64,000 bases of DNA from Flavivirga sp. 57AJ16 (GTDB lineage: Bacteria; Bacteroidota; Bacteroidia; Flavobacteriales; Flavobacteriaceae), in assembly GCF_028736925.1 (NCBI RefSeq), contig NZ_JAQZAT010000007.1:124001-188000 (forward strand), written 5' to 3'. This document shows, piece by piece, positions 1-64,000 of this stretch (the stretch's first letter is position 1; each line of letters begins with the position of its first letter). The translations under genes and the position numbers were made by a program. Under the pieces are notes generated by a model, which made no database searches, was not told the origin of the DNA, and saw nothing but the letters and a program-made list of their open reading frames with translations.

Positions 1-759
1 GTTGCTTATAGTTTAAAGCAAGTAGATAAGGCTATAGTACAGGCCAAATATTTAAGAAGCCAGTTTTATCCTTTTATTAAAAAAGATAATGTCTGTGTTT
101 TATATCAAGCGATGGATGTCGATACATATTTTTATGATGATACTTATAAAATAGAAAAAGGCAAAATATTGGTTCTTGGGCATATGACACAGGCTAAGGG
201 CTACACAGATATACTAAAGGTGATTCCAAATATTTGTAAACAGTTTCCGTATGTGCATTTTTATTTCGCCGGTAATATGAGAAAAGGAGAGCGAGGGGTT
301 TTTTATAATCAACTCACGGGGGAAAAATTGAAATATGAAGATCCTTTTCTGGCTGAAAGGAGTATTCAAAATTCAACCTATAGAAACCATTATAGAAATC
401 TGGGAGTTGTTACTGGTGTGGATAAGATGATGCACTTAAAAACCACACAGATCTATTTAACAGCTTCATATTCCGAAGGGTTCTCAAGAGCTTTATTAGA
501 AGCTATGTCTGTAGGGAAACCGGTTGCTTATACCCCAGTAGGCGCACATAAAGAAGTACTAATGGACAAAGTACATGGTTTTAGTTTTGAACCAGGGAAT
601 CTAAATCAATTAGAAGCGACTTTAACCCATATGCTTACTGTTCCAGATGAACTTTTGGAAATAGGTAAGGCAAATTCAGCGTATGCAAAAAACAATTTTT
701 CATTAGATAAAATAGCGAATGATTTTAAATCTATAATTTTTAAAACACTAGAAAAATGA
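1..759 (+). CDS. Glycosyltransferase family 4, 5'-truncated by window edge
   Basis: The reading frame is open from base 1, so the gene begins upstream of the window; the ATG at 112 is internal. The visible 252 residues are the C-terminal half of a GT-B fold GT4 enzyme, which transfers a sugar from a nucleotide donor to a growing glycan at the cytoplasmic membrane face. Support: a LVLGHMTQAKGYTD segment typical of the start of the donor-binding domain, and the EX7E motif in SEGFSRALLEAMSVGKP, where the two glutamates contact the donor sugar nucleotide, followed by TPVGAHKEVL. The stop overlaps the start of the acetyltransferase by 4 bases (ATGA), indicating translational coupling in a polysaccharide operon. 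Donor and acceptor cannot be read from the sequence. Confidence 0.9.
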   Translation, partial: VAYSLKQVDKAIVQAKYLRSQFYPFIKKDNVCVLYQAMDVDTYFYDDTYKIEKGKILVLGHMTQAKGYTDILKVIPNICKQFPYVHFYFAGNMRKGERGVFYNQLTGEKLKYEDPFLAERSIQNSTYRNHYRNLGVVTGVDKMMHLKTTQIYLTASYSEGFSRALLEAMSVGKPVAYTPVGAHKEVLMDKVHGFSFEPGNLNQLEATLTHMLTVPDELLEIGKANSAYAKNNFSLDKIANDFKSIIFKTLEK

Positions 760-1214
760 AAAGTTTTATTAAAATGATGATTCACTATTTGGGTAATATA
801 CTGAGGGTTTTTTATTTATCATTTCTTAGAATATCTGGTGCAAAGATTGGCAAGAATACCATGATAAGCTTAGGAGCTAAAATAGATGTAAGGAGAGGAA
901 AAGTTATTATTGGTAATCATTGTTTAATTACCCATGGTTGTTATATTTTATCTCATGATGGTGCTGCACATACTATAAATCCTAATGATAATGGTTCTGG
1001 TTACGTAACTATTGGTAATCATGTATTTATAGGTGTTAATACTGTTGTCATGCGAAATGTTACCATAGGTAATCATGCCATTATTGGAGCTGGTTCTGTA
1101 GTCAATAAAGATATACCAGAAGGTGTAGTGGCAGTTGGCAACCCTATTAGGATTATAAAAGAGTTACCAAAGCCTTATAGAAAACTGCCCAAAAAGCATA
1201 CACCGGCAAGATGA
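756..1214 (+). CDS. Hexapeptide-repeat acyltransferase (WbbJ/serine O-acetyltransferase-like)
   Basis: This 152-residue protein has the imperfect hexapeptide pattern ([LIV]-G-X4) of a left-handed beta helix: IGKNTMISLGAKID, VIIGNHCLITHG, VTIGNHVFIGVNTVVM, VTIGNHAIIGAGSVV. The terminal VAVGNPIRIIK is typical of the end of maltose/serine acetyltransferase-like enzymes. The N-terminal 30 residues contain a hydrophobic amphipathic stretch that may associate with the membrane. The likely role is O-acetylation of a sugar in the exported polysaccharide using acetyl-CoA. It starts inside the glycosyltransferase stop (ATGA) and ends overlapping the next gene by 4 bases, so the three genes are tightly coupled. 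The acceptor sugar is unknown. Confidence 0.88.
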   Translation: MKSFIKMMIHYLGNILRVFYLSFLRISGAKIGKNTMISLGAKIDVRRGKVIIGNHCLITHGCYILSHDGAAHTINPNDNGSGYVTIGNHVFIGVNTVVMRNVTIGNHAIIGAGSVVNKDIPEGVVAVGNPIRIIKELPKPYRKLPKKHTPAR

Positions 1215-2434
1215 TTATATTTCCAATTTTCATATTAATAACCATTGTAATTGTTCGGGTGTTCAAAGGCATGTTTGCTGCCTTTTTGGTATTGGTTGCA
1301 ACAAAATCAATAATGGATGCATTTTGGGATGTAAGGATTGGTCCTTTGTCTTTTAGTTCTGTAGGGGGGATTTTAATGCCCGTACTATTTTATCCTGTAT
1401 TACTAAAAATAAAATACTTGCCTAGTAAGTGGATTTCGAATGCCAAATTATTATTTATAGCTTATTCTTTTGGGTTGTTGTTTGCCTTTACGGTAAAACC
1501 TTTGGAAAGCCTCGAAATTCTTTTGATAAACATTAATATTTTTATGGGGTTTTTATTGATTCCATTGCTGGTTGACCATAGTTATAAATTCCAAAAGCTA
1601 CTAATAGCCATTATAATTTCTGGTATATTTCCAATTGGTGTCAGTATTTTTCAGTTTCAAACAGGTATTGTGTTTCGCGTTCGAGAAACAGTAGGCTTAC
1701 TACGCTACGTCGGATTTTATCATGATGCCTTTCCTGTTAGATTTTATGGGTTATTTACTGTGTTTTCATGTATTCTATACCTTTTTGTTTTTAAACCAAA
1801 AAATAAATTTTATACGTTTATTCTAATAGGTCTATGTACTGCTGCCTTGTTTTCAGTCTATTTGGTGTTCAGTAAAGCTGCAATAGTTATTATGTGTTTA
1901 TGGTTATTGTTAATACTTCTTTTTTTACAAGTAAAACTTAAGTATATATTCTTTTTGGTCGTATTTGCTCTTTATATATATATTAATCTTGGAGATGTTA
2001 TATATGATAATATCCAACAACTTTTCAGAAAAGAAATAGGATATAATGATGGTACTTACAAAGATATAAAGTATACCCTTGCCGGACGTGGCTATATATG
2101 GAACGATTTATGGGAATTTTGGCTAAATGAGCAGATACCAATATTTCAATGGACCGGTGACGGTATAAATAGACCTGCACATAATGAGTTTTTGAGGGTA
2201 TTATTAGCTAATGGTATCATTGGACTGGTTTTGTTTTCTTTTTCCATTTTTAGAAGCATAAGCTATGTTTTTGAGATTAATAAAAAAACACGAGTCTTTG
2301 GTTTGATGTTGCTAGGAATGTTTCTTATAGATAGTTTAGGGTTAACCTCTGGGGTTTATTATTATTACAACATATTGGTATGGGGCATTATAGGGTTATT
2401 ATTATTAAAATCCGATTTACTGGAAAAAACTTAA
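1211..2434 (+). CDS. O-antigen polymerase/ligase-like membrane protein (Wzy-like)
   Basis: This is a very hydrophobic 407-residue protein with about ten predicted membrane segments. A long periplasmic loop (about residues 270-325) holds the motif HNEFLRVLLANGIIGL, which resembles the conserved H-N-x-[FY]-L...G..G pattern of Wzy_C/O-antigen ligase family proteins, preceded by AGRGYIWND. In a Wzx/Wzy pathway such a protein polymerises lipid-linked repeat units in the periplasm. Context supports polymerase rather than ligase: glycosyltransferases sit around it and Wza and Wzc homologues are downstream. No flippase (Wzx) is in view; it may lie upstream of base 1. The ATG overlaps the preceding stop by 4 bases. 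Confidence 0.82.
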   Translation: MIIFPIFILITIVIVRVFKGMFAAFLVLVATKSIMDAFWDVRIGPLSFSSVGGILMPVLFYPVLLKIKYLPSKWISNAKLLFIAYSFGLLFAFTVKPLESLEILLININIFMGFLLIPLLVDHSYKFQKLLIAIIISGIFPIGVSIFQFQTGIVFRVRETVGLLRYVGFYHDAFPVRFYGLFTVFSCILYLFVFKPKNKFYTFILIGLCTAALFSVYLVFSKAAIVIMCLWLLLILLFLQVKLKYIFFLVVFALYIYINLGDVIYDNIQQLFRKEIGYNDGTYKDIKYTLAGRGYIWNDLWEFWLNEQIPIFQWTGDGINRPAHNEFLRVLLANGIIGLVLFSFSIFRSISYVFEINKKTRVFGLMLLGMFLIDSLGLTSGVYYYYNILVWGIIGLLLLKSDLLEKT

Positions 2435-2446
2435 AAAAAAAGATAA

Positions 2447-4591
2447 ATGCAACAGCTCACACAGAAATTAGGTTCTGGCAACATGTTAATTCAAGATATT
2501 CCTTTTCCACAAGTAGGAAAAGGGATGGTCATTGTAAAAAACCATTATTCTATTATTAGTGTAGGAACGGAGGGGTCTACAGTAAAGGCAGCCCGTAAAA
2601 ACTTAATTGCAAAAGCAAAAGAACGCCCCCAACAAGTAAAACAGGTATTGGACACTTTAAAAAAACAAGGTCCAATGCAAACATATAGAGCAGTTATAAA
2701 AAAACTTGATGCTTATTCACCATTAGGGTATAGCTCGGCAGGAGAGGTTATTGAGGTTGGGGAAGGGGTTACGGAATTTAAAGTTGGGGATAAGGTAGCT
2801 TGTGCGGGAGCAGGTTATGCCAATCATGCAGAAGTGGTAACAATACCTATAAACCTTTGTGTGAAATTAGAAAGCACAACGAACTTAAAACATGCTGCAT
2901 ATAATACTTTGGGGGCTATTTCTATGCAAGCTGTAAGATGTGCAGATATGCGATTGGGAGAGACGTGTGTGGTCATAGGTCTTGGCCTTCTAGGGCAATT
3001 GGCAGCATTAATCTTAAAGGCATCTGGAGTGAAGGTTATTGGAGTGGATATATCTGAAGCATCAGTGAAACAAGCTATAGAAAACGCCGTTGTCGATTTA
3101 GGGTTAGCTAGAAATACATTGGGAATAGAAGAACAGATTTTAAATGCAACTAGTGGCTATGGGGCAGATGCCGTAATTATTGCAGCTGCAACGTCTAGTC
3201 TTGACCCTATAAACTTTTCTGGAGCCATTGCCCGTAAAAGAGGAAAGGTCGTTATTTTAGGAGATGTACCTACAGGGTTTAGCCGCAATCCATTTTGGTA
3301 TAGAAAAGAGTTGGAGTTGAGAATGGCGTGCTCGTATGGCCCTGGTAGGTATGATTTAAACTATGAAGAAAAAGGCATCGATTACCCTGTGGCCTATGTA
3401 CGCTGGACAGAAAAACGTAATATGGAAGCGTTTCAAAGTTTAATTGCCAACCATCGTATCAATATAGAGTATCTAACCACTCATGAATTTGAGTTTGAAA
3501 ATGCTAAGGCTGCTTTTGATTTGGTGGTTTCTAAAACAGAACCCTTTACAGGGATAGCGCTGAAATACAACACGAAAAAAGTACAATCAAAAACCAAGAT
3601 AACTACTTCAAAGTTTAAGGCAGAGGGCAAGGTAAATATATCATTTATTGGGGCTGGCAGTTATGCCCAAGGTAATTTGTTGCCAAATATTCCAGAGTCT
3701 TCGGATATTGGAAGAGTTGGGGTGTTAACCAATACGGGAACCACTTCTAAGCGGGTAGCGGAGAAATTTAAATTTAAATTTTGTACAGCTCAAGAATCAG
3801 ATGTGCTAGATGATAAAACCAATACTGTTTTTGTGGCAACACGTCACGATTCTCATGGAAATTATGTTTTAAAAAGTTTAAATGCCAATAAAAATGTTTT
3901 TGTAGAAAAACCATTATGCCTGTTGGAATCCGAATTGGACGCTATTGTTAAAGCACAAGCCAAAAGTAAAAAAATGGTAATGGTGGGTTTTAACAGGCGT
4001 TTTTCACCATTGACGAGAAAATTAATAAAGGTTCTGGGTAATAATAACCCAATGACTATGTTGTACCGAATTAATGCGGGTGCCGTCCCTGTTGATAATT
4101 GGATACAAGACTCAGAAATTGGAGGGGGAAGAATACTAGGAGAAGTATGCCATTTTATAGACTATCTAACCTTTATCAATGGAAGTGTTCCAGTGAAGGT
4201 TACAGCAGAAACGTTACCCGATGCCAATAAACTAAACGATACGGTTAATATTTTAATTCAGTTTGAAAATGGTTCTATGGGGGTTGTGGCTTATTATGCC
4301 AATGGATCAAAATCTATGACAAAAGAATATATAGAAGTATTTTCTGGTGGAACATCGGTAACATTAAATGATTTTAAAGCATTGAAAATCTATGGCAAGG
4401 GTAAACCAAAAAAGTTTAAGCTTTTCAATCAAAATAAAGGGCAGAAGAAAATGTTAACTGAATTTTTTAATAGTTTAATTGGTCATAACAGCCGTCCACC
4501 AATTCCTTTTAATGATATAGTTGCAGTTACCAAAGCATCTTTTAGGGTTTTAGAATCTATAAAGCAAGGAGGAAAGCAAGTTGAAGTATAA
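2447..4591 (+). CDS. Bi-domain oxidoreductase: zinc-type alcohol dehydrogenase fused to Gfo/Idh/MocA dehydrogenase
   Basis: This 714-residue protein contains two NAD(P)-binding enzymes. Residues about 1-375 are a medium-chain dehydrogenase/reductase (GYSSAGEVIEVGEGVTEFKVGDKVAC, then the Rossmann glycine motif VVIGLGLLGQ). Residues about 390-714 are a Gfo/Idh/MocA enzyme (ISFIGAGSYAQGNLLPN Rossmann start; VEKPLC, the EKP motif; GGRILGEVCHFIDYL, the GG..DxG..HxxD-like segment). Such fusions occur in Bacteroidota and other polysaccharide or heparinase-associated clusters and are thought to make or modify an unusual nucleotide sugar, but no substrate is established here. The MDR half lacks an obvious complete catalytic zinc signature. 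It lies 12 bases after the Wzy-like gene and overlaps the next gene by 11 bases. Confidence 0.85.
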   Translation: MQQLTQKLGSGNMLIQDIPFPQVGKGMVIVKNHYSIISVGTEGSTVKAARKNLIAKAKERPQQVKQVLDTLKKQGPMQTYRAVIKKLDAYSPLGYSSAGEVIEVGEGVTEFKVGDKVACAGAGYANHAEVVTIPINLCVKLESTTNLKHAAYNTLGAISMQAVRCADMRLGETCVVIGLGLLGQLAALILKASGVKVIGVDISEASVKQAIENAVVDLGLARNTLGIEEQILNATSGYGADAVIIAAATSSLDPINFSGAIARKRGKVVILGDVPTGFSRNPFWYRKELELRMACSYGPGRYDLNYEEKGIDYPVAYVRWTEKRNMEAFQSLIANHRINIEYLTTHEFEFENAKAAFDLVVSKTEPFTGIALKYNTKKVQSKTKITTSKFKAEGKVNISFIGAGSYAQGNLLPNIPESSDIGRVGVLTNTGTTSKRVAEKFKFKFCTAQESDVLDDKTNTVFVATRHDSHGNYVLKSLNANKNVFVEKPLCLLESELDAIVKAQAKSKKMVMVGFNRRFSPLTRKLIKVLGNNNPMTMLYRINAGAVPVDNWIQDSEIGGGRILGEVCHFIDYLTFINGSVPVKVTAETLPDANKLNDTVNILIQFENGSMGVVAYYANGSKSMTKEYIEVFSGGTSVTLNDFKALKIYGKGKPKKFKLFNQNKGQKKMLTEFFNSLIGHNSRPPIPFNDIVAVTKASFRVLESIKQGGKQVEV

Positions 4592-5786
4592 AGTAGAGAC
4601 CAGTTTTTTAAAACTCAAATCCTATTGTGAAGCTGAGAATTATAAGGGATGGGATCCATACGACGGACTTAATTCAAAGCTTTTTCAAGCATTGCCCCTT
4701 AAAAAATGGGACATAGCTAGATTAATTTGGATTCAGTTTTTCAAGCGTTCCCCCATTAATTTTAGAAACTTAACAAGAGTCCCCAAAGCTTATAATGCTA
4801 AAGGGATTGCTTTATTTTTATCGGGATATTGTAATCTTTATGATATTTCAAAATTTCAAAATACCTTATACGGTTCTTCCAAAGAACTGAAAGCGCATAT
4901 TATTAGATTGGCAAATCTTTTATTGTCCTTACAAAGTAAGGGGTATAGCGGTTCGTGCTGGGGTTATAATTTTGATTGGCAAGCCAGACGCTTATTTTTA
5001 TTTCCAAAAAATACACCTACTGTAGTGGCTACTTCATTTGCTGTAGATGCATTGTTAAAAGCTTACGTTATTACAAAAAATGAGAACTATTTAAATACTT
5101 GTATATCTGCCACTAAATTTGTGTTAAAAGATTTAAAAAGAGCGAAGTATAAATCTGGTTTTTTATTTTCTTATTCACCTCTAAAGGGTAATAATACAGT
5201 ATTTAATGCTAGTTTGTTAGGTGCTAAAATTCTTAGCCAAGTGTATTTTTTTAACAAGAATACTATATTGAAGAATACCGCCCAAAAAACAATTAAGGCC
5301 TGTTGTGAAGCCCAAAGAGAAGATGGATCTTGGGTTTATGGGAACCTACCGGTGCAGAATTGGATAGATAGTTTTCATACGGGGTACAATCTAGAAGCTA
5401 TACAAACATACCATAATTGTACAGGAGATTCAACATTTCAAACCTATTTGGAGAAAGGCGTATACTTTTATTTGGAAAATTTTTTCAGAAGAGATGGAAC
5501 ACCCAAATATTACCATGATAAAATGTACCCAATAGATATTCATTGTCCGGGACAATTATTTGTCACCATATCAAAATTGAATCTTTTTAAATTACATAAT
5601 GTTTTGATAGAAGATGTAATGCAATGGACAATACAAAACATGCAAAATAAAAACGGGTATTTTCATTATCAAATAAAAAGAGGCATAAACTCAAAAATTT
5701 CATATATGAGATGGAGCAATGCCTTTATGTTCAATGCCATGTCCTGTTATTTATTGGAACATGAAATTCAAAGAAATACAATTTAA
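4581..5786 (+). CDS. Alpha/alpha-toroid (six-hairpin-like) protein of the polysaccharide cluster, function unknown
   Basis: The protein is 401 residues with no signal peptide. It has a helical, repeat-like pattern with recurring tryptophans and segments such as WGYNFDWQARRLF, TVVATSFAVDALLKAY, EDGSWVYGN and WIDSFHTGYNLEAIQ, which resemble alpha/alpha toroid proteins (six-hairpin glycosidases, prenyl-cyclase-like folds). Homologues next to bi-domain oxidoreductases are often mislabelled delta-aminolevulinic acid dehydratase, which nothing here supports. No in-frame ATG exists near the N-terminus. The start is chosen as TTG at 4581 because an unusually good Shine-Dalgarno (AGGAGG, 4568-4573) precedes it. 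It overlaps the oxidoreductase by 11 bases, so the two are probably coupled and may act on the same sugar, for example as a glycan-modifying enzyme or epimerase. Confidence 0.75.
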   Translation: MKYKVETSFLKLKSYCEAENYKGWDPYDGLNSKLFQALPLKKWDIARLIWIQFFKRSPINFRNLTRVPKAYNAKGIALFLSGYCNLYDISKFQNTLYGSSKELKAHIIRLANLLLSLQSKGYSGSCWGYNFDWQARRLFLFPKNTPTVVATSFAVDALLKAYVITKNENYLNTCISATKFVLKDLKRAKYKSGFLFSYSPLKGNNTVFNASLLGAKILSQVYFFNKNTILKNTAQKTIKACCEAQREDGSWVYGNLPVQNWIDSFHTGYNLEAIQTYHNCTGDSTFQTYLEKGVYFYLENFFRRDGTPKYYHDKMYPIDIHCPGQLFVTISKLNLFKLHNVLIEDVMQWTIQNMQNKNGYFHYQIKRGINSKISYMRWSNAFMFNAMSCYLLEHEIQRNTI

Positions 5787-6075
5787 CTTATATATACTCC
5801 ATATAGTTTATCGCAATAATATTTTTTGAAGTTTATTAATGATATCCTTAACACATTTGTTCTATTGAGTGTGAGAGATTTACATGAGGCGTTTGGATTA
5901 TTATAATTCCCTATAAAGAAAGTTTTAAGCACCTTTATTAGGTATATGTTCCACATATTACTTCATACGGCCAAGTGGCATGTACCTCTGTTATTTTCGC
6001 ATTATAAGTTAATCATTTTTTCGGATAGCCACATGATTATTCTAATTGAGAATTATAGATAAAACAATACTTGTT

Positions 6076-6771
6076 ATGGACTATAAATTGTTAAATGGCA
6101 TAAAAACATTTGCGCCTGGTTCTAGAGAAGAGCTTATAGAATACGCTATTAAAAGACAAAGTATTTTAATAGCGGTCAATGCAGAAAAAATTCTTTATGC
6201 ATCGAACGAAAGTAGACAATTTATAAATAAAAACGTAGGGTATCCAGATGGTTTTGGTGCGGTTCAAATTTTAAAGAAAAAAGGGATAAAAAATGTTGTT
6301 AAAATTCCGGGATGTGAGTTATGGTTACAAATAATTAAGACCTATTATAAAACTAAATCATTTTATCTTATAGGGAGCAAACAACACATTATTGCTGCGA
6401 CTGTTAAACAATTAAAAAAAGATTTTGAAGGTATCGATATATGTAATTACAGAAATGGATATATAAAAACCGAGGAAGAACAACAGTCTTTAATTGAAGA
6501 TATAAAGAAACACAAGCCCGATATTGTTTTTGTTGCCATGGGGTCTCCTAAACAAGAGTTATTAATGGAATTGCTCCAAAAAGAACATCAGGCGGTTTAC
6601 CAAGGATTAGGTGGGAGTTTTGATGTATATGTGGGGGCTGTGAAAAGGGCCCCCAAATGGTGGGTTGATAATAATTTGGAATGGGCCAATAGATTGATTA
6701 AACAACCATCAAGAATTAAGCGACAAATACATTTAATTCGGTTTGCCCTTAATTTGGTTCTTAAGTACTAA
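6076..6771 (+). CDS. WecG/TagA/CpsF family glycosyltransferase (GT26)
   Basis: This is a cytoplasmic, membrane-associated transferase that adds N-acetylmannosamine (or its uronic acid) or another hexose to an undecaprenyl-linked sugar. The family core is visible: ILIAVNAEKILYAS at the N-terminus, YPDGFGAVQILKKKG (the conserved D-G), KIPGCEL, FYLIGSKQHI, and KPDIVFVAMGSPKQELLM followed by YQGLGGSFDVYVGAVKRAP. I chose ATG 6076, which gives 231 residues and aligns with the usual family start MDYKLLN; an upstream TTG at 6046 would add ten residues. It is followed 15 bases later by the UDP-GlcNAc 2-epimerase, which supplies the typical donor UDP-ManNAc, so the pair probably cooperates. About 290 bases separate it from the preceding gene, so a new promoter is possible here. 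Confidence 0.88.
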   Translation: MDYKLLNGIKTFAPGSREELIEYAIKRQSILIAVNAEKILYASNESRQFINKNVGYPDGFGAVQILKKKGIKNVVKIPGCELWLQIIKTYYKTKSFYLIGSKQHIIAATVKQLKKDFEGIDICNYRNGYIKTEEEQQSLIEDIKKHKPDIVFVAMGSPKQELLMELLQKEHQAVYQGLGGSFDVYVGAVKRAPKWWVDNNLEWANRLIKQPSRIKRQIHLIRFALNLVLKY

Positions 6772-6786
6772 AGGACCAATTTGTTT

Positions 6787-7905
6787 ATGAATAGATATAA
6801 AATTACCATAGTTGTTGGAGCAAGACCAAATTTTGTGAAAGTAGCTCCGATTATTCACGAAATACAACGATTGCAATTCAAGTCTATACCAATAGATTTT
6901 AGGTTGGTACATACAGGTCAACATTATGATAAAAATATGTCTAGTTGCTTTTTTGACCAACTACAAATTCCCGACCCTGATGCTAATTTGGGATGCCATA
7001 CCGGAACCCAAATACAACAAATAGCCCATATAATGATTGCTTTTGAAAAGGAATTAATGGCTAACAAAGCACATTTAGTATTAGTGGTAGGAGATGTAAC
7101 TTCCTCAATGGCATGTGCAATTACAGCCCAAAGATTACATGTTAAAGTGGCACATATTGAAGCAGGGTTACGTTCTAGTGATTGGAGTATGCCAGAAGAA
7201 ATAAATAGGTTGATAATCGATAGTATATCAAATTATCTTTTTACAACTTCAAGTGGTGCAAGTCAAAATTTAATAAATGAGAAAATTAATGAACCGAAAG
7301 TGTTTTTTGTTGGTAATACAATGATTGACACATTAATGGAAAGATTGCCTTATTTTAAAAAACCTGATTTTTATGATTCCTTTAAATTAAAATCTGGAAA
7401 TTATCTTGTAGTAACACTACATCGCCCTTCTAATGTGGATAATAGACAAAATTTAAACAAATTAATTACAGAAATAATCAATAATACAAGAAATCTTCTT
7501 ATTGTATTCCCAATGCACCCTAGAACAGCCAAAGTATTTAATAGTTTAAAAATAGATTGTAAAAGGTTGCATGTGGTCCATCCCATGAGTTATCTGGAAT
7601 TTAATTATTTAATCCAGCATTCTAAAGCAGTTATTACAGATTCTGGGGGCATTACGGAAGAAACCAGTATATTAAATATTCCTTGTTTAACACTTCGCAA
7701 TAATACGGAACGACCAATAACTGTCGATTTAGGGACCAATGAACTAGTGGGCACAGACCCAAATAATATAAAAGTATATCTGGATAGATTATTCAATGGT
7801 CAATGGAAGACATTAAAAAAAATCCCCTTATGGGATGGAAAAACTTCAAAAAGGATTTTAAAAATATTGATAAACGAATTTGATAAATTATCTAACGATG
7901 CCTAA
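6787..7905 (+). CDS. wecB: UDP-N-acetylglucosamine 2-epimerase (non-hydrolysing)
   Basis: This cytoplasmic enzyme interconverts UDP-GlcNAc and UDP-ManNAc. Family landmarks are present in order: VVGARPNFVKVAPIIHEI near the N-terminus, VHTGQHYDKNMS, VVGDVTSSMACAI, HIEAGLRSSDWSMPEEINR with the conserved glutamates and arginine, VVTLHRPSNVDN, FPMHPRT and ITDSGGITEETS, which binds UDP. Length (372 residues from ATG 6787) is normal for the family; a TTG at 6781 in the same frame would add only two residues. It follows the GT26 transferase and precedes the Wza gene, overlapping it by 8 bases. Its role is most likely to supply UDP-ManNAc for the exported polysaccharide. Confidence 0.95.
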   Translation: MNRYKITIVVGARPNFVKVAPIIHEIQRLQFKSIPIDFRLVHTGQHYDKNMSSCFFDQLQIPDPDANLGCHTGTQIQQIAHIMIAFEKELMANKAHLVLVVGDVTSSMACAITAQRLHVKVAHIEAGLRSSDWSMPEEINRLIIDSISNYLFTTSSGASQNLINEKINEPKVFFVGNTMIDTLMERLPYFKKPDFYDSFKLKSGNYLVVTLHRPSNVDNRQNLNKLITEIINNTRNLLIVFPMHPRTAKVFNSLKIDCKRLHVVHPMSYLEFNYLIQHSKAVITDSGGITEETSILNIPCLTLRNNTERPITVDLGTNELVGTDPNNIKVYLDRLFNGQWKTLKKIPLWDGKTSKRILKILINEFDKLSNDA

Positions 7906-8656
7906 AAAGCTTTTTATTTTTATTCTAATTATAACTATTCAATTTTCTTGTTCGAGCAAAAAAAGCATTTTATATCTTCAAGATGCTAACAATGAAACTT
8001 ATTCAGAGGTTGGACATTATAACACTAACATACAACCCAATGATATTCTTAAAATTACGATTGGGGCATCAGTGCCTGAGGCAGCAATACCATATAATAA
8101 ATCTAAAGCTTTAGCTGCAAGCAGTGTAGAAACCCTAAAGTTAGAAGGCTATTTAGTATCAGAAAAACACACGATTAAACTCCCTGTAATAGGAACGATT
8201 TCTGTAAAAAATAAATCACTCGAGCAACTAGAAGAAATAATTAAAAACAAGCTTTTAACAGACAGTCATTTAGAAAACCCCATAGTTGATGTAAGGTTAT
8301 TAAACTCTAAAGTTACAATTTTGGGCGAGGTTAATAACCCTGGAACTTACGATTTTAGTGAGAAGTCCATTACGCTATTTCAAGCATTGGGCTATGCAGG
8401 AGATCTTACTATCAATGGAAAAAGAAATGATGTTTTGGTTATTAGGGAAAAAAACGGCATAAGACATATAGCTAATATAGATTTAACAGCAACCAATCTT
8501 TTGAATACGCCATATTATACCATACAAAAGAATGATGTTGTTTATGTTAAACCAAATACGGCAAAAGTTAAAAGTGCAGGCTATATAAATAATTTTGGAA
8601 CTGTTTTATCGGTAACTTCTATTTTAATATCAACCATTGTCCTATTGGCCCGATAA
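7898..8656 (+). CDS. Polysaccharide export outer-membrane lipoprotein (Wza-like)
   Basis: The protein carries a lipoprotein signal (hydrophobic segment ending in the lipobox QFSC, Cys18). The mature part begins KKSILYLQDAN, typical of Bacteroidota Wza homologues. Residues about 45-125 form the poly_export domain (IQPNDILKITIGA...LPVIGTISVKNKSLEQLE). A SLBB-like domain follows (VTILGEVNNPGTYDF...TLFQALGYAGDLT). The C-terminus has a final hydrophobic helix (VLSVTSILISTIVLL), like the membrane-spanning end of Wza. It would form the outer-membrane exit channel for the polysaccharide and work with the downstream Wzc homologue. ATG 7898 is chosen rather than the upstream TTG because it gives a clean signal peptide. 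It overlaps the epimerase by 8 bases. Confidence 0.92.
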   Translation: MPKKLFIFILIITIQFSCSSKKSILYLQDANNETYSEVGHYNTNIQPNDILKITIGASVPEAAIPYNKSKALAASSVETLKLEGYLVSEKHTIKLPVIGTISVKNKSLEQLEEIIKNKLLTDSHLENPIVDVRLLNSKVTILGEVNNPGTYDFSEKSITLFQALGYAGDLTINGKRNDVLVIREKNGIRHIANIDLTATNLLNTPYYTIQKNDVVYVKPNTAKVKSAGYINNFGTVLSVTSILISTIVLLAR

Positions 8657-8714
8657 AAGGACATGTTTAAAAATCATTGTAATTATTCAAAATTAAAAAC
8701 AATTAACCAAATTG

Positions 8715-11045
8715 ATGGAAGATTATAAAACTAAATTAATGCTCAATAGTGAAGAAAAAAGACTAAATGTTTTAGCAGAAATTCGAAAATACATTAATTA
8801 TTGGCCTTGGTTTTTAATAGCGTTAACATGTGCAGTTGCAGTAAGCTTCTTCTATTTAAAATACAGCAAAAAACAATATATCACTAATAGTAAAATACAA
8901 CTTTTGGATAAGTCGAAAGGTCTTGAATTAAAGCAATCTTCTTATCTTTTTAATAGACCAAATATAAACTTGGAAAATGAAATAGAGCTATTAAAATCCT
9001 ATCCAATTATAGAAAATATAGTTGTTAAGAATAATTTAAATATTTTATTTTTTCGTAAAGGAAATGTTAGGGACTATGAGTTGTTAAAATTGCCTTTTAA
9101 TTTTATACCAACTATAAAAAGTGATAGTATTCGTTCTACAAAAACTTTTGAAATTACTATTACCCCCATTGGCTTGAACATATTAAAACAAGACGAGGAA
9201 AAACCAATAAAAATAATAGGGTATAATACCCAAACAGATGGGAATAATATACTACCGTTCAAAATTATAGAAAACGCAAAAAAAATGAACACTCTTATAG
9301 GTCAAACATACCAAATAAGATTCACGCCTAAAGACCATATAATAAACCAGATAAAGTCAAATATTAAAATTAAACAAATAGGGGATTTAAGTAACATATT
9401 AAACCTGAGTTTACAAGATGAAAATACAGCTAAGTCAGAATTGATAATTAATGCCATATCAGAAGAATATAAACAAGTAGGTATAATAGATAGGCAATTG
9501 GTTTTTAAAAGAACTATAGAATTTATAGAAGAAAGGATGATTGCTTTATTTGGTGAACTTGATTCTATTGAAAATAATAAGAAAGATTTTAAACTACAAA
9601 GTAAACTTTTGGATATAAAAGAAAATGCCTCGCAGAGTATATTGGAACTTAATAGTTCAGACTCTTCTATATTCGATATGTCCAACAGATTATTTTTAGT
9701 TAATGCCTTAAAAGATAAATTGGTAGACAATTCTGAAATTATAAATTTATTGCCAGCAAATTTTGGGTTTGATAGTGGGGGAGAATTAAATAAATCCATA
9801 GACTTATATAATGCAAAAGTACTAGAATATAAAAAACTTAATTTGAGTGCAGGAACTAAAAATCCGTTGACTATAAATATTAAAGAACAGCTTGAAAATA
9901 TAAAAATCAATTTGGGGAAATCATTAGACATTTATATAAATGAACTTCAATTTCAATTATCTCGGTTAAAAAAACAAAATAAAAAAATCAACTCAGAAAT
10001 ATCCTTGTTGCCTATAAACGAAAAGCTGCTACGCTCTATTGAGAGACAACAGCAAATTAAAGAAAATTTATATTTATTATTGCTTCAAAAAAGAGAAGAA
10101 GCGGCTATTAACCTGTCAGTTACCGAACCCTCTGTTAAGGTTGTAGAATATGCGAAATCTAATACCGATGCCATATACCCTAAACCATTTGTAATCTATT
10201 CGGTTGCCATTTTATTTGGTTTGTTGGTTCCATTTGGGTTTTTACATTTTATCTTCGGTCTGGATACAAAAATTCGTTCTGCAAAAGATTTGAAAAAAAT
10301 CATGCCACAAATACCTGTGATAGCTGAAATTCCACAAATTAAAAATTTTAAAGAACAGATAATTCAAGTTAATCCCAATCAAAATACTGCACAGACAGAA
10401 GTGTTCAGGTTATTGATTTCTAATATTAATCTAATCAGACCTACTGAACAACCGAAAATTATTTTTTCTACATCATCCATTAAAGGAGAAGGAAAAACCT
10501 ATATAAGTATCAATCTGGCTTTAACTTTGGCATCATATAATAAAAAAGTTTTATTAATAGGGGCCGATTTGAGAAATCCGCAAATCCATAATTATTTTGA
10601 TGGTTTTTGTAAAGATTATAATGGCTTGTCAAACTATTTATATGGAGCAGATGACGACATGTCTTGGGATAACTATTTAGTTAATAGATCGGAAAATCAT
10701 TTGAATTTTAGTGTTTTATTTGGAGGGCCAATTCCTCCAAATGCGCCACAATTGTTAAATAATGGAAAATTCCAGAAGTTATTGGAAGAAGCCAAAAAGA
10801 AATATGATTATATTATAGTTGACACGGCCCCCACAATTTTAGTTTCAGACACTTTTCTTATTTCTAAATATGCAGATCTTATGTTATATGTTGTTAGATC
10901 TGGGTATACAGAAAAAAGAATATTTGAGCATATAAAAAATGTGTATGAAACCAAAAAAATGTTGCACATGGCATTAATTGTTAATGGCATAAAAAAAAGT
11001 AAGGGGCACAATTATAATTATGGCTATGGCTATGGGTATAATTAA
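8715..11045 (+). CDS. Polysaccharide co-polymerase / tyrosine autokinase (Wzc-like)
   Basis: This 776-residue inner-membrane protein has an N-terminal Wzz-type domain between two membrane helices (about residues 32-52 and 490-515), separated by a long periplasmic region rich in predicted coiled coil. The cytoplasmic C-terminal BY-kinase domain shows Walker A (IKGEGKTYISIN), Walker A' (KVLLIGADLRNPQ) and Walker B (YDYIIVDTAPT). The last residues, YNYGYGYGYN, form the tyrosine cluster that is autophosphorylated in this family to control chain length. Unlike many systems, kinase and membrane parts are one polypeptide, as is usual in Bacteroidota. ATG 8715 is used; a TTG three bases upstream is also in frame. 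It appears to be the last gene of the export operon. Confidence 0.94.
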   Translation: MEDYKTKLMLNSEEKRLNVLAEIRKYINYWPWFLIALTCAVAVSFFYLKYSKKQYITNSKIQLLDKSKGLELKQSSYLFNRPNINLENEIELLKSYPIIENIVVKNNLNILFFRKGNVRDYELLKLPFNFIPTIKSDSIRSTKTFEITITPIGLNILKQDEEKPIKIIGYNTQTDGNNILPFKIIENAKKMNTLIGQTYQIRFTPKDHIINQIKSNIKIKQIGDLSNILNLSLQDENTAKSELIINAISEEYKQVGIIDRQLVFKRTIEFIEERMIALFGELDSIENNKKDFKLQSKLLDIKENASQSILELNSSDSSIFDMSNRLFLVNALKDKLVDNSEIINLLPANFGFDSGGELNKSIDLYNAKVLEYKKLNLSAGTKNPLTINIKEQLENIKINLGKSLDIYINELQFQLSRLKKQNKKINSEISLLPINEKLLRSIERQQQIKENLYLLLLQKREEAAINLSVTEPSVKVVEYAKSNTDAIYPKPFVIYSVAILFGLLVPFGFLHFIFGLDTKIRSAKDLKKIMPQIPVIAEIPQIKNFKEQIIQVNPNQNTAQTEVFRLLISNINLIRPTEQPKIIFSTSSIKGEGKTYISINLALTLASYNKKVLLIGADLRNPQIHNYFDGFCKDYNGLSNYLYGADDDMSWDNYLVNRSENHLNFSVLFGGPIPPNAPQLLNNGKFQKLLEEAKKKYDYIIVDTAPTILVSDTFLISKYADLMLYVVRSGYTEKRIFEHIKNVYETKKMLHMALIVNGIKKSKGHNYNYGYGYGYN

Positions 11046-11114
11046 AGAATTGCATGTCAAGAAATAATCTCAAAAAGCACCAAACCTATATGGTTGTATA
11101 GTGTGAATTTAAAT

Positions 11115-11615
11115 TTATTTGTAGAACAACATTGTAAAGTAATATCTATTGTTTGATAAGGATTTTAATACTCCAAATCCAACATTCGAATAATCTTCCT
11201 CTATTACTTTTCTGTGAGATTCACTACCCAACCATGCATTTACTACAGAATTAGCCGAAGAATATCCATAAGCAACATTCTCACTTACTTTAATGGCCCC
11301 TTTGTCTTTTAACCCGTTGCTCCTATAATAAAAATAGTCATGGCTAACATTATTGGTTGAAATCATATGTTTAGTATGTTTTACAGCATAGGCAGTTGCA
11401 TATAAAGTATCCTTTACAAAAACACTTTTTCCTTCTTTAGCTCTATATTGATTAATTAAATATAATATATCATTAGACATAGACCAATTATTTTGATTAA
11501 CAAGAGCCAAATCTATATTATAATCATTATCCATATTTTCAACGGTGGTACAAGAAAAGATGTATAAAAAGGAGTATAAAAATATAGCCCATTTCAGTAT
11601 TGTTTTTTTTGCCAT
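11115..11615 (-). CDS. CAP/SCP-domain lipoprotein (YkwD-like)
   Basis: This 166-residue protein is encoded on the opposite strand just after the kinase gene. It has a signal segment ending in the lipobox IFSC, so it is probably a lipoprotein. The CAP domain shows ILYLINQYRAKEGK at its start, LYATAYAVKHTKHMI with the first conserved histidine, then NVSHDYF, VSENVAYGY (the ENxA-like motif), VNAWLGSESHRKVI with the second conserved histidine, and NVGFG. CAP-domain proteins of bacteria are secreted and of varied or unknown function. The ATG at 11615 is preferred over an in-frame TTG six bases upstream. It is convergent with the export operon, with only about 70 bases between them. Confidence 0.82.
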   Translation of the reverse strand: MAKKTILKWAIFLYSFLYIFSCTTVENMDNDYNIDLALVNQNNWSMSNDILYLINQYRAKEGKSVFVKDTLYATAYAVKHTKHMISTNNVSHDYFYYRSNGLKDKGAIKVSENVAYGYSSANSVVNAWLGSESHRKVIEEDYSNVGFGVLKSLSNNRYYFTMLFYK

Positions 11616-11994
11616 AAACAAGTAGTTTGCCTACAAGTTGAAAACAAAAAGCTGCTTTGGAAAAGCATAAGTAATAAGTGGTATATATCTTATTTAATTA
11701 GAAATGGAGGTTTTGGGGTTTTATCTATTGTGAAAAGCAATTAAGGTTAGTTAAACTATATGAAAATACATATTAAAGGCATCCTTTCCGAACATTTTTA
11801 TAAGATATATTTGGTAAATAAGCTGAATATATCATATCTATAATCCTTCTCTTGACTATACTGTACAGTTATTACTTTATGATTAAGGTTATTATACACT
11901 TTTTTTACATTCGATTTAGATTTTGAATAGATGACCATAAAGAAGCAATTAGGTTAATGCTTTAAACAGCAATTAAAATATTTTAAAAGTGATA
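11616..11994. other. AT-rich intergenic stretch without a recognised gene
   Basis: I see no convincing coding frame, RNA gene or strong terminator in these roughly 380 bases. The stretch must contain the promoter of the minus-strand CAP-domain lipoprotein near its left end, but no clear flavobacterial -7 element could be pinned down. Confidence 0.5.
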
Positions 11995-12147
11995 TTGAGC
12001 TTAAATCAATTTGAATTAAAAGTTATTTTCTTCAGTATTTTATTTTTTGTAATTATAATGTTGTTGTTTTTATTCTTTTTAATGTTTAGAGTAATAAAAG
12101 AGGAAGTTGTTAAAGAAATTAGAAACGAAAAAAGAGAAAATGGATAA
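11995..12147 (+). CDS. Possible small single-span membrane protein (50 residues)
   Basis: An open frame starting at TTG 11995 (GTG 11989 also possible) encodes about 50 residues. It begins LSLNQFELK, continues with an uninterrupted hydrophobic stretch of about 24 residues (VIFFSILFFVIIMLLFLFFL), then a strongly charged tail rich in Lys, Glu and Arg (FRVIKEEVVKEIRNEKRENG). This is the layout of a small inner-membrane protein with a cytoplasmic tail. A second short frame (12140-12229, 29 residues) overlaps its stop and is probably not real. No family is recognised, and a short hydrophobic frame can arise by chance in AT-rich DNA. Confidence 0.35.
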   Translation: MSLNQFELKVIFFSILFFVIIMLLFLFFLMFRVIKEEVVKEIRNEKRENG

Positions 12148-12339
12148 AATTAAACTCTTGACGCCAAACGGAAGACGGAGAAGTATTGCAGATAGTAAAC
12201 ACTATAGCTATTGGTCAGTATTTATTTAAAGCCTTATAATTGGTATAACATTAATTGTTTATACTGTTCTTAAATAAAGTTAATAATAAAAGACCTTTTA
12301 AAGAGGTTGCCATAAGAATCATTTTCAGATTAAAGATAG

Positions 12340-12372
12340 ATGTCAGTTCAAAACTGACATTTTAACTTTTTT
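12340..12372 (+). terminator. Rho-independent terminator
   Basis: A perfect 9-bp inverted repeat (ATGTCAGTT, loop CAA, AACTGACAT at 12340-12360) is followed by TTTT and then a T-rich tract. It would end transcription of whatever is expressed in the 11995-12230 stretch, which supports some expression of the small ORF upstream. Confidence 0.6.
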
Positions 12373-12430
12373 TAACTTTTGATATTTTCTTTGATTTTTT
12401 AATTTTAACAAAATTTAAAATAGCAATATT

Positions 12431-12631
12431 ATGCAATTTATTAAACGAGAAAATAGCTTTACACCCGCGTTTTCAGTTTGGTCAATTGGAAAAGTATTAG
12501 GCAAACTAATGCTAAAGAATATTATTTGCGGGTTTATTTCGGAACTAAAATCTACTCAAAGATTATTCTGGTTAATTTTTCCTATGCTTCTTTTGGGAAT
12601 TAAATGTTTTGAATTTAAGTTTTACAGATAA
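12431..12631 (+). CDS. Hypothetical protein, 66 residues
   Basis: An ATG-initiated frame encodes 66 residues with a basic N-terminal half and a hydrophobic segment near the C-terminus (RLFWLIFPMLLLGIKCF). It begins after the terminator at 12340-12372 and lies in a gene-poor, eroded stretch. I do not recognise it. It may be a short membrane protein, a remnant or a chance frame. Confidence 0.3.
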   Translation: MQFIKRENSFTPAFSVWSIGKVLGKLMLKNIICGFISELKSTQRLFWLIFPMLLLGIKCFEFKFYR

Positions 12632-12756
12632 TCATCTAAAAAATATTCATTAAGAGACTCTTCTAAATAGTCTTATCTTTTTTATAGAAACATCATTCTT
12701 CATTCTGTTTCTTTAGACGAATACTAAGTAATAAAGTATAATTTAAAAAAATAGTC

Positions 12757-13149
12757 ATGAAACCATTAAATACTATTGAAAAAAAGAATAATCAATTTAG
12801 AGCTAAGGCTTTTTCTTCACTAAGGTTTAAAAAATTTAAAATGGATTTCGATACTACAGGAATTCGTATACTTATTTCTGCTCGTTTTCTAAAAAAAGAA
12901 AATTATAAAATAAATGTTCAAAATGGTAGGCTTTGCCTTAAGATAAAACAACCTAAAAGAACTTTCAGTTTTAATAATAAGATATCACAATTTAAGCCTG
13001 ATGAGCGATATGTTGATTTTGATATTCTACTACCCGATAAACAATACCAGCATATAAATTCAGCTTTATATCAGAATAATACGTTACGAATTCATCTTAC
13101 AAAAAAGAGAAATGTAGAAAAGGCAATAGCGCTTTTTGAAGCTTCCTGA
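12757..13149 (+). CDS. Diverged Hsp20/alpha-crystallin-like protein
   Basis: This 130-residue basic protein shows the end-to-end pattern of an alpha-crystallin domain. A first strand region (IRILISARFLKKENYKINVQ) corresponds to the usual 'ELPGxxKEDI' area, then NGRLCLKIKQPKR corresponds to 'dGxLtIxgxR'. Later, VDFDILLPDKQYQHINSALY plus NNTLRIHLTKKR corresponds to 'LPxxvdxxxIxAxyxnGvLxixlPK'. The canonical A-x-x-x-n-G-v-L is altered to A-L-Y-Q-N-N-T-L. Small heat-shock proteins bind unfolding proteins in the cytoplasm. The match is by pattern only, the protein is well diverged, and the neighbourhood is decayed. Confidence 0.6.
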   Translation: MKPLNTIEKKNNQFRAKAFSSLRFKKFKMDFDTTGIRILISARFLKKENYKINVQNGRLCLKIKQPKRTFSFNNKISQFKPDERYVDFDILLPDKQYQHINSALYQNNTLRIHLTKKRNVEKAIALFEAS

Positions 13150-13173
13150 AAAATAAAATCAATCTAAGATATC

Positions 13174-13332
13174 ATGAAAAAGTTAAGCGCAATACTCTTG
13201 ATATTTTCTTTACGGTTTAGTGCAACTGCTAATGCGCAAAAAAAAGATTCCATAAAACAACCTGAAGAGAAAATAGAAGTCAATAAAGAATTTGATGAAA
13301 AAGGAAACCTTATCAGGTATGATTCCATATAA
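13174..13332 (+). pseudogene. Small secreted protein, probably truncated
   Basis: The frame encodes 52 residues with a good Sec signal peptide (KKLSAILLIFSL...ANAQ) and a short acidic/basic mature part ending KEFDEKGNLIRYDSI. Longer flavobacterial secreted proteins with a similar N-terminus are familiar to me, with this segment continuing past the RYDS position, so the stop at 13330 probably truncates the gene. The DNA after the stop, in the same frame, no longer encodes that protein but integrase-like sequence, so a deletion or insertion junction probably lies close to base 13333. Confidence 0.45.
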
Positions 13333-13737
13333 AATACTAATAATCAATATAAAAAGACTTTATTATTAGCTGAGAATATTCGGTCCAAGAAGTTCTTAGG
13401 GATCCAGTATGAAGAGCATGGTTTTTCAAATTCTGTAAAAGAGAATCTGAATAAGAACTTCATCAATTGTTTTTCTGAAAAAACAGATGAACACAGGGTT
13501 TAAGCAAGGAAAATCTGAAAGAGAATTTTTAACCTTAGATGAGTTAAAAAAGCATCTAAAACCGATTGTGAAATACCTATTCTAAAGCAAGCTTTTTTAT
13601 TCAGTGCATTGACTGGTTTACGTTGGTCAGATATTAATAAATTGATTTGGAAAGAGGTCCAACATTCGGATGAACAGGGTTATTATATTCGCTTTAAGCA
13701 AAAAAACAAAGGCTGTCAAACACATCCAATTCATTAA
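13333..13737 (+). pseudogene. Decayed tyrosine recombinase (site-specific integrase)
   Basis: Two pieces of a Bacteroidota-type tyrosine integrase are visible. In one frame up to the stop at 13501-13503 there is LLAENIRSKKFLG followed by a segment like the N-terminal core-binding part. From 13505 the next frame encodes REFLTLDELKKHL; a one-base shift near 13560 then leads to CEIPILKQAFLFSALTGLRW and SDINKLIWKEVQ, which is the start of the catalytic domain with the first catalytic arginine (TGLRWSDI). The frame then stops at 13735. The later catalytic residues (HxxR and the tyrosine) are missing, so this is a non-functional remnant. Confidence 0.75.
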
Positions 13738-14012
13738 TCAGTGAAGATTTCGAGTTTTCATGTAAAAATGTTTTAGAAACTAAGAATATATTAGATAAGT
13801 TAGTTGATAAATATCTAGATGATTATAATATTGTTATATCTCCTCTCAATAATAAAATTTCAACATTATCGGTTGCTTTATTAGCCATAAAAAATGAGAA
13901 TGTTCAAGTTTGCTATGCTTCAGCTAATCAATATAACATAAAGTCATATTCTAAAAGTTCTAATTACTTTTTTTTGATAATTAACCCCTCAGATAGATGC
14001 AGGGGGTATTAA
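13698..14012 (+). pseudogene. Unidentified startless coding fragment
   Basis: A frame with no ATG runs from just inside the end of the integrase remnant to a stop at 14010-14012. Its product is protein-like, with regular hydrophobic spacing: NVLETKNILDKLVDKYLDDY, then IVISPLNNKISTLSVALLAI, KNENVQVCYASANQYNI. It reads like the C-terminal end of a real protein whose front was lost when the integrase fragment was joined to it. I do not recognise the family. Confidence 0.4.
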
Positions 14013-14127
14013 ATTATTATACAAAAAAGTATTATTCAGGCAAAAAAAAGGGGGCCTTAAAAGCAAATTGCAAAAACTGTTTTGAATACATATCATCCTA
14101 CATTCATAAAAATTGAATTCTTTTATT

Positions 14128-14135
14128 TAGATTTG
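14128..14135 (+). promoter_or_regulatory. Candidate Bacteroidota -7 promoter element for the first ECF sigma gene
   Basis: TAGATTTG matches the Bacteroidota -7 consensus TAnnTTTG and lies 38 bases before the sigma factor ATG, a sensible leader length. No well-spaced -33 TTG was found, so the call rests on one element only. Confidence 0.3.
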
Positions 14136-14173
14136 GGCGGGGATTAATCCATTTGTAAAGCGCAGAACACAAA

Positions 14174-14716
14174 ATGTATAAGTTGACCTTGAAAGAATAC
14201 AAAAGTCTTTTTAATAAGCTATACACCTCGTTGTGCCTATTTGCCAACAATTATTTAGAAAACCTAGAAGTTTCAAAAGACATCGTTCAAGATGTATTTA
14301 TAAAAATTTGGGAGGACAAAATCGAATTTAAAAATGAAAACACCATCAAGTCTTATCTGTATACATCAGTAAAAAATAAATCCTTGGATTATCTTAAAAG
14401 CAAGCGAGTCAAAACAACCGATCATTTTTCAATAGATGAAATGGAACAACTTGAAACAGAGCCCTTCTTTTTAAGGGAGGTAGTCATTCTAGAGACCTCC
14501 AAGATTATTGAAGAGGCTATCAATACCCTCCCAAACCGTTGCGCACAGGTTATAAGGTTAAGCATTAAAAATTATTCAAATGCTGAAATTGCCGAAGAGT
14601 TGAATCTTTCGGTCAACACGGTTAAGGCTCAAAAAAAAATCGCTTACAAACGTCTCAAACCCCTCTTAAAAGATTATTTTATTCTTATTGCCTTCATTTT
14701 CGACGCTGCCAATTAG
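14174..14716 (+). CDS. ECF RNA polymerase sigma factor (FecI-like)
   Basis: This 180-residue protein contains sigma-70 region 2 (LEVSKDIVQDVFIKIWEDK, residues about 35-55, then IKSYLYTSVKNKSLDYLKS) and region 4 (LPNRCAQVIRLSI...NAEIAEELNLSVNTVKAQ helix-turn-helix, about residues 118-155). It belongs to the Bacteroidota group of ECF sigmas that act with a FecR anti-sigma and a SusC-type TonB-dependent transducer. The downstream fecR and susC genes complete that signalling set. It would direct RNA polymerase to the downstream susCD genes when the transducer senses substrate. A probable terminator lies between it and fecR. Confidence 0.93.
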   Translation: MYKLTLKEYKSLFNKLYTSLCLFANNYLENLEVSKDIVQDVFIKIWEDKIEFKNENTIKSYLYTSVKNKSLDYLKSKRVKTTDHFSIDEMEQLETEPFFLREVVILETSKIIEEAINTLPNRCAQVIRLSIKNYSNAEIAEELNLSVNTVKAQKKIAYKRLKPLLKDYFILIAFIFDAAN

Positions 14717-15054
14717 ACTTAAATGTTTAATTGGAAAATACCAACCTACATTTTAATTCTGTGGTAAAATTAAGGTAATTGATGGTGATGGACAGTGGAG
14801 CATCCCCCTAGCTGAGCGTTTTGGGATGCGCATGATAAGCAATTGGTGCCGATTTTCAAGGAACTAAAAGTCAGCCCTGACTTTTTTGGTTCGTTTATGT
14901 ATCAAAACAAAAATGGCATAATGAAAATAACGCGTTTTTACTTTAATCAATTCCTTAACAAAAAGGCTGAAAACAAAAAATTTCAATTTTTTTTAACCAT
15001 TTCTTAACCCACTTTGAACAGTTTATCGTCATAGCTATAAATAACCAATGTGGC
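14717..15054 (+). other. Intergenic region between sigma and fecR genes with possible frameshifted gene debris
   Basis: These 338 bases hold the terminator described separately and a stretch that looks coding but broken. One frame reads KVIDGDGQWSIPLAERF up to about 14822, and a one-base shift continues WDAHDKQLVPIFKELK and VSPDFFGSFMYQNK. The family is not recognised and there is no start. The promoter of fecR must lie near the right end. Confidence 0.35.
14866..14887 (+). terminator. Possible rho-independent terminator after the ECF sigma gene
   Basis: AAAAGTCA, loop GCCC and TGACTTTT form an 8-bp stem with a tetraloop, directly followed by more T residues. It would end the sigma factor transcript and let fecR be expressed separately. 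Confidence 0.5.
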
Positions 15055-16224
15055 ATGAACTCCATTTTTAATAATATTATAACACTTTCTAAACGTGTAG
15101 CAACATCGCTATTGCGTGATGAGCAACCTACAGATCTACAGAATTCAGAGTTGTTTAATGATCAAGACAAACAATATATTCTAAATAATTTAACAAACAA
15201 TGAACCCATAAAGCAACGTCTTAATCTAGCAAATCAAATAGATAAGGAGGCCGATTGGAAAAAGTTAAGATCTAAAATGGATATTCCAGTAGTGAAAATA
15301 TATTGGAAATACGCCGCTGCTGCAACCATAATCATTGCCCTGACCTCAACCTACTTCTTGAGAAACACCTTATTTAATAATGCTACCGAACCGACATCAC
15401 CAATCATCGTGAACAACCAAATCCAACCAGGTAAAGACAAAGCAACCTTAACTTTGGAAACAGGCGAAAGTGTAGCACTCGAAAAAGGCATAACCTACCA
15501 AACCCAAAACGCCAAAAGCAACGGAGAAGAAATCGTATATGAAGCTGGAGATAAAAGTACATTTGAAATAGACTATAATACATTGACCATTCCAAGAGGT
15601 GGCCAATTCCAAGTAACCCTTTCGGACGGTACCAATGTATGGTTGAATTCCGAAACCCAACTAAAATACCCTGTAAGTTTTACCGACGGCTTAAGCCGGC
15701 AGGTAGAGCTTGTTTATGGTGAAGCCTATTTTGATGTGTCACCAAGTACAGGGCATAAAGGTTCTGACTTCAAAGTGTACCATAACCAGCAGGAAGTAAA
15801 GGTATTGGGCACGGAGTTCAATATTAAGGCCTATAATAATGAAGCAAATATCTACACAACCTTGGTAGAAGGTAAAGTGGAGATAAACACACAATTGGGT
15901 AACAATACTTTGTCACCGGGAGAGCAGTCGGTTTATAACGCAGTAAATAATACGATAAAAGTAACTTCGGTTGAGATAAGGCCAGAGACAGCATGGAAAG
16001 AAGGGGTATACATATTTAAGGACAAGGGTTTAAAGAACATTATGCAAACATTGTCCCGTTGGTATGACATGGATGTGGTATTTGAAAACAAGGAACTAGA
16101 AGATATCAAGTTTATTGGCTCACTATATAAAAACCAAAAAATTGTTGATGTTCTCAATGATATCAAGAGTTTTGGAGTTATCAAAAATTATAACATTCAT
16201 AATAAAACTATAACACTTGAGTGA
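15055..16224 (+). CDS. FecR-family anti-sigma factor with DUF4974
   Basis: This 389-residue inner-membrane regulator has a cytoplasmic N-terminal region (about 1-80), a single membrane helix (about residues 84-102, YAAAATIIIALTSTYF) and a periplasmic FecR domain. Motifs typical of the family are ATLTLETGESVALEKG, NTLTIPRGGQFQVTLSDGT, VWLNSETQLKYPVSF, VELVYGEAYFDVSP and VLGTEFNIKAY. The C-terminal DUF4974 domain (YIFKDKGLKNIMQTLSRWYD) is thought to contact the transducer's signalling domain. It would hold the upstream ECF sigma inactive until the SusC transducer signals. A 47-base block (15703-15749) is identical to the second fecR gene in this window. Confidence 0.93.
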   Translation: MNSIFNNIITLSKRVATSLLRDEQPTDLQNSELFNDQDKQYILNNLTNNEPIKQRLNLANQIDKEADWKKLRSKMDIPVVKIYWKYAAAATIIIALTSTYFLRNTLFNNATEPTSPIIVNNQIQPGKDKATLTLETGESVALEKGITYQTQNAKSNGEEIVYEAGDKSTFEIDYNTLTIPRGGQFQVTLSDGTNVWLNSETQLKYPVSFTDGLSRQVELVYGEAYFDVSPSTGHKGSDFKVYHNQQEVKVLGTEFNIKAYNNEANIYTTLVEGKVEINTQLGNNTLSPGEQSVYNAVNNTIKVTSVEIRPETAWKEGVYIFKDKGLKNIMQTLSRWYDMDVVFENKELEDIKFIGSLYKNQKIVDVLNDIKSFGVIKNYNIHNKTITLE

Positions 16225-16298
16225 ATGAAAAATAATTTTAATACTTTTTAAAAAAAGAGAAAAGTATTAGAACACAAATATATCGATAAAACAAAAAA

Positions 16299-16344
16299 GA
16301 GAGCGAAGTCAAACATTTGGCGATGGATCAACTTCGTCCCTTTT
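16299..16344 (+). promoter_or_regulatory. Conserved susC leader hairpin, copy 1
   Basis: Between fecR and susC a stem can be drawn: CGAAGT at 16304-16309 pairs with ACTTCG at 16331-16336, separated by a 21-base loop containing ACATTTGGCGATGG. It is extended by an imperfect outer stem (GAGA against TCCC) and followed by TTTT. A closely similar element with compensatory changes lies at 35427-35470 before the second susC. Position, T-run and covariation suggest an RNA element such as an attenuator or protein-binding leader. Confidence 0.55.
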
Positions 16345-16388
16345 CAAAGTATTAATTAAAACAATGTCTAACTAACACAAGCAAATTT

Positions 16389-19300
16389 ATGAAAATTAAA
16401 TTAACTATTGCCCGTTCTCTCTCTCGAAAACGGCTACTCTTAACGTTTATGAGAACATTTATTTTCTTATTGTGTACAACTGTTTTTAGTTTCAATATAG
16501 AAAATAGTCTAGCACAAGAAAAAGTAACTATAGACCATGACAAAATACTTTCGGTAGACGAGGTCTTCAACATTATTATTGACCAAACCAAATACAGTTT
16601 CATTTATCCAGCAAATCTATTTAAAGATGCGCCAAAAGTAGAAGTTAAACAAGGTAAAATAAGTGTAGGTAAGCTGTTGCAGAAAACTTTGCCAAAAAAT
16701 GAGTTTAATATAATATTGGGAGTAAATGATCGTATTACCATAAAGAAAAAAAGCGAAAGTCAACAAATTTCTGTTATTGGTAAAGTTGTCGATGTAAAAG
16801 GCATGCCTATTCTAGGAGTTACAGTGCTTATAAAAGGAACAGCACAAGGTACATCTACCGATTTTGATGGTAGTTTTAGAATTTTAATTCCAAACCCGGA
16901 AAATGTTTTGCAGTTTTCTCACCTTGGTTATAAAACTCAAGTAGTTGTTATTAGAGATCAATATGATATTAAAGTAGTTTTAGAAGAGGAAGCCAGTGAA
17001 TTAGAAGAGATAACGGTAATTAGTACTGGTTATCAAACCCTTAAAAAAGAACGTGCTACGGGTTCATATGTTAAGCCAGATATGAAAATATTAAATTCCC
17101 GAGATGGTGCTTATACAGATTTGGTGAGCAGATTAGAAGGCACAGTACCAGGGCTTACTATTATTACTGGTTTTGATGCAGAAGTTGCAAATCCAATAGG
17201 TAATGGTGTTACTAAGCGAAACAGTATTATTAGAGGAAGAAATAGCCCGCTTTTAGACTTTAATCCGCTTTATGTTGTAGATGGGGTGCAAGTTCCTTAT
17301 TTTGATATTGTAAATTCTGAGGATATTGAGGATATAACAGTATTAAAAGATGCCGCTGCCACTGCGGTTTGGGGTGCAAGAGCCTCTAATGGTGTCATTG
17401 TAGTAAACACAAAACGAGGTAAGAAAAATGATAAAATACAGGTTAACTATAAAACCTTTTTTAACTTTCAAGGAAAACCTGATTTTGATTACGATCCTGT
17501 ATTAAGTAGCGAGCAATATATACAAACGGCAAAAGAACTTTTTGCTCCAGATATTAACAGTTGGGGTTCATTGGCAACAAGGTTTGTAGCACCTCACGAA
17601 CAAATACTTTATGACCAGTATCGTGGTATTATATCAGAGCCTGAGGCCAATGCACGTTTAGATAGTCTAGCATCTATAAATAATATAGATCAAATTAAAG
17701 ACCTTTGGTACAGAAATGCCTATAGTTTAGGGCATACCATGTCAGTATCAGGAGGAAGCAAAAACTATTCTTTTTATGGAGCTTTAGCCTATAGAAGTTT
17801 AGTAAACAACCAACCAGGAACTAAAAATAACACCTATAATTTAGCCCTAAATCAAGATTTTCAACTTAACGACAATATTAACATAGCTTTAAATACATCT
17901 ATTTCAAATAGTGTTTCAAGTAGAAAAAATTCACTTTCCATTGGTAATAGAGCATTGCCTTATCTGTTATTTAAAGATGCGAATGGCAACGATATAAATA
18001 TGCCATATATGTTCGGGTGGTCTGAAGATGTTCGTTTGGAATACGAACAATTGGGTGGCATTAATTTAGATTACTATCCTCTAAAGGAAATTGATTACAA
18101 GCATGGTAAAAATAACAATTGGAACATTAATCTTACGGGTAATTTAGATGTTAAAATAATGAAAGGGTTGCGTTTTCACGGGACTTATGGTTATATTACA
18201 ACTCCAGGAACATCTACTAATTACGAAGATTACAAAACTCTTAGTAAAAGAAAATTTATATTAAGTATGGCGATGGCGCCGCCATATGTGCCAGAAACCA
18301 CCTATTTTTTTCCAAATACACAAGGTACAACACAAGCACCTACAGGCGGAACATACATCTCATCTAATATAGAACAGCATAATTGGACAGTTAGAAATCA
18401 ATTAATTTATTCTACAAGTCTTCGAAATGAAAAAGATTTTCTAAATATCCAAGTAGGTCAAGAAGCTAATGAAGCTCTAACAGTTAATAAAACAAGTGTT
18501 TTAGAAGGTTATGATGAGCATCTGCAAACCTATGCACTAATAGATTATTACACAGCTGCAAACGAGTATATATATCCATCAATTACAGGTTTTGGGGCAT
18601 ATCAAACACCTCCTTTTACCTTTGATGAAGAAAAATCGCGCTTTACGTCCTTTTTTGCTTTAGCGGATTATTTGCTCAACCATAAATATGGAATTAACTT
18701 AAGTTGGCGTAGAGATCATAGTAATCTTTTTGGCAACGATAAATCAACGCAAAACAAACCTACTTATAGTGTTGGTGGTAAATGGATTCTTGGTCGAGAG
18801 AATTTTATACAAAATGTTGAGTGGATTAATGAAATGGCATTAAGAACAACATTTGGTGTTTCTGGTAATTCCCCGTTTGCAGGAACAGCTACTTCCCAAG
18901 ATGTTTTAACAGCACCTTTCTCTATCCCTGTAACAGGAAATTATTTAAATCTTTCTGGAGCTGCAAACAAGAAGTTAGGATGGGAGATTACCAAGACTAT
19001 AAATACAGGACTTGATTTTTCAATATTGAAAAACAGAATTACTGGAAGTCTGGATTTATATTGGAAAAAAACAACAGATCTATTAGGGACAGAAAGACCC
19101 AATCCGTTCACAGGGTTTAGTTCAGGCATTCTTTCAAATATTGGAAATGCTACCAACAAAGGAGTTGAACTGTCGCTTAGAACACATAATGTAAAAACAG
19201 ATAATTTCAACTGGATTACCAATTTTGTTTTCAGTCATAATAAAAATAAATTGGATTCCTATTCGGGAGCAAGTTCATATTACAGTACAACTAATGGAAG

Positions 19301-20003
19301 AATATCTGCCCCTTATGTAGAAGGATACTCATTAAACCCATTATTTGCATATCGTTATGGAGGGTTGGATGAAAATGGAAATCCTCAAATCGAGCTTTCC
19401 GATGGTACCAAAACCACAGACCCTTTTGGAGATGAGTTGACTATTGATGATATCTTGTACATGGGAAGTACGGTTCCTAAAGTTACTGGAGGATTAACAA
19501 ATATTTTCTCTTACAAGGATTTTTCACTAACAGCAAACATCATTTACAATTTTGGACATGTAATGAGAAATGACGTGAACACTTTCTTTACAAGTCGATT
19601 AACTGGAGGCACCTCTTTTAGCGGCAATATATCGACTTCTTTTTTAAATAGATGGAAAGAACCAGGAGACGAAGGGTTTACAGATATACCACGTTATTAT
19701 GCCGATTCTTATGATGATTACATTAACCGTAATACACAATACTATACTTTGGCAAACACCAATGTTTTAAGTGCTTCTTATGTAAAACTACGTGATGTTA
19801 CACTTACTTACAGTCTGCCACAGAAGGTTACAAGTCAATTAAATATTCAAGGATTGAGTTTTAGTGCTCAAGTAAGTAATTTTTTGCTTTGGACTGAAAA
19901 CGATGAGGGAATTGATCCGGAATTTCATGAATACAGATATGGTTCAAGAACTCTTCCTCCAAGTAACCACCCGTTTAATTTTAGTATGAATATTACATTT
20001 TAA
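16389..20003 (+). CDS. SusC/RagA-family TonB-dependent outer-membrane transducer
   Basis: This is a 1204-residue outer-membrane receptor. After a signal peptide with a long charged front (second ATG at 16449) comes an STN secretin/TonB N-terminal domain (about residues 50-120, ILSVDEVFNIIIDQTKYSF), which signals to FecR. A carboxypeptidase-D-like domain follows (about 128-195, GKVVDVKGMPILGVTVLIKG), then the plug with the SusC signature (YVVDGVQVPYFDIV; DIEDITVLKDAAATAVWGAR; ASNGVIVVNTKRG), then the beta barrel ending in NFSMNITF. It imports large ligands with its SusD lid. The downstream M16 peptidase hints at peptides, as for RagAB, but the substrate is not readable from the sequence. It is followed by susD after 10 bases. 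Confidence 0.95.
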   Translation: MKIKLTIARSLSRKRLLLTFMRTFIFLLCTTVFSFNIENSLAQEKVTIDHDKILSVDEVFNIIIDQTKYSFIYPANLFKDAPKVEVKQGKISVGKLLQKTLPKNEFNIILGVNDRITIKKKSESQQISVIGKVVDVKGMPILGVTVLIKGTAQGTSTDFDGSFRILIPNPENVLQFSHLGYKTQVVVIRDQYDIKVVLEEEASELEEITVISTGYQTLKKERATGSYVKPDMKILNSRDGAYTDLVSRLEGTVPGLTIITGFDAEVANPIGNGVTKRNSIIRGRNSPLLDFNPLYVVDGVQVPYFDIVNSEDIEDITVLKDAAATAVWGARASNGVIVVNTKRGKKNDKIQVNYKTFFNFQGKPDFDYDPVLSSEQYIQTAKELFAPDINSWGSLATRFVAPHEQILYDQYRGIISEPEANARLDSLASINNIDQIKDLWYRNAYSLGHTMSVSGGSKNYSFYGALAYRSLVNNQPGTKNNTYNLALNQDFQLNDNINIALNTSISNSVSSRKNSLSIGNRALPYLLFKDANGNDINMPYMFGWSEDVRLEYEQLGGINLDYYPLKEIDYKHGKNNNWNINLTGNLDVKIMKGLRFHGTYGYITTPGTSTNYEDYKTLSKRKFILSMAMAPPYVPETTYFFPNTQGTTQAPTGGTYISSNIEQHNWTVRNQLIYSTSLRNEKDFLNIQVGQEANEALTVNKTSVLEGYDEHLQTYALIDYYTAANEYIYPSITGFGAYQTPPFTFDEEKSRFTSFFALADYLLNHKYGINLSWRRDHSNLFGNDKSTQNKPTYSVGGKWILGRENFIQNVEWINEMALRTTFGVSGNSPFAGTATSQDVLTAPFSIPVTGNYLNLSGAANKKLGWEITKTINTGLDFSILKNRITGSLDLYWKKTTDLLGTERPNPFTGFSSGILSNIGNATNKGVELSLRTHNVKTDNFNWITNFVFSHNKNKLDSYSGASSYYSTTNGRISAPYVEGYSLNPLFAYRYGGLDENGNPQIELSDGTKTTDPFGDELTIDDILYMGSTVPKVTGGLTNIFSYKDFSLTANIIYNFGHVMRNDVNTFFTSRLTGGTSFSGNISTSFLNRWKEPGDEGFTDIPRYYADSYDDYINRNTQYYTLANTNVLSASYVKLRDVTLTYSLPQKVTSQLNIQGLSFSAQVSNFLLWTENDEGIDPEFHEYRYGSRTLPPSNHPFNFSMNITF

Positions 20004-20013
20004 AAACACAAGC

Positions 20014-21507
20014 ATGAAAAAGTATAGCAACAAAATATTTTTTTTATTACTAACATGTTCAATATTGGTCTCTTGTAACGATGACTTTTTAGATATTGTA
20101 CCCAAAGGCTCTCAAGTAGCTGGATCTACTGAAGATTATGATTTATTGTTGAATAATCCAACTTATTATTTTCATAGCACGGGAGGTTGGCAGGCACCTA
20201 GATGGATGGGAGATGAAATAGCTGCTGATGCCCATGATGTTTATAGCTATGATATACAAGCGAAATTATTGTTCCAATGGGAAGATGAAATTTACCCAAC
20301 AGAAGATGATAGAGCATGGGATTTAAGAAATGGTCTTTCAAGAGTATATACCTTAAATAAGGTTATTAATCAAGTTATGGGGGCTGAAGAAGGAACCGAA
20401 GCAGAAAAAATGGCATTACAGGCCGAGGCTAAATCGAATAGGGCCTTTGAATATTTTCAATTTATTAACTTCTATGCAAAGCCATATTCGGCATCAACAG
20501 CTTCCAGTGATTTAGGCTTTCCTATTATAACAACTCCTGATATTTATGAAAATAACTTTACCAGGGCATCTGTTCAAGAAGTATATGACTTTATTATTGA
20601 AGATTTAATGTCATCAATTGAATATCTTCCAATGGAACGTTCATTTAACACACGTTTTACAAAACCTGCCACTAAAGGGTTTTTAGCAAAAATTTATATG
20701 TTCATGGGTAGGTTTGATGAGGCTTTACCTTTATTAAATGAAGCTTTTGATGATTTGAGTTCAAGCACAAACCCGCCATCCCTTTATGATTATAATGTAG
20801 AATATGCTGCTGGGGGATCGTTTTTGCCAATAAGTCCATATGATGGACCTAATGGTCCAGGCAATGACCCTTATGATTTTCAGGAATCTGTTTTGGCAAG
20901 GGTTTGTTATTCTGGTCCCTATAGTGGAAATGGAGCAGGTAATGAAGGGCTTGTTTTAAGCCCTGAAGCAGCATCTCTTTATGAAAGTAGTGATTTACGC
21001 TTAAATGTATATTCAGATACTTATGGGGATTATAGTTTAGATATTAATCCTAATGGGGTCCTAAGAAAATATGGAATACTTTACACGCGTTATGGCTTGG
21101 AATTATCCGAATTGTACTTATTGCGTGCTGAATGTAAGGCTCGTTTAAATGATTTAAGCGGTGCCGTTGCAGATGTGAAATTTTTAAGAGAAAAAAGAAT
21201 GCCTGTTGCAGATGCAGAAGTTCCAGCATCAATTGTCTCAGATCAGGTAGGTCTCATTAAATTCATATTGGAGGAACGAATTCGGGAGTTTGCTACAGAG
21301 GGCTACCGTTGGTTCGATATGCGCAGGTTGTCTGTAGATTCTAACACAGAATTGGCTAACACTGTTAAATATACACATAATTTGTATGATTATGTTGATG
21401 GGGAAACGGTTGTGTTGGAAACATTTACTTTAAGACCAGAACGACTTACGTTAAGAATTCCTCAAGCATATATTGACCAAAATCCAAATATGGAAAATAA
21501 TCCATAA
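20014..21507 (+). CDS. SusD/RagB-family outer-membrane lipoprotein
   Basis: This 497-residue lipoprotein has the lipobox SILVSCNDDF (Cys21), giving the mature start CNDDFLDIVPKG that is characteristic of SusD proteins. The TPR-like helical fold is suggested by AEAKSNRAFEYFQFINFYAK, SVQEVYDFIIEDLMSSIEYL, RFTKPATKGFLAKIYMFMG and the C-terminal LSELYLLRAECKARLNDLSG and FATEGYRWFDMRRL. It caps the SusC barrel and helps bind substrate at the cell surface. The gene starts 10 bases after susC and ends before a hairpin at 21563-21598, probably the end of the susCD transcript. Confidence 0.95.
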   Translation: MKKYSNKIFFLLLTCSILVSCNDDFLDIVPKGSQVAGSTEDYDLLLNNPTYYFHSTGGWQAPRWMGDEIAADAHDVYSYDIQAKLLFQWEDEIYPTEDDRAWDLRNGLSRVYTLNKVINQVMGAEEGTEAEKMALQAEAKSNRAFEYFQFINFYAKPYSASTASSDLGFPIITTPDIYENNFTRASVQEVYDFIIEDLMSSIEYLPMERSFNTRFTKPATKGFLAKIYMFMGRFDEALPLLNEAFDDLSSSTNPPSLYDYNVEYAAGGSFLPISPYDGPNGPGNDPYDFQESVLARVCYSGPYSGNGAGNEGLVLSPEAASLYESSDLRLNVYSDTYGDYSLDINPNGVLRKYGILYTRYGLELSELYLLRAECKARLNDLSGAVADVKFLREKRMPVADAEVPASIVSDQVGLIKFILEERIREFATEGYRWFDMRRLSVDSNTELANTVKYTHNLYDYVDGETVVLETFTLRPERLTLRIPQAYIDQNPNMENNP

Positions 21508-21562
21508 TGGGTTAACATGTTCATAATTCAATAAACTCTAATTAGAGTATAAAAACTTTTTA

Positions 21563-21598
21563 TGGCTCCTCTTCATATAGAGATAGAGGAGGGGTCAT
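21563..21598 (+). terminator. Hairpin after susD, possible terminator
   Basis: CTCCTCT (21566-21572) pairs with AGAGGAG (21585-21591) around a 12-base loop, with partial extension on both sides. There is no long T-run, so termination is uncertain. Confidence 0.35.
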
Positions 21599-21699
21599 AC
21601 TTTGAATTATGGATTTTCATTTATAATAAAAGTTTCATTTACATTTTACATTACTTGAATAAAGTAATCAACTATTAATTATAATCTAGAAAAGATTTT

Positions 21700-22626
21700 A
21701 TGGAAAATGCTTTAGTAAAAGTTGAAAACTTATCCCATAAGTATAGCATACAATGGGCTATTAAAGATATTAATATCAATATAGACTCTAAGGGTGTGTA
21801 TGGTTTGTTGGGTTCTAATGGAGCCGGAAAATCTACAACTTTAAATATCATGAGCGGGGTATTAAACCAAACCGAAGGAGAAGTATTTATTAATGGAATA
21901 AGTATGTCTAAAAATCCAATTGAGGCAAAAAAGCAATTGGGTTTTATGCCTCAAAGCCCTCCTCTTTATTTAGATACTACTGTGGGCGAATATATTACAA
22001 ATTGCGCTCGTTTACGTAAAATTCCTTTTAATCAAGTAAAACAATCTGTAGATGAAGTTTTAGAAAAATGTGCTATTTCACATTTTAAAAATCGTTTAAT
22101 CCGAAATTTATCAGGGGGCTACAAGCAACGTGTAAACTTAGCTCAAGCCATTATTCACAAACCATCGTTTGTTATTTTAGATGAACCTACGAATGGCTTG
22201 GATCCTAATCAAATTCTTGAAATTAGAAAGCTAATTAAAGAAATTGCCAAAGAACATGCGGTTTTATTATCAACACACATGCTTAGCGAGGTTCAAGCTA
22301 TTTGTGATGATATTCTAATGATTGAACAAGGAAAGATGGTGTTTTCAGGGAAAATGGAAGATTTTGACAACTATTTGGCTCCAAATAGTGTATTTGTTCG
22401 CTTATTGGAAAGACCTTCTATTGATGAATTGATGGAAATAAATGGCGTTGAAAATGTGGAAGAGCTTGGTGGAGCAAATTATCGTTTGATAATTTCTGAT
22501 TTAAACGGTGCTACTCAACGTATTGTTCAAGAAAGTGTAAAAAGGAATTGGAATTTGGATGAAATCAGAGTTGAAAAGGTTTCTCTAAACGATGTTTTTT
22601 CCGAATTGTCTAAATCTAAAAGCTAA
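21700..22626 (+). CDS. ABC transporter ATP-binding protein (GldA-like)
   Basis: This 308-residue ATPase contains Walker A (GSNGAGKST, about residues 38-46), Q-loop (GFMPQSPPLY), signature LSGGYKQRVNL, Walker B (FVILDEPTNGLDP) and the switch histidine (STHML). After the nucleotide-binding domain there is a C-terminal extension of about 85 residues, like GldA and other ABC-2 ATPases. It works at the inner-membrane face with the permease encoded immediately downstream; its end overlaps the extended permease frame. In gliding Flavobacteriia GldA acts with GldF and GldG, but many non-gliding Bacteroidota carry similar transporters, so motility cannot be inferred. The gene is separated from susD by 190 bases and may have its own promoter. 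Confidence 0.9.
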   Translation: MENALVKVENLSHKYSIQWAIKDININIDSKGVYGLLGSNGAGKSTTLNIMSGVLNQTEGEVFINGISMSKNPIEAKKQLGFMPQSPPLYLDTTVGEYITNCARLRKIPFNQVKQSVDEVLEKCAISHFKNRLIRNLSGGYKQRVNLAQAIIHKPSFVILDEPTNGLDPNQILEIRKLIKEIAKEHAVLLSTHMLSEVQAICDDILMIEQGKMVFSGKMEDFDNYLAPNSVFVRLLERPSIDELMEINGVENVEELGGANYRLIISDLNGATQRIVQESVKRNWNLDEIRVEKVSLNDVFSELSKSKS

Positions 22627-22633
22627 AAAAAGT

Positions 22634-24961
22634 ATGAAAACAATATTTCAAATTGCCAGAATGGAACTTCAAAAAATGTTCTACTCTCCTATAGCATGGT
22701 TAGTGCTAATTATTTTTGGGGTTCAAGCTGGATTATATTTTGCGAATGGTATAGATGGATTGGTTCGAACAATTGCTTTAGGACGAGAAGTTGGAGATTT
22801 AACCAACAGTTTATTTAGTGCTAGACGTGGCTTTTTTAATACTTCCTTATCAAACATTTACCTCTATCTCCCATTGGTTACCATGGGATTATTGAGCAGG
22901 GAGTTTAGTTCCGGTTCCATAAAACTATTATACGCATCGCCTGTATCAAACGCACAAATTGTGTTGGGTAAATTTCTTTCCATGATGCTATTTTCTTTAA
23001 CATTAACTTTAATTATGTTTTTCCAAGTAGTGTATGGAGCTTTTGTTATAAAAGACTTTGATTTTGGATTGATATTTACTTCTTTATTGGGTTTCTATTT
23101 AGTATTGTGTACATACTCTGCAATAGGTTTGTTTATGTCATCTCTTACCTCATATCAAATTGTAGCCGCTATAGGGACTTTTGCTGTCTTCTTTATTTTA
23201 AGTTATTCCGGTAGAATGTGGCAGGACATTGATTTTGTTAGGGATATCACTTTCTGGCTTTCTATTAATGGTAGAGCCCAAAATATTATAAAAGGGCTAA
23301 TTTGTAGTGAAGACATTTTGTATTTTATTTTAGTAACTGGTTTATTTTTAGCATTCACCATATTTAGATTTAAAGGAATTAGAGAAAACAAATCTAAATT
23401 AACTGGGTTTTTAAGATATTCCGGGGTCTTCGTTTTAGTTGCTCTTTTAGGTTACTTAAGTATGAGACCTTCTTTAATGAAATACTACGATGCTACCCGA
23501 ACTAAGGTAAATACACTCACTGTAAATAGCCAAGAAATAATGGACAAAATAGAAGGTAAGGTAAAAGTTACCACCTATGTAAACTTATTTGGAAACTATT
23601 TTAGTTTTGGAGCTCCTAGTGCAAAAAATTATGATTTGGAGCAGTTCGCTCCTTATTTAAGATTCCATCCTAACATGGAATTTGAATACAAGTACTATTA
23701 TGCTATTCCTGAAGGTCGCGCCTTAAAAAACTACAATAGTACTTATAAAGGGCTTACCCTTGAAGAGGCCGTAGATAGAATAACAATAAGCTATGGTGTT
23801 GATAAAGATATTTTTAAACCTGCTTCTTATTATAGTGATGAGATAGATTTAAAATCGGAGCTAAACCGATTTGTAAGAAAAATTGAATTGGAAGACGGAT
23901 CATCTGTTCATTTAAGATTGTATGACGATGTAGGTGTCCATCCATTTGAATCCAGAATGTCTGCAGCATTTAAAAAATTAACAATGAAACTACCTCAAGT
24001 AGGATTTGTTACAGGTCATGAAGAACGCAGTATAAACGATCTTGGAGCTCGTGGTTATCATAAGTTAACCATGGAAAAGCCATTTCGTCATTCACTATTA
24101 AACAATGGTTTTGATTTTACCGAATGTTCACTATCAAAACCCATAAATGAAACTATAGACATTCTTACCATTGCCGATTCTAAAACAGTTTTTTCCGATG
24201 AAGAGCTCAAAAACCTAAATGAGTATGTGGACAGAGGAGGTAATTTACTTATAGTTTGTGATTTAAACAGGCAGGATATCATGAACCCTTTAGTAAGGCC
24301 ATTTGGAATTGAATTTATGAAAGGACAAGTGGTTGAGAGAAATGAAGGGTACGATTTAGACTTGATAACCAGCGAGTTAACTAACGAAAATAGCACCCTC
24401 TCTTATCATTTTGAAGAAATGAAAGAGAAAGAACAAGTTGTCTCAATGCCAGGAGCAGTTGGAATTAATTATGAAGAAATAAGTAATTTTAAATATACTC
24501 CAGTTTTACATTCAGATGTAATGACCAATTCTACGATTGATTCAATAGGTTCATGGAACGAGTTACAAACTACTGATTTTGTTGACGATATAGCTCAATA
24601 TAATGCAGAAGAAGGTGAAATTAAAGGGCCACTAACAACAGGTTTGGCTCTTAATAGAAAAGTAGAAAATAAAGAGCAACGGATTATGATTTTAGGTGAT
24701 GCAGATTTTTTGAGCAATGATGAACTCTCAAGAAGAAGAAACGAAATAGCTGCCAGAAACTTTAACATGGCAACTGGTATTTTTCATTGGCTTTCAAACA
24801 ATGAAATCCCTATAGATGCACGTCGCACAACACCGCCAGACGATGAAATTTCCACTCAAATAAATGATATTTCATTTATTAACTTATTATTTAAAATAAT
24901 CATTCCTGCAATATTAGCCATTGGTTTCTTACTAATCTGGTTACGCAGAAAAGGTAGATAA
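22634..24961 (+). CDS. ABC-2 permease fused to GldG-like periplasmic domain
   Basis: From ATG 22634 the protein is 775 residues. The first about 240 residues form a six-helix ABC-2 permease (FQIARMELQKMFYSPIAWLV at the start, REFSSGSIKLLYASPVSN after the second helix), similar to GldF. After a seventh helix (FVLVALLGYLSM) comes a large extracytoplasmic region similar to GldG/ABC_transp_aux, with VGFVTGHEERSINDLG, DILTIADSKTVFSDEELKNL, GGNLLIVCDLNRQDI and IMILGDADFLSNDELS. A final helix near the C-terminus ends WLRRKGR. GldF and GldG are separate proteins in Flavobacterium johnsoniae, so this is a fused form. The transported or extruded substrate is unknown. Upstream in-frame starts exist at 22592, but ATG 22634 follows the ATPase stop cleanly. 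Confidence 0.88.
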   Translation: MKTIFQIARMELQKMFYSPIAWLVLIIFGVQAGLYFANGIDGLVRTIALGREVGDLTNSLFSARRGFFNTSLSNIYLYLPLVTMGLLSREFSSGSIKLLYASPVSNAQIVLGKFLSMMLFSLTLTLIMFFQVVYGAFVIKDFDFGLIFTSLLGFYLVLCTYSAIGLFMSSLTSYQIVAAIGTFAVFFILSYSGRMWQDIDFVRDITFWLSINGRAQNIIKGLICSEDILYFILVTGLFLAFTIFRFKGIRENKSKLTGFLRYSGVFVLVALLGYLSMRPSLMKYYDATRTKVNTLTVNSQEIMDKIEGKVKVTTYVNLFGNYFSFGAPSAKNYDLEQFAPYLRFHPNMEFEYKYYYAIPEGRALKNYNSTYKGLTLEEAVDRITISYGVDKDIFKPASYYSDEIDLKSELNRFVRKIELEDGSSVHLRLYDDVGVHPFESRMSAAFKKLTMKLPQVGFVTGHEERSINDLGARGYHKLTMEKPFRHSLLNNGFDFTECSLSKPINETIDILTIADSKTVFSDEELKNLNEYVDRGGNLLIVCDLNRQDIMNPLVRPFGIEFMKGQVVERNEGYDLDLITSELTNENSTLSYHFEEMKEKEQVVSMPGAVGINYEEISNFKYTPVLHSDVMTNSTIDSIGSWNELQTTDFVDDIAQYNAEEGEIKGPLTTGLALNRKVENKEQRIMILGDADFLSNDELSRRRNEIAARNFNMATGIFHWLSNNEIPIDARRTTPPDDEISTQINDISFINLLFKIIIPAILAIGFLLIWLRRKGR

Positions 24962-25005
24962 CAAAATTAAAAGGTGCATACTAAAAAGTATTTAAAAAAG
25001 TATAC

Positions 25006-26331
25006 ATGGCATTTAAAGTAGACAACCAAACCATAAGTGACTTAAAAATCATTGGCAACAATAAAGGCAATGATATTTACGGTTTGTTTAACAAAACCAA
25101 CACAAGAGGTGGTGCAGAAATCCTAAAGGATATGTTTAAGTATCCATCTTCGAAAGAAGAGGAAATTATGCATAGGGTAAATACAATTCGGTTCTTTAAA
25201 GAAGAAAAGATTGAATTTCCTTTTAACAATGCCCTTTTTGATACGATTGAATTTTATTTAAGTAATACCGACGAACGCACACGACTCACCCATCATCAAG
25301 ATAATGTAAAGCGTAAGTTTGAAAGCATTATTGGATCAGACACAGAATATCAACAAATCAATAAAGGTGTTTCAGATACTTTACAATTTATGGTCGATTT
25401 AAACCATTTTGTTTCAGCAATAGAAAACAAAGCTTTAAAAAATAATTTTCTGAAAGATGTAAACAAGGTTAAAGAAATTTTAGATTCGTCAGATTTAACT
25501 TTTATAAAGGATATAAATAGCGTTGGTAAACTTTCATACGATAAAACAGTTGAGTACGACCAATTATTCCGTTTTACCATTAAAGAAAACATTTTAAAAT
25601 TACTTCATTATGCTTATGAAATAGATGTTTTCATTTCCGTTGCCAAAGTGTCTGAAAATTTAAATTTTGCCTTTGCAGAAATAAACAAAAATGACAGGAA
25701 TGTTATTGAGATGCAAGGTGTATTCCATCCATTAGTACCAAATGCCGTACCCAATAATATTACTATTGATGAAAACAACAACATGATTTTCTTAACCGGT
25801 GCTAATATGGCCGGTAAGTCCACCTTTATGAAAACCTTCAGTATTGCTGTTTATTTGGCACACATGGGATTTCCAATACCAGCTGAAAGCATGCGTTTTA
25901 ATATCCAAAACGGCATGTTCACCACCATTAATCTTGCAGATGATTTAAACATGGGTTTTAGTCATTTTTATGCGGAAGTTTCCAGAGTAAAAAAAGTAGC
26001 AGAAGCTGTAAATACCAATGACCGTTTAATTGTTGTTTTTGATGAACTCTTTAGAGGGACCAATGTAAAAGATGCTTATGAAGCTACCGTGGCCATTGTA
26101 TCAGCATTTGCCACTAAACGAAAATGCACATTTATAATCTCTACGCATATTGTTGAAGCAGGAGAAGATTTGAAAAAATTAAGAGACAATATTAAGTTTT
26201 TATACCTGCCCACAATAATGAAAGGTAAGACTCCTAAATACACCTATACCATTAAAGAAGGTATAACAGAAGATCGTCATGGAATGATCATTATTCAGAA
26301 TGAAAAGATTTTGGACATTTTAAAAAATTAA
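25006..26331 (+). CDS. MutS-family ATPase lacking mismatch-recognition domains, copy 1
   Basis: This 441-residue protein consists of a helical lever/clamp-like N-terminal part (about 1-235) and a MutS domain V ATPase (about 236-441). The ATPase shows HPLVPNAVPN, P-loop LTGANMAGKSTFMK (residues about 263-276), MGFPIPAESM, DDLNMGFSHFYAEVSR, Walker B VVFDELFRGTNVKD and STHIVEAGE. The DNA mismatch-binding domain I and the usual length of about 850 residues are absent, so canonical mismatch repair is unlikely. The gene is followed after 3 bases by a paralogue. Its position between a Gld-like transporter and an M16 peptidase is unusual. The role is unknown; DNA or RNA remodelling as in MutS2-type proteins is only a possibility. 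Confidence 0.85.
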   Translation: MAFKVDNQTISDLKIIGNNKGNDIYGLFNKTNTRGGAEILKDMFKYPSSKEEEIMHRVNTIRFFKEEKIEFPFNNALFDTIEFYLSNTDERTRLTHHQDNVKRKFESIIGSDTEYQQINKGVSDTLQFMVDLNHFVSAIENKALKNNFLKDVNKVKEILDSSDLTFIKDINSVGKLSYDKTVEYDQLFRFTIKENILKLLHYAYEIDVFISVAKVSENLNFAFAEINKNDRNVIEMQGVFHPLVPNAVPNNITIDENNNMIFLTGANMAGKSTFMKTFSIAVYLAHMGFPIPAESMRFNIQNGMFTTINLADDLNMGFSHFYAEVSRVKKVAEAVNTNDRLIVVFDELFRGTNVKDAYEATVAIVSAFATKRKCTFIISTHIVEAGEDLKKLRDNIKFLYLPTIMKGKTPKYTYTIKEGITEDRHGMIIIQNEKILDILKN

Positions 26332-26334
26332 AAA

Positions 26335-27672
26335 ATGGGGTTTGTAACCGATAAACAAACATTGGATGATTTAAACATCCTAGGGCGCTATAAAAGTAAT
26401 TCTATCTTCAGCATATTTAACCAAACGATAACTATTGGAGGTGGCAGATTATTGGAAAACATGTTTCAGCAACCTTTAACCCATGCTGAAGCCATTAATG
26501 AACGTAGCAAAATATTTTCATTTTTTGAAACACTAAATGTGTCTTTGCCTTTTGATAAAGAAGAGTTTGAAATTGTAGAGAATTATCTACGTAGCCCTGA
26601 ATCTAAAAATAAAATAGTTGCTGGTTTTAATATCACCAAAAGTAAACTATTGCATTTTATAGCTCATGATAGGGAATATGAGTTATTGCGGGAAGGTTTA
26701 GAAAAAACAATACCCCTTTTTTCTAAGTTAAAGCCTTTGATGAAAACCATTGAAAAAGCATCTATCAACACGCCATACTACAATAAAGCAAAAAAGATTG
26801 CTGACTTTTTGAGCAGTAAACATTTTGATCTGGTTATGGAACAATCTGTGCTCCCTTCATTTCCTTTAACGTTTCAAAATATATTAAAGTTCGATTACAT
26901 TTTTAGAGGGTTGTTTCATAATGAAATAGAAGGCTTATTAAAAGAACTATATGAATTAGATGTATATATAACTGTTTCAGATGTATCAATAAAAAAAGAC
27001 TTTAGTTACGCAAAAGCTGTAGATAAAAAAGAGGAATTCATTGACATAAAAGGTATGTATCATCCGTGTTTATCGGGAGCTGTCAAAAATGATGTACACA
27101 TCTGTAAAAAGCAAAATGTTTTCTTTTTAACAGGTGCAAATATGGCTGGTAAATCTACTCTTATGAAATCTTTTGGTGTTGCTGTTTATTTAGCACATAT
27201 GGGGTTTCCGGTAGCTGCAAGTGACATGACATTTTCAATTCACGAGGGGATTTATACTTCTATCAATGTTCCAGATAATTTAGAAAAAGGATATAGTCAC
27301 TTTTATGCTGAGGTATTACGTGTAAAACATGTAGCTGAAGAAGTAGCCACCAACAAACAGTTAGTAGTCATTTTTGATGAACTATTTAAAGGAACCAATG
27401 TAAAAGATGCTTCAGATGGAACCATAGCCATCGTTGATGCTTTTTCCAAAAGAAATGGAACATTTATTATTTCAACGCATATTATGGAAGCTGGAGAAGC
27501 TCTTAGAAAAACGAACAATAAATTGTTCTTTAAATATCTGCCCACCATAGTAAAAGGAAATGTACCAACCTATACTTATACTTTACATGAGGGGATAACA
27601 GATGATCGCCAAGGCATGATGATCATCCAAAATGAAAAAATACTGGATATTATCAATGGGAATATTAACTAA
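26335..27672 (+). CDS. MutS-family ATPase lacking mismatch-recognition domains, copy 2
   Basis: A 445-residue tandem paralogue of the preceding gene, with the same layout. The ATPase half carries LTGANMAGKSTLMKSFGVAV, MGFPVAASDM, DNLEKGYSHFYAEVLRVK, Walker B VIFDELFKGTNVKDASDG and STHIMEAGEAL. The N-terminal halves also align (ATG 26335 MGFVTDKQTLDDLNILGRYK against VDNQTISDLKIIGNNKGND in copy 1) but less strongly. MutS-family ATPases act as dimers, so the two copies could form a heterodimer. Spacing of 3 bases to copy 1 implies co-translation. No membrane segment or signal peptide is seen, so both should be cytoplasmic. Confidence 0.85.
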   Translation: MGFVTDKQTLDDLNILGRYKSNSIFSIFNQTITIGGGRLLENMFQQPLTHAEAINERSKIFSFFETLNVSLPFDKEEFEIVENYLRSPESKNKIVAGFNITKSKLLHFIAHDREYELLREGLEKTIPLFSKLKPLMKTIEKASINTPYYNKAKKIADFLSSKHFDLVMEQSVLPSFPLTFQNILKFDYIFRGLFHNEIEGLLKELYELDVYITVSDVSIKKDFSYAKAVDKKEEFIDIKGMYHPCLSGAVKNDVHICKKQNVFFLTGANMAGKSTLMKSFGVAVYLAHMGFPVAASDMTFSIHEGIYTSINVPDNLEKGYSHFYAEVLRVKHVAEEVATNKQLVVIFDELFKGTNVKDASDGTIAIVDAFSKRNGTFIISTHIMEAGEALRKTNNKLFFKYLPTIVKGNVPTYTYTLHEGITDDRQGMMIIQNEKILDIINGNIN

Positions 27673-27764
27673 AGAATTGAATTTTAACAAAAAATTGATA
27701 GGGATTACTGCCTATTGAATCATTATATAAATAACCTAAAAAAAGAAAAATAATAAGAACTATC

Positions 27765-30575
27765 ATGAAGCATATTTTAACCTTTACAATTCTATTATTC
27801 TTGGGGCTCGGTCAAAAAGGACAGTCACAATCACTGAACTATAACAATCGGCTACCAGAAGATAACTCTATAACAAAAGGAGTGTTGCCCAATGGTATGA
27901 CCTATTACATAAAAAGTACTAATGTCGTTAAGGATGCTGCTAGTTATTACATCATACAAAATGTAGGGTCTATTTTAGAGAATGATGACCAGCAAGGATT
28001 GGCACATTTTTTAGAACACATGGCATTTAACGGAACTAAAAATTTCCCTGGCAAAGGTATTTTAAATACACTCCAAAAACACGGGGCAGTATTTGGAAAG
28101 GACATTAATGCTTATACCAGTTTTGATGAAACCGTTTACAACTTAAGTAATATTCCAACCAAGGATGGATTGATAGACACTTGCTTAACGGTTTTAAAGG
28201 ATTGGTCTAATTATTTATTGTTAACCGATGAAGAGATTGATGCTGAACGTGGTGTGATTAAAGAAGAGTGGCGTACCCGTCAAAATGGTCAGATGCGTTT
28301 ATATAAAACATCATTGCCAATTGAGTTCAATCATTCAAAATATGCTAATCGCTTGCCAATTGGGTTAATGTCAATAGTGGAAAATTTTGAATACAAGGCA
28401 CTTCGCGATTTTTATCATGATTGGTACAGAACCGATTTACAGGCTATAGCTGTGATAGGCGATATTGATGTTGATGAGGTTGAAAAGAAAATAATAGAAA
28501 AATTCTCGGAAATTCCAGCTATAGAAAACCAAAGGGAGCGTTTTGTTGTAGATATTCCAGATAATGATGAGATGCTGTACAGTTTGGGAACGGACCCCGA
28601 GGTCTCAACGGCCTCCATCAGTTTTGGTATTCGGCATAAAAAATCACTGGGACAAGAGACCGTCGGGGATCTAAAGCGCCAGCTGTTGGAATCCATGGCG
28701 ATTGGCATGCTCTCGGCAAGGATCTCGGAGCAGGCCCAAAAACCGGACGCCCCCTTTTTGGGAGCAGGGGTAAGTTATAGGTCCATGTCCAGGACCTCCA
28801 AAGTGTTCAGCATCAGTGTTTATCCGAAAGAGAATAAGCAGAAAGAAGCTTTTGGTGCAGTTTTAACAGAAGTGAAAAGAGCCGTAAAATATGGGTACAC
28901 CCAGCCAGAGATAGACAGGGTCGTTGCACAGCTAAAGAGTTCTTACGAGAACCAGATTTCCAGATTGGACGATAGGGGCCATGGACAAATAGAGCGAGCC
29001 ATCCAGAGCAACTATCTTGAGAACAAGACCATTTCGGACGTAGAAAAGGAATATGAAATATCAAAACACATATTGGGGTACGTTACAAAAGAAGAGCTCC
29101 ACCAAACCATAAAGCGGTTGTACGCCAAGGACAATAGGTACCTGAACGTTACAGGGGTCAAGGGACAGGATAATCTAACGGAAGACCAAGCTATTGAAAT
29201 CATATCCAGTGTAGAAAACGATGGCGCCATTAGCCCATATACAGAAGACTTGCAAGGAGAAAGTTTGGTGTCAGGATTAAATATTAAAGATGGAACGATA
29301 ACAAACACCAAAACAAATAAGGATATTGGAGCCACTACTTTTGTGTTGGGCAATGGTATAAAAGTACATTACAGATTTGTTGATAAAGATAAGGACAAGG
29401 TGTCCTTGAGCGCGATCAGTTATGGAGGGACATCACTGTTAAGCCATGATGACCTGCCTTCTGCCAGTTTGCTGGGTAATTTGATCCAGATGTCCGGGCT
29501 GGGTGATTTCTCGGCAACAGACCTAAGAAAGGTTTTGGCAGGTAAAACGGCCCATGTGAGTATTGGCTTGGGGGATATCAGCGAAAGTGTCTCGGGATCA
29601 TCAAACACAAAAGACGTTGAGACCATGCTGCAAATGGTCTATCTGTACTTTGTGAGACCGCGTTTTGATGAACAGGCATTCCATGTCCTAAATGATAACA
29701 TAAGCAATTACATAACCAGAAGAAGTCAGGATGTCGGTGAAATAATGGGGGACAGCTTAACAGTTTCCATTTATGGAAAAGACAATCCTAAAAGGGCCAT
29801 TTTCAACCAAGAATACACAAATAAGATCTCTTTTGAAAAGATCAAGGCCGTATATGAGGATCGCTTTGCCGATGCCTCGGATTTTGAGTTCTTTATCGTG
29901 GGGGACGTAAAGGAAAACGACCTAAGGCCCCTTTTGGAGAAATATTTGGCCAGTATTCCAACAGGCCACATAAAAGAAACCTTTAAGGACAACGGTGCAG
30001 AATGGGTGTCAAGCAATATAGACAAGGACATCTATTTAAAAATGGAAGATCCCAAGGCATCGGTGAACATGGCCTATAAAAAGAAGATGCCTTACTCTCT
30101 TAAGGACGATATTTACACAAGCGCTCTAGGTAATATTCTGCAGTTACGTGTTACCGAAACCGTCAGGGAAGAGACAGGAGGGGCCTATAGCCCAAGAGCG
30201 ATGGCCAAGTTTTATCGAGAGCCCAGACCGATGGCCTATGTTTCTTTTAATTTTGACTGCAACCCCGACTTGGCTGATAAGCTTACGGAAATGGTCAAGG
30301 GAGAGCTTCAGGACATAGGCAATGGAAACATAAGGCCAGAAGACCTGGGCAAGATCAAAACAAATTTCATAAAAGAGCGTGAACAGTCAAAAGACAGGAA
30401 CGGTTATGACATGTCATTGCTTGTGAACTTCTTTAGATATAACTACAACATAGATGACCCAAAGAATTTTGAGGACATCGTAAATGGGATGGTAGCTAAG
30501 GACGTTCAGGAAATGGCGGGCAAGATTTTAAATGGCGCACAAACCTATGAGATCGTGTTCAAGCCTTTAAAGTAA
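27765..30575 (+). CDS. M16-family zinc metallopeptidase (insulinase/pitrilysin-like), secreted
   Basis: This 936-residue protein has a Sec signal peptide (LTFTILLFLGLGQKGQSQ). The N-terminal catalytic domain has the inverted zinc motif HFLEH (residues 81-85) with the downstream ERGVIKEEWRTR region that supplies the third ligand. The C-terminal half is a second, inactive M16 domain (LGNGIKVHYRFVDKDKDKVS and TVREETGGAYSPRAMA). Such enzymes degrade peptides in a closed chamber in the periplasm. It lies 92 bases after the MutS pair and in the same direction. From about 28570 the DNA becomes patchily richer in G and C, with a return to AT-rich sequence near 28830-28890 and 29200-29390, suggesting recombination with a foreign allele. 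Confidence 0.92.
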   Translation: MKHILTFTILLFLGLGQKGQSQSLNYNNRLPEDNSITKGVLPNGMTYYIKSTNVVKDAASYYIIQNVGSILENDDQQGLAHFLEHMAFNGTKNFPGKGILNTLQKHGAVFGKDINAYTSFDETVYNLSNIPTKDGLIDTCLTVLKDWSNYLLLTDEEIDAERGVIKEEWRTRQNGQMRLYKTSLPIEFNHSKYANRLPIGLMSIVENFEYKALRDFYHDWYRTDLQAIAVIGDIDVDEVEKKIIEKFSEIPAIENQRERFVVDIPDNDEMLYSLGTDPEVSTASISFGIRHKKSLGQETVGDLKRQLLESMAIGMLSARISEQAQKPDAPFLGAGVSYRSMSRTSKVFSISVYPKENKQKEAFGAVLTEVKRAVKYGYTQPEIDRVVAQLKSSYENQISRLDDRGHGQIERAIQSNYLENKTISDVEKEYEISKHILGYVTKEELHQTIKRLYAKDNRYLNVTGVKGQDNLTEDQAIEIISSVENDGAISPYTEDLQGESLVSGLNIKDGTITNTKTNKDIGATTFVLGNGIKVHYRFVDKDKDKVSLSAISYGGTSLLSHDDLPSASLLGNLIQMSGLGDFSATDLRKVLAGKTAHVSIGLGDISESVSGSSNTKDVETMLQMVYLYFVRPRFDEQAFHVLNDNISNYITRRSQDVGEIMGDSLTVSIYGKDNPKRAIFNQEYTNKISFEKIKAVYEDRFADASDFEFFIVGDVKENDLRPLLEKYLASIPTGHIKETFKDNGAEWVSSNIDKDIYLKMEDPKASVNMAYKKKMPYSLKDDIYTSALGNILQLRVTETVREETGGAYSPRAMAKFYREPRPMAYVSFNFDCNPDLADKLTEMVKGELQDIGNGNIRPEDLGKIKTNFIKEREQSKDRNGYDMSLLVNFFRYNYNIDDPKNFEDIVNGMVAKDVQEMAGKILNGAQTYEIVFKPLK

Positions 30576-30600
30576 TAAACGGAATAATTGAAATGTCCAC

Positions 30601-30697
30601 AAAGGGAATGGGAAGCAGATTTTTTTTGTATAGATCCAAAAAAACAGAAAACGATTGATAATGAATCTTAATTTTAGTTAAAGCAATCATTCCCTTT
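30601..30697. repeat. Ten-base inverted repeat flanking a 77-base spacer
   Basis: AAAGGGAATG (30601-30610) is repeated inverted as CATTCCCTTT (30688-30697). It lies just after the M16 stop. The arms could pair in RNA as the base of a long 3' hairpin; no T-run follows. Confidence 0.4.
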
Positions 30698-30817
30698 AAG
30701 GCATAAGAGACAAAAATAGTAGTCTGAAATAACCATGTTGATTTAAAATGATCATAAATTATTTTATAGTTGTTTTTTTGAGTTAGTCGCTTAAATTGGA
30801 TTATTTTGAGTTAGTTG

Positions 30818-30852
30818 CACGGCACTCCAGTGATGGGGTGTCGTGTTTTTTT
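30818..30852 (+). terminator. Rho-independent terminator after the M16 gene
   Basis: CACGGCACTCC (30818-30828) pairs with GGGGTGTCGTG (30835-30845) over 11 positions including two G-U pairs. The loop is six bases, and seven T residues follow immediately. It is the best terminator in the region and probably ends the first locus. Confidence 0.7.
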
Positions 30853-31610
30853 AAATGGTATGGTAGCAAGGCATTAAAGAAACAGTTTGTTTTTATGAGC
30901 AATTTCCCAAACAGCCAATAGCGTTTGAGGGTTTTTAAACATGGGTGCTTTGGCAGGAAAGAGGGTTAAGGATGAGAGTATTAAAATAAAAAAACCTTCC
31001 AATATAAGCACTAAATCGCAAAATATTTCCCAACTCAAGCGGTTTAAAAAAAACAATGATAGAAGAGTAAATCAGGGCTGTATAATAATATTTAGACAGC
31101 ATATTGTTATTTTTTTAGCCCTCATGGAAACAGTAAGAATGATAAAGAAAGTTCTACTGCCGAATGCTAAGGCTTAAACCTACAAATAATCTATTTTCCT
31201 TGCTGCTTAATAGCTAAACCATTTTAAGCTTTTAATAGATGTGACAGAACTAGGTTTGATAATAATTTGATTTCTATAAAAAAATAATAGCTTTTAGTCT
31301 TTTTTTATTTGATTTACAAGTTATTAAGCGTGTTTGCAATACATTTAAAATCTTTCAGTTTATTAATTTATTAAGATAATAAGCCAAAAAAGTTAGATAT
31401 TGCATCCAATATTAATGTTTTTTATGTATTCTGTATAAAATTACAGTTTTAATTATAATAACAACTAAAATTAAAAAAGGTGTTATTTATTAACCTTAAC
31501 TTTTTAATATCTTAAAGTAGTAGCATAAAAATTGACAATAATTTAATTTCAATTTTTATGATTTTTTTTATTATTGCGGTTAATTTGACTCCCAATCATA
31601 GCATATTTTT

Positions 31611-32156
31611 GTGAAAGAACTAGATAACAATTTTTTGAGTAGTAAAGATTTAAAGAAAATATTTTATTCACATTATGAGTCTTTGGTGGTGTATGCAAAG
31701 AGGTTTATATTTTCTATGGATGCATGTGAAGATTTGGTTCAAGATGTTTTTGTCGAACTATGGGAAAAGGAGGTGAAATTTCCTGATGAAGTTTCATTAA
31801 AAGCCTATTTATATAAAGTTGTTCGTAATAAATGCTATAATATTATAAAGCATAACAAAGTAAAAAATAAATATGCTGAAAATATTAAACATGCTATTGA
31901 GGATGATAATCTTTTTTTAAAACAAATAGTAGAGGAAGAAATTGTAAACCATTTATATAAAGCTATTGAAAAACTGCCAGAAAGAAAAAAAGAGATCATA
32001 AAGTTAAGCCTTAAAGGTTTAAAAAATAATGAGATTGCTGAAGAGTTAGGTATAAAACTCCAAACGGTCAAAACATTAAAGTCTCAATCGTATAAAATTC
32101 TGAGGGAACAATTTGCAGAGTTAAGCACTTTTATCTACTTTTTATTGATGGACTAA
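31611..32156 (+). CDS. ECF RNA polymerase sigma factor (FecI-like), second locus
   Basis: This 181-residue sigma factor starts at GTG 31611; no ATG lies near. Region 2 is seen as FSMDACEDLVQDVFVELWEK and VSLKAYLYKVVRNKCYNIIK, and region 4 as LPERKKEIIKLSLKGLKNNE with the helix-turn-helix IAEELGIKLQTVKTLKSQ. It resembles the first sigma factor of the window in layout but differs widely in sequence. It is the head of a sigma, FecR, SusCD signalling set and should activate the second locus when its anti-sigma factor releases it. Confidence 0.92.
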   Translation: MKELDNNFLSSKDLKKIFYSHYESLVVYAKRFIFSMDACEDLVQDVFVELWEKEVKFPDEVSLKAYLYKVVRNKCYNIIKHNKVKNKYAENIKHAIEDDNLFLKQIVEEEIVNHLYKAIEKLPERKKEIIKLSLKGLKNNEIAEELGIKLQTVKTLKSQSYKILREQFAELSTFIYFLLMD

Positions 32157-32365
32157 TTAGAATAGTCCTTAATACCCAAAATAAATTTTAAAAAAAATAA
32201 AAAAAAGCACTCCACAGATAATCTTCTAATAATTTGTTTTCAAGAGTGTTATATTGATATTTTCTGATTTTTACCCCTTTTAATTTATTTATTTCCTAAA
32301 AAAAAGTACTTTTTAATAGTACCTTATTAAAACATGGTTGTTATATAAATAAATAATTTAACGGA

Positions 32366-33538
32366 ATGATTGATTTTTTTACGATATCAAAACTAATTAT
32401 TAAAAAGTATTTGAAGGTTTTAAATGAAGCCGATAAAAATCAGTTCAATAAATTCAGTGTTCAATATCCATTTTTAAAGGATATTAAAATAGAGTCCTTA
32501 ATGGACAAGGTAGAACAGTATTCATCAATCAACAAAGACAAAGCTTGGGAAGCTATTGAGGATAAAGTACTTAAAAAAGACCCGGCAGTTATTCCATTAC
32601 AAAGAACGCCTTGGATTAAGTATGCAGTTGCTGCAACAATTATTGGAATTTTATTTTCAGTCTATTTAATAAAAATCAATTATTTCGGTTCTACAGAAAA
32701 AGTTGTTCCGGTAATAGTTAATATTGATACAATTGAACCAGGTACAAACAAAGCTACTTTGACTTTAGATGATGGATCCCATATTGTTTTGGAAAAGGGA
32801 GAATCATACAACACTAATGAAGCTAGTAGCAATGGCGAACAGATAATTTATAAGTCTGGACAGAGAACCTCATCCGAAATAGCATACAATTATTTAACAA
32901 TACCAAGAGGAGGGCAATTTAACATTAAGCTATCGGACGGTACTAAAGTATGGTTAAATTCAGAAACACAGTTAAAATACCCAATTAGTTTTATAAAAGG
33001 AGAAATACGACAAGTAGAGCTTGTTTATGGTGAAGCCTATTTTGATGTGTCACCAAGTACCGAGCACGAAGGTTCAAAATTTGTGGTAAGAAATCAAAAG
33101 CAGGATATAGAGGTATTGGGTACTGAGTTTAATATAAAGGCATATAAAGATGAAACAACCATATATACAACTCTTGTAGAAGGTAGGGTGTCAGTGTCTT
33201 CTGCACAAACAAATAAAGTATTAAAGCCAAATCAGCAATCAAAACTAAATCTTTTAGATAATTCTATTTCTGTTAATGAAGTTGATGTGTATAATGAGAT
33301 TTCATGGAAAGAAGGTGTATTTAGTTTTAATGGAAAGACGCTTCAAGAAGTTATGAAGGTTTTGTCTCGCTGGTATGATGTAGATGTAACTTTTGAAAAT
33401 GGAATTGATAAGAAAGAGGAGGAGTTCGTTGGTCTTTTTAGTAAAGATAAAGGCATAGAAAACATTTTAAAAACAATGAAAAATTCAGGAACAATAAATA
33501 ATTATGAAGTCTATGGTAAAAAAGTAATACTCAACTAA
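32366..33538 (+). CDS. FecR-family anti-sigma factor with DUF4974, second locus
   Basis: A 390-residue homologue of the first FecR. The cytoplasmic N-terminus is followed by one membrane helix (about residues 84-103, KYAVAATIIGILFSVYLI). The periplasmic FecR core has ATLTLDDGSHIVLEKGESY, YLTIPRGGQFNIKLSDGT, VWLNSETQLKYPISF and VLGTEFNIKAYKD. DUF4974 is at the C-terminus (VFSFNGKTLQEVMKVLSRWY). Bases 33014-33060 are identical to 15703-15749 of the first fecR, more than the rest of the genes would predict. It probably restrains the upstream sigma factor and listens to the STN domain of the SusC at 35515. A T9SS gene unusually separates it from susC. Confidence 0.93.
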   Translation: MIDFFTISKLIIKKYLKVLNEADKNQFNKFSVQYPFLKDIKIESLMDKVEQYSSINKDKAWEAIEDKVLKKDPAVIPLQRTPWIKYAVAATIIGILFSVYLIKINYFGSTEKVVPVIVNIDTIEPGTNKATLTLDDGSHIVLEKGESYNTNEASSNGEQIIYKSGQRTSSEIAYNYLTIPRGGQFNIKLSDGTKVWLNSETQLKYPISFIKGEIRQVELVYGEAYFDVSPSTEHEGSKFVVRNQKQDIEVLGTEFNIKAYKDETTIYTTLVEGRVSVSSAQTNKVLKPNQQSKLNLLDNSISVNEVDVYNEISWKEGVFSFNGKTLQEVMKVLSRWYDVDVTFENGIDKKEEEFVGLFSKDKGIENILKTMKNSGTINNYEVYGKKVILN

Positions 33539-33621
33539 AGGGATTTTGAGATAAGGCAATAATAAAGGTGTTGTCTATTTTATATAATTAACTATGACTA
33601 AACATTTAAAACTAAAACAGA

Positions 33622-35334
33622 ATGACAAAAATTACACTATTTATTTTAGTATGCTTAACAACTTTTATTGTTAACGCCCAAACAACTGTTTTTCAGGAAA
33701 ATTTTGAAACAGGCAATTCAGCAACACAATCTGTAGAAAATTGTAATGACGGGGATAGCGATTTTTTTATCAGAACAAATGGTTCAGATATAAGTTCAAA
33801 CTACGAGGTATCTGATAAGGAAGGAGATTACTTTTTTGCAGCTCAAGATTTAGATGGAGATTGTGGAAATATTACTCAAACGTTATTGTTTGATGATATT
33901 AATATATCAGGATATACAAGTTTAGCATTGTCGCTTCTTGCTGCAGAAGACCAAGCAGATGATGGATTAGGAGATTGGGATCCTGAAGATATGGTTTCAA
34001 TTGCTGTTGATTATGATAATAGTGGTACGTTTACTAAAGTATTGCAATTTGCTGCAGACAATTCCGCTAGTAATCGAACTCCTGGATTGGATGCAGATTT
34101 TGATGGCACTAATGATGGTACACAAAACCTTACAAGTGCTTTTGCAGAATTTACAGCACCTTTAGGTACAGGAACTGTAATGGATGTGTTAATAACATTT
34201 ACACTCACTTCTGGAGAGGAAGACATTGCTATTGATGATTTTCGTATTATAGATGGGGTGCCTCCATCTGTGGGTTTTGATACTATTACCACAAACTTAG
34301 AAGAAACAGATGCTACACAATCAATATCAATTCCAGTAACGTTGCTGGGCTATTCAGGTAGTAATGTTTCCTTAAGTGTTTCTGTAGATGGTTCTAGTAC
34401 AGCAGATGCAGGAGATTATACTTTAAATACGAGTACGCTTACTTTTACAGGGAATGGAACACAAAATATTTTAGTTGACATTCATGACGATGCCGATACT
34501 GGTGAATTAGAGTCTTTAGTGTTGGTTATGTCTGAAACGACCTCAACAGGTAGTACGTTGTTGAAAGATACACATACTATTTTTATTCAAGATGATGACT
34601 TTTTAGTAATTAATGAAGTTTTAACTAGACCGGACAGTGACGCTAATGGAGATGGAACAAGTAGTTCTTCAGAAGATGAGTTTATTGAGATCATTAATAA
34701 CAGTGGTTCGAGTATAGATATTTCAAATTATGAGATTCACGATGGTGCAGAAATGAGACATGTGTTTCTTTCTACAACAATTCCAGCAGGAGGATCTATA
34801 GTAATATTTGGTGGAGGAACTCCAACTGGTATTAGTGGTTTAGTGCAAACAGCAAGTACGGGCAGTTTTGCTCTTAATAATGGTGGTGATACGGTAACAC
34901 TTTACAATGGTGTAGGAGATATATTGTTACAACATGTATTTGGTGCTACACCAAACCTTTCCGATGGGTCTTTTGCAAGAAACCCTGATATTTCAGGAGC
35001 ATTTGTATTTCACACTACTATAGCAACTAATCCGGTAAAGTATTCACCAGGCTTATTTAATGCAGATGGAACTACTTTAAGCACTAAGGAAAATAGAATA
35101 TCACAAGATTTATTAATTTACCAAACTAAATACAATACACTAAAAGTAAAAGGGTTAGAGGATTCTAATGCTAATCTTAAAATGTATTCAGTATTAGGAA
35201 AGGAAATAGCAAGTGAAAGTTTATTAAATAATAAAGAGATTGATTTAACAAACTTATCAACCGGTATTTATTTTGTAAGAATTCAAGATAATAATGGTAT
35301 TTATTTAAAGAAAATATTCCTCAGGGGAAAATAA
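33622..35334 (+). CDS. Secreted lamin-tail-domain protein with T9SS type A sorting signal
   Basis: This 570-residue protein has a Sec signal peptide (TLFILVCLTTFIVNAQ). The N-terminal module (about 25-210) resembles a jelly-roll domain found in secreted Bacteroidota proteins (VFQENFETGNSA...DIAIDDFRIIDG). A Calx-beta-like region follows (about 215-320). Next comes a lamin-tail domain (LVINEVLTRPDSDANGDGTS, EDEFIEIINNSGSSIDISNY, IPAGGSIVIFGGG). The end is a type A T9SS sorting domain (LKMYSVLGKEIASESLL, LSTGIYFVRIQDNNGIYLKK). Lamin-tail domains in bacteria often accompany extracellular nucleases and phosphatases, which fits the EEP proteins of this locus. It is likely surface-displayed; its enzymatic or binding role is unknown. 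Confidence 0.85.
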   Translation: MTKITLFILVCLTTFIVNAQTTVFQENFETGNSATQSVENCNDGDSDFFIRTNGSDISSNYEVSDKEGDYFFAAQDLDGDCGNITQTLLFDDINISGYTSLALSLLAAEDQADDGLGDWDPEDMVSIAVDYDNSGTFTKVLQFAADNSASNRTPGLDADFDGTNDGTQNLTSAFAEFTAPLGTGTVMDVLITFTLTSGEEDIAIDDFRIIDGVPPSVGFDTITTNLEETDATQSISIPVTLLGYSGSNVSLSVSVDGSSTADAGDYTLNTSTLTFTGNGTQNILVDIHDDADTGELESLVLVMSETTSTGSTLLKDTHTIFIQDDDFLVINEVLTRPDSDANGDGTSSSSEDEFIEIINNSGSSIDISNYEIHDGAEMRHVFLSTTIPAGGSIVIFGGGTPTGISGLVQTASTGSFALNNGGDTVTLYNGVGDILLQHVFGATPNLSDGSFARNPDISGAFVFHTTIATNPVKYSPGLFNADGTTLSTKENRISQDLLIYQTKYNTLKVKGLEDSNANLKMYSVLGKEIASESLLNNKEIDLTNLSTGIYFVRIQDNNGIYLKKIFLRGK

Positions 35335-35426
35335 GTTTTTAGGGACTGAAAAATTTCCCAGTCAAAAATAATTATATTGGTAGTGAATAAAGAGTGCAAC
35401 TTAAGGTAATAAATAAAATAAAAAAA

Positions 35427-35470
35427 GGGAGCGAAATGAACATTTGGTCGTGGCTCAATTTCGTCCCTTC
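35427..35470 (+). promoter_or_regulatory. Conserved susC leader hairpin, copy 2
   Basis: GGGA-G-CGAAAT (35427-35437) pairs with ATTTCG-TCCC (35458-35467), leaving one bulged G and a 20-base loop containing ACATTTGGTCGTGG. In copy 1 (16299-16344) the sixth pair of the inner stem is G-C instead of A-T, on both sides, which preserves pairing. The element lies about 50 bases before the susC ATG in both loci. Confidence 0.6.
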
Positions 35471-35514
35471 ATCTTGTATAACTAAACTAATGTCTAATTA
35501 AACAAAGTAAATTT

Positions 35515-38500
35515 ATGAAAATTAATTTAATACTAGTTCGTTGTTGTTTTCAAAAAACGAATCTAGTTAATATTATGAGAACATTTATATTTCTATTGTG
35601 TACAACCGTTTTTAGTCTCTCAACTGATAAATCTTTCTCACAAGACAAAATAAAGATCACAGAAGACCAAACTGTTACTGTTGATAAGGTTTTTGAGATT
35701 ATTAAGAACCAAACAAACTATAATTTTATTTATCGAAAAAAGATTTTTAAAGATGCACCAAAAGTGCAATTAAAAAAAGGAGAAATACTTATAACAGAGT
35801 TGTTGAAAAAAAGCTTCTCTGGTAGTAATGTTAAATATAAACTAAATGATGAAGGCGTAATTATTATTCAAGAAATTGATTCACAGGAAAAAGCATCGAT
35901 AAATAGTTTGCAGGGGTATGAGGTGTCTGGCACAATCAGAGACCAAACGGGTCTTCCTTTGGCAGGAGCCAATATAGTTGAAAAAGAGGTTGACAATAAT
36001 GGAGCCCAAACAGATTTTGATGGGAACTTTTCTTTAACGGTGCGTGACCAAGATGCTATACTTGTTGTCACTTACATTGGTTTTGTTACTAAAGAAATTC
36101 CTGTTAATGGAAAAACCTCGTTTACTATAACTTTAGAAGAGGATACAGCGCAATTAGATGAGATTGTTATTGTTGGTTATGGTGCACAAAAAAAGGTTAA
36201 TTTAACAGGGGCTGTGGGGGTTATAACTGCGGAAGAAATCAATGATAGGCCCGTTATAGATCTTGCAAAAGCTTTACAAGGAGCTGATCCTTCCGTGAAC
36301 CTTACTTTTAATACAGGCGTGTTGGATTCTGGATACAATATAGATGTAAGGGGGTCTGCATCCTTGAATAGATCCAACCCTTTGGTTATTGCAGATGGTA
36401 TAGAGGTAAATTTAAACCAAATAAACCCAAATGATATCGAATCTATTTCTGTTCTAAAGGATATTTCAAGTGCTGCAATATATGGAGCCAGAGCATCGGC
36501 AGGTGTTATTCTTATTACTACAAAATCAGGAAAAAATACTAATAATAAGGTTAAGATTAATTTTAATACTAGAACAGGGTTTGCTCAAAATACAACATCA
36601 ACGGATTTTATAACTACGGGCTATGACCATGTTAGTATCGTAAATCAATTTTATGAAGCACACGAAGGAAGACAAATGCTAGACTATAATGCTGAAGAAA
36701 TGCAAATGCTATACGATAGGAGAAATGATAGGGTTGAGCATCCAGACCGCCCATGGGTTGTTGTAGGTGACGATAATAAATATAGATATTATGGTAATTT
36801 TGATTGGTTTAATTATTTCTACCGAAAAACGCGTCCTGAAAATGAACATAATATTTCAATTAGTGGAGGCAATGACAAAACAACCTATTTTGTAAGTGGA
36901 AGGCAAATGAAGCAGGATGGTATATATAATATTTACCATGATAATATGACTTTAGGAACCTTTCGAACAAATTTAAAAACAGAGATTAAGCCATGGCTTC
37001 GATACACTAGTAGTATTACCTATTCCAACAGAATTTATAAATACGCAGGAAGATTTCTAGAACAGGGAACAGTTAGTGAATTGTCAAGAAAAGCCATAGC
37101 ATCATTTGTGCCAAGAAATCCAGACGGATCCATAGTACAGTATCCCACTCAATTCCTGCCAGGTTCTCCTATAGGTGGTGGTCATGGAGGATTTTTAACT
37201 GCAGATAATTCACGAAATTCTAGAGGCACAAAGACTTTTATTATATCAAATCAATTTGATTTTGATTTAAGGAAAGATTTATCGGTTACAATGAATTATG
37301 CATATAAATATGAAAATAGGTTAATAAAATACCGTAGTAATACATTTGAATATTCTGATGAGCTAAATGTGTTTAATACCTATCAGGCAGGTTCTATTTA
37401 TGATTATTACAGAGAACAGCATAGAGGCAGAAATAATCATAACATAAACTTGTATACCACATATAACCCTTATTTGAACGATAATCATAACTTAAAAGTG
37501 GTTGTTGGAACTCAATATGAAGAGTACCGAAATACAGATTTGTCGGTAAGACAATATGACTTGTTAAATGAAGATTTAAGCACATTCGCAGTAGGGGCTG
37601 GAGAAATAGAATTAGCACAATCGATAAATGCATTTAAGAACTTAGGTTTCTTTGGACGCTTAAATTATGATTATAAAGGGAAATATCTTTTTGAGGTTAG
37701 TGGGCGTTTTGACGGAACATCTAGATTTAGAAAAGGAGAACAATGGGGCTTCTTTCCTTCTGCATCATTAGGATGGAGAATGAGCGAGGAAGGTTTCTGG
37801 AAAGGAATAACCCCAATAATAAACAACAGTAAGCTTAGATTATCTTATGGAAGTTTAGGTAATCAGCAAGTCGACAATTATGCCACTTTTGATGAAATAT
37901 CACCTAATATTCAAATGGATTATACTTTTGATGGAATTTCAAGAGCAAGTAGAGCAGGAATATCCGATCCTATTTCTTCTTCTTTAACATGGGAAACCGT
38001 ATCTATGCTTAATGCGGGGCTGGATTTATCTTTCTTAAATAATCGTTTAAACTTAACATACGATTATTATATAAGAGATACAAAAGATATGTTGCAACAG
38101 TCATTAACACTTCCTGCAGTATATGGTGCTGATACGCCTACGGCTAATACAGCAAATCTACAAACTAAAGGATGGGAATTAGACCTTTCATGGAAAGATC
38201 AGTTTAATTTGGGAGAAAAGCCTTTTAAATATAATGTAGGATTTACTTTAGGGGATTACGTAACAAAAGTTACTAAATACAATAATCCAGATAAATTAAT
38301 AGATGAATTTTATGTTGGTCAAACACTAGGTGAAATGTGGGGGTATAAAGTAGCAGGATTATTTGCAAGTGATGAATATGCTGCAGCTTATCAAGCTGCA
38401 ATAGATGATAGCGCTGTAAATAGGAGAGTGTATAGTGGATCGGTAAACAATTACTTACAAGCAGGAGATGTCGAGTTTATAGATCTTAATGGAGATAACG

Positions 38501-39087
38501 TTATTAATGAAGGTTCAGGTACTGTAAGTGATTCAGGAGATAAGAGAATAGTTGGAAATAGTTTACCACGCTATTCTTATTCTTTTAGAATTGGCGCAAA
38601 CTGGAAAGGCTTTGAAATATCGGCCTTCTTCCAAGGGGTGGCAAAACAAGATTGGTTTGCAAAACCGGAAACAACAGATCTTTGGGGGCCTTTTGCATAT
38701 CCAGGAGCATCTTTTATACATAAAGATTTTGCTTCTAAATATTGGACTGAAGAAACCCCTAATGCCTATTTTCCAAGACCACGAGGCTATCAAGCATATG
38801 CTGGTAGTTCTTTAAATGTTATATCGGATAGATATCTTCAAGATGTATCATACTTAAGACTAAAAAACTTGACTATTGGATATACAATTCCATTTAAGTT
38901 AAAAGGTTTAGACAAAGTTAAGGTATATGCTACTGGAGAAAATCTGTTTTACTGGAGTAAATTAAAGCGTCATACTTTAACAATTGATCCAGAACTTACA
39001 AATACCAATGCTACTTACGATGCAAATACAGGACTAGGGTATTTTTATTCTAAAACAATTTCTTTAGGTGTTAACATATCAATGTAA
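35515..39087 (+). CDS. SusC/RagA-family TonB-dependent outer-membrane transducer, second locus
   Basis: This 1190-residue receptor has the same order of parts as the first: an extended signal peptide (second ATG at 35575), STN domain (about 48-115, VTVDKVFEIIKNQTNYNFIY), carboxypeptidase-D-like domain (about 140-205, GYEVSGTIRDQTGLPLAGAN), plug (VGYGAQKKVNLTGAVGVI; NPNDIESISVLKDISSAAIY; GARASAGVILITTKSGK) and barrel ending YFYSKTISLGVNISM. The STN domain pairs it with the FecR/sigma genes upstream. Its ligand is probably the phosphoester or glycan handled by the phosphatases encoded downstream, which is inference from gene order. The SusD gene follows 21 bases later. Confidence 0.95.
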   Translation: MKINLILVRCCFQKTNLVNIMRTFIFLLCTTVFSLSTDKSFSQDKIKITEDQTVTVDKVFEIIKNQTNYNFIYRKKIFKDAPKVQLKKGEILITELLKKSFSGSNVKYKLNDEGVIIIQEIDSQEKASINSLQGYEVSGTIRDQTGLPLAGANIVEKEVDNNGAQTDFDGNFSLTVRDQDAILVVTYIGFVTKEIPVNGKTSFTITLEEDTAQLDEIVIVGYGAQKKVNLTGAVGVITAEEINDRPVIDLAKALQGADPSVNLTFNTGVLDSGYNIDVRGSASLNRSNPLVIADGIEVNLNQINPNDIESISVLKDISSAAIYGARASAGVILITTKSGKNTNNKVKINFNTRTGFAQNTTSTDFITTGYDHVSIVNQFYEAHEGRQMLDYNAEEMQMLYDRRNDRVEHPDRPWVVVGDDNKYRYYGNFDWFNYFYRKTRPENEHNISISGGNDKTTYFVSGRQMKQDGIYNIYHDNMTLGTFRTNLKTEIKPWLRYTSSITYSNRIYKYAGRFLEQGTVSELSRKAIASFVPRNPDGSIVQYPTQFLPGSPIGGGHGGFLTADNSRNSRGTKTFIISNQFDFDLRKDLSVTMNYAYKYENRLIKYRSNTFEYSDELNVFNTYQAGSIYDYYREQHRGRNNHNINLYTTYNPYLNDNHNLKVVVGTQYEEYRNTDLSVRQYDLLNEDLSTFAVGAGEIELAQSINAFKNLGFFGRLNYDYKGKYLFEVSGRFDGTSRFRKGEQWGFFPSASLGWRMSEEGFWKGITPIINNSKLRLSYGSLGNQQVDNYATFDEISPNIQMDYTFDGISRASRAGISDPISSSLTWETVSMLNAGLDLSFLNNRLNLTYDYYIRDTKDMLQQSLTLPAVYGADTPTANTANLQTKGWELDLSWKDQFNLGEKPFKYNVGFTLGDYVTKVTKYNNPDKLIDEFYVGQTLGEMWGYKVAGLFASDEYAAAYQAAIDDSAVNRRVYSGSVNNYLQAGDVEFIDLNGDNVINEGSGTVSDSGDKRIVGNSLPRYSYSFRIGANWKGFEISAFFQGVAKQDWFAKPETTDLWGPFAYPGASFIHKDFASKYWTEETPNAYFPRPRGYQAYAGSSLNVISDRYLQDVSYLRLKNLTIGYTIPFKLKGLDKVKVYATGENLFYWSKLKRHTLTIDPELTNTNATYDANTGLGYFYSKTISLGVNISM

Positions 39088-39108
39088 TAAAATATAAAAT
39101 AATTTAAG

Positions 39109-40836
39109 ATGAAAAAAATAAAGGCTATTATACTAATGTTATTTACATTCTTTTATTGGGGATGTTCAGATTTAACATTGGTTCCAGAAGATTCATTAAG
39201 TCCAGATACTTTTTTTTCTTCCGCTGAAGAGTTGGAACTTTGGACTAATCAATTTTATACACAGCTTGCAGGGGCAAATGGATCAGTTGGCTCAAACTCC
39301 GATGTTAATATAGATATAAACTTGGGCTCTTTAATGGAAGGCAGACGTGATGCTTCAAGTGAAGATGGATGGACTTGGGGTAGGTTAAGAGACATAAATT
39401 ATTATCTCCAAAATTCGTCTAATTGTCCTGATGAAACAGCAAGACAGCACTTTGATGGAGTTGCCTATTTTATGCGTGCTTATTTTTATTTTATAAAAGT
39501 AAGACGTTATGGCGATGTGCCTTGGTATGATCAAGTACTGGGATCTGCCGATGAAGACCTTCTTTTTAAACCTCGAGATGACCGTGGTTTTGTAATGGAC
39601 AAGGTCATCGAAGATATAGATAGAGCTATAGAATTACTACCAGCAACTAAAAGCTCCGTTAGGGTTACCAAATGGACAGCATTAGCCTTAAAAACAAGAA
39701 TGGCATTGTATGAGGGTACATTTCGTAAATACCATGGTCTAAGTGATTGGGAAAAATATTTACAACATGTAGCTGATGCAGGATTGGATTTCATCCAGAA
39801 TAGTGGTTATTCAATTTATAACCAAGGAGCTGAGCCTTATAGAGATTTGTTTATAAGTGATGAAGCTATCAATCAGGAAGTTATTCTTGCAAGGGTTTAT
39901 AGCTCTGTAGCATTAGTAATGAATAGTGTACAATTTGGCTTAGATAGAGATAAACAAGGGTTTACCCGAAATTTTATGAATCATTATTTAATGACCAATG
40001 GGGAGCGTTTCAGTTCACAATCAGGATGGGAAACAATGATTTTTCCAGATGAAATCCAAAATCGAGACCCACGTTTAGCCCAAACTGTTCTAACACCAGG
40101 TTACATACAGAAAGGGACTTCAACACCTACCATAAACAACCTTGCGTCATTAACAGGATACCCAAGTATAAAATTTGTATCCACTCCAGATTATGATGGT
40201 AATAATAAAGGAATAGCCGATTGGCCACTGTTTAGAACTGCTGAAGTCTACCTCAATTATGCTGAAGCTAAAGCTGAATTGGGAACAATCAATCAATCAG
40301 ATATAGACATGTCAATCAATAAGCTTCGTGCTCGTGTAAATATGCCTAACTTAATTTTAACAGCGGCAAATACGACACCCGATCCATTTTTAGTATCCTA
40401 TTATACGAATGTAACACAAGGAGACAATATGGGAGTTATTTTAGAAATTCGTCGTGAGCGAACTATTGAGTTGGCTTTAGAAGGTTACCGGGAATATGAT
40501 TTACTTCGTTGGAAAGAAGGGCAATTGTTTACCCGACCTTTTTATGGCTGTTATTTCCCTGGGTTAGATACTTACGACATGGATAACAATGGTTCTGATG
40601 ATTTGGTGATTTGGTCTGGAACACCAGAAACTATATCAGGTGGAACTAGTTTGCAAGCTGGCGTTGATTTGATACTGTCTGATGGGACTTCAGGGTATGT
40701 TTTTGCCTATCCAAACAATAATTTAATTTGGGAAGAAGGTCGAGATTACTTATGGCCTATACCAGCAGACGAGCGTGTACGTTCAAGAGGAGTTTTAACC
40801 CAAAACCCAGGTTGGACAGATAGTACAGGATTTTAA
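39109..40836 (+). CDS. SusD/RagB-family outer-membrane lipoprotein, second locus
   Basis: This 575-residue lipoprotein has the lipobox FFYWGCSDL (Cys19), and the mature protein starts with CSDLTLVPEDSLSPDTFFSS. SusD features include the AYFYFIKVRRYGDVPWYDQV segment (the conserved 'RA..y..l...yGdvPl' region), VIEDIDRAIELLPATKSSVR, the C-terminal FRTAEVYLNYAEAKAELGTI and RRERTIELALEGYREYDLLR. It is the surface substrate-binding lid of the SusC upstream. Downstream, 85 bases later, begins the series of EEP and phosphatase genes, so the whole block may be one operon. Confidence 0.95.
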   Translation: MKKIKAIILMLFTFFYWGCSDLTLVPEDSLSPDTFFSSAEELELWTNQFYTQLAGANGSVGSNSDVNIDINLGSLMEGRRDASSEDGWTWGRLRDINYYLQNSSNCPDETARQHFDGVAYFMRAYFYFIKVRRYGDVPWYDQVLGSADEDLLFKPRDDRGFVMDKVIEDIDRAIELLPATKSSVRVTKWTALALKTRMALYEGTFRKYHGLSDWEKYLQHVADAGLDFIQNSGYSIYNQGAEPYRDLFISDEAINQEVILARVYSSVALVMNSVQFGLDRDKQGFTRNFMNHYLMTNGERFSSQSGWETMIFPDEIQNRDPRLAQTVLTPGYIQKGTSTPTINNLASLTGYPSIKFVSTPDYDGNNKGIADWPLFRTAEVYLNYAEAKAELGTINQSDIDMSINKLRARVNMPNLILTAANTTPDPFLVSYYTNVTQGDNMGVILEIRRERTIELALEGYREYDLLRWKEGQLFTRPFYGCYFPGLDTYDMDNNGSDDLVIWSGTPETISGGTSLQAGVDLILSDGTSGYVFAYPNNNLIWEEGRDYLWPIPADERVRSRGVLTQNPGWTDSTGF

Positions 40837-40921
40837 TTAATGTGTTATGCGGTTTAAAGTCTATTTATAACTGATTAGCACAACAAAGAAGGATAATTTA
40901 AAAAATTAAATATTATAAGCT

Positions 40922-41896
40922 ATGTTTTCGAAAATTATTAAAAAACTATTTTTTGCGCTATGCGTTGTTGTTTTGTGCCATTGTAGTAGTGATTCTGGTG
41001 GTGGCGGTGATGACACACCTGTGATTCCAGAAAAAAGTTCTAAAACAACTACAGATGCGACCAATGTTGGTGGTGTAGTCAATGTTATGACGTACAATGT
41101 TTTAAATGACAAAGGACAAACTGGGTCTAGGCAGTGGTCGACAAGGCGGGTAAGTTTAGTAAACCTGATAAACAGGCATAACCCCGATTTCATTGGAGTT
41201 CAAGAAGCCTTTTCACACCAAGCCAAATATATCAAGGATCAAACATCGCTTAGCTATTTTGGTTATGGAACAGAAAGTGGTAAATCTGAAAACAATTCTC
41301 CAACTCCAGACGAGATTGTAAATTCTATTTTTTATAATGCAGAACGCTTTGACGTTTTAGAAAAAGGGGTCTTTTGGTTTTCAAATGACCCTGATACTCC
41401 TAATGTTGGATTTGGTGAAGGTACGAGTGATACACATTTTAGAAATTGTGTATGGGGCAAGTTCAAAGAAAATGTTGATAATGGCGAGGTTGTTTACATA
41501 TTCAATACTCACTTCTCATTAAATGATAATATTCGTAAGCAACAAGCATCACTTTTAATGAGCAAAGTTGAGGAGATCATAGAAGAAGGTGAAAGTGTTG
41601 CTGTAGTTGGTGATTTTAATTCAGACCCCAATCGAGACACCTCATATAATATAATGACTAATGAAATAGATCCAATACATTTTATTGATACTAAAAGTGT
41701 GTCTCAAACCTCACCTAGTGGACCTTCGTATACAAAAACGGGTATGGATGTTGGTCCTCTCACTTCAGGAGAGAAAATAGATCATGTTTTTACTAGGAAT
41801 GTAACTTCGTGCAATGCTTATAAAGTTATTCCAGATTATGAAGGCAATTATTATCCTTCCGATCATTTTCCTGTATTAACTGTTTTATCACTTTAA
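40922..41896 (+). CDS. Endonuclease/exonuclease/phosphatase (EEP) family lipoprotein
   Basis: This 324-residue protein has a lipoprotein signal (lipobox LCHCSSD, Cys21) and a glycine-rich spacer often linked with surface export of lipoproteins. The EEP fold is shown by VNVMTYNVLNDKG (metal-binding Asn), DFIGVQEAF (metal-binding Glu), NTHFSLND, VVGDFNSDPN (catalytic Asp/Asn) and YPSDHFPVLTVL (the SDH motif). The family includes DNases, sphingomyelinases and phosphodiesterases acting on lipids, sugars or nucleotides. Immediately after SusD, it probably cleaves a phosphoester of the captured substrate at the cell surface or in the periplasm. The substrate cannot be told from the sequence. Confidence 0.9.
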   Translation: MFSKIIKKLFFALCVVVLCHCSSDSGGGGDDTPVIPEKSSKTTTDATNVGGVVNVMTYNVLNDKGQTGSRQWSTRRVSLVNLINRHNPDFIGVQEAFSHQAKYIKDQTSLSYFGYGTESGKSENNSPTPDEIVNSIFYNAERFDVLEKGVFWFSNDPDTPNVGFGEGTSDTHFRNCVWGKFKENVDNGEVVYIFNTHFSLNDNIRKQQASLLMSKVEEIIEEGESVAVVGDFNSDPNRDTSYNIMTNEIDPIHFIDTKSVSQTSPSGPSYTKTGMDVGPLTSGEKIDHVFTRNVTSCNAYKVIPDYEGNYYPSDHFPVLTVLSL

Positions 41897-42072
41897 CGAA
41901 TTAACTGCTAGGTTCATAAAAAAGCAAAAATTCACAGGCTAGAAAAACAAAAAACCTAAACATAAAGACAGTTTTTAAGAATAACATTCCTGTAAAAAAG
42001 AATGATTATAAGGGATAAATACATCATTAAAAATAGTAATGTATGGCTTTAAAGCCATAAGCAAAACGAAAA

Positions 42073-43749
42073 ATGAATCTAAAAAAAGACATAATAAAAT
42101 ACTTTACAATCCATGTTTTACTTTTTTTGGGTATGGGCATAAATGCTCAAACAGCCAAAAAAATCCAACATCAAGAAAAGCCAAAACTGGTTGTGGGAGT
42201 GATTTTAGATCAAATGCGTGCCGAATATTTAAATAGGTTTAAAGCGAACTTTGGTGATGATGGTTTTAAAAGATTAATGAAAGATGGCTTTAATGCAAAA
42301 AACACGCATTACAATTACATTCCAACAGCAACTTGTTTAGGCCATGCCAGTATCTATACCGGCACTACTCCAACCAATCATGGTATTGTATCAAACGATT
42401 GGTATAATAGGAGGCTGAAAAGAAAAATGTATTGTGTAGAAGACACTACTGTATTTTTAGTAAACAATTTGGGGATAGATACATCAACTGTAAACCATCG
42501 GTTTTCCAGATCGCCAAAAAACATAAAAACGACCACTATTACTGATGAACTTAAGCTTTTTTCCAATGGTCGTTCGAAAGTTATAGGGGTATCCATTAAA
42601 GATAGAAGCGCTATTTCCCCAGCTGGACACTTGGCTAATGCCGCTTATTGGTATAATAATAAGACTGGAGATTTTATAACTAGTTCTTATTATACCAAAA
42701 CACTGCCAAACTGGTTGGTGGCATTTAATAAGAGCAAAAAAGCAGATTCGTTGCTTAATTCAACTTGGGCTCCCTTGTTACCAATAAATCAATATATAAA
42801 TAGCAATGCAGATGATGATGATTTTGAAAAAATCCTTAAAGGAAGGAAGAAAAGCACATTCCCCTATAATCTAAAAGAATTAAGAAAAAGCAACGGTAAT
42901 TATGCATTGCTTACAGAAACACCTTTTGGAAATAGTTTGCTAACGAAAATGGTTCAGGCAACACTTAAAGGAGAGAAGTTGGGAAAAGGTCCTGAAACCG
43001 ATTTTTTAGCTATTAGCTATTCCAGTACCGATTATGTAGGACATGCTTTTGGAATTCGATCCAAAGAATTGGAAGATACCTATGTACGTATGGACCGTGA
43101 AATAGCTCAACTTTTAAAGGTTTTAGATGACCAAGTTGGAAAAGGTAATTATTTGCTGTTTTTAACCGCTGATCATGGTGCGAGCGACCATCCACAATTT
43201 TTAGAATCGAATCATTTACCAGGTGAGTTTTTTAGTGTACAAGATATAAAGACCGGGTTAAACAACCATTTATCAGAAGTATATGGGACTGCCGATTATG
43301 TAGCATATTTAGACAATACCCAATTATACTTTACTGATGAAGTACAAATACCAAAAGAAACCCTTATAAATGAAGCGGTATCTTTTTTAAAAAAGATACC
43401 AGGTGTAAAAGAGGTTTATGCACCAAGTTTAAACAGCTGGACTTTGGCTAATAGTTCCATTGGAGAATTAATTAGAAACAGTTTTGATCCTAATGAATCG
43501 GGTGATATTATATACCACATGTACTCAGGTTGGATGGCTAGTAGAAACTATGGCACTACTCACAGTACTGCCTATAACAGTGATACCCATGTGCCTCTGC
43601 TTTGGTACGGTTGGGATATTCCACAAGGTATATCGGTAAAGCCCTATCGTATCACGCAAGTAGCACCTACTATAGCTTTTATACTTGACATTCCCTTACC
43701 AAATGCAAGTGATAAGAGCCCTATAGAAGCCCTTTTTATAAATAATTAG
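42073..43749 (+). CDS. Alkaline phosphatase superfamily phosphomonoesterase (PafA-like)
   Basis: This 558-residue periplasmic protein (signal peptide FTIHVLLFLGMGINAQ) belongs to the nucleotide pyrophosphatase/phosphodiesterase-alkaline phosphatase fold. Zinc ligands and nucleophile region: VVGVILDQMRAEYLNRF (Asp46), IPTATCLGHASIYTGTTP (threonine nucleophile, T85 or T87), LAISYSSTDYVGHAFG and LTADHGASDHPQFL. The calcium-independent flavobacterial PafA phosphatase has this arrangement, with a threonine nucleophile and similar length. It removes terminal phosphate from many small phosphoesters. The gene lies between EEP genes in the second SusCD locus, suggesting sequential diesterase and monoesterase action. 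Confidence 0.9.
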   Translation: MNLKKDIIKYFTIHVLLFLGMGINAQTAKKIQHQEKPKLVVGVILDQMRAEYLNRFKANFGDDGFKRLMKDGFNAKNTHYNYIPTATCLGHASIYTGTTPTNHGIVSNDWYNRRLKRKMYCVEDTTVFLVNNLGIDTSTVNHRFSRSPKNIKTTTITDELKLFSNGRSKVIGVSIKDRSAISPAGHLANAAYWYNNKTGDFITSSYYTKTLPNWLVAFNKSKKADSLLNSTWAPLLPINQYINSNADDDDFEKILKGRKKSTFPYNLKELRKSNGNYALLTETPFGNSLLTKMVQATLKGEKLGKGPETDFLAISYSSTDYVGHAFGIRSKELEDTYVRMDREIAQLLKVLDDQVGKGNYLLFLTADHGASDHPQFLESNHLPGEFFSVQDIKTGLNNHLSEVYGTADYVAYLDNTQLYFTDEVQIPKETLINEAVSFLKKIPGVKEVYAPSLNSWTLANSSIGELIRNSFDPNESGDIIYHMYSGWMASRNYGTTHSTAYNSDTHVPLLWYGWDIPQGISVKPYRITQVAPTIAFILDIPLPNASDKSPIEALFINN

Positions 43750-43794
43750 AAAAGCATTATATCATAAAGAATTTTAACTAAATAATCATTAAAC

Positions 43795-45711
43795 ATGAAA
43801 GAAATACTCAAAAAGATAGTACTAACAATGGTTGTAGCACTAGCCATTTTTGGTTGTGAAAATGATAGTGTTCCGCCAATAGAAGCTAAAAGGCTGGTTG
43901 TAGAAAACATTGAATTTCAAGTGGCACATGAAAAAGTACAGTTATCTTGGGACAAACCAAGTAAGGGTACCCCCATTGGATACAGAATTTATGTAGCTGA
44001 CGTATTGGTAGCTGATCTCGATGGAAGCATTACTTCTTATGAAATTACAGGTCTAGAGGTCAATACAGAACATAAAATTTGGATTGAATCTATAATTAGT
44101 GAAGATGAAAAATCTTTAAAAGTTCCTGTTTCAGTTTTTTTACCCGATGAACTTAATCTTCAAGTATATCCGGGGAATGAATTTGTTATAGCAAGATGGG
44201 AAAAACCTAATAGATCAGATATTAGCGGGTATTACTTATCCTGGACTCCAGGAGGAGAAACCGGCGTATTATTAGATGAAAATATCGCTATTTATCAAAT
44301 TACAGAGCTTCAAAATTTCGAAGAATATACCGTAACATTATCAGTTGTATATGATGGGATAGCTTCTCCTGTTGAGGTTGTTTCCCAAGTTATACCAGGT
44401 CCTGTAGAACCTTTTACAACAAGTGAGGTTACTATGAGCGGGCAAACAATAGACTTTACATATAATCCAGCATTTTTAAGTACGAATACTGCTGTAACAT
44501 GGGCTTGGGATTTTGGAGATGGAAACGCTTCTGAAATGGAAAACCCAGAACACACTTATGATACGCCAGGCATTTATAATGTAAAGATGACGGTAACAGA
44601 TGATGCAGGACTTGTTTATGTGACCGAAACAGATTTATATGTTTGGGGAGTAAAATGGACCTTCGCAATTGGAGCAGAGGTAAGACCTCAAGCACCTGCG
44701 TTGGCAGATGATGGCACTATTTATATTTGTGCAAGAAGCGACAATAAATTTTATGCTATTAATCCAGACGGTACTTTAAAATGGGAATATACAGAGTTTA
44801 CAGATTATTCATATGCTTCAGCTTCTATTGGAACTGATGGCACTATTTACGTAGCTTCCAGAGATGATAATTTACATGCCATAAATCCAGACGGTACACA
44901 AAAATGGATATCGTCGGTTGATAATAATGTTAATTATTCAACACCAGCAATAGCTGATGATGGTACCTTATATTTAGGATCAGATGAGGATAATTTATAT
45001 GCCATAAACCCAGATGGTAGCAGAAAATGGGTTTTTGAAACGACAAACAATGTGAAATCATCACCAGCAATTGGTTCTGATGGTACCATATTTTTTGCCT
45101 CTGATGATGATAATTTCTATGCATTAAATCCAGATGGTACCGAAAAATGGTCGGCTAACATAGGTGGTAATTCCCAATTATGTCCAGCTATTGATACTGA
45201 TGGTACCGTAATTGTTGCGGTAGGTCAAGGAGGTACAGATGGTTCTGTATATGCCTTTAATCCAGATGACGGTTCAATAAAATGGCATCTTCCAACATTT
45301 GGAAGAATAGAAGTAAGTTCTCCTGTAATAGCAAATGGAACTGTTTATGTAGGGACTAAAGATACCAATAATTTGCTTGCGATTGATGCCTCTAGTGGAA
45401 ACCTACTATGGACATTTACTGTGGGTGGAATTATAGATTGCTCACCTGCTGTAGATAAAAATGGAACTATTTATTTCGGATCTGCAGACAATTATTTTTA
45501 TGCTGTTAATCCAGATGGAACTTTAAAATATAAATATCTTACTGGAAACAGAATATGGTCTGGAGTATCCATCGGAGATGATGGCACGGTATACATTGGA
45601 GCCTATGATGGTAATCTTTATGCTTTTGAAATGTTTGCAGAAGGCTTGGCAGAAGATGCGTGGCCAATGCGCGGAAAAAACAATAAGCATACATCTAATG
45701 TTAAAGATTAA
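43795..45711 (+). CDS. Lipoprotein with FN3, PKD and PQQ-type beta-propeller domains
   Basis: This 638-residue lipoprotein (lipobox AIFGCEN, Cys21) is built of two fibronectin type III-like modules (about 30-205), one PKD domain (about 210-285, WAWDFGDGNASEMENPEHTY and GIYNVKMTVTD) and a C-terminal propeller (about 290-638). The propeller has seven to eight blades marked by repeats such as INPDGTLKWEY, INPDGTQKW, INPDGSRKW, LNPDGTEKW and VNPDGTLKYKY, and intervening 'DDGTIY' turns. This is a PQQ-like/BamB-like propeller; residues for PQQ binding are not apparent, so a binding or scaffolding role at the cell surface is more likely than dehydrogenase activity. It sits between the phosphatase and an EEP gene. 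Confidence 0.85.
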   Translation: MKEILKKIVLTMVVALAIFGCENDSVPPIEAKRLVVENIEFQVAHEKVQLSWDKPSKGTPIGYRIYVADVLVADLDGSITSYEITGLEVNTEHKIWIESIISEDEKSLKVPVSVFLPDELNLQVYPGNEFVIARWEKPNRSDISGYYLSWTPGGETGVLLDENIAIYQITELQNFEEYTVTLSVVYDGIASPVEVVSQVIPGPVEPFTTSEVTMSGQTIDFTYNPAFLSTNTAVTWAWDFGDGNASEMENPEHTYDTPGIYNVKMTVTDDAGLVYVTETDLYVWGVKWTFAIGAEVRPQAPALADDGTIYICARSDNKFYAINPDGTLKWEYTEFTDYSYASASIGTDGTIYVASRDDNLHAINPDGTQKWISSVDNNVNYSTPAIADDGTLYLGSDEDNLYAINPDGSRKWVFETTNNVKSSPAIGSDGTIFFASDDDNFYALNPDGTEKWSANIGGNSQLCPAIDTDGTVIVAVGQGGTDGSVYAFNPDDGSIKWHLPTFGRIEVSSPVIANGTVYVGTKDTNNLLAIDASSGNLLWTFTVGGIIDCSPAVDKNGTIYFGSADNYFYAVNPDGTLKYKYLTGNRIWSGVSIGDDGTVYIGAYDGNLYAFEMFAEGLAEDAWPMRGKNNKHTSNVKD

Positions 45712-45722
45712 TTAAATCTCAA

Positions 45723-46592
45723 ATGAAAAAAACATTTCTGTTAATTATTATAAGTATAGCTATCTCAGTTACACTTCAGGCGCAGAATTATCGTATAGCT
45801 TCCTACAATTTACGGTACGATAACGAAGGTGACAGACCGGATAATGCCTGGGAAGATAGGTATCCACATATTGTAGACGTAATAAAAAAACACAATATAG
45901 ATGTATTCGGCATACAAGAAGGGCTTTTTGGGCAACTTTCCGATTTATTAAGATCCATGCCCGATTACGAATATACGGGGCTTGGTAGAGAAGGTGCAAG
46001 AGAAGGAGAGCATTCAGCCATATGGTATAAAAGAGAGAAGTTTATCTTATTGGATTCAGGCGATTTTTGGTTATCTGAAACCCCAGAAAAATTAAGCAAG
46101 GGGTGGGATGCTGCATTTGAGAGACTATGTAGTTGGGCAAAGTTTTGTGATAAAGAATCAGGCTTTATATTTTATTTCTTTAACACACATTTTGACCACA
46201 AGGGAGATATAGCTAGAGCAAATAGTATTCACCTTATTTTTGAGCAGATAAAGAACATAGCAGGCAATAAGCCAGTTGTACTTACCGGAGATTTTAATAT
46301 AGGACAACGAAGCAAGTGGTATGAGGAGTTTAATAAGTATCCAGAATTTTATAATGCTTATGATATAGCGCTTGACCTAAAGAATGAAAATACGGGAACT
46401 TTTAATGGCTTTGGAAAGGCGAAACAAACCGATGAAAGGATTGACCATGTTTTATTATCAAAGAACTTCACGGTCATTACCTATGAACTGGATCTAAATA
46501 CGTATTCAAGTGGAAAATTCCCTTCAGACCATTTTCCGATAATATTGGATATACAGTTAAAAGAAGGTGCGGGGAACGCCAACAATAAATAG
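45723..46592 (+). CDS. EEP-family phosphodiesterase/phosphatase, secreted
   Basis: A 289-residue protein with a Sec signal (LIIISIAISVTLQAQ) and no lipobox. EEP landmarks: RIASYNLRYDNEGDRPDN, DVFGIQEGLFGQ, HSAIWYKREKF, FFNTHFDHKGDIAR, VVLTGDFNIGQ and FPSDHFPIIL. It is closest in style to the Bacteroidota 'endonuclease/exonuclease/phosphatase family' proteins that start N-L-R-Y-D. It begins 11 bases after the propeller gene and precedes a strong terminator at 46631-46677, so it likely ends the susC-to-EEP transcript. It shares the NLRYD...RYPHI pattern with the EEP domain of the 47660 protein. The substrate is unknown. Confidence 0.9.
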   Translation: MKKTFLLIIISIAISVTLQAQNYRIASYNLRYDNEGDRPDNAWEDRYPHIVDVIKKHNIDVFGIQEGLFGQLSDLLRSMPDYEYTGLGREGAREGEHSAIWYKREKFILLDSGDFWLSETPEKLSKGWDAAFERLCSWAKFCDKESGFIFYFFNTHFDHKGDIARANSIHLIFEQIKNIAGNKPVVLTGDFNIGQRSKWYEEFNKYPEFYNAYDIALDLKNENTGTFNGFGKAKQTDERIDHVLLSKNFTVITYELDLNTYSSGKFPSDHFPIILDIQLKEGAGNANNK

Positions 46593-46630
46593 TATAAGTA
46601 TTTATTAGAGTTAGTTTAGTTAATTAAAAA

Positions 46631-46677
46631 GGTGCCTTATTAATGGTTGGTTTTCAAATTAATAAGGTACCATTTTT
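46631..46677 (+). terminator. Strong rho-independent terminator
   Basis: GGTGCCTTATTAAT (46631-46644) pairs with ATTAATAAGGTACC (46658-46671), a 14-bp stem with a single G-U pair. A T-run follows (ATTTTT). It probably ends the operon begun at susC 35515. Confidence 0.7.
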
Positions 46678-46784
46678 AAAAACTTCCTTAAAAATTAGTT
46701 GATGTTACTGGGCTAAGCCTATGGTGCTTTTTGAAACTAATAAGAAGTAAATAACTGGTCATATGATTAAAAAAGTGTTAAACT

Positions 46785-47636
46785 ATGATATTAATAGCAG
46801 ATGGTGGATCTACCAAATGTGATTGGTTAGGTGTAGATTGCAATGGTAATATTCAATTAAGAGCAAAAACAAAGGGGGTAAACCCATCATTATTATCTAA
46901 AACAAAAATCTTAAAAATATTACAAGGTTCTTTAGAGTTGTCATCAAACAAGAACGACATCAATAAAATATACTTTTATGGTGCTGGATGTGGGTTTGAA
47001 GAACAACAAAAAGCCCTTAAAGAAGGGTTTAAGAAATATTTTACAAAAGCTAATGAAATTACGGTTAAAGAAGATTTAGCTGCAGCGGTCCATTCATGTA
47101 CTAAAACACCTGCAATAGTTTGTATTCTTGGAACAGGATCTAATTGTTGTTTTTATAATGGAAATGAAATAATAACAAGAATGCCCCCAATGGGTTTTAC
47201 CTTAATGGATGATGCGAGTGGTAATTTTATTGGGAAACAATTGTTAAGGGCTTATTATTTTAATCAAATGCCGGAGCATTTGGCTCATAGATTTAGTATG
47301 GAGTATAATCCAAACCCGGTCAAAGTAAAAAAGAAACTTTACAAAAAGGCAAATGTGAATGCCTATTTATCTTCATTTGCTAGGTTTCTATTCGATAACA
47401 TTGAAGAACCATTTATGAAAGCACTTTTAGAAGATGCTTTAAAACTGTTTGTAAAAACCCACCTTATGTTGTTTAAGGAAGAATTAAAGAATTATCCAGT
47501 TCATTTTGTTGGTTCGATAGCATTTTTTGCAAAAGAGCAGATAAAAGAATTATTAAAAGAGCAAGGGTTCATTGTGGGAGAGTTTATTCAAAAGCCCGTT
47601 TATAGTTTGGTAAACTACCACATATCCAAAAAATAA
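46785..47636 (+). CDS. BadF/BadG-type sugar kinase, N-acetylglucosamine kinase-like
   Basis: A 283-residue cytoplasmic protein of the ASKHA (actin-like ATPase) fold. The phosphate-1 loop is ILIADGGSTKCDWLGVD at the N-terminus, then KTKGVNPSLLSK, a YFYGAGCGF segment, ILGTGSNCCFYNG (phosphate-2) and MGFTLMDDASGNFIGKQLL, HFVGSIAFFAKEQ (adenosine motif). Bacteroidota members are annotated as N-acetylglucosamine kinase or a BadF ATPase; the reaction would be GlcNAc + ATP to GlcNAc-6-phosphate. Its location between EEP genes, before an SGNH esterase and a sugar porter, suggests it phosphorylates a sugar released by the locus. Start ATG 46785 is preceded by a region with a terminator, so it has its own promoter. 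Confidence 0.8.
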   Translation: MILIADGGSTKCDWLGVDCNGNIQLRAKTKGVNPSLLSKTKILKILQGSLELSSNKNDINKIYFYGAGCGFEEQQKALKEGFKKYFTKANEITVKEDLAAAVHSCTKTPAIVCILGTGSNCCFYNGNEIITRMPPMGFTLMDDASGNFIGKQLLRAYYFNQMPEHLAHRFSMEYNPNPVKVKKKLYKKANVNAYLSSFARFLFDNIEEPFMKALLEDALKLFVKTHLMLFKEELKNYPVHFVGSIAFFAKEQIKELLKEQGFIVGEFIQKPVYSLVNYHISKK

Positions 47637-47659
47637 ACTAAATAACTAAACCAAATATT

Positions 47660-50461
47660 ATGAAAAAAACCATTCTACTGTTAAGCTTGGTTCTTAGCAC
47701 AGTAACCACAAGTGCCCAACTACTGTCATGGCAGTTTGGAGATCCAATTTCAAGTGGAGATGAGGGATCTTATGCTCCAACCCATGTTAACCCACACATA
47801 ACAGCAAACCCACTAACAAGAGGCAGTGGGATTTTACCAATTGGTTTATCCCGGGGATTCTCTTCCAGTGATTTTACAATTAATGGGACTATGTCCGATG
47901 CGATTAATAATAATGATTATTATGAAGTCTCTTTTTCTGTTCAGCCGGGGTATACGGTTTCATTGTATAACATTGATGCAAAACTGAGAAGGAGTAGTTC
48001 AGGAGCGAGTTTTTATAGGTGGATGTATAGTTTGGATGGTACCACATTTTTAAATGCCAATACAACCGATGTTCCTTTTGATCCAACAGATACAAACGGT
48101 GCTTACCAAACAGAAGTGATGTTATCTAACATAGACGCTTTACAAAACCTTTCTTTTGGTACGACTATAACATTGCGACTATATTTATGGGGAGCTACAA
48201 CATCTACAAGTACTGTTGCTTTTGGACGCTTTTCATCGGGAGATACAAGCCCTAGTCTGTCTATAGGAGGTAGGGTAGTCCGCAATGGAGATGAGTCATT
48301 GATTGGATTTCAATTTGCCCTTCCAAACTCTAGTGGTAATGAAGAGAGTTACCCATCTACATCCAATAATTTAGGAGTTTACAGTTCAACATTAAATAGA
48401 GGGTCAGGAATTCCCGAAGATAGTAATACAGGATTAAGTAGAGGTTTTACGGCAAGGAACTTTCTTCCCCTTAACGGGACTAAAAGCGATGCGTTAACAA
48501 ATAGCAATTATTATGAGTTTGCACTGTCTCCTAAGGAAGGCAGTACCGCTTCGTTGACCTCATTAAATGTGAGGTTAAGAAGAAGCAACTCAGGGTGCAA
48601 TGCATATAGATGGAGCTATAGTTTAGACGGCGTTAATTTTACAGATATGGGAACGGGAAATGTTCCATTTACAAGTGGCTATGATGGGATAGATCAGCCT
48701 GAAATAGACCTAGGCTCAATAGCTGCCTTACAAAATTTAACCTATGGAACAACTGTGACCTTTCGTTTGTATGCCTGGGGTAATACAACCGATACAGGCA
48801 CCTTTGCCATTGGGCGTCACGTTTCTGGGGCTGTGGTCAACAGTTTAGAAGTTCATGGTGGTATAAGCCAGACAATAACACCACAGTTCAATGCAGGAAC
48901 ATATAATGTAAGATATGCAAACACCATAGATGCTTTAGATTTATGGGAAACGCGTTACCCACACATAGCCAACCTTATTAAAAACCATAATATGGACATA
49001 TTTGGTGTACAAGAGATATCTTATAACATGTCTAATGAGCTTATGCCTCTGCTTCCTGAGCATACTTTGATTGGAGAAACAACAGAAGGAGGAACAGATG
49101 GATATTATTCACCTATTGTATATAATGTGGAACGGTTTACATTGCACGATACAGGTACCTTTTGGCTTTCTGAAACCCCAGACGTAATCAGTTATGGTTG
49201 GGATGCACAACACATAAGGATTTGTACTTGGGGAGAATTTACGGATAATATTTCTGGGCTGCATTTTTACTTTTTTAATACACATTTGGATCATGTTGGT
49301 GTAGTTGCAAGAGAGGAAGGGGTTAATTTGATATTCAATAAAATGAATACTATGGCATGTGACGATCCGGTAATTTTTACAGGAGATTTAAATATTGATC
49401 AGTTCGACTCGCTTTACATTGATATAAACAATAATGGCATTGTTAAAAATGCCTATGATTTGGCCCATAATCAAATAAACCCTTATCAAGGCACTTTTAA
49501 TAGTTTTAATGTGAATAAACTTGATGACGTTGAACGTATCGATCATATCTTTCTAACCAATCATTTTAAGGCGAATACGTATGAGGTTTATACCGACACA
49601 TACAATGGAGACCATTTTCCGTCCGATCACTTTGCAGTGAATACAAATGTACAAGCTAGACAGACAGATAAAGGAGAACTATATTGGGAGTTTCCCGAGG
49701 ATTTTGAAAATGCGACAGCTCCAAAAACACTTTATGCGGCAGGCAACGTAACATTACAAACTGGAGCATGGTTATTTGAAGAGACTGTATTGCAGAACAC
49801 AGCCAATGATAGGCCATCAAGTGGTGTTTATGCTGGCAGAATGCGTGGTTCAAATACAGCACCCTCTTATCTCGAGATGCTTTTTGATGTACCACATGGG
49901 GCATCCAAAGTAGTGGTTTGGTATAGCTCTTACGGAGCTTCTGGTGATGTACCTAGTGAATGGATACTTGAGTATTCTACAGATCAAGGAAGTACATGGA
50001 GCCAAATAGGGGATACAATTTCGGCTATAGAGAAAACAAAAAAGCAAGCCGTATTTTTAACAGACATTCAAGGCAATGTTCGTTTTAGGATAAATAAAGT
50101 AGGACTTGAGGCTACAACTATTGGGCGCCTTAGTATTGACGATATATCCATTTTTAGAAGTGAGACAACTTTAGGCTGTTGTGCAAGTCAAACAACCGAA
50201 ATGCAAGAAACAAGTAATGTTGAAAGTTTTAAAGTCTTGTCGAATGACGAACAAACAAGTCTTTTGTTTGAGGCTAATGCAAACAATAAAGCTACTGTAT
50301 ACATATATGATTTGTCAGGTCTTTTAAAATTTAAGCAAAATATAGAAGTGTTTTCAGGATCTAACATGTACCCTATCCGTAAGTCATTATCACCTGGTTT
50401 ATACATTGCAAAGTTTCAGTATTTAAACAAAACTGAGACGGTGAAATTTATCAAGAAATAA
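47660..50461 (+). CDS. T9SS-secreted EEP-family enzyme with two N-terminal duplicated modules
   Basis: This 933-residue protein has a Sec signal (ILLLSLVLSTVTTSAQ). Residues about 20-208 and 210-400 are a tandem duplicate beta-rich module with shared landmarks: the first has GLSRGFSSSDFTINGT and LRRSSSGASFYRWMYSLDG, the second GLSRGFTARNFLPLNGT and LRRSNSGCNAYRWSYSLDG. An EEP domain follows (about 410-665) with GTYNVRYANTIDALDLWETR, DIFGVQEIS, FFNTHLDHVG, FTGDLNIDQ and FPSDHFAV. Next is a jelly-roll-like region (about 675-840). The last about 75 residues are a type A T9SS sorting domain (VYIYDLSGLLKFKQNIEV, LSPGLYIAKFQY). It is probably exported to the cell surface. Confidence 0.88.
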   Translation: MKKTILLLSLVLSTVTTSAQLLSWQFGDPISSGDEGSYAPTHVNPHITANPLTRGSGILPIGLSRGFSSSDFTINGTMSDAINNNDYYEVSFSVQPGYTVSLYNIDAKLRRSSSGASFYRWMYSLDGTTFLNANTTDVPFDPTDTNGAYQTEVMLSNIDALQNLSFGTTITLRLYLWGATTSTSTVAFGRFSSGDTSPSLSIGGRVVRNGDESLIGFQFALPNSSGNEESYPSTSNNLGVYSSTLNRGSGIPEDSNTGLSRGFTARNFLPLNGTKSDALTNSNYYEFALSPKEGSTASLTSLNVRLRRSNSGCNAYRWSYSLDGVNFTDMGTGNVPFTSGYDGIDQPEIDLGSIAALQNLTYGTTVTFRLYAWGNTTDTGTFAIGRHVSGAVVNSLEVHGGISQTITPQFNAGTYNVRYANTIDALDLWETRYPHIANLIKNHNMDIFGVQEISYNMSNELMPLLPEHTLIGETTEGGTDGYYSPIVYNVERFTLHDTGTFWLSETPDVISYGWDAQHIRICTWGEFTDNISGLHFYFFNTHLDHVGVVAREEGVNLIFNKMNTMACDDPVIFTGDLNIDQFDSLYIDINNNGIVKNAYDLAHNQINPYQGTFNSFNVNKLDDVERIDHIFLTNHFKANTYEVYTDTYNGDHFPSDHFAVNTNVQARQTDKGELYWEFPEDFENATAPKTLYAAGNVTLQTGAWLFEETVLQNTANDRPSSGVYAGRMRGSNTAPSYLEMLFDVPHGASKVVVWYSSYGASGDVPSEWILEYSTDQGSTWSQIGDTISAIEKTKKQAVFLTDIQGNVRFRINKVGLEATTIGRLSIDDISIFRSETTLGCCASQTTEMQETSNVESFKVLSNDEQTSLLFEANANNKATVYIYDLSGLLKFKQNIEVFSGSNMYPIRKSLSPGLYIAKFQYLNKTETVKFIKK

Positions 50462-50484
50462 GGTATTTATAAAAAGAAGAAAGA

Positions 50485-51159
50485 ATGAAAATTATAAACT
50501 CAATTATTTTATTTATGTTCTGTGGTCTATGTATGGCCCAAACACAAAATGTAGAATGGGATAGTACATACAGACCGCGTAGTTATAAACTTCGTGTGGC
50601 ACAGTTTAACATGTTTCCAAATTCTAATGATGATATTATTTTTTTAGGAAATAGTATTACGGCAGGTGTAGAATGGAAGGAACTTTTGGGGAATTCAAAG
50701 GTTCAAAACAGGGGTATATCGGGTGATATTACATTTGGTGTTTTGGAGAGAATAGAAGAGATAGCAGAAGGGAACCCTGCAAAAGTTTTTTTACTTATTG
50801 GAATTAATGATGTAGCAAGGAACATACCAGATTCCATAACCTCTACAAACCATTTAAAAATCGTGAGATACCTAAAAACACATGCACCTAATACCAAGAT
50901 ATATTTACAAACGCTTTTACCTGTAAACAAAGATTTTGACAGGCATAAAGCACATTATAACAAAGATGAAAAAATACTTCGTATAAATGAAAAATTAAAA
51001 CAGATAGCAAAGGAAGAAAATGTATATCTCATCGATTTGTATTCTAATTTTTTGGACGAAGAAGGGAAGTTAGAAGAAAAATATACATATGATGGATTGC
51101 ATTTAACTGCTGAAGGATACAAGCATTGGGCCTATGTGCTTAGTGGTTATATTGATTGA
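50485..51159 (+). CDS. SGNH/GDSL-family esterase, secreted
   Basis: A 224-residue hydrolase with a Sec signal peptide (IILFMFCGLCMAQ). SGNH blocks are all present: block I IIFLGNSITAG with the nucleophile Ser57, block II NRGISGD (Gly near 78-80), block III LIGINDVARN with Asn108, and block V YDGLHLTAEGY with Asp203 and His206. The extra WDSTYRPRSY before block I is common in Bacteroidota members that remove acetyl groups from glycans. The gene starts 24 bases after the T9SS EEP gene and is followed by the sugar porter after 19 bases, so it fits a pathway that removes acyl groups from a sugar before uptake. The exact ester is unknown. Confidence 0.9.
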   Translation: MKIINSIILFMFCGLCMAQTQNVEWDSTYRPRSYKLRVAQFNMFPNSNDDIIFLGNSITAGVEWKELLGNSKVQNRGISGDITFGVLERIEEIAEGNPAKVFLLIGINDVARNIPDSITSTNHLKIVRYLKTHAPNTKIYLQTLLPVNKDFDRHKAHYNKDEKILRINEKLKQIAKEENVYLIDLYSNFLDEEGKLEEKYTYDGLHLTAEGYKHWAYVLSGYID

Positions 51160-51177
51160 AATATAAAAAAATATAAT

Positions 51178-52506
51178 ATGAATAAAAAAATATTATTGTG
51201 GTCCATAACAGCAGCACTAGCCGGTTTTTTGTTTGGATTTGATACTGTGGTAATTTCTGGAGCTGAAAAAAAATTACAAACTTTATGGGAATCTGGCGAT
51301 ATGTTTCATGGTGTTGTTGTTATTGGAATGGCATTATGGGGAACTGTTGTAGGCGCTTTTTTTGGAGGCATACCAACTGATAAATTGGGACGGAAAAAAA
51401 CTTTGGTTTGGATTGGGGTTCTATATGCCATATCAGCTATTGGGTCTGGTTTGGCAAATGATCCTATCACTTTTGCGATATTTAGATTTATAGGTGGGTT
51501 AGGGGTTGGAGCCTCAACTATAGCTGCTCCCGCATATATTTCAGAAATCGCTCCTGCGAAAGATAGGGGGAAATTAGTAAGCTTATACCAATTCAATATT
51601 GTATTTGGAATTCTAGTAGCATTTGGGTCTAATTACTTATTAAATGGAGTTGGGGATAACGATTGGAGGTGGATGGTAGGAGTGGAAGCATTTCCTGCAG
51701 TAGTTTATACGCTATTGGCTTTAAAATTACCAAAAAGCCCAAGATGGTTACTGACCAAATATAGGGTAGTAGAGGCTCAAGAGGTTTTGAAAATAACCAA
51801 CCCTAATGAAGATTCGGATAAACTGATTAAAGAGATAAAGAACGAAATGGATAAGACCGTACCCAATGAATCCATTTTTATAAAAAAATATAAATTCCCT
51901 GTACTTCTTGCTTTTTTGATTTCATTTTTCAACCAATTATCAGGTATTAACGCTTTGTTGTATTATGCTCCACGAATTTTTACAGAAGCAGGTCTAGAGG
52001 AGAGTTCAGCCTTATTGAGCAGTATAGGAGTTGGTGTCACAAATTTAATCTTTACCCTCTTAGGAGTTTATTTAATAGATAAATTAGGAAGAAAGCAGTT
52101 AATGTACATGGGATCCATAGCGTACATTATCTCGTTATCGTTAGTCTCTTTGGCATTTTTATTTAATTGGGAAGCTAATTATATTCCAATATTTTTATTT
52201 CTTTTCATTGCGGCACATGCCATAGGACAAGGTACTGTTATTTGGGTATTTATTTCTGAGATTTTTCCAAATCACCTAAGAGGTTCTGGGCAGTCATTTG
52301 GAAGTTCTGTACATTGGGTTTTAGCTGCTATAGTGCCATCATTGGTTCCAGTATTGTTTTCTACAATAGGAGCCGGAGCTGTATTTGCATTTTTTGCATG
52401 TATGATGGTTTTACAATTGATTTTTGTGATTTTTATGATGCCTGAAACCAAAGGAAAGACCCTAGAAGAACTTCAGGGTGTCTTGTTGAAAGATAAGAAA
52501 TTCTAG
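51178..52506 (+). CDS. MFS sugar porter (SP family)
   Basis: This 442-residue inner-membrane protein with 12 predicted helices carries the sugar porter signatures: GFLFGFDTVVISGA in helix 1, DKLGRKKTL between helices 2 and 3, PAYISEIAPAKDRGKLVS after helix 4, LPKSPRWLLTKYRVVEA after helix 6, QLSGINALLYYAPRIF in helix 7, DKLGRKQLM between helices 8 and 9, and PETKGKTLEELQ at the C-terminus. Such proteins carry xylose, glucose, galactose, inositol and similar sugars by proton symport. Substrate cannot be resolved here. The gene follows the SGNH esterase by 19 bases and probably imports the dephosphorylated and deacylated monosaccharide. Confidence 0.92.
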   Translation: MNKKILLWSITAALAGFLFGFDTVVISGAEKKLQTLWESGDMFHGVVVIGMALWGTVVGAFFGGIPTDKLGRKKTLVWIGVLYAISAIGSGLANDPITFAIFRFIGGLGVGASTIAAPAYISEIAPAKDRGKLVSLYQFNIVFGILVAFGSNYLLNGVGDNDWRWMVGVEAFPAVVYTLLALKLPKSPRWLLTKYRVVEAQEVLKITNPNEDSDKLIKEIKNEMDKTVPNESIFIKKYKFPVLLAFLISFFNQLSGINALLYYAPRIFTEAGLEESSALLSSIGVGVTNLIFTLLGVYLIDKLGRKQLMYMGSIAYIISLSLVSLAFLFNWEANYIPIFLFLFIAAHAIGQGTVIWVFISEIFPNHLRGSGQSFGSSVHWVLAAIVPSLVPVLFSTIGAGAVFAFFACMMVLQLIFVIFMMPETKGKTLEELQGVLLKDKKF

Positions 52507-52573
52507 AGAGCTATTATTAATAAAACCCTTGTTGGTTTTAAGTTTATTATAAAATGTTAAAAACGATTTGTAT

Positions 52574-53413
52574 ATGAAAAAAACAATTATGAACAAGTAT
52601 ATGTGCTTGTTGTTTATTGTAATACCAAGTGGGCTTATAGCCCAAGTGTACGTAGCTAGTGGAGCTGAAATACACTATTCTGGAGGTACTTTTGTGTCTG
52701 GTGTTATTAATAATAATAATGGGGGGACATTCTCTATTAGTGAGAATTTTGTGCATGATGATGGAAATTATGTAAATGGACCAGTAGCAATTACAGAAGG
52801 GGGAACTTATAACATTTCAATTGGGCCATCTGCGGAATCGAGGGTTCCTAATGTAGTCACTACAGGAGCAGCAACAATATTTTACAGTGCGACTACAGAC
52901 CCGGCCACAGGACGTAATGAAACGGTAAATCTTGGTGTTCTTAGAATATTGGCAGATAATGAAGTTTATACTTTTACAGGAGATGTATCGACATTTACTG
53001 CAACACCTTTATCTGGAACACAGTATAATAGTGAACCAAGTGTTTCTTCGCCTGTAATAGTATATTGGTCTGGAAGCGAATGGAATGATACCCTTTCTGG
53101 TGTTGCAAGTTTTGCGGCTCAAACAGCATCTTTAGGTACTGAAGACTTTAATGTAAAAGATTTTGTGTTGTACCCCAATCCAGTAAATAGTTTGACTAAT
53201 ACCCTGAACTACCAGTTGCCCAATGGTATAGAACAATTAAGTATAGATATCTATGATGTTAGAGGTAAAAAAATACAAACCTATTACAATGTGCCTGTAA
53301 ATATGGGGGTTAACTCTTTAGTGAAACCTAAAGTTGATCAAGGAATGTATTTAATACGATTTAATTTCAATAAAGGACAACAACAGATTATTAAAAAAAT
53401 ATTAATAGAATAA
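52574..53413 (+). CDS. Secreted protein with T9SS type A sorting domain, function unknown
   Basis: The protein is 279 residues from ATG 52574, with a Sec signal peptide ending near GLIAQ and a beta-rich middle (VASGAEIHYSGGTF, GGTFSISENFVHDDGNYVNG) that resembles a repetitive passenger. The C-terminal domain DFVLYPNPVNS with the YPNP hallmark, then IDIYDVRGKKIQTYYNVPVN and MYLIRFNFNKGQQQIIKKI, is a clear type A T9SS sorting domain. It is therefore exported to the surface or medium. No catalytic motif is seen. It is probably co-transcribed with the FISUMP gene 43 bases downstream. The alternative TTG start is at 52568. Confidence 0.7.
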   Translation: MKKTIMNKYMCLLFIVIPSGLIAQVYVASGAEIHYSGGTFVSGVINNNNGGTFSISENFVHDDGNYVNGPVAITEGGTYNISIGPSAESRVPNVVTTGAATIFYSATTDPATGRNETVNLGVLRILADNEVYTFTGDVSTFTATPLSGTQYNSEPSVSSPVIVYWSGSEWNDTLSGVASFAAQTASLGTEDFNVKDFVLYPNPVNSLTNTLNYQLPNGIEQLSIDIYDVRGKKIQTYYNVPVNMGVNSLVKPKVDQGMYLIRFNFNKGQQQIIKKILIE

Positions 53414-53456
53414 TATTAATAACTTAAGAGGTTTTTAAATTAAAAAAACAAGGATA

Positions 53457-54365
53457 ATGAATAAAGTAATTGCAGCCATGTTTATGGCAACAACGTTAAC
53501 AGCCTTTACCCAAGTGGGAATAGGCACAGAAACTCCACATGCTTCGGCAGCACTAGACGTAAGTTCAACAAATAAAGGTTTTTTGCCACCACGTTTAACA
53601 GAAACACAAATGAATGGCATTGTTTCCCCAGCAGAAGGATTAATAGTATTTTGTTCAGACTGTTCCCCAAAAGGCATCTATTTTTATGATGGAACAAGCT
53701 TTAAAAGTATTTCAAATACAGGTTCTCCAACCGGTTTGGCTTCAGGTGAAGTATTAAGCACCACAGGTAAAATATGGCTGGATAAAAATTTAGGCGCAAT
53801 ACAAGTAGCTACATCTAGTACAGATTATAATGCGTATGGTGATTTGTACCAATGGGGTAGATCTGCTGATGGCCATCAAGTGGTGGTAAGAGATACTTCT
53901 GTATTGCCAAATGATTCTACACCTGCTGCTGGGTCTTCAGGTACAACTACCACGACAGCAACTAGTTCAAACCCTGGTCATGGAGATTACATTCTTACAA
54001 CAACTGCTACAGATAATAACTGGACAGATTATGCAAGTGAAGATAATTTATGGCAAAATGGAGCTAACGACCCGTGTCCTACAGGTTATAGACTACCAAC
54101 AGAAGCAGAATTAGGAAATGAAAGATTACAGTTTTCAACTAATGATGCTGCTGGAGCTTTTAACAGCCCTTTAAAATTGCCTACAGCAGGAGCTCGCATA
54201 TACAATGATGGATTACTTAACAATGTTGGTGTTACTGGTCGTTATTGGAGCAGTACTGTTGATGGCGTTTCATCGCGTAATTTACGTATTACAATTAATG
54301 ATGCGTATACCTCTAGTTATTCTCGTGCAGCTGGTTTTTCTGTACGTTGTATTAAAGATGAATAA
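53457..54365 (+). CDS. FISUMP-domain secreted protein
   Basis: The protein is 302 residues with a short signal peptide (AAMFMATTLTAFTQ). The first module (about 18-85: VGIGTETPHASAALDVSSTN, GFLPPRLTETQMN, GLIVFCSDCSPKGIYFYDG) is common in Bacteroidota surface proteins. It is followed by a FISUMP (Fibrobacter succinogenes major paralogous) domain, shown by KIWLDKNLGAIQ, YGDLYQWGRSADG, NDPCPTGYRLPTEAE and RYWSSTVDG with AAGFSVRCIKD at the end. FISUMP proteins are thought to bind polysaccharide or to adhere; no enzymatic site is known. The N-terminal module is shared with the acetylesterase encoded at 55955. Confidence 0.85.
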   Translation: MNKVIAAMFMATTLTAFTQVGIGTETPHASAALDVSSTNKGFLPPRLTETQMNGIVSPAEGLIVFCSDCSPKGIYFYDGTSFKSISNTGSPTGLASGEVLSTTGKIWLDKNLGAIQVATSSTDYNAYGDLYQWGRSADGHQVVVRDTSVLPNDSTPAAGSSGTTTTTATSSNPGHGDYILTTTATDNNWTDYASEDNLWQNGANDPCPTGYRLPTEAELGNERLQFSTNDAAGAFNSPLKLPTAGARIYNDGLLNNVGVTGRYWSSTVDGVSSRNLRITINDAYTSSYSRAAGFSVRCIKDE

Positions 54366-54521
54366 ATCAATTTTTATATGATTTCATGAAATGAAATCAG
54401 GTATACCATTATTCAATCAAAATAATAATGAACCTTATAGTTATAATGGAGTTAATTAAAATATGATGTGTTGGAATTGTTATTAAATACTATAAAATAT
54501 AAATAGCAAAGCAATAAGTAT

Positions 54522-55865
54522 ATGGAGTTTCATTTTATAATATCATTAATAGTTACATTATCATCGTATGGCTTACCTGATAAAACTTTTTCAGGTAATT
54601 TAAAGCATCATACTAATCAAGAAGTCACTTTAACGGGGTTTAATTATTACGAAAGTTATATACTATCAAAAGATACTATAGATAGTAAAGGGTATTTTAA
54701 TTTAATGTATCCAAAAGATTATAAGGGGATGGCTATTTTAACCACGCAGGACAACAACAGTTTAGTGGTGTCTTTAACCGAACCAAACATAATTTTAAAT
54801 GGAACACATCTTAGAGAGAGAGATAGTATAAACTTTTTAAACAGTTTTGAAAATAATCAACTTATAGATTTAGCAAACCGTTACAATCTCAACTCAAATA
54901 TATATAAAGCATGGAGGTATTTACAGCCAATTTATAAAAATAATGAGCTATTACATCAACAACAAGAGGTTTTGGGACTTGTTGAGCAAGAGCTTAGGCG
55001 TATAGAAACGGTAGATAAAGAAATTATAGATGAATTACCAAAAGAAAGCTATTTGCGTTGGTTTGCGCCATTACGTAACCTAATTAATGATATGCCAAAA
55101 ACTGTGTTTAATTATAACGAAAGAATTTCACAGAACATACAACAATTTAGGGAAATAGATTTCAATAATCCTAAATTTAAAACTTCTGGGTTGCTAAAGG
55201 AATTAATAGAGGGGCATTATATGTTGATAGAAAACATGGGGCAACCTTTAGATAGTGTTGCTTCTCAAATGAATTTAAGCACAGATTATTTAATTAAAAA
55301 CTTAGAAGGCAATAAAGCTTTGTTAAATAATATTGCAAATCAATTGTTTAACTATTTTGAAAAGCGAAGTATGTTTAACGCATCTAAGCATTTAGCGGGA
55401 TCCATGCTGTCAAAAAACCAATGTGATTTAACAGACGGCCTAATAAATAAATTTGAAGCTTACCGTAAATTAAAGGTAGGAAATACAGCCCCGGAAATTA
55501 TTTTTCCAGACAGCACAAAATTAAGTAACTATAATAAAAATACTTTGTTGGTATTTGGGGCTAGTTGGTGTCCTTCTTGTAAGGAAGATGCATGGAAACT
55601 TCTTAATTATTTTGATGGTTGGAAATCTAAAGGTCTGGAGATTATATATATATCAATGGATAGTAATAAAGAACTTTTCCAGACAGCGTATAAAGATGCT
55701 CCTTGGCAAACTTACTGTGATTATAAAGGTTGGGAAAGTCAAGCAGTTAAAGATTATCATATAACAGGTACACCGAGTTACTTTTTGTTGGATAAAGAAC
55801 AAAAAATATTAGTTAAACCAATATCATTAGAACAAGTAGATACTTGGCTTAAGTATAAAATGTGA
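54522..55865 (+). CDS. TlpA/ResA-like thioredoxin-fold protein
   Basis: This 447-residue protein has an N-terminal signal (FIISLIVTLSSYGLP). A DUF4369-like beta region (about 22-95, TFSGNLKHHTNQEVTLTGFN) and a helical middle precede a C-terminal thioredoxin domain (about 315-447). The domain begins KVGNTAPEIIFPDSTKLSN and holds the redox site GASWCPSCKEDAW (Cys350 and Cys353), then the cis-proline loop TGTPSYFLLD. It is a periplasmic thiol-disulphide oxidoreductase; homologues often sit next to SusCD genes. Why it is in this locus is unclear. It starts 156 bases after the FISUMP gene. Confidence 0.88.
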   Translation: MEFHFIISLIVTLSSYGLPDKTFSGNLKHHTNQEVTLTGFNYYESYILSKDTIDSKGYFNLMYPKDYKGMAILTTQDNNSLVVSLTEPNIILNGTHLRERDSINFLNSFENNQLIDLANRYNLNSNIYKAWRYLQPIYKNNELLHQQQEVLGLVEQELRRIETVDKEIIDELPKESYLRWFAPLRNLINDMPKTVFNYNERISQNIQQFREIDFNNPKFKTSGLLKELIEGHYMLIENMGQPLDSVASQMNLSTDYLIKNLEGNKALLNNIANQLFNYFEKRSMFNASKHLAGSMLSKNQCDLTDGLINKFEAYRKLKVGNTAPEIIFPDSTKLSNYNKNTLLVFGASWCPSCKEDAWKLLNYFDGWKSKGLEIIYISMDSNKELFQTAYKDAPWQTYCDYKGWESQAVKDYHITGTPSYFLLDKEQKILVKPISLEQVDTWLKYKM

Positions 55866-55954
55866 TTTTGGAAACATAAAAAAGTTAAACAAGATTTTTA
55901 ATTGAGATATTTAAACTATTTCTTAAATACTAGACATAAAATACTATAAATACA

Positions 55955-57538
55955 ATGAAGAAAATATTAGCAATTTTATTAGTTACAGCCCAAATGTCTT
56001 ATGCACAAATAAGTATTGGAACAATAAATCCGGATCCATCTGCTGTTTTAGAGGTAAATTCTACAACAAAAGGTTTTCTTATTCCAAGAATGACTAAATC
56101 ACAGATAAATAATATAAGCAATCCCACAGAAGGTTTAATGGTATATTGTACAGATTGTAACCCTAAAGGGATTAATGTTTACATGGATAATACTTTTATA
56201 GGCGTTTCAGAAGAACCTACTTTTGAATTGTCTGATTTTCCGGTACAAGGAAAAATCTATAAAAGAGATAAGATAACTAATATAGCACCTATAAATATTG
56301 CAGGTAAAATACATTATAATTATGGTGCTAGTAGTGTAATATTAGAGATTTATAGAAATAATGTCCTTCAGTCCACCCAAACGGAAACACTAACGGGCTT
56401 GGATTCAAATAATAAATATTCGTTTTCCTTTAGTACTACTATTACCGCAGAATTAGCATCGTACAAATTTGTGCTAAAAACAAATACAGATTTAGTATTA
56501 AGAGAAGCATCTGATGTCATGGCTGGAGATATATATATCGTAACTGGTCAATCTAATTCTATAGGCACAAAAAACAACCCAACTAGTAACTCAAATAGTT
56601 ATGTAAAAACCTTTGGTAGTCCAAATATTTTTACAAACAATTTAAATATTTTAAGTACAAAGGGTATTGGTGATATTGGATTTCATGTAGCAGATCGTAT
56701 TGTTAATAACGAAGGTATACCTGTGTTGGTATTTAATGGAGGTAGAAGTGGTAGGCCTATTCAATTTTTTCAAAGAAATGATGCCGATAAATATGACTCA
56801 TCTACAAATTATGGTCTGTTACTAACGCGTTTTGTTAATGCAGGATATTTACCAACAGACGTTACTTCCTTTATTTGGTATCAGGGAGAATCCAATGGAA
56901 CGGATACAACACTAATAGATTATAATAGTTTATTTAATGAACTGTACAATGATTGGGAAGAAGATTTTAATCCTGATCATTATTATGTAGTTCAAGTGCA
57001 TAAAGTGGGTTGTGGTATTGATATTACATCAGAAATACCAGAAGCACATAGACAATTAGGGTTGACTTATCCAGATATTACTGTCGTGTCGAGTAATGGT
57101 GCTTTACAAGGATCAGACCAATGTCATTATTATGGCACTGATGGTTACGAAACTATTGCTGAGCGTATTTATAACCTTATGGATTATAGGTATTACAATG
57201 CTACGGGTACTGCTGGTATATTATCACCAGATGTAACTAATGTTAGGTTTGGAAGCGCTTCAAAAAATACCATTAAATTTGATTTGTTACCAGCAACAGA
57301 TACTTACACGCTTGGAGGTAATATTAACGACGACTTTTTAATAGAAAACAGCAGCATAACGGTTACTAATGTTAGTATAAGTGGTAATGAAGTTACGTTA
57401 ACACTATCTGGTACTGTTGGTACATCTAATCCTGAGCTTACATATTTGGGTGAAATACTGAGTGACACCCTTTATATTTTTAATCAAAATAATATAGGGA
57501 TGTTGAGTTTTAAAGGTATTGCAATTAGTGATTTTTAA
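55955..57538 (+). CDS. SASA-type (sialate O-acetylesterase-like) carbohydrate esterase
   Basis: A 527-residue secreted protein (signal ILAILLVTAQMSYAQ). The N-terminal module (about 19-83) is shared with the FISUMP protein: SIGTINPDPSAVLEVNSTTK, GLMVYCTDCNPKGINVY. The catalytic region (about 190-410) shows an SGNH-type sialate O-acetylesterase pattern: VTGQSNSIG with Ser200, FNGGRSGRPIQFFQ, SFIWYQGESNG (WYQGES, 308-313) and SDQCHYYG with Asp388 and His391. The C-terminal about 100 residues form a beta domain. Such enzymes remove acetyl groups from sugars. It fits the deacylation theme of the locus with the SGNH esterase. It appears to be the last functional gene of the block. Confidence 0.85.
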   Translation: MKKILAILLVTAQMSYAQISIGTINPDPSAVLEVNSTTKGFLIPRMTKSQINNISNPTEGLMVYCTDCNPKGINVYMDNTFIGVSEEPTFELSDFPVQGKIYKRDKITNIAPINIAGKIHYNYGASSVILEIYRNNVLQSTQTETLTGLDSNNKYSFSFSTTITAELASYKFVLKTNTDLVLREASDVMAGDIYIVTGQSNSIGTKNNPTSNSNSYVKTFGSPNIFTNNLNILSTKGIGDIGFHVADRIVNNEGIPVLVFNGGRSGRPIQFFQRNDADKYDSSTNYGLLLTRFVNAGYLPTDVTSFIWYQGESNGTDTTLIDYNSLFNELYNDWEEDFNPDHYYVVQVHKVGCGIDITSEIPEAHRQLGLTYPDITVVSSNGALQGSDQCHYYGTDGYETIAERIYNLMDYRYYNATGTAGILSPDVTNVRFGSASKNTIKFDLLPATDTYTLGGNINDDFLIENSSITVTNVSISGNEVTLTLSGTVGTSNPELTYLGEILSDTLYIFNQNNIGMLSFKGIAISDF

Positions 57539-57575
57539 TGCAAAATTGACATTAACTATTGTTTCAATCTTTGAG

Positions 57576-57838
57576 GATTTATATAATAAAGAGCATCCAT
57601 ATAGAAGATAAGGATTTTTGCATTGGATGATGGACTACTGCCACCAAGGGAACCCAAAGGAAAAAATAAAGAGCAATTTTTTAGACTAGGGGAATTAGCC
57701 GGTATTCCAGAAAATCAGATAAAGAAAACAATTAAAAATATGACGACTCATAAAGATAAGGTGCTGTCACTTATCAATGCCCTATACCTTAATGAAAAAA
57801 CAAAACGGAATTATACCAAGCTTATCAAACGAGATTAA
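57576..57838 (+). pseudogene. C-terminal remnant of a HipA-family toxin kinase, frameshifted
   Basis: Pieces of a Bacteroidota HipA C-terminus are seen in shifted frames. One frame gives SIHIEDKDF (about 57592-57618), the next gives FALDDGLLPPREPKGKNKEQ, FFRLGELAGIPENQIKKTIK and ending LNEKTKRNYTKLIKRD at 57838. An intact HipA would read the substrate-lobe segment continuously and have about 300 or more preceding residues with the kinase catalytic site; these are absent. HipA phosphorylates glutamyl-tRNA synthetase in its known form. It is therefore a dead fragment marking an old junction just before the minus-strand genes. Confidence 0.6.
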
Positions 57839-57905
57839 ATTGTCTGTTAACTTTTGCAATCGATTTTTAATATAATATTTCAAAAGCGAATTAAATCATT
57901 TCATT

Positions 57906-57944
57906 AAAAACCCTGAGCATAATAAATGTACCCAGGGTTTTTTT
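57906..57944. terminator. Bidirectional rho-independent terminator
   Basis: AAAAACCCTG (57906-57915) and CAGGGTTTTT (57933-57942) form a 10-bp stem with T-runs on both strands. It separates the + strand block from the convergent minus-strand gene whose stop is at 57965. Confidence 0.7.
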
Positions 57945-57964
57945 AGTATTAATCTGTATTTAAT

Positions 57965-59716
57965 TTATTTTAATTTTAACGTACTCCAAGTGTAAGACAT
58001 ATTAGCATCCGTATTGGAAATAATATCTTTATAATCTGCATTGCCTTTTTCAGAAAGTTCAACCGTAAAGCCAATACGTGTATTTAAAGCGGGTTTTTCA
58101 CCAAGTAAAGACCAAGGTATAGCTGTCTCAATTTGGTAGCCTGAAGTAATGTTTTTAGCGTTTAAACTTATACCGCTCGTCTCATTAATAATATTCCAAA
58201 CCTTATTGTTTCCTTCATAAAAAACAATATTATTATTAGCGGACAAGAAAATTTTATAAATATTTTTTCCTGGCGCTACCAGCGACCTGTTTTTGGTGTC
58301 TATATAAATGGTTATACCATCATTGTCTGTAACATTAACATCTTTAACTTTAGAGATCAAATACAAATTATTGTTATCGTAGAAAACATTTGACGTCATA
58401 TTGGTTAATCCCTTATGTCCTATAAAAATTGGAAAATTATCATTCCATACACTTTCGTTTGTATTGCCATCAACAGTAATTGTAGAATTAGTGGCTTCAA
58501 TTTCTGGAATAACATAACCTTTGGTCATCCAAACCTCGCTCGAGCTTGTAGGTGAGAATGCGCTTGTTGAAGTTACGGCTATTACAGTATCATTATTAGT
58601 TACAGCAATACTATTCCATAACCCAGATGCATTTAAAGGGATATTAAATGGCTCCGTTTTTTTAGTAAAATCATAGGCTTTATCATCACCTATTGTAACT
58701 TTCATGACACTATTGGACAGGTCGTTTCCATTACGATTTTCAGTACCTTGATAAGATAAAATAGTTTCACCGGTGCTCAATTGTCTTAAATATGGTGCTC
58801 CTGCATAAATAGCATTATCTAAGGTTTCTAGTAAAGCATAATCTCTTTTGTTACTAAATCCATCAACAATACTAGCCCAGTTTTCTGAAACAGTACTTCT
58901 AATTGTAAAAGGTTTAAATTTTTGAACAAAATTATCTTCAATTGAAAATACGATGTCGACCCCATTTTTTAATAGAATTGGGGACGGCATGCCGTCACGT
59001 TTTCCTATTCTGAAGCTAATTGGTTGTGGACTTGTTGTCCAAGTTAAGCCATTGTCTAGTGACCGAAACAATGAAATGTTTTGTTCATTAGATGTTGTAT
59101 AAATCCCTTCATTAGAAAAGTATAATTGCACTTCTCCGCTGGGTAGTTGAAGCGCAGATGGTTCCCAGCAACCATCTTCAAAAGTATGGCCAGCCTCGTA
59201 CAGCAGTCTATCATCCGTCCATGTTGCCCCTCCATCATAACTTTTAATGGTTTTTATGGCGTATTTTTTACTCGTATCCGTGTTGCTTTGTGGTGGTCTT
59301 GGGTTGTAACAGACTAAAATACTATCATCATTTAGCTGCAAGATATCTGGTGTTGCCATATTAATGCCATTAATCTTGTTAAAAATGATGGTTTCTGAAG
59401 ACCAATTGGTTCCCATGTCTGTACTTTTTCTAACAGCTATGTTGCCAGCAGTTTCATATACGGCCATTAAAGAATTATCTTTAAGCTGAATAACTCTAGA
59501 GTAAATACCGTTAGAAATTTTTGTCTGTGAACTAAAATCCCAATCAAGGCGAATACCAGATATGGAAGGTTTAGATTCGATATTTTCTATCACTGGATCT
59601 GGATCTGGATCCGGATTAGGATTGGGGTCATCATTACTTCCTCCTGAGCAAGAACTCAAATAAAAGCACAAAATAATTAATGCAGTTGCTTTTAATAAAA
59701 ATTTAATTTTCTTCAT
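57965..59716 (-). CDS. Sialidase-superfamily lipoprotein with C-terminal CBM9-like domain
   Basis: This 583-residue lipoprotein has the lipobox YLSSCSGG (Cys23), then a repetitive proline/aspartate linker (NPNPDPDPDP) encoded by a GGATCT-type six-base repeat near 59595-59620. The beta-propeller region (about 55-400) holds Asp-box-like motifs (KSTDMGTNWSSE, KSYDGGATWTDD, RSLDNGLTWTTS) and the opening GIYSRVIQLKDNSLMAVYE, as in sialidases and GH93-like exo-enzymes. The C-terminal domain (about 410-583) resembles a family 9 carbohydrate-binding module (ITVDGNTNESVWND, SNVFYDNNNLYLISKVKDVN). Substrate could be sialic acid or arabinan-like; no catalytic arginine triad was mapped. It lies on the same strand as the glycosidase at 60076-61251. 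Confidence 0.82.
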   Translation of the reverse strand: MKKIKFLLKATALIILCFYLSSCSGGSNDDPNPNPDPDPDPVIENIESKPSISGIRLDWDFSSQTKISNGIYSRVIQLKDNSLMAVYETAGNIAVRKSTDMGTNWSSETIIFNKINGINMATPDILQLNDDSILVCYNPRPPQSNTDTSKKYAIKTIKSYDGGATWTDDRLLYEAGHTFEDGCWEPSALQLPSGEVQLYFSNEGIYTTSNEQNISLFRSLDNGLTWTTSPQPISFRIGKRDGMPSPILLKNGVDIVFSIEDNFVQKFKPFTIRSTVSENWASIVDGFSNKRDYALLETLDNAIYAGAPYLRQLSTGETILSYQGTENRNGNDLSNSVMKVTIGDDKAYDFTKKTEPFNIPLNASGLWNSIAVTNNDTVIAVTSTSAFSPTSSSEVWMTKGYVIPEIEATNSTITVDGNTNESVWNDNFPIFIGHKGLTNMTSNVFYDNNNLYLISKVKDVNVTDNDGITIYIDTKNRSLVAPGKNIYKIFLSANNNIVFYEGNNKVWNIINETSGISLNAKNITSGYQIETAIPWSLLGEKPALNTRIGFTVELSEKGNADYKDIISNTDANMSYTWSTLKLK

Positions 59717-60075
59717 AACATTTTTTTAAATAATTGTAGCTTATATGGCAAAATCCTCTTTGGGAAACAAGAAGCTTTTCTGTCTGTATAAATTCAATAC
59801 TGGTTTTTAACAGGTTTTTCTGAATATTCCATACCATTTTCGGCTTTCACATTGTTAAACCCGGCAGCGGTTATTTCCATTATTTGTTGTACTGCCATGG
59901 AGTTATATTTGCAGCGAATGCGCCTTCTAAATAGGCTTTAAAAGCATCATCTGGTATGGCTACAGTTGTGTTTTGAGACCATCCTGAAAGGATTATCAAT
60001 AATAACTAATAATGCAAATATTTGTAGTTTTTTTCACAACATTTAATTTTAAAATTTAGTTATAGTTGTTATTGT
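59717..60075 (-). other. Gap between the two minus-strand glycan genes
   Basis: This 359-base gap holds the frameshifted secreted-protein remnant described separately (59880-60037) and an AT-rich left part. A second short frame upstream of the remnant, reading EITAAGFNNVKAENGMEYSE on the minus strand around 59805-59880, looks like more of the same debris. I see no intact gene. Confidence 0.45.
59880..60037 (-). pseudogene. Frameshifted N-terminal fragment of a secreted protein
   Basis: On the minus strand a GTG (60037) opens a frame for KKTTNICIISYY; after a shift of one base the sequence continues LLLIILSGWSQNTTV and AIPDDAFKAYLEGAFAANI, then stops at 59880. A signal peptide followed by A-I-P-D-x-x-F-K-x-Y-L is typical of the start of Bacteroidota leucine-rich surface proteins. 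The rest of the gene is missing. Confidence 0.4.
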
Positions 60076-61251
60076 TTAGATTGACTTTTCTATAGATGAT
60101 ATTTGTTTGATGAATGCTGTCTCTTCATTTCTATAGGGCGTACCATCGTTTTGAAACACCTCATGAAACCAAACTTCTGGTTCAGCGGTATAAGTTTTTG
60201 TCCAACTATCCCACGGATACTTAGTTTGAGTTTTTCCATCCACTAAGCCCCAATTATACATAGCTACTTTATGTTTTTTGGCAATTGGTAAAAAATCTTG
60301 AAAAGTACTTCCGTTTGGTCTCGCCATATATTCAGTACATAGTAAAGGCTTATTATAGCGCAATAGCCAATTGATGCGTTCTTCAAAGGAGTTCCTGTCA
60401 TCGTAATTGTGAAATGAAATAACGTCAGATTGCTCTATTTGTAATTGTTGTATGGTTGCCAATTTTTCATGAGTAGACCAATCTCCTAGCCAAATACCAG
60501 ATGTTAATGGTTGTGATGGATTAGATGATCTTGCCCATTCAAAGACACTTGCAAGTAATTTTTCAACTAATTCAACTTTATTGGAGATTTCAATTTTTTC
60601 GTAAGATGGCCCGGTCATATTATCTGGTTCATTCCAAACATCCCATCCTAATACCCTGGAATCGTTTGCAAACCTTTTTACTGTTTCTTTTGTATAATCT
60701 TCAAGTCTATTATATTGTGTTGTATCTTGTAACACTTTTTGCCCTGGGCTTTGCACCCATCCTGAGTTGTGTACATGTGGTTTAGGAGCACGTTGTTTGC
60801 CTAATTCTGGAAAAGGGTCCCAACAAGAATCAAATAATACAAATAAAATTTTCATGCGATGCTTCTCAGCTATCCCTAAGAAAGTATCCATCCTTTTAAA
60901 AAAACCTTCTGCATCCTGCATAAATAATAGGTCATGAAGATAAACACGCATAGAGTTCATGCCAATAGCTTCTGCCCATCCTAATTCTTTATCAATTGTT
61001 TCAACATCAAAGGTTGTTGCTTGCCACATTTCTAGTTGGTTGATGCTTGTACTTGGATTAAAATTGGCACCTATTAACCAAGGTTGATTGTCATACCAAT
61101 CGTTGGCTCGTTCTACGCTCCAAACTTTTCTTTCTTCACTTAAATTTGGTGTCTCTGTTTTAGAAACGGCATCTTTTTTAGGTGCATTATTGCAGTTTAG
61201 CATAAAAACGCTAAGCATCAAAAAAACTATTTTTAGTGGTGTCTTGTTCAT
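60076..61251 (-). CDS. Clan GH-A glycoside hydrolase lipoprotein (GH5/cellulase-like)
   Basis: A 391-residue lipoprotein (lipobox FMLNCNN, Cys20). The TIM-barrel segments are clear: IGANFNPSTSINQLEMWQA, GWAEAIGMNSMRVYLHDL, MKILFVLFDSCWDPF, SRVLGWDVWNEPDN with the acid/base Glu208, VISFHNYDDR and KPLLCTEYMAR with the nucleophile Glu307, then YNWGLVDGKTQT. This arrangement is that of GH5-like clan GH-A enzymes, sometimes labelled 1,4-beta-xylanase or cellulase in Bacteroidota. The exact glycan is not determined. It is the first gene of a minus-strand pair transcribed away from the hybrid two-component sensor, so the sensor probably controls it. Confidence 0.88.
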   Translation of the reverse strand: MNKTPLKIVFLMLSVFMLNCNNAPKKDAVSKTETPNLSEERKVWSVERANDWYDNQPWLIGANFNPSTSINQLEMWQATTFDVETIDKELGWAEAIGMNSMRVYLHDLLFMQDAEGFFKRMDTFLGIAEKHRMKILFVLFDSCWDPFPELGKQRAPKPHVHNSGWVQSPGQKVLQDTTQYNRLEDYTKETVKRFANDSRVLGWDVWNEPDNMTGPSYEKIEISNKVELVEKLLASVFEWARSSNPSQPLTSGIWLGDWSTHEKLATIQQLQIEQSDVISFHNYDDRNSFEERINWLLRYNKPLLCTEYMARPNGSTFQDFLPIAKKHKVAMYNWGLVDGKTQTKYPWDSWTKTYTAEPEVWFHEVFQNDGTPYRNEETAFIKQISSIEKSI

Positions 61252-61512
61252 TGTGAATTTATTTTGTTTAAAAAAATCTTGAATTTAAACTGGTGAGTCT
61301 GATTCAAGTGATAAAATAGTATCAAACGCTACCATCGCAAATTTCTAGAATTACCCCAAATACCAACTTGGCAATTTGTTCCTTTAATTGGTTTTAATTG
61401 TTCAAATTTCCCAATGGAGTTTGATAGTTGGCAACTATTGAACCTATTTGTCGAATGATAACTTATTTTGTCAAAGTATAATTGTTAATTTTAAAAATTA
61501 AATATTGAGATT
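61252..61512. promoter_or_regulatory. Divergent promoter region between glycosidase and hybrid sensor genes
   Basis: These 261 bases lie between the two divergent starts and must carry both promoters and any binding site of the sensor's own regulator domain. The sequence is AT-rich with repeated TTTAATTG/TTTTAATTG words near 61383-61400. No clean TAnnTTTG -7 element was identified. Confidence 0.5.
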
Positions 61513-64000
61513 TTGAGAAATTATTTAGTTGCACTTGTTTTATTTGTTTGTTCCTTAAACATGACCTTTGCACAAGATTACTATTTTGAGCACTATCAAG
61601 TTGAAAATGGGTTATCGCACAACACGGTGTCTAGTATTTTACAGGATAATTTTGGGTTTATGTGGTTTGGCACTAAAGATGGATTAAATCGTTTTGATGG
61701 TTATAATTTTAAACTCTTTCAAAATAATCCAAAAGACTCCACGAGTATAGGTAATAACTTTATACACGCCCTTCACGAATATGATGGTGTGATGTGGGTA
61801 GGAACAGATAGAGGGCTTTACAGCTATGATGCTAAATATGAAAACTTTAATAATACTTTTGGAAATGAAGCTCCAGTTACAGAAATAGAAAGTGATGAAG
61901 TGGGCAACCTGTGGTTTATAGCAAGAGCAACACTTTCCAAATATAAGGTAGAGACAAAAGAAATTAATACCTACGAACAAGCTCATTTTTTTGAAGCCAA
62001 CTCAATTTCTGCAAGCAATAAAATGGTTTGGGTATCTTCCTCAAATCAAATTTATAGATATTTACCTAAAAGTAATTCATTTAAGAAATTTGAATTAAAC
62101 CTTGAGTCTATTGATGAAAAATCATTATTAATTAACAAAATATTTATTGTAAATAATACCACGCTTTTAATTGGAACACAAAATCTTGGCGTTATATCTT
62201 ATAATATTGAAAGTCAAAAATCCACAAAAGTTTTTGCCAATAAAACACAGCCTGTTTTTGTAAGAAATTTTGTTAAGAAATCAGAAAATGAAATTTGGAT
62301 TGCAACAGAATCTGGAGTATATACGTACAACATAAAAAGTGGAAAATATCAAGTGCTGGAAAAAAAACATAATGATCCGTATTCACTTTCAGACAACGCA
62401 GTATATTCTATTGCTGTAGACAGTGATGAAGGTGTATGGATAGGCACATATTTTGGAGGCGTTAATTACCTGGCCAAAAAATATACACCATTTAAAAAAT
62501 ACTATCAAAAAATAGGTGAAAATTCTATTAGCGGAAACGCTGTAAGAGAGATTCAAAAAGGAAAATTTGAGAATTTATGGATAGGCACAGAAGATGCTGG
62601 GCTTAATAAATTCAACATAAAGACCGGAGTATTTACAAATTACCAACCTAATAAATCTTCGGGGTCACTCTCTCATTATAATATACATGCCTTATTACCA
62701 AAAGGTAATGAATTATGGATTGGGACCTTTGAACGAGGTCTTGATATAATGGATATAAAGACTGGTAAAATTGCAAAGCACTTTAGTACAAATGAAAGAG
62801 AGGGGTCATTGAGCAGCAATTTTATTTATGCTTTGCACGAGACCGTGTCCAAAAAAATTATAATTCTTACTACCCGTGGCATTCAGTATTATGATGCTGA
62901 ACATAATAATTTTAAGTTTTTAGAGGGCTTTCCAAAAAATTATCACTACACAGCATTTCTTGAAGATACTAATTGTAATTTATGGGCTGGAACTTACAGG
63001 GACGGTTTGTATTTTTATAACCCAAAGACAAAAGAAAAACTAGTTTTCAAAGAAAACCTTCAAGATACGCTTAGCATTAGTAGTAGCTCTATTAATGGTA
63101 TATTTCAAGACGCCAACAAAAACATATGGGTTACAACAGAGAACGGTTTTAACCTATATGACAAGCAAAATAATGGATTTCAATCCTTTTCAACCAATGA
63201 TGGTTTCCCAAGTAACGTAACGTACTCCATATTAGAAGATAAGCAAAATTATTTATGGATCAGCACTTCAAAAGGATTAGTTGAATTTCATCCAAACTCA
63301 AAAAAAATTAAAGTTTATACAAAAGCTAATGGCATTTTAAGTGACCAATTTAACTACAATTCGGCTTATAAGGATTCTATTGGCAATATGTATTTTGGAA
63401 GCACAAAGGGAATGATTAGTTTTAACCCAGAGAATTTTAAAAAAAACACATTCAAAGCTCCCATGTTGATTACTGGGTTGCAAATAAACAATCAAGAAGT
63501 TCTAGTAAATAAGGAAAAATCTCCCTTAAAGAAATCTATAATTTTAGCAGATAAGATTAAATTATCAAATCAAGAATCCTCGTTTAATTTAGATTTTGCT
63601 GCCTTAAGTTTTAGTGCTCCCAAGATGATCGAATATTGGTATAAATTAGAAGGGTTAAATGATAACTGGATAAATTTAAGAAAAAACCATAAAGTATATT
63701 TTACCGAGCTGCCACCTGGAAATTATAATTTTAAAGTTAAATCTTTAAACAGTAATGATGTTTGGAGCGAGGAAGCCTCATTGGAAATTGAAGTACTACC
63801 AGGTTTTTGGGCAACTAATACGGCTTATTTTATATATTGTGCGTTATGTGTTTTGCTGGTTTTCTTTGGATTGAAATATTACCACTTAAAAAACGAAGAA
63901 AAAAACAATCAAACCATAAAGCAACTAAACAATCAAAAAGAAAAAGAAATATATCAAGCTAAAATAGAGTTTTTTACCAATGTGGCCCATGAAGTAAGAA
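61513..64000 (+). CDS. Hybrid two-component system sensor, reg_prop/Y_Y_Y type, 3'-truncated by window edge
   Basis: The frame is open from TTG 61513 to the window end. It encodes a signal peptide (LVALVLFVCSLNMTFAQ), then a sensor region made of two-component regulator propeller repeats (NGLSHNTVSSILQDNFGFMW, FGTKDGLNRFDGYNF, LWIGTEDAGLNKFN and similar) up to about residue 680. A Y_Y_Y domain follows (YWYKLEGLNDNWINLR, LPPGNYNFKVKSLNSND), then one membrane helix (about 63810-63870) and the start of the histidine kinase with FFTNVAHEVR, the H-box. The rest (kinase, receiver, AraC-type regulator) must lie beyond 64000. Such sensors detect breakdown oligosaccharides in the periplasm and activate nearby glycan genes, here most likely the divergent glycosidase and sialidase-like pair. 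Confidence 0.9.
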   Translation, partial: MRNYLVALVLFVCSLNMTFAQDYYFEHYQVENGLSHNTVSSILQDNFGFMWFGTKDGLNRFDGYNFKLFQNNPKDSTSIGNNFIHALHEYDGVMWVGTDRGLYSYDAKYENFNNTFGNEAPVTEIESDEVGNLWFIARATLSKYKVETKEINTYEQAHFFEANSISASNKMVWVSSSNQIYRYLPKSNSFKKFELNLESIDEKSLLINKIFIVNNTTLLIGTQNLGVISYNIESQKSTKVFANKTQPVFVRNFVKKSENEIWIATESGVYTYNIKSGKYQVLEKKHNDPYSLSDNAVYSIAVDSDEGVWIGTYFGGVNYLAKKYTPFKKYYQKIGENSISGNAVREIQKGKFENLWIGTEDAGLNKFNIKTGVFTNYQPNKSSGSLSHYNIHALLPKGNELWIGTFERGLDIMDIKTGKIAKHFSTNEREGSLSSNFIYALHETVSKKIIILTTRGIQYYDAEHNNFKFLEGFPKNYHYTAFLEDTNCNLWAGTYRDGLYFYNPKTKEKLVFKENLQDTLSISSSSINGIFQDANKNIWVTTENGFNLYDKQNNGFQSFSTNDGFPSNVTYSILEDKQNYLWISTSKGLVEFHPNSKKIKVYTKANGILSDQFNYNSAYKDSIGNMYFGSTKGMISFNPENFKKNTFKAPMLITGLQINNQEVLVNKEKSPLKKSIILADKIKLSNQESSFNLDFAALSFSAPKMIEYWYKLEGLNDNWINLRKNHKVYFTELPPGNYNFKVKSLNSNDVWSEEASLEIEVLPGFWATNTAYFIYCALCVLLVFFGLKYYHLKNEEKNNQTIKQLNNQKEKEIYQAKIEFFTNVAHEVR

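Follow-up and report, generated by a model that had tools for sequence, protein, structure and literature searches.

A hairpin in flavobacterial susC leaders is probably the terminator of a short antisense RNA

Two susC genes of Flavivirga sp. 57AJ16 carry a similar hairpin shortly before their start codons. What does such a structure do in a susC leader, and on which strand does it act? SusCD uptake systems are central to the polysaccharide feeding of marine and soil Bacteroidota, and the best-known control of susCD is transcriptional, by ECF sigma/FecR pairs and other regulators. We addressed the question computationally, starting from a 64,000-nucleotide stretch of contig NZ_JAQZAT010000007.1 (positions 124,001 to 188,000), which is called the window below.

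The hairpin and its copies

Both window loci have the same plus-strand gene order, in which Pfam identifies an ECF sigma factor, a FecR anti-sigma factor and, downstream, a TonB-dependent SusC receptor. At locus 1, the sigma factor (14174-14716; Sigma70_r2 and Sigma70_r4_2) is followed by FecR (15055-16224; FecR and FecR_C) and susC 1 (16389-20003; Plug, barrel and CarbopepD_reg_2). The corresponding genes of locus 2 lie at 31611-32156, 32366-33538 and 35515-39087 (Plug and barrel for susC 2). Here a plus-strand gene at 33622-35334 (LTD and Por_Secre_tail) separates fecR from susC, and the hairpin adjoins susC, not fecR.

The first-pass annotation described a hairpin in both susC leaders, with arms CGAAGT/ACTTCG in one copy and CGAAAT/ATTTCG in the other. 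We find these hairpins at 16293-16344 and 35421-35471, ending 44 nt before the ATG at 16389 and 43 nt before the ATG at 35515. Both copies also have, as described, the loop word ACATTTGG, TCCCTT ends and, downstream, the word AATGTCTAA. The accompanying statement that the loci have otherwise diverged was too strong, because the two loci are paralogous, their aligned leaders have a mean column identity of 78%, and more than the hairpin is conserved. Folded individually as plus-strand RNA, the copies are slightly better than shuffled sequences (z = -1.35 and -2.27), and with such modest values two copies alone are unconvincing. Locus 1 also has a counterpart on Confluentibacter sediminis contig NZ_QKPO01000017.1 (90.9% identity over 5853 bp), in which the hairpin (52/52) and the start-codon box discussed below (14/14) are identical. 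The gap upstream (66/68) and the susC start (301/312) are nearly identical as well, so this pair alone is weak evidence.

A covariance model and a search upstream of other susC genes, as proposed in the annotation, recovered further fecR-susC copies in other Flavobacteriaceae. Searching 299 family genomes with a pattern yielded copies in four genomes besides this one, all with FecR upstream and with the 3' arm beginning 58-59 nt before the susC ATG. A covariance model of the hairpin only, built from five sequences, had hits at E ≤ 0.5 in 73 of 397 family genomes. We inspected 51 of the listed matches, the remaining listed ones all having E ≥ 0.0086, and found a SusC-type N terminus downstream of 42. 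Of the nine others, six are unrelated and score at most 29.3 bits. FecR precedes the hairpin at L034, no gene was called at L054, where one side is a contig edge, and L047 is the FecR-SusC hairpin of L068 read on its reverse strand. A stricter genome-scan pattern gave 35 stretches, of which 21 were taken into the model search; the rest include unrelated phyla, and L300 alone was followed. A SusC-type gene lies downstream of all 21 named loci, which come from Confluentibacter, Aestuariibaculum, Leeuwenhoekiella, Zunongwangia, Winogradskyella, Arenibacter, Snuella, Polaribacter, Seonamhaeicola, Flavobacterium granuli and uncultured relatives, and FecR lies upstream of 20. The exception without FecR directly upstream is L306 of Polaribacter filamentus, where another protein ends at that place, as at locus 2. 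The insert at locus 2 is a secreted lamin-tail-domain protein with a T9SS sorting tail, and the susC-side element is intact there and in L306.

Pair changes were counted in 63 copies (55 distinct) that were aligned with an antisense-strand model, leaving out L068, in an alignment fitted to the structure. The covariation suggested by the two window copies holds across this set: 10 of the 13 stem pairs show double compensatory changes, and none of 500 shuffles reached any of five measures. Structures slid by 1-3 columns gave lower pair scores than the unshifted structure. Hairpins at these junctions fall into several sequence classes, so the element is not a single repeated sequence; class assignment by loop motif is rough and is used here as description only. 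At L040 (1501-1551) the stem and its place are conserved and the loop is unrelated to ACATTTGG, indicating that the loop word is not strictly required.

A first pattern search of the Flavivirga genome itself returned eight places, of which the seven besides window copy 1 are no further elements, with similar numbers in the control; this search missed the second copy of the window. A standard terminator scan found none because its loops are limited to 3-8 nt. A pseudoknot between the loop word ACATT and a downstream AATGT was also considered and rejected: the complement is missing at many loci, and the downstream word falls within a minus-strand hairpin, SL1, which is described below.

FecR-SusC junctions and the strand of the structure

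We assembled a set of junctions that was not chosen by the hairpin, using the FecR_C genes of the Flavivirga genome and of family genomes. The FecR_C listing covers 25 family genomes including this one, 21 of which have any. Six of the 36 FecR_C rows of the Flavivirga genome lack a locus and were not used, and those of other genomes with E above 2.6e-14 entered only if a locus was obtained automatically. The resulting 118 FecR loci comprise two without a downstream ORF, 81 with neighbours matching a SusC regular expression, 25 with STN-type receptors recognized by eye, and 10 with non-SusC neighbours, which were excluded. Four of the 106 junctions were dropped for too-short gaps, leaving 102 from 14 genomes.

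At ΔG ≤ -14 kcal/mol, a threshold that was picked after the data were seen and that 12 junctions miss, a terminator-like hairpin with a T tail is found on the minus strand at 90 of the 102 junctions and on the plus strand at 11. Looser and stricter cut-offs agree: at -6, -10, -12 and -16 kcal/mol the counts are 101, 98, 96 and 63 for the minus strand and 38, 25, 15 and 1 for the plus strand, although all of these junctions join related genes and the counts are not independent events. The Flavivirga genome contributes 27 junctions: 25 pass -14, and two fall just short (-13.5 and -13.4). As a control, codirectional junctions in 400 kb of this genome, two of which are themselves FecR-SusC, pass -14 at 13 of 73 on the minus strand and 16 of 73 on the plus strand. 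Twenty SusC/TBDT genes of this genome without FecR, picked from 86 Plug matches, have a terminator in one case on each strand and the -7 box described below in none.

Which strand carries the structure can be read from several features of the stems and their flanks. With inverted repeats defined by Watson-Crick matching only, the plus-strand stem mismatches across the 102 junctions are A·C in 76 cases, G·T in 10 and others in 30 (binomial p about 1e-13), and the 43 matches of the plus-strand model show 48 A·C against 10 G·T. An A·C on the plus strand is a G·U on the minus strand, and thus pairing is kept in an RNA read from the opposite strand. The hairpin is more stable on the minus strand at 91 junctions, on the plus strand at 8, and equally stable at 3; at locus 1 (junction L083) the energies are -18.6 (minus) and -6.6 kcal/mol (plus). 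Among the ten nucleotides flanking the hairpin on its 5' side, seven or more are A at 67 of the 102 junctions; at none are seven or more of the ten on the 3' side T. A sense-strand terminator was rejected, as no T-run lies on the plus side. One junction of the Flavivirga genome, L068 (2024-2074), is a contrary case: its hairpin resembles the window type in reversed orientation, and the match to the antisense-strand model falls on the sense strand. Even there, the minus strand has the better terminator score (-16.8 versus -11.3).

Beyond the family, occurrence within class Bacteroidia is mixed. With neighbours taken without a SusC check and with no GC-matched control, 14 of 17 junctions from further same-class genomes have a minus-strand hairpin that scores, compared with 4 of 17 for the plus strand, same-class genome G476 gives 5 of 10 and 3 of 10, other class members give 0 of 3, two further same-family junctions give 1 of 2 on the minus strand, and 2 of 14 junctions outside the class score. 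Sixteen further junctions in this range survey had short gaps. A different FecR-TBDT type has overlapping genes and no intergenic gap (L107, L110, L111 and L113), and hence no room for an antisense unit. By eye, a very short ORF is seen behind fecR in the long fecR-susC gaps of L071, L074, L075, L078 and L085, in some cases beginning like susC (M-K-I-K-stop in L071); these ORFs are perhaps remnants of earlier susC starts.

A predicted antisense RNA and competing explanations

Read on the minus strand, the hairpin, which we call SL2, is followed by a U-tract (the plus-strand A-run at 16293-16298 in locus 1). A further minus-strand stem-loop, SL1, lies between SL2 and the susC start, at 16350-16377 for locus 1 (from folding and RNAalifold) and at 35476-35503 for locus 2 (from folding). 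Its energy averages -8.0 kcal/mol as minus-strand RNA, compared with -2.2 as plus-strand RNA and -3.1 in dinucleotide-shuffled sequences. Of 75 junctions, 73 favour the minus strand and the other two show no difference. The downstream word shared by the two window leaders, which the first-pass annotation noted after the hairpin, lies inside SL1. A predicted start could be assigned to 51 of 53 copies, and the 34 with a box at the susC start entered an alignment of the antisense strand. From these copies RNAalifold returned both hairpins unprompted, with 22 pairs, 13 of which have double changes.

The box at the susC start reads TAnnTTTG on the minus strand and matches the flavobacterial sigma-A -7 box, which is placed at -12 to -5 in PMC9723704. 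At locus 1 it is TAAATTTG on the minus strand (16382-16389) and overlaps the predicted susC 1 start codon; at locus 2 a similar box, TAAATTTA (35508-35515, minus strand), is off consensus at its last base (A for G). The susC start reads CAAANNTATG at 60 of the 102 junctions and at one of 286 control-region genes, that one being a FecR-SusC. When C or T is accepted as the first base, which allows A as the last minus-strand base, the box is present at 84 of 102 junctions versus 6 of 286 control genes. The minus-strand terminator (≤ -14) and the [C/T]AAANNTATG box occur together at 77 of the 102. Flavobacterial sigma-A promoters also have a -33 element, TTG/TTTG, and this showed no clear positional enrichment upstream of the -7 box at the 84 box-bearing junctions.

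Because the box coincides with the start codon, part of its motif could be a translation signal. Both window susC genes begin (16389-16448 and 35515-35574) with a basic stretch of about 20 residues, after which come a second Met and residues resembling a signal peptide (MRTFIFLLCTTVF). This second Met, about 60 nt further on, may be the true SusC start. A second M[KR] lies within the first ~35 residues of SusC at 80 of the 84 box-bearing junctions, and at L024 the first ATG of susC runs into a stop two codons later. A susC start at the second Met would free the box from a role in translation.

Taken together, the hairpin is most probably the 3' intrinsic terminator of a short (~85 nt), two-hairpin cis-antisense RNA made from each susC leader, which would putatively repress susC. 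From the position of the -7 box, this RNA would start about 12 nt upstream of the predicted susC ATG. It would then be read leftwards, fold into the 5' AU/GU-rich SL1 and the 3' terminator SL2, and span the susC leader from about -12 to about -96. At locus 1, the spacing to the -7 box, together with the fold shared by 34 aligned copies, predicts an RNA of about 85 nt (16293-16377, minus strand) with its 5' end near 16377, give or take a few nucleotides. At locus 2, folding and the consensus fold predict about 83 nt (35421-35503, minus strand), and SL2 was assigned there from sequence and the antisense-strand alignment. Across junctions the predicted length has a median of 89 nt and a range of 66-118 nt (n = 77). 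Sequence comparison supports a minus-strand structure with a U-tract and a -7 box, and its strong link to FecR-SusC junctions; transcription, the exact ends and the repression of susC are inferred. An antisense partner of this predicted kind seems to accompany most FecR-controlled susC genes in Flavobacteriaceae.

Could the hairpin instead work in the susC mRNA? The first-pass annotation took it for a conserved, functional non-coding structure, and that part of its reading holds. It further placed the element in the sense leader, as an attenuator, protein-binding or processing site, in keeping with the covariation, the conserved loop word and the near-fixed spacing to the susC ATG. The strand evidence speaks against this placement, namely the plus-strand mismatches (A·C 76 versus G·T 10), the distribution of stability (91/8/3), the sidedness of the A-runs with no plus-strand T-run after the hairpin (0/102), and an SL1 that is weaker on the plus strand in 73 of 75 junctions, and we regard a sense-strand element as improbable. 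We give a similarly small chance to a minus-strand terminator that merely shields fecR from stray antisense transcription begun inside susC, with no dedicated small RNA. Such a terminator would by itself suffice for SL2, the U-tract and the strand bias, but SL1 is also kept as minus-strand RNA, and together with the -7 box it forms a matched unit of narrow predicted length (66-118 nt). Moreover, terminators of this kind are much rarer at other codirectional gene pairs (13/73), and the element remains by susC where another gene separates fecR.

The hairpin region might also act as DNA, either as an operator or as the ECF sigma promoter of susC, whose elements and spacing we take to be GAAC, ~17 nt and CGTC. 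Class A arms do contain TTCGTCC, and an ECF -10 motif with CGT is reported from F. psychrophilum (PMC9723704). A DNA-level element nevertheless appears highly improbable: the arms vary with pairing kept, the G·U bias is a signature of RNA, and other hairpin classes occupy the same position without TTCGTCC. The absence of the promoter motif from those other classes led us to reject the ECF promoter reading.

Known small RNAs and a possible network

The predicted antisense RNAs most resemble the DonS RNAs of Bacteroides in being short and lying opposite a susC homologue. DonS RNAs are 78-128 nt in length (PMC7366714), compared with 66-118 nt predicted here; the window RNAs of ~85 and ~83 nt fit that range, and some predictions elsewhere are shorter than 78 nt. 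Host-glycan PULs of Bacteroides are typically under ECF sigma/anti-sigma pairs, and the mechanism of DonS is described as unknown, according to PMC11697453. The RNAs predicted here are likewise tied to ECF sigma/anti-sigma susC loci, with a count of 1/20 in FecR-less susC-type genes. DonS is known from Bacteroides, whereas the present RNAs are predicted at most tested FecR-SusC junctions of Flavobacteriaceae. Compared with DonS by description only, they further stand out by a described fold of two hairpins, by falling into several sequence classes and by a -7 box that overlies the start codon of susC. Among PUL-associated antisense RNAs in general, 32 are annotated in B. thetaiotaomicron, some anti-correlated and some positively correlated with their PUL (PMC10994844).

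By analogy with DonS, the predicted antisense RNA would be made while the ECF sigma factor is held by FecR. It would pair with leaky susC leader transcripts, or its transcription would collide with polymerase, keeping susCD off. Upon release of the sigma factor, sense transcription would outrun the antisense RNA. The two RNAs are fully complementary over the leader, and strong cognate pairing is thus expected if they meet.

FopS of B. thetaiotaomicron offers a second comparison. As described in PMC11697453, FopS are multicopy sRNAs that end in a terminator hairpin, target the start region of susC mRNA and block susC translation; they are about 65-70 nt with a single-stranded 5' stretch, are intergenic in 9 of 14 cases, have several mRNA targets and are countered by RbpB. 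The predicted RNAs share with them the paralogous copies, the terminator hairpin at the end and the aim at the susC start region. However, each copy here is antisense to its own susC, and no single-stranded 5' stretch is expected, the 5' part being predicted to fold as SL1. Rfam gave no match at the gathering score in the window and none at E ≤ 1 in 40 loci, apart from a lone, meaningless microRNA listing at E 0.59 for the hairpin region; the FopS structure is deposited in Rfam (PMC11697453), its presence in the searched release being uncertain.

Like intrinsic (Rho-independent) terminators, SL2 has a stable stem with a U-tract directly after it when read on the minus strand (90/102 at ≤ -14 kcal/mol). 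It differs in its class A loop of ~20 nt, which is conserved (ACCGCNAAATGT, minus strand) in a way that a plain terminator does not need. Compared by description alone, SL2 is also like HMP2_1032, a palindromic candidate RNA near 'TonB' in gut Bacteroidetes that is a predicted terminator found only in Bacteroidetes (PMC8040213).

We found no report of such an antisense RNA family in flavobacteria in the open-licence papers searched. We therefore place the predicted RNAs with the DonS-type kind already known, with a two-hairpin structure that we did not find described in those papers. If confirmed, most FecR-controlled susC genes of Flavobacteriaceae would each be accompanied by an antisense RNA that has a defined promoter box, a pair of hairpins and a conserved loop, the Bacteroides observation of DonS would extend to another order, and a covariation-supported structure would be on offer for mutation. 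A caution also follows, in that hairpins in susC leaders should be read on the opposite strand.

A bolder extension, which we think unlikely although worth stating, is that each FecR-SusC locus of the genome encodes one of about 25 paralogous antisense RNAs with two hairpins, and that these form a cross-talking network. Each would repress its own susC strongly and others weakly through the shared SL1 (GUGUUAGUUA...UUUAAUUAAUAC), the SL2 loop, class-specific and conserved, would provide a docking site for a protein or a kissing partner, and together these RNAs would rank nutrient uptake in Flavobacteriia. Among the 27 RNAs of the Flavivirga genome (702 pairs), non-cognate duplexes have a mean energy of -17.8 kcal/mol versus -10.9 kcal/mol when the leaders are shuffled; pairing of each window RNA with the leader of the other comes to about -35 kcal/mol. 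Non-cognate pairing stronger than with shuffled leaders makes a network conceivable, and shared ancestry alone could yield the same complementarity.

Between the stop codon of fecR and the hairpin, locus 1 contains one further inverted repeat (16239-16269), TAATACTTTT...AAAAGTATTA. It has no T-run after it and is identical in Confluentibacter sediminis.
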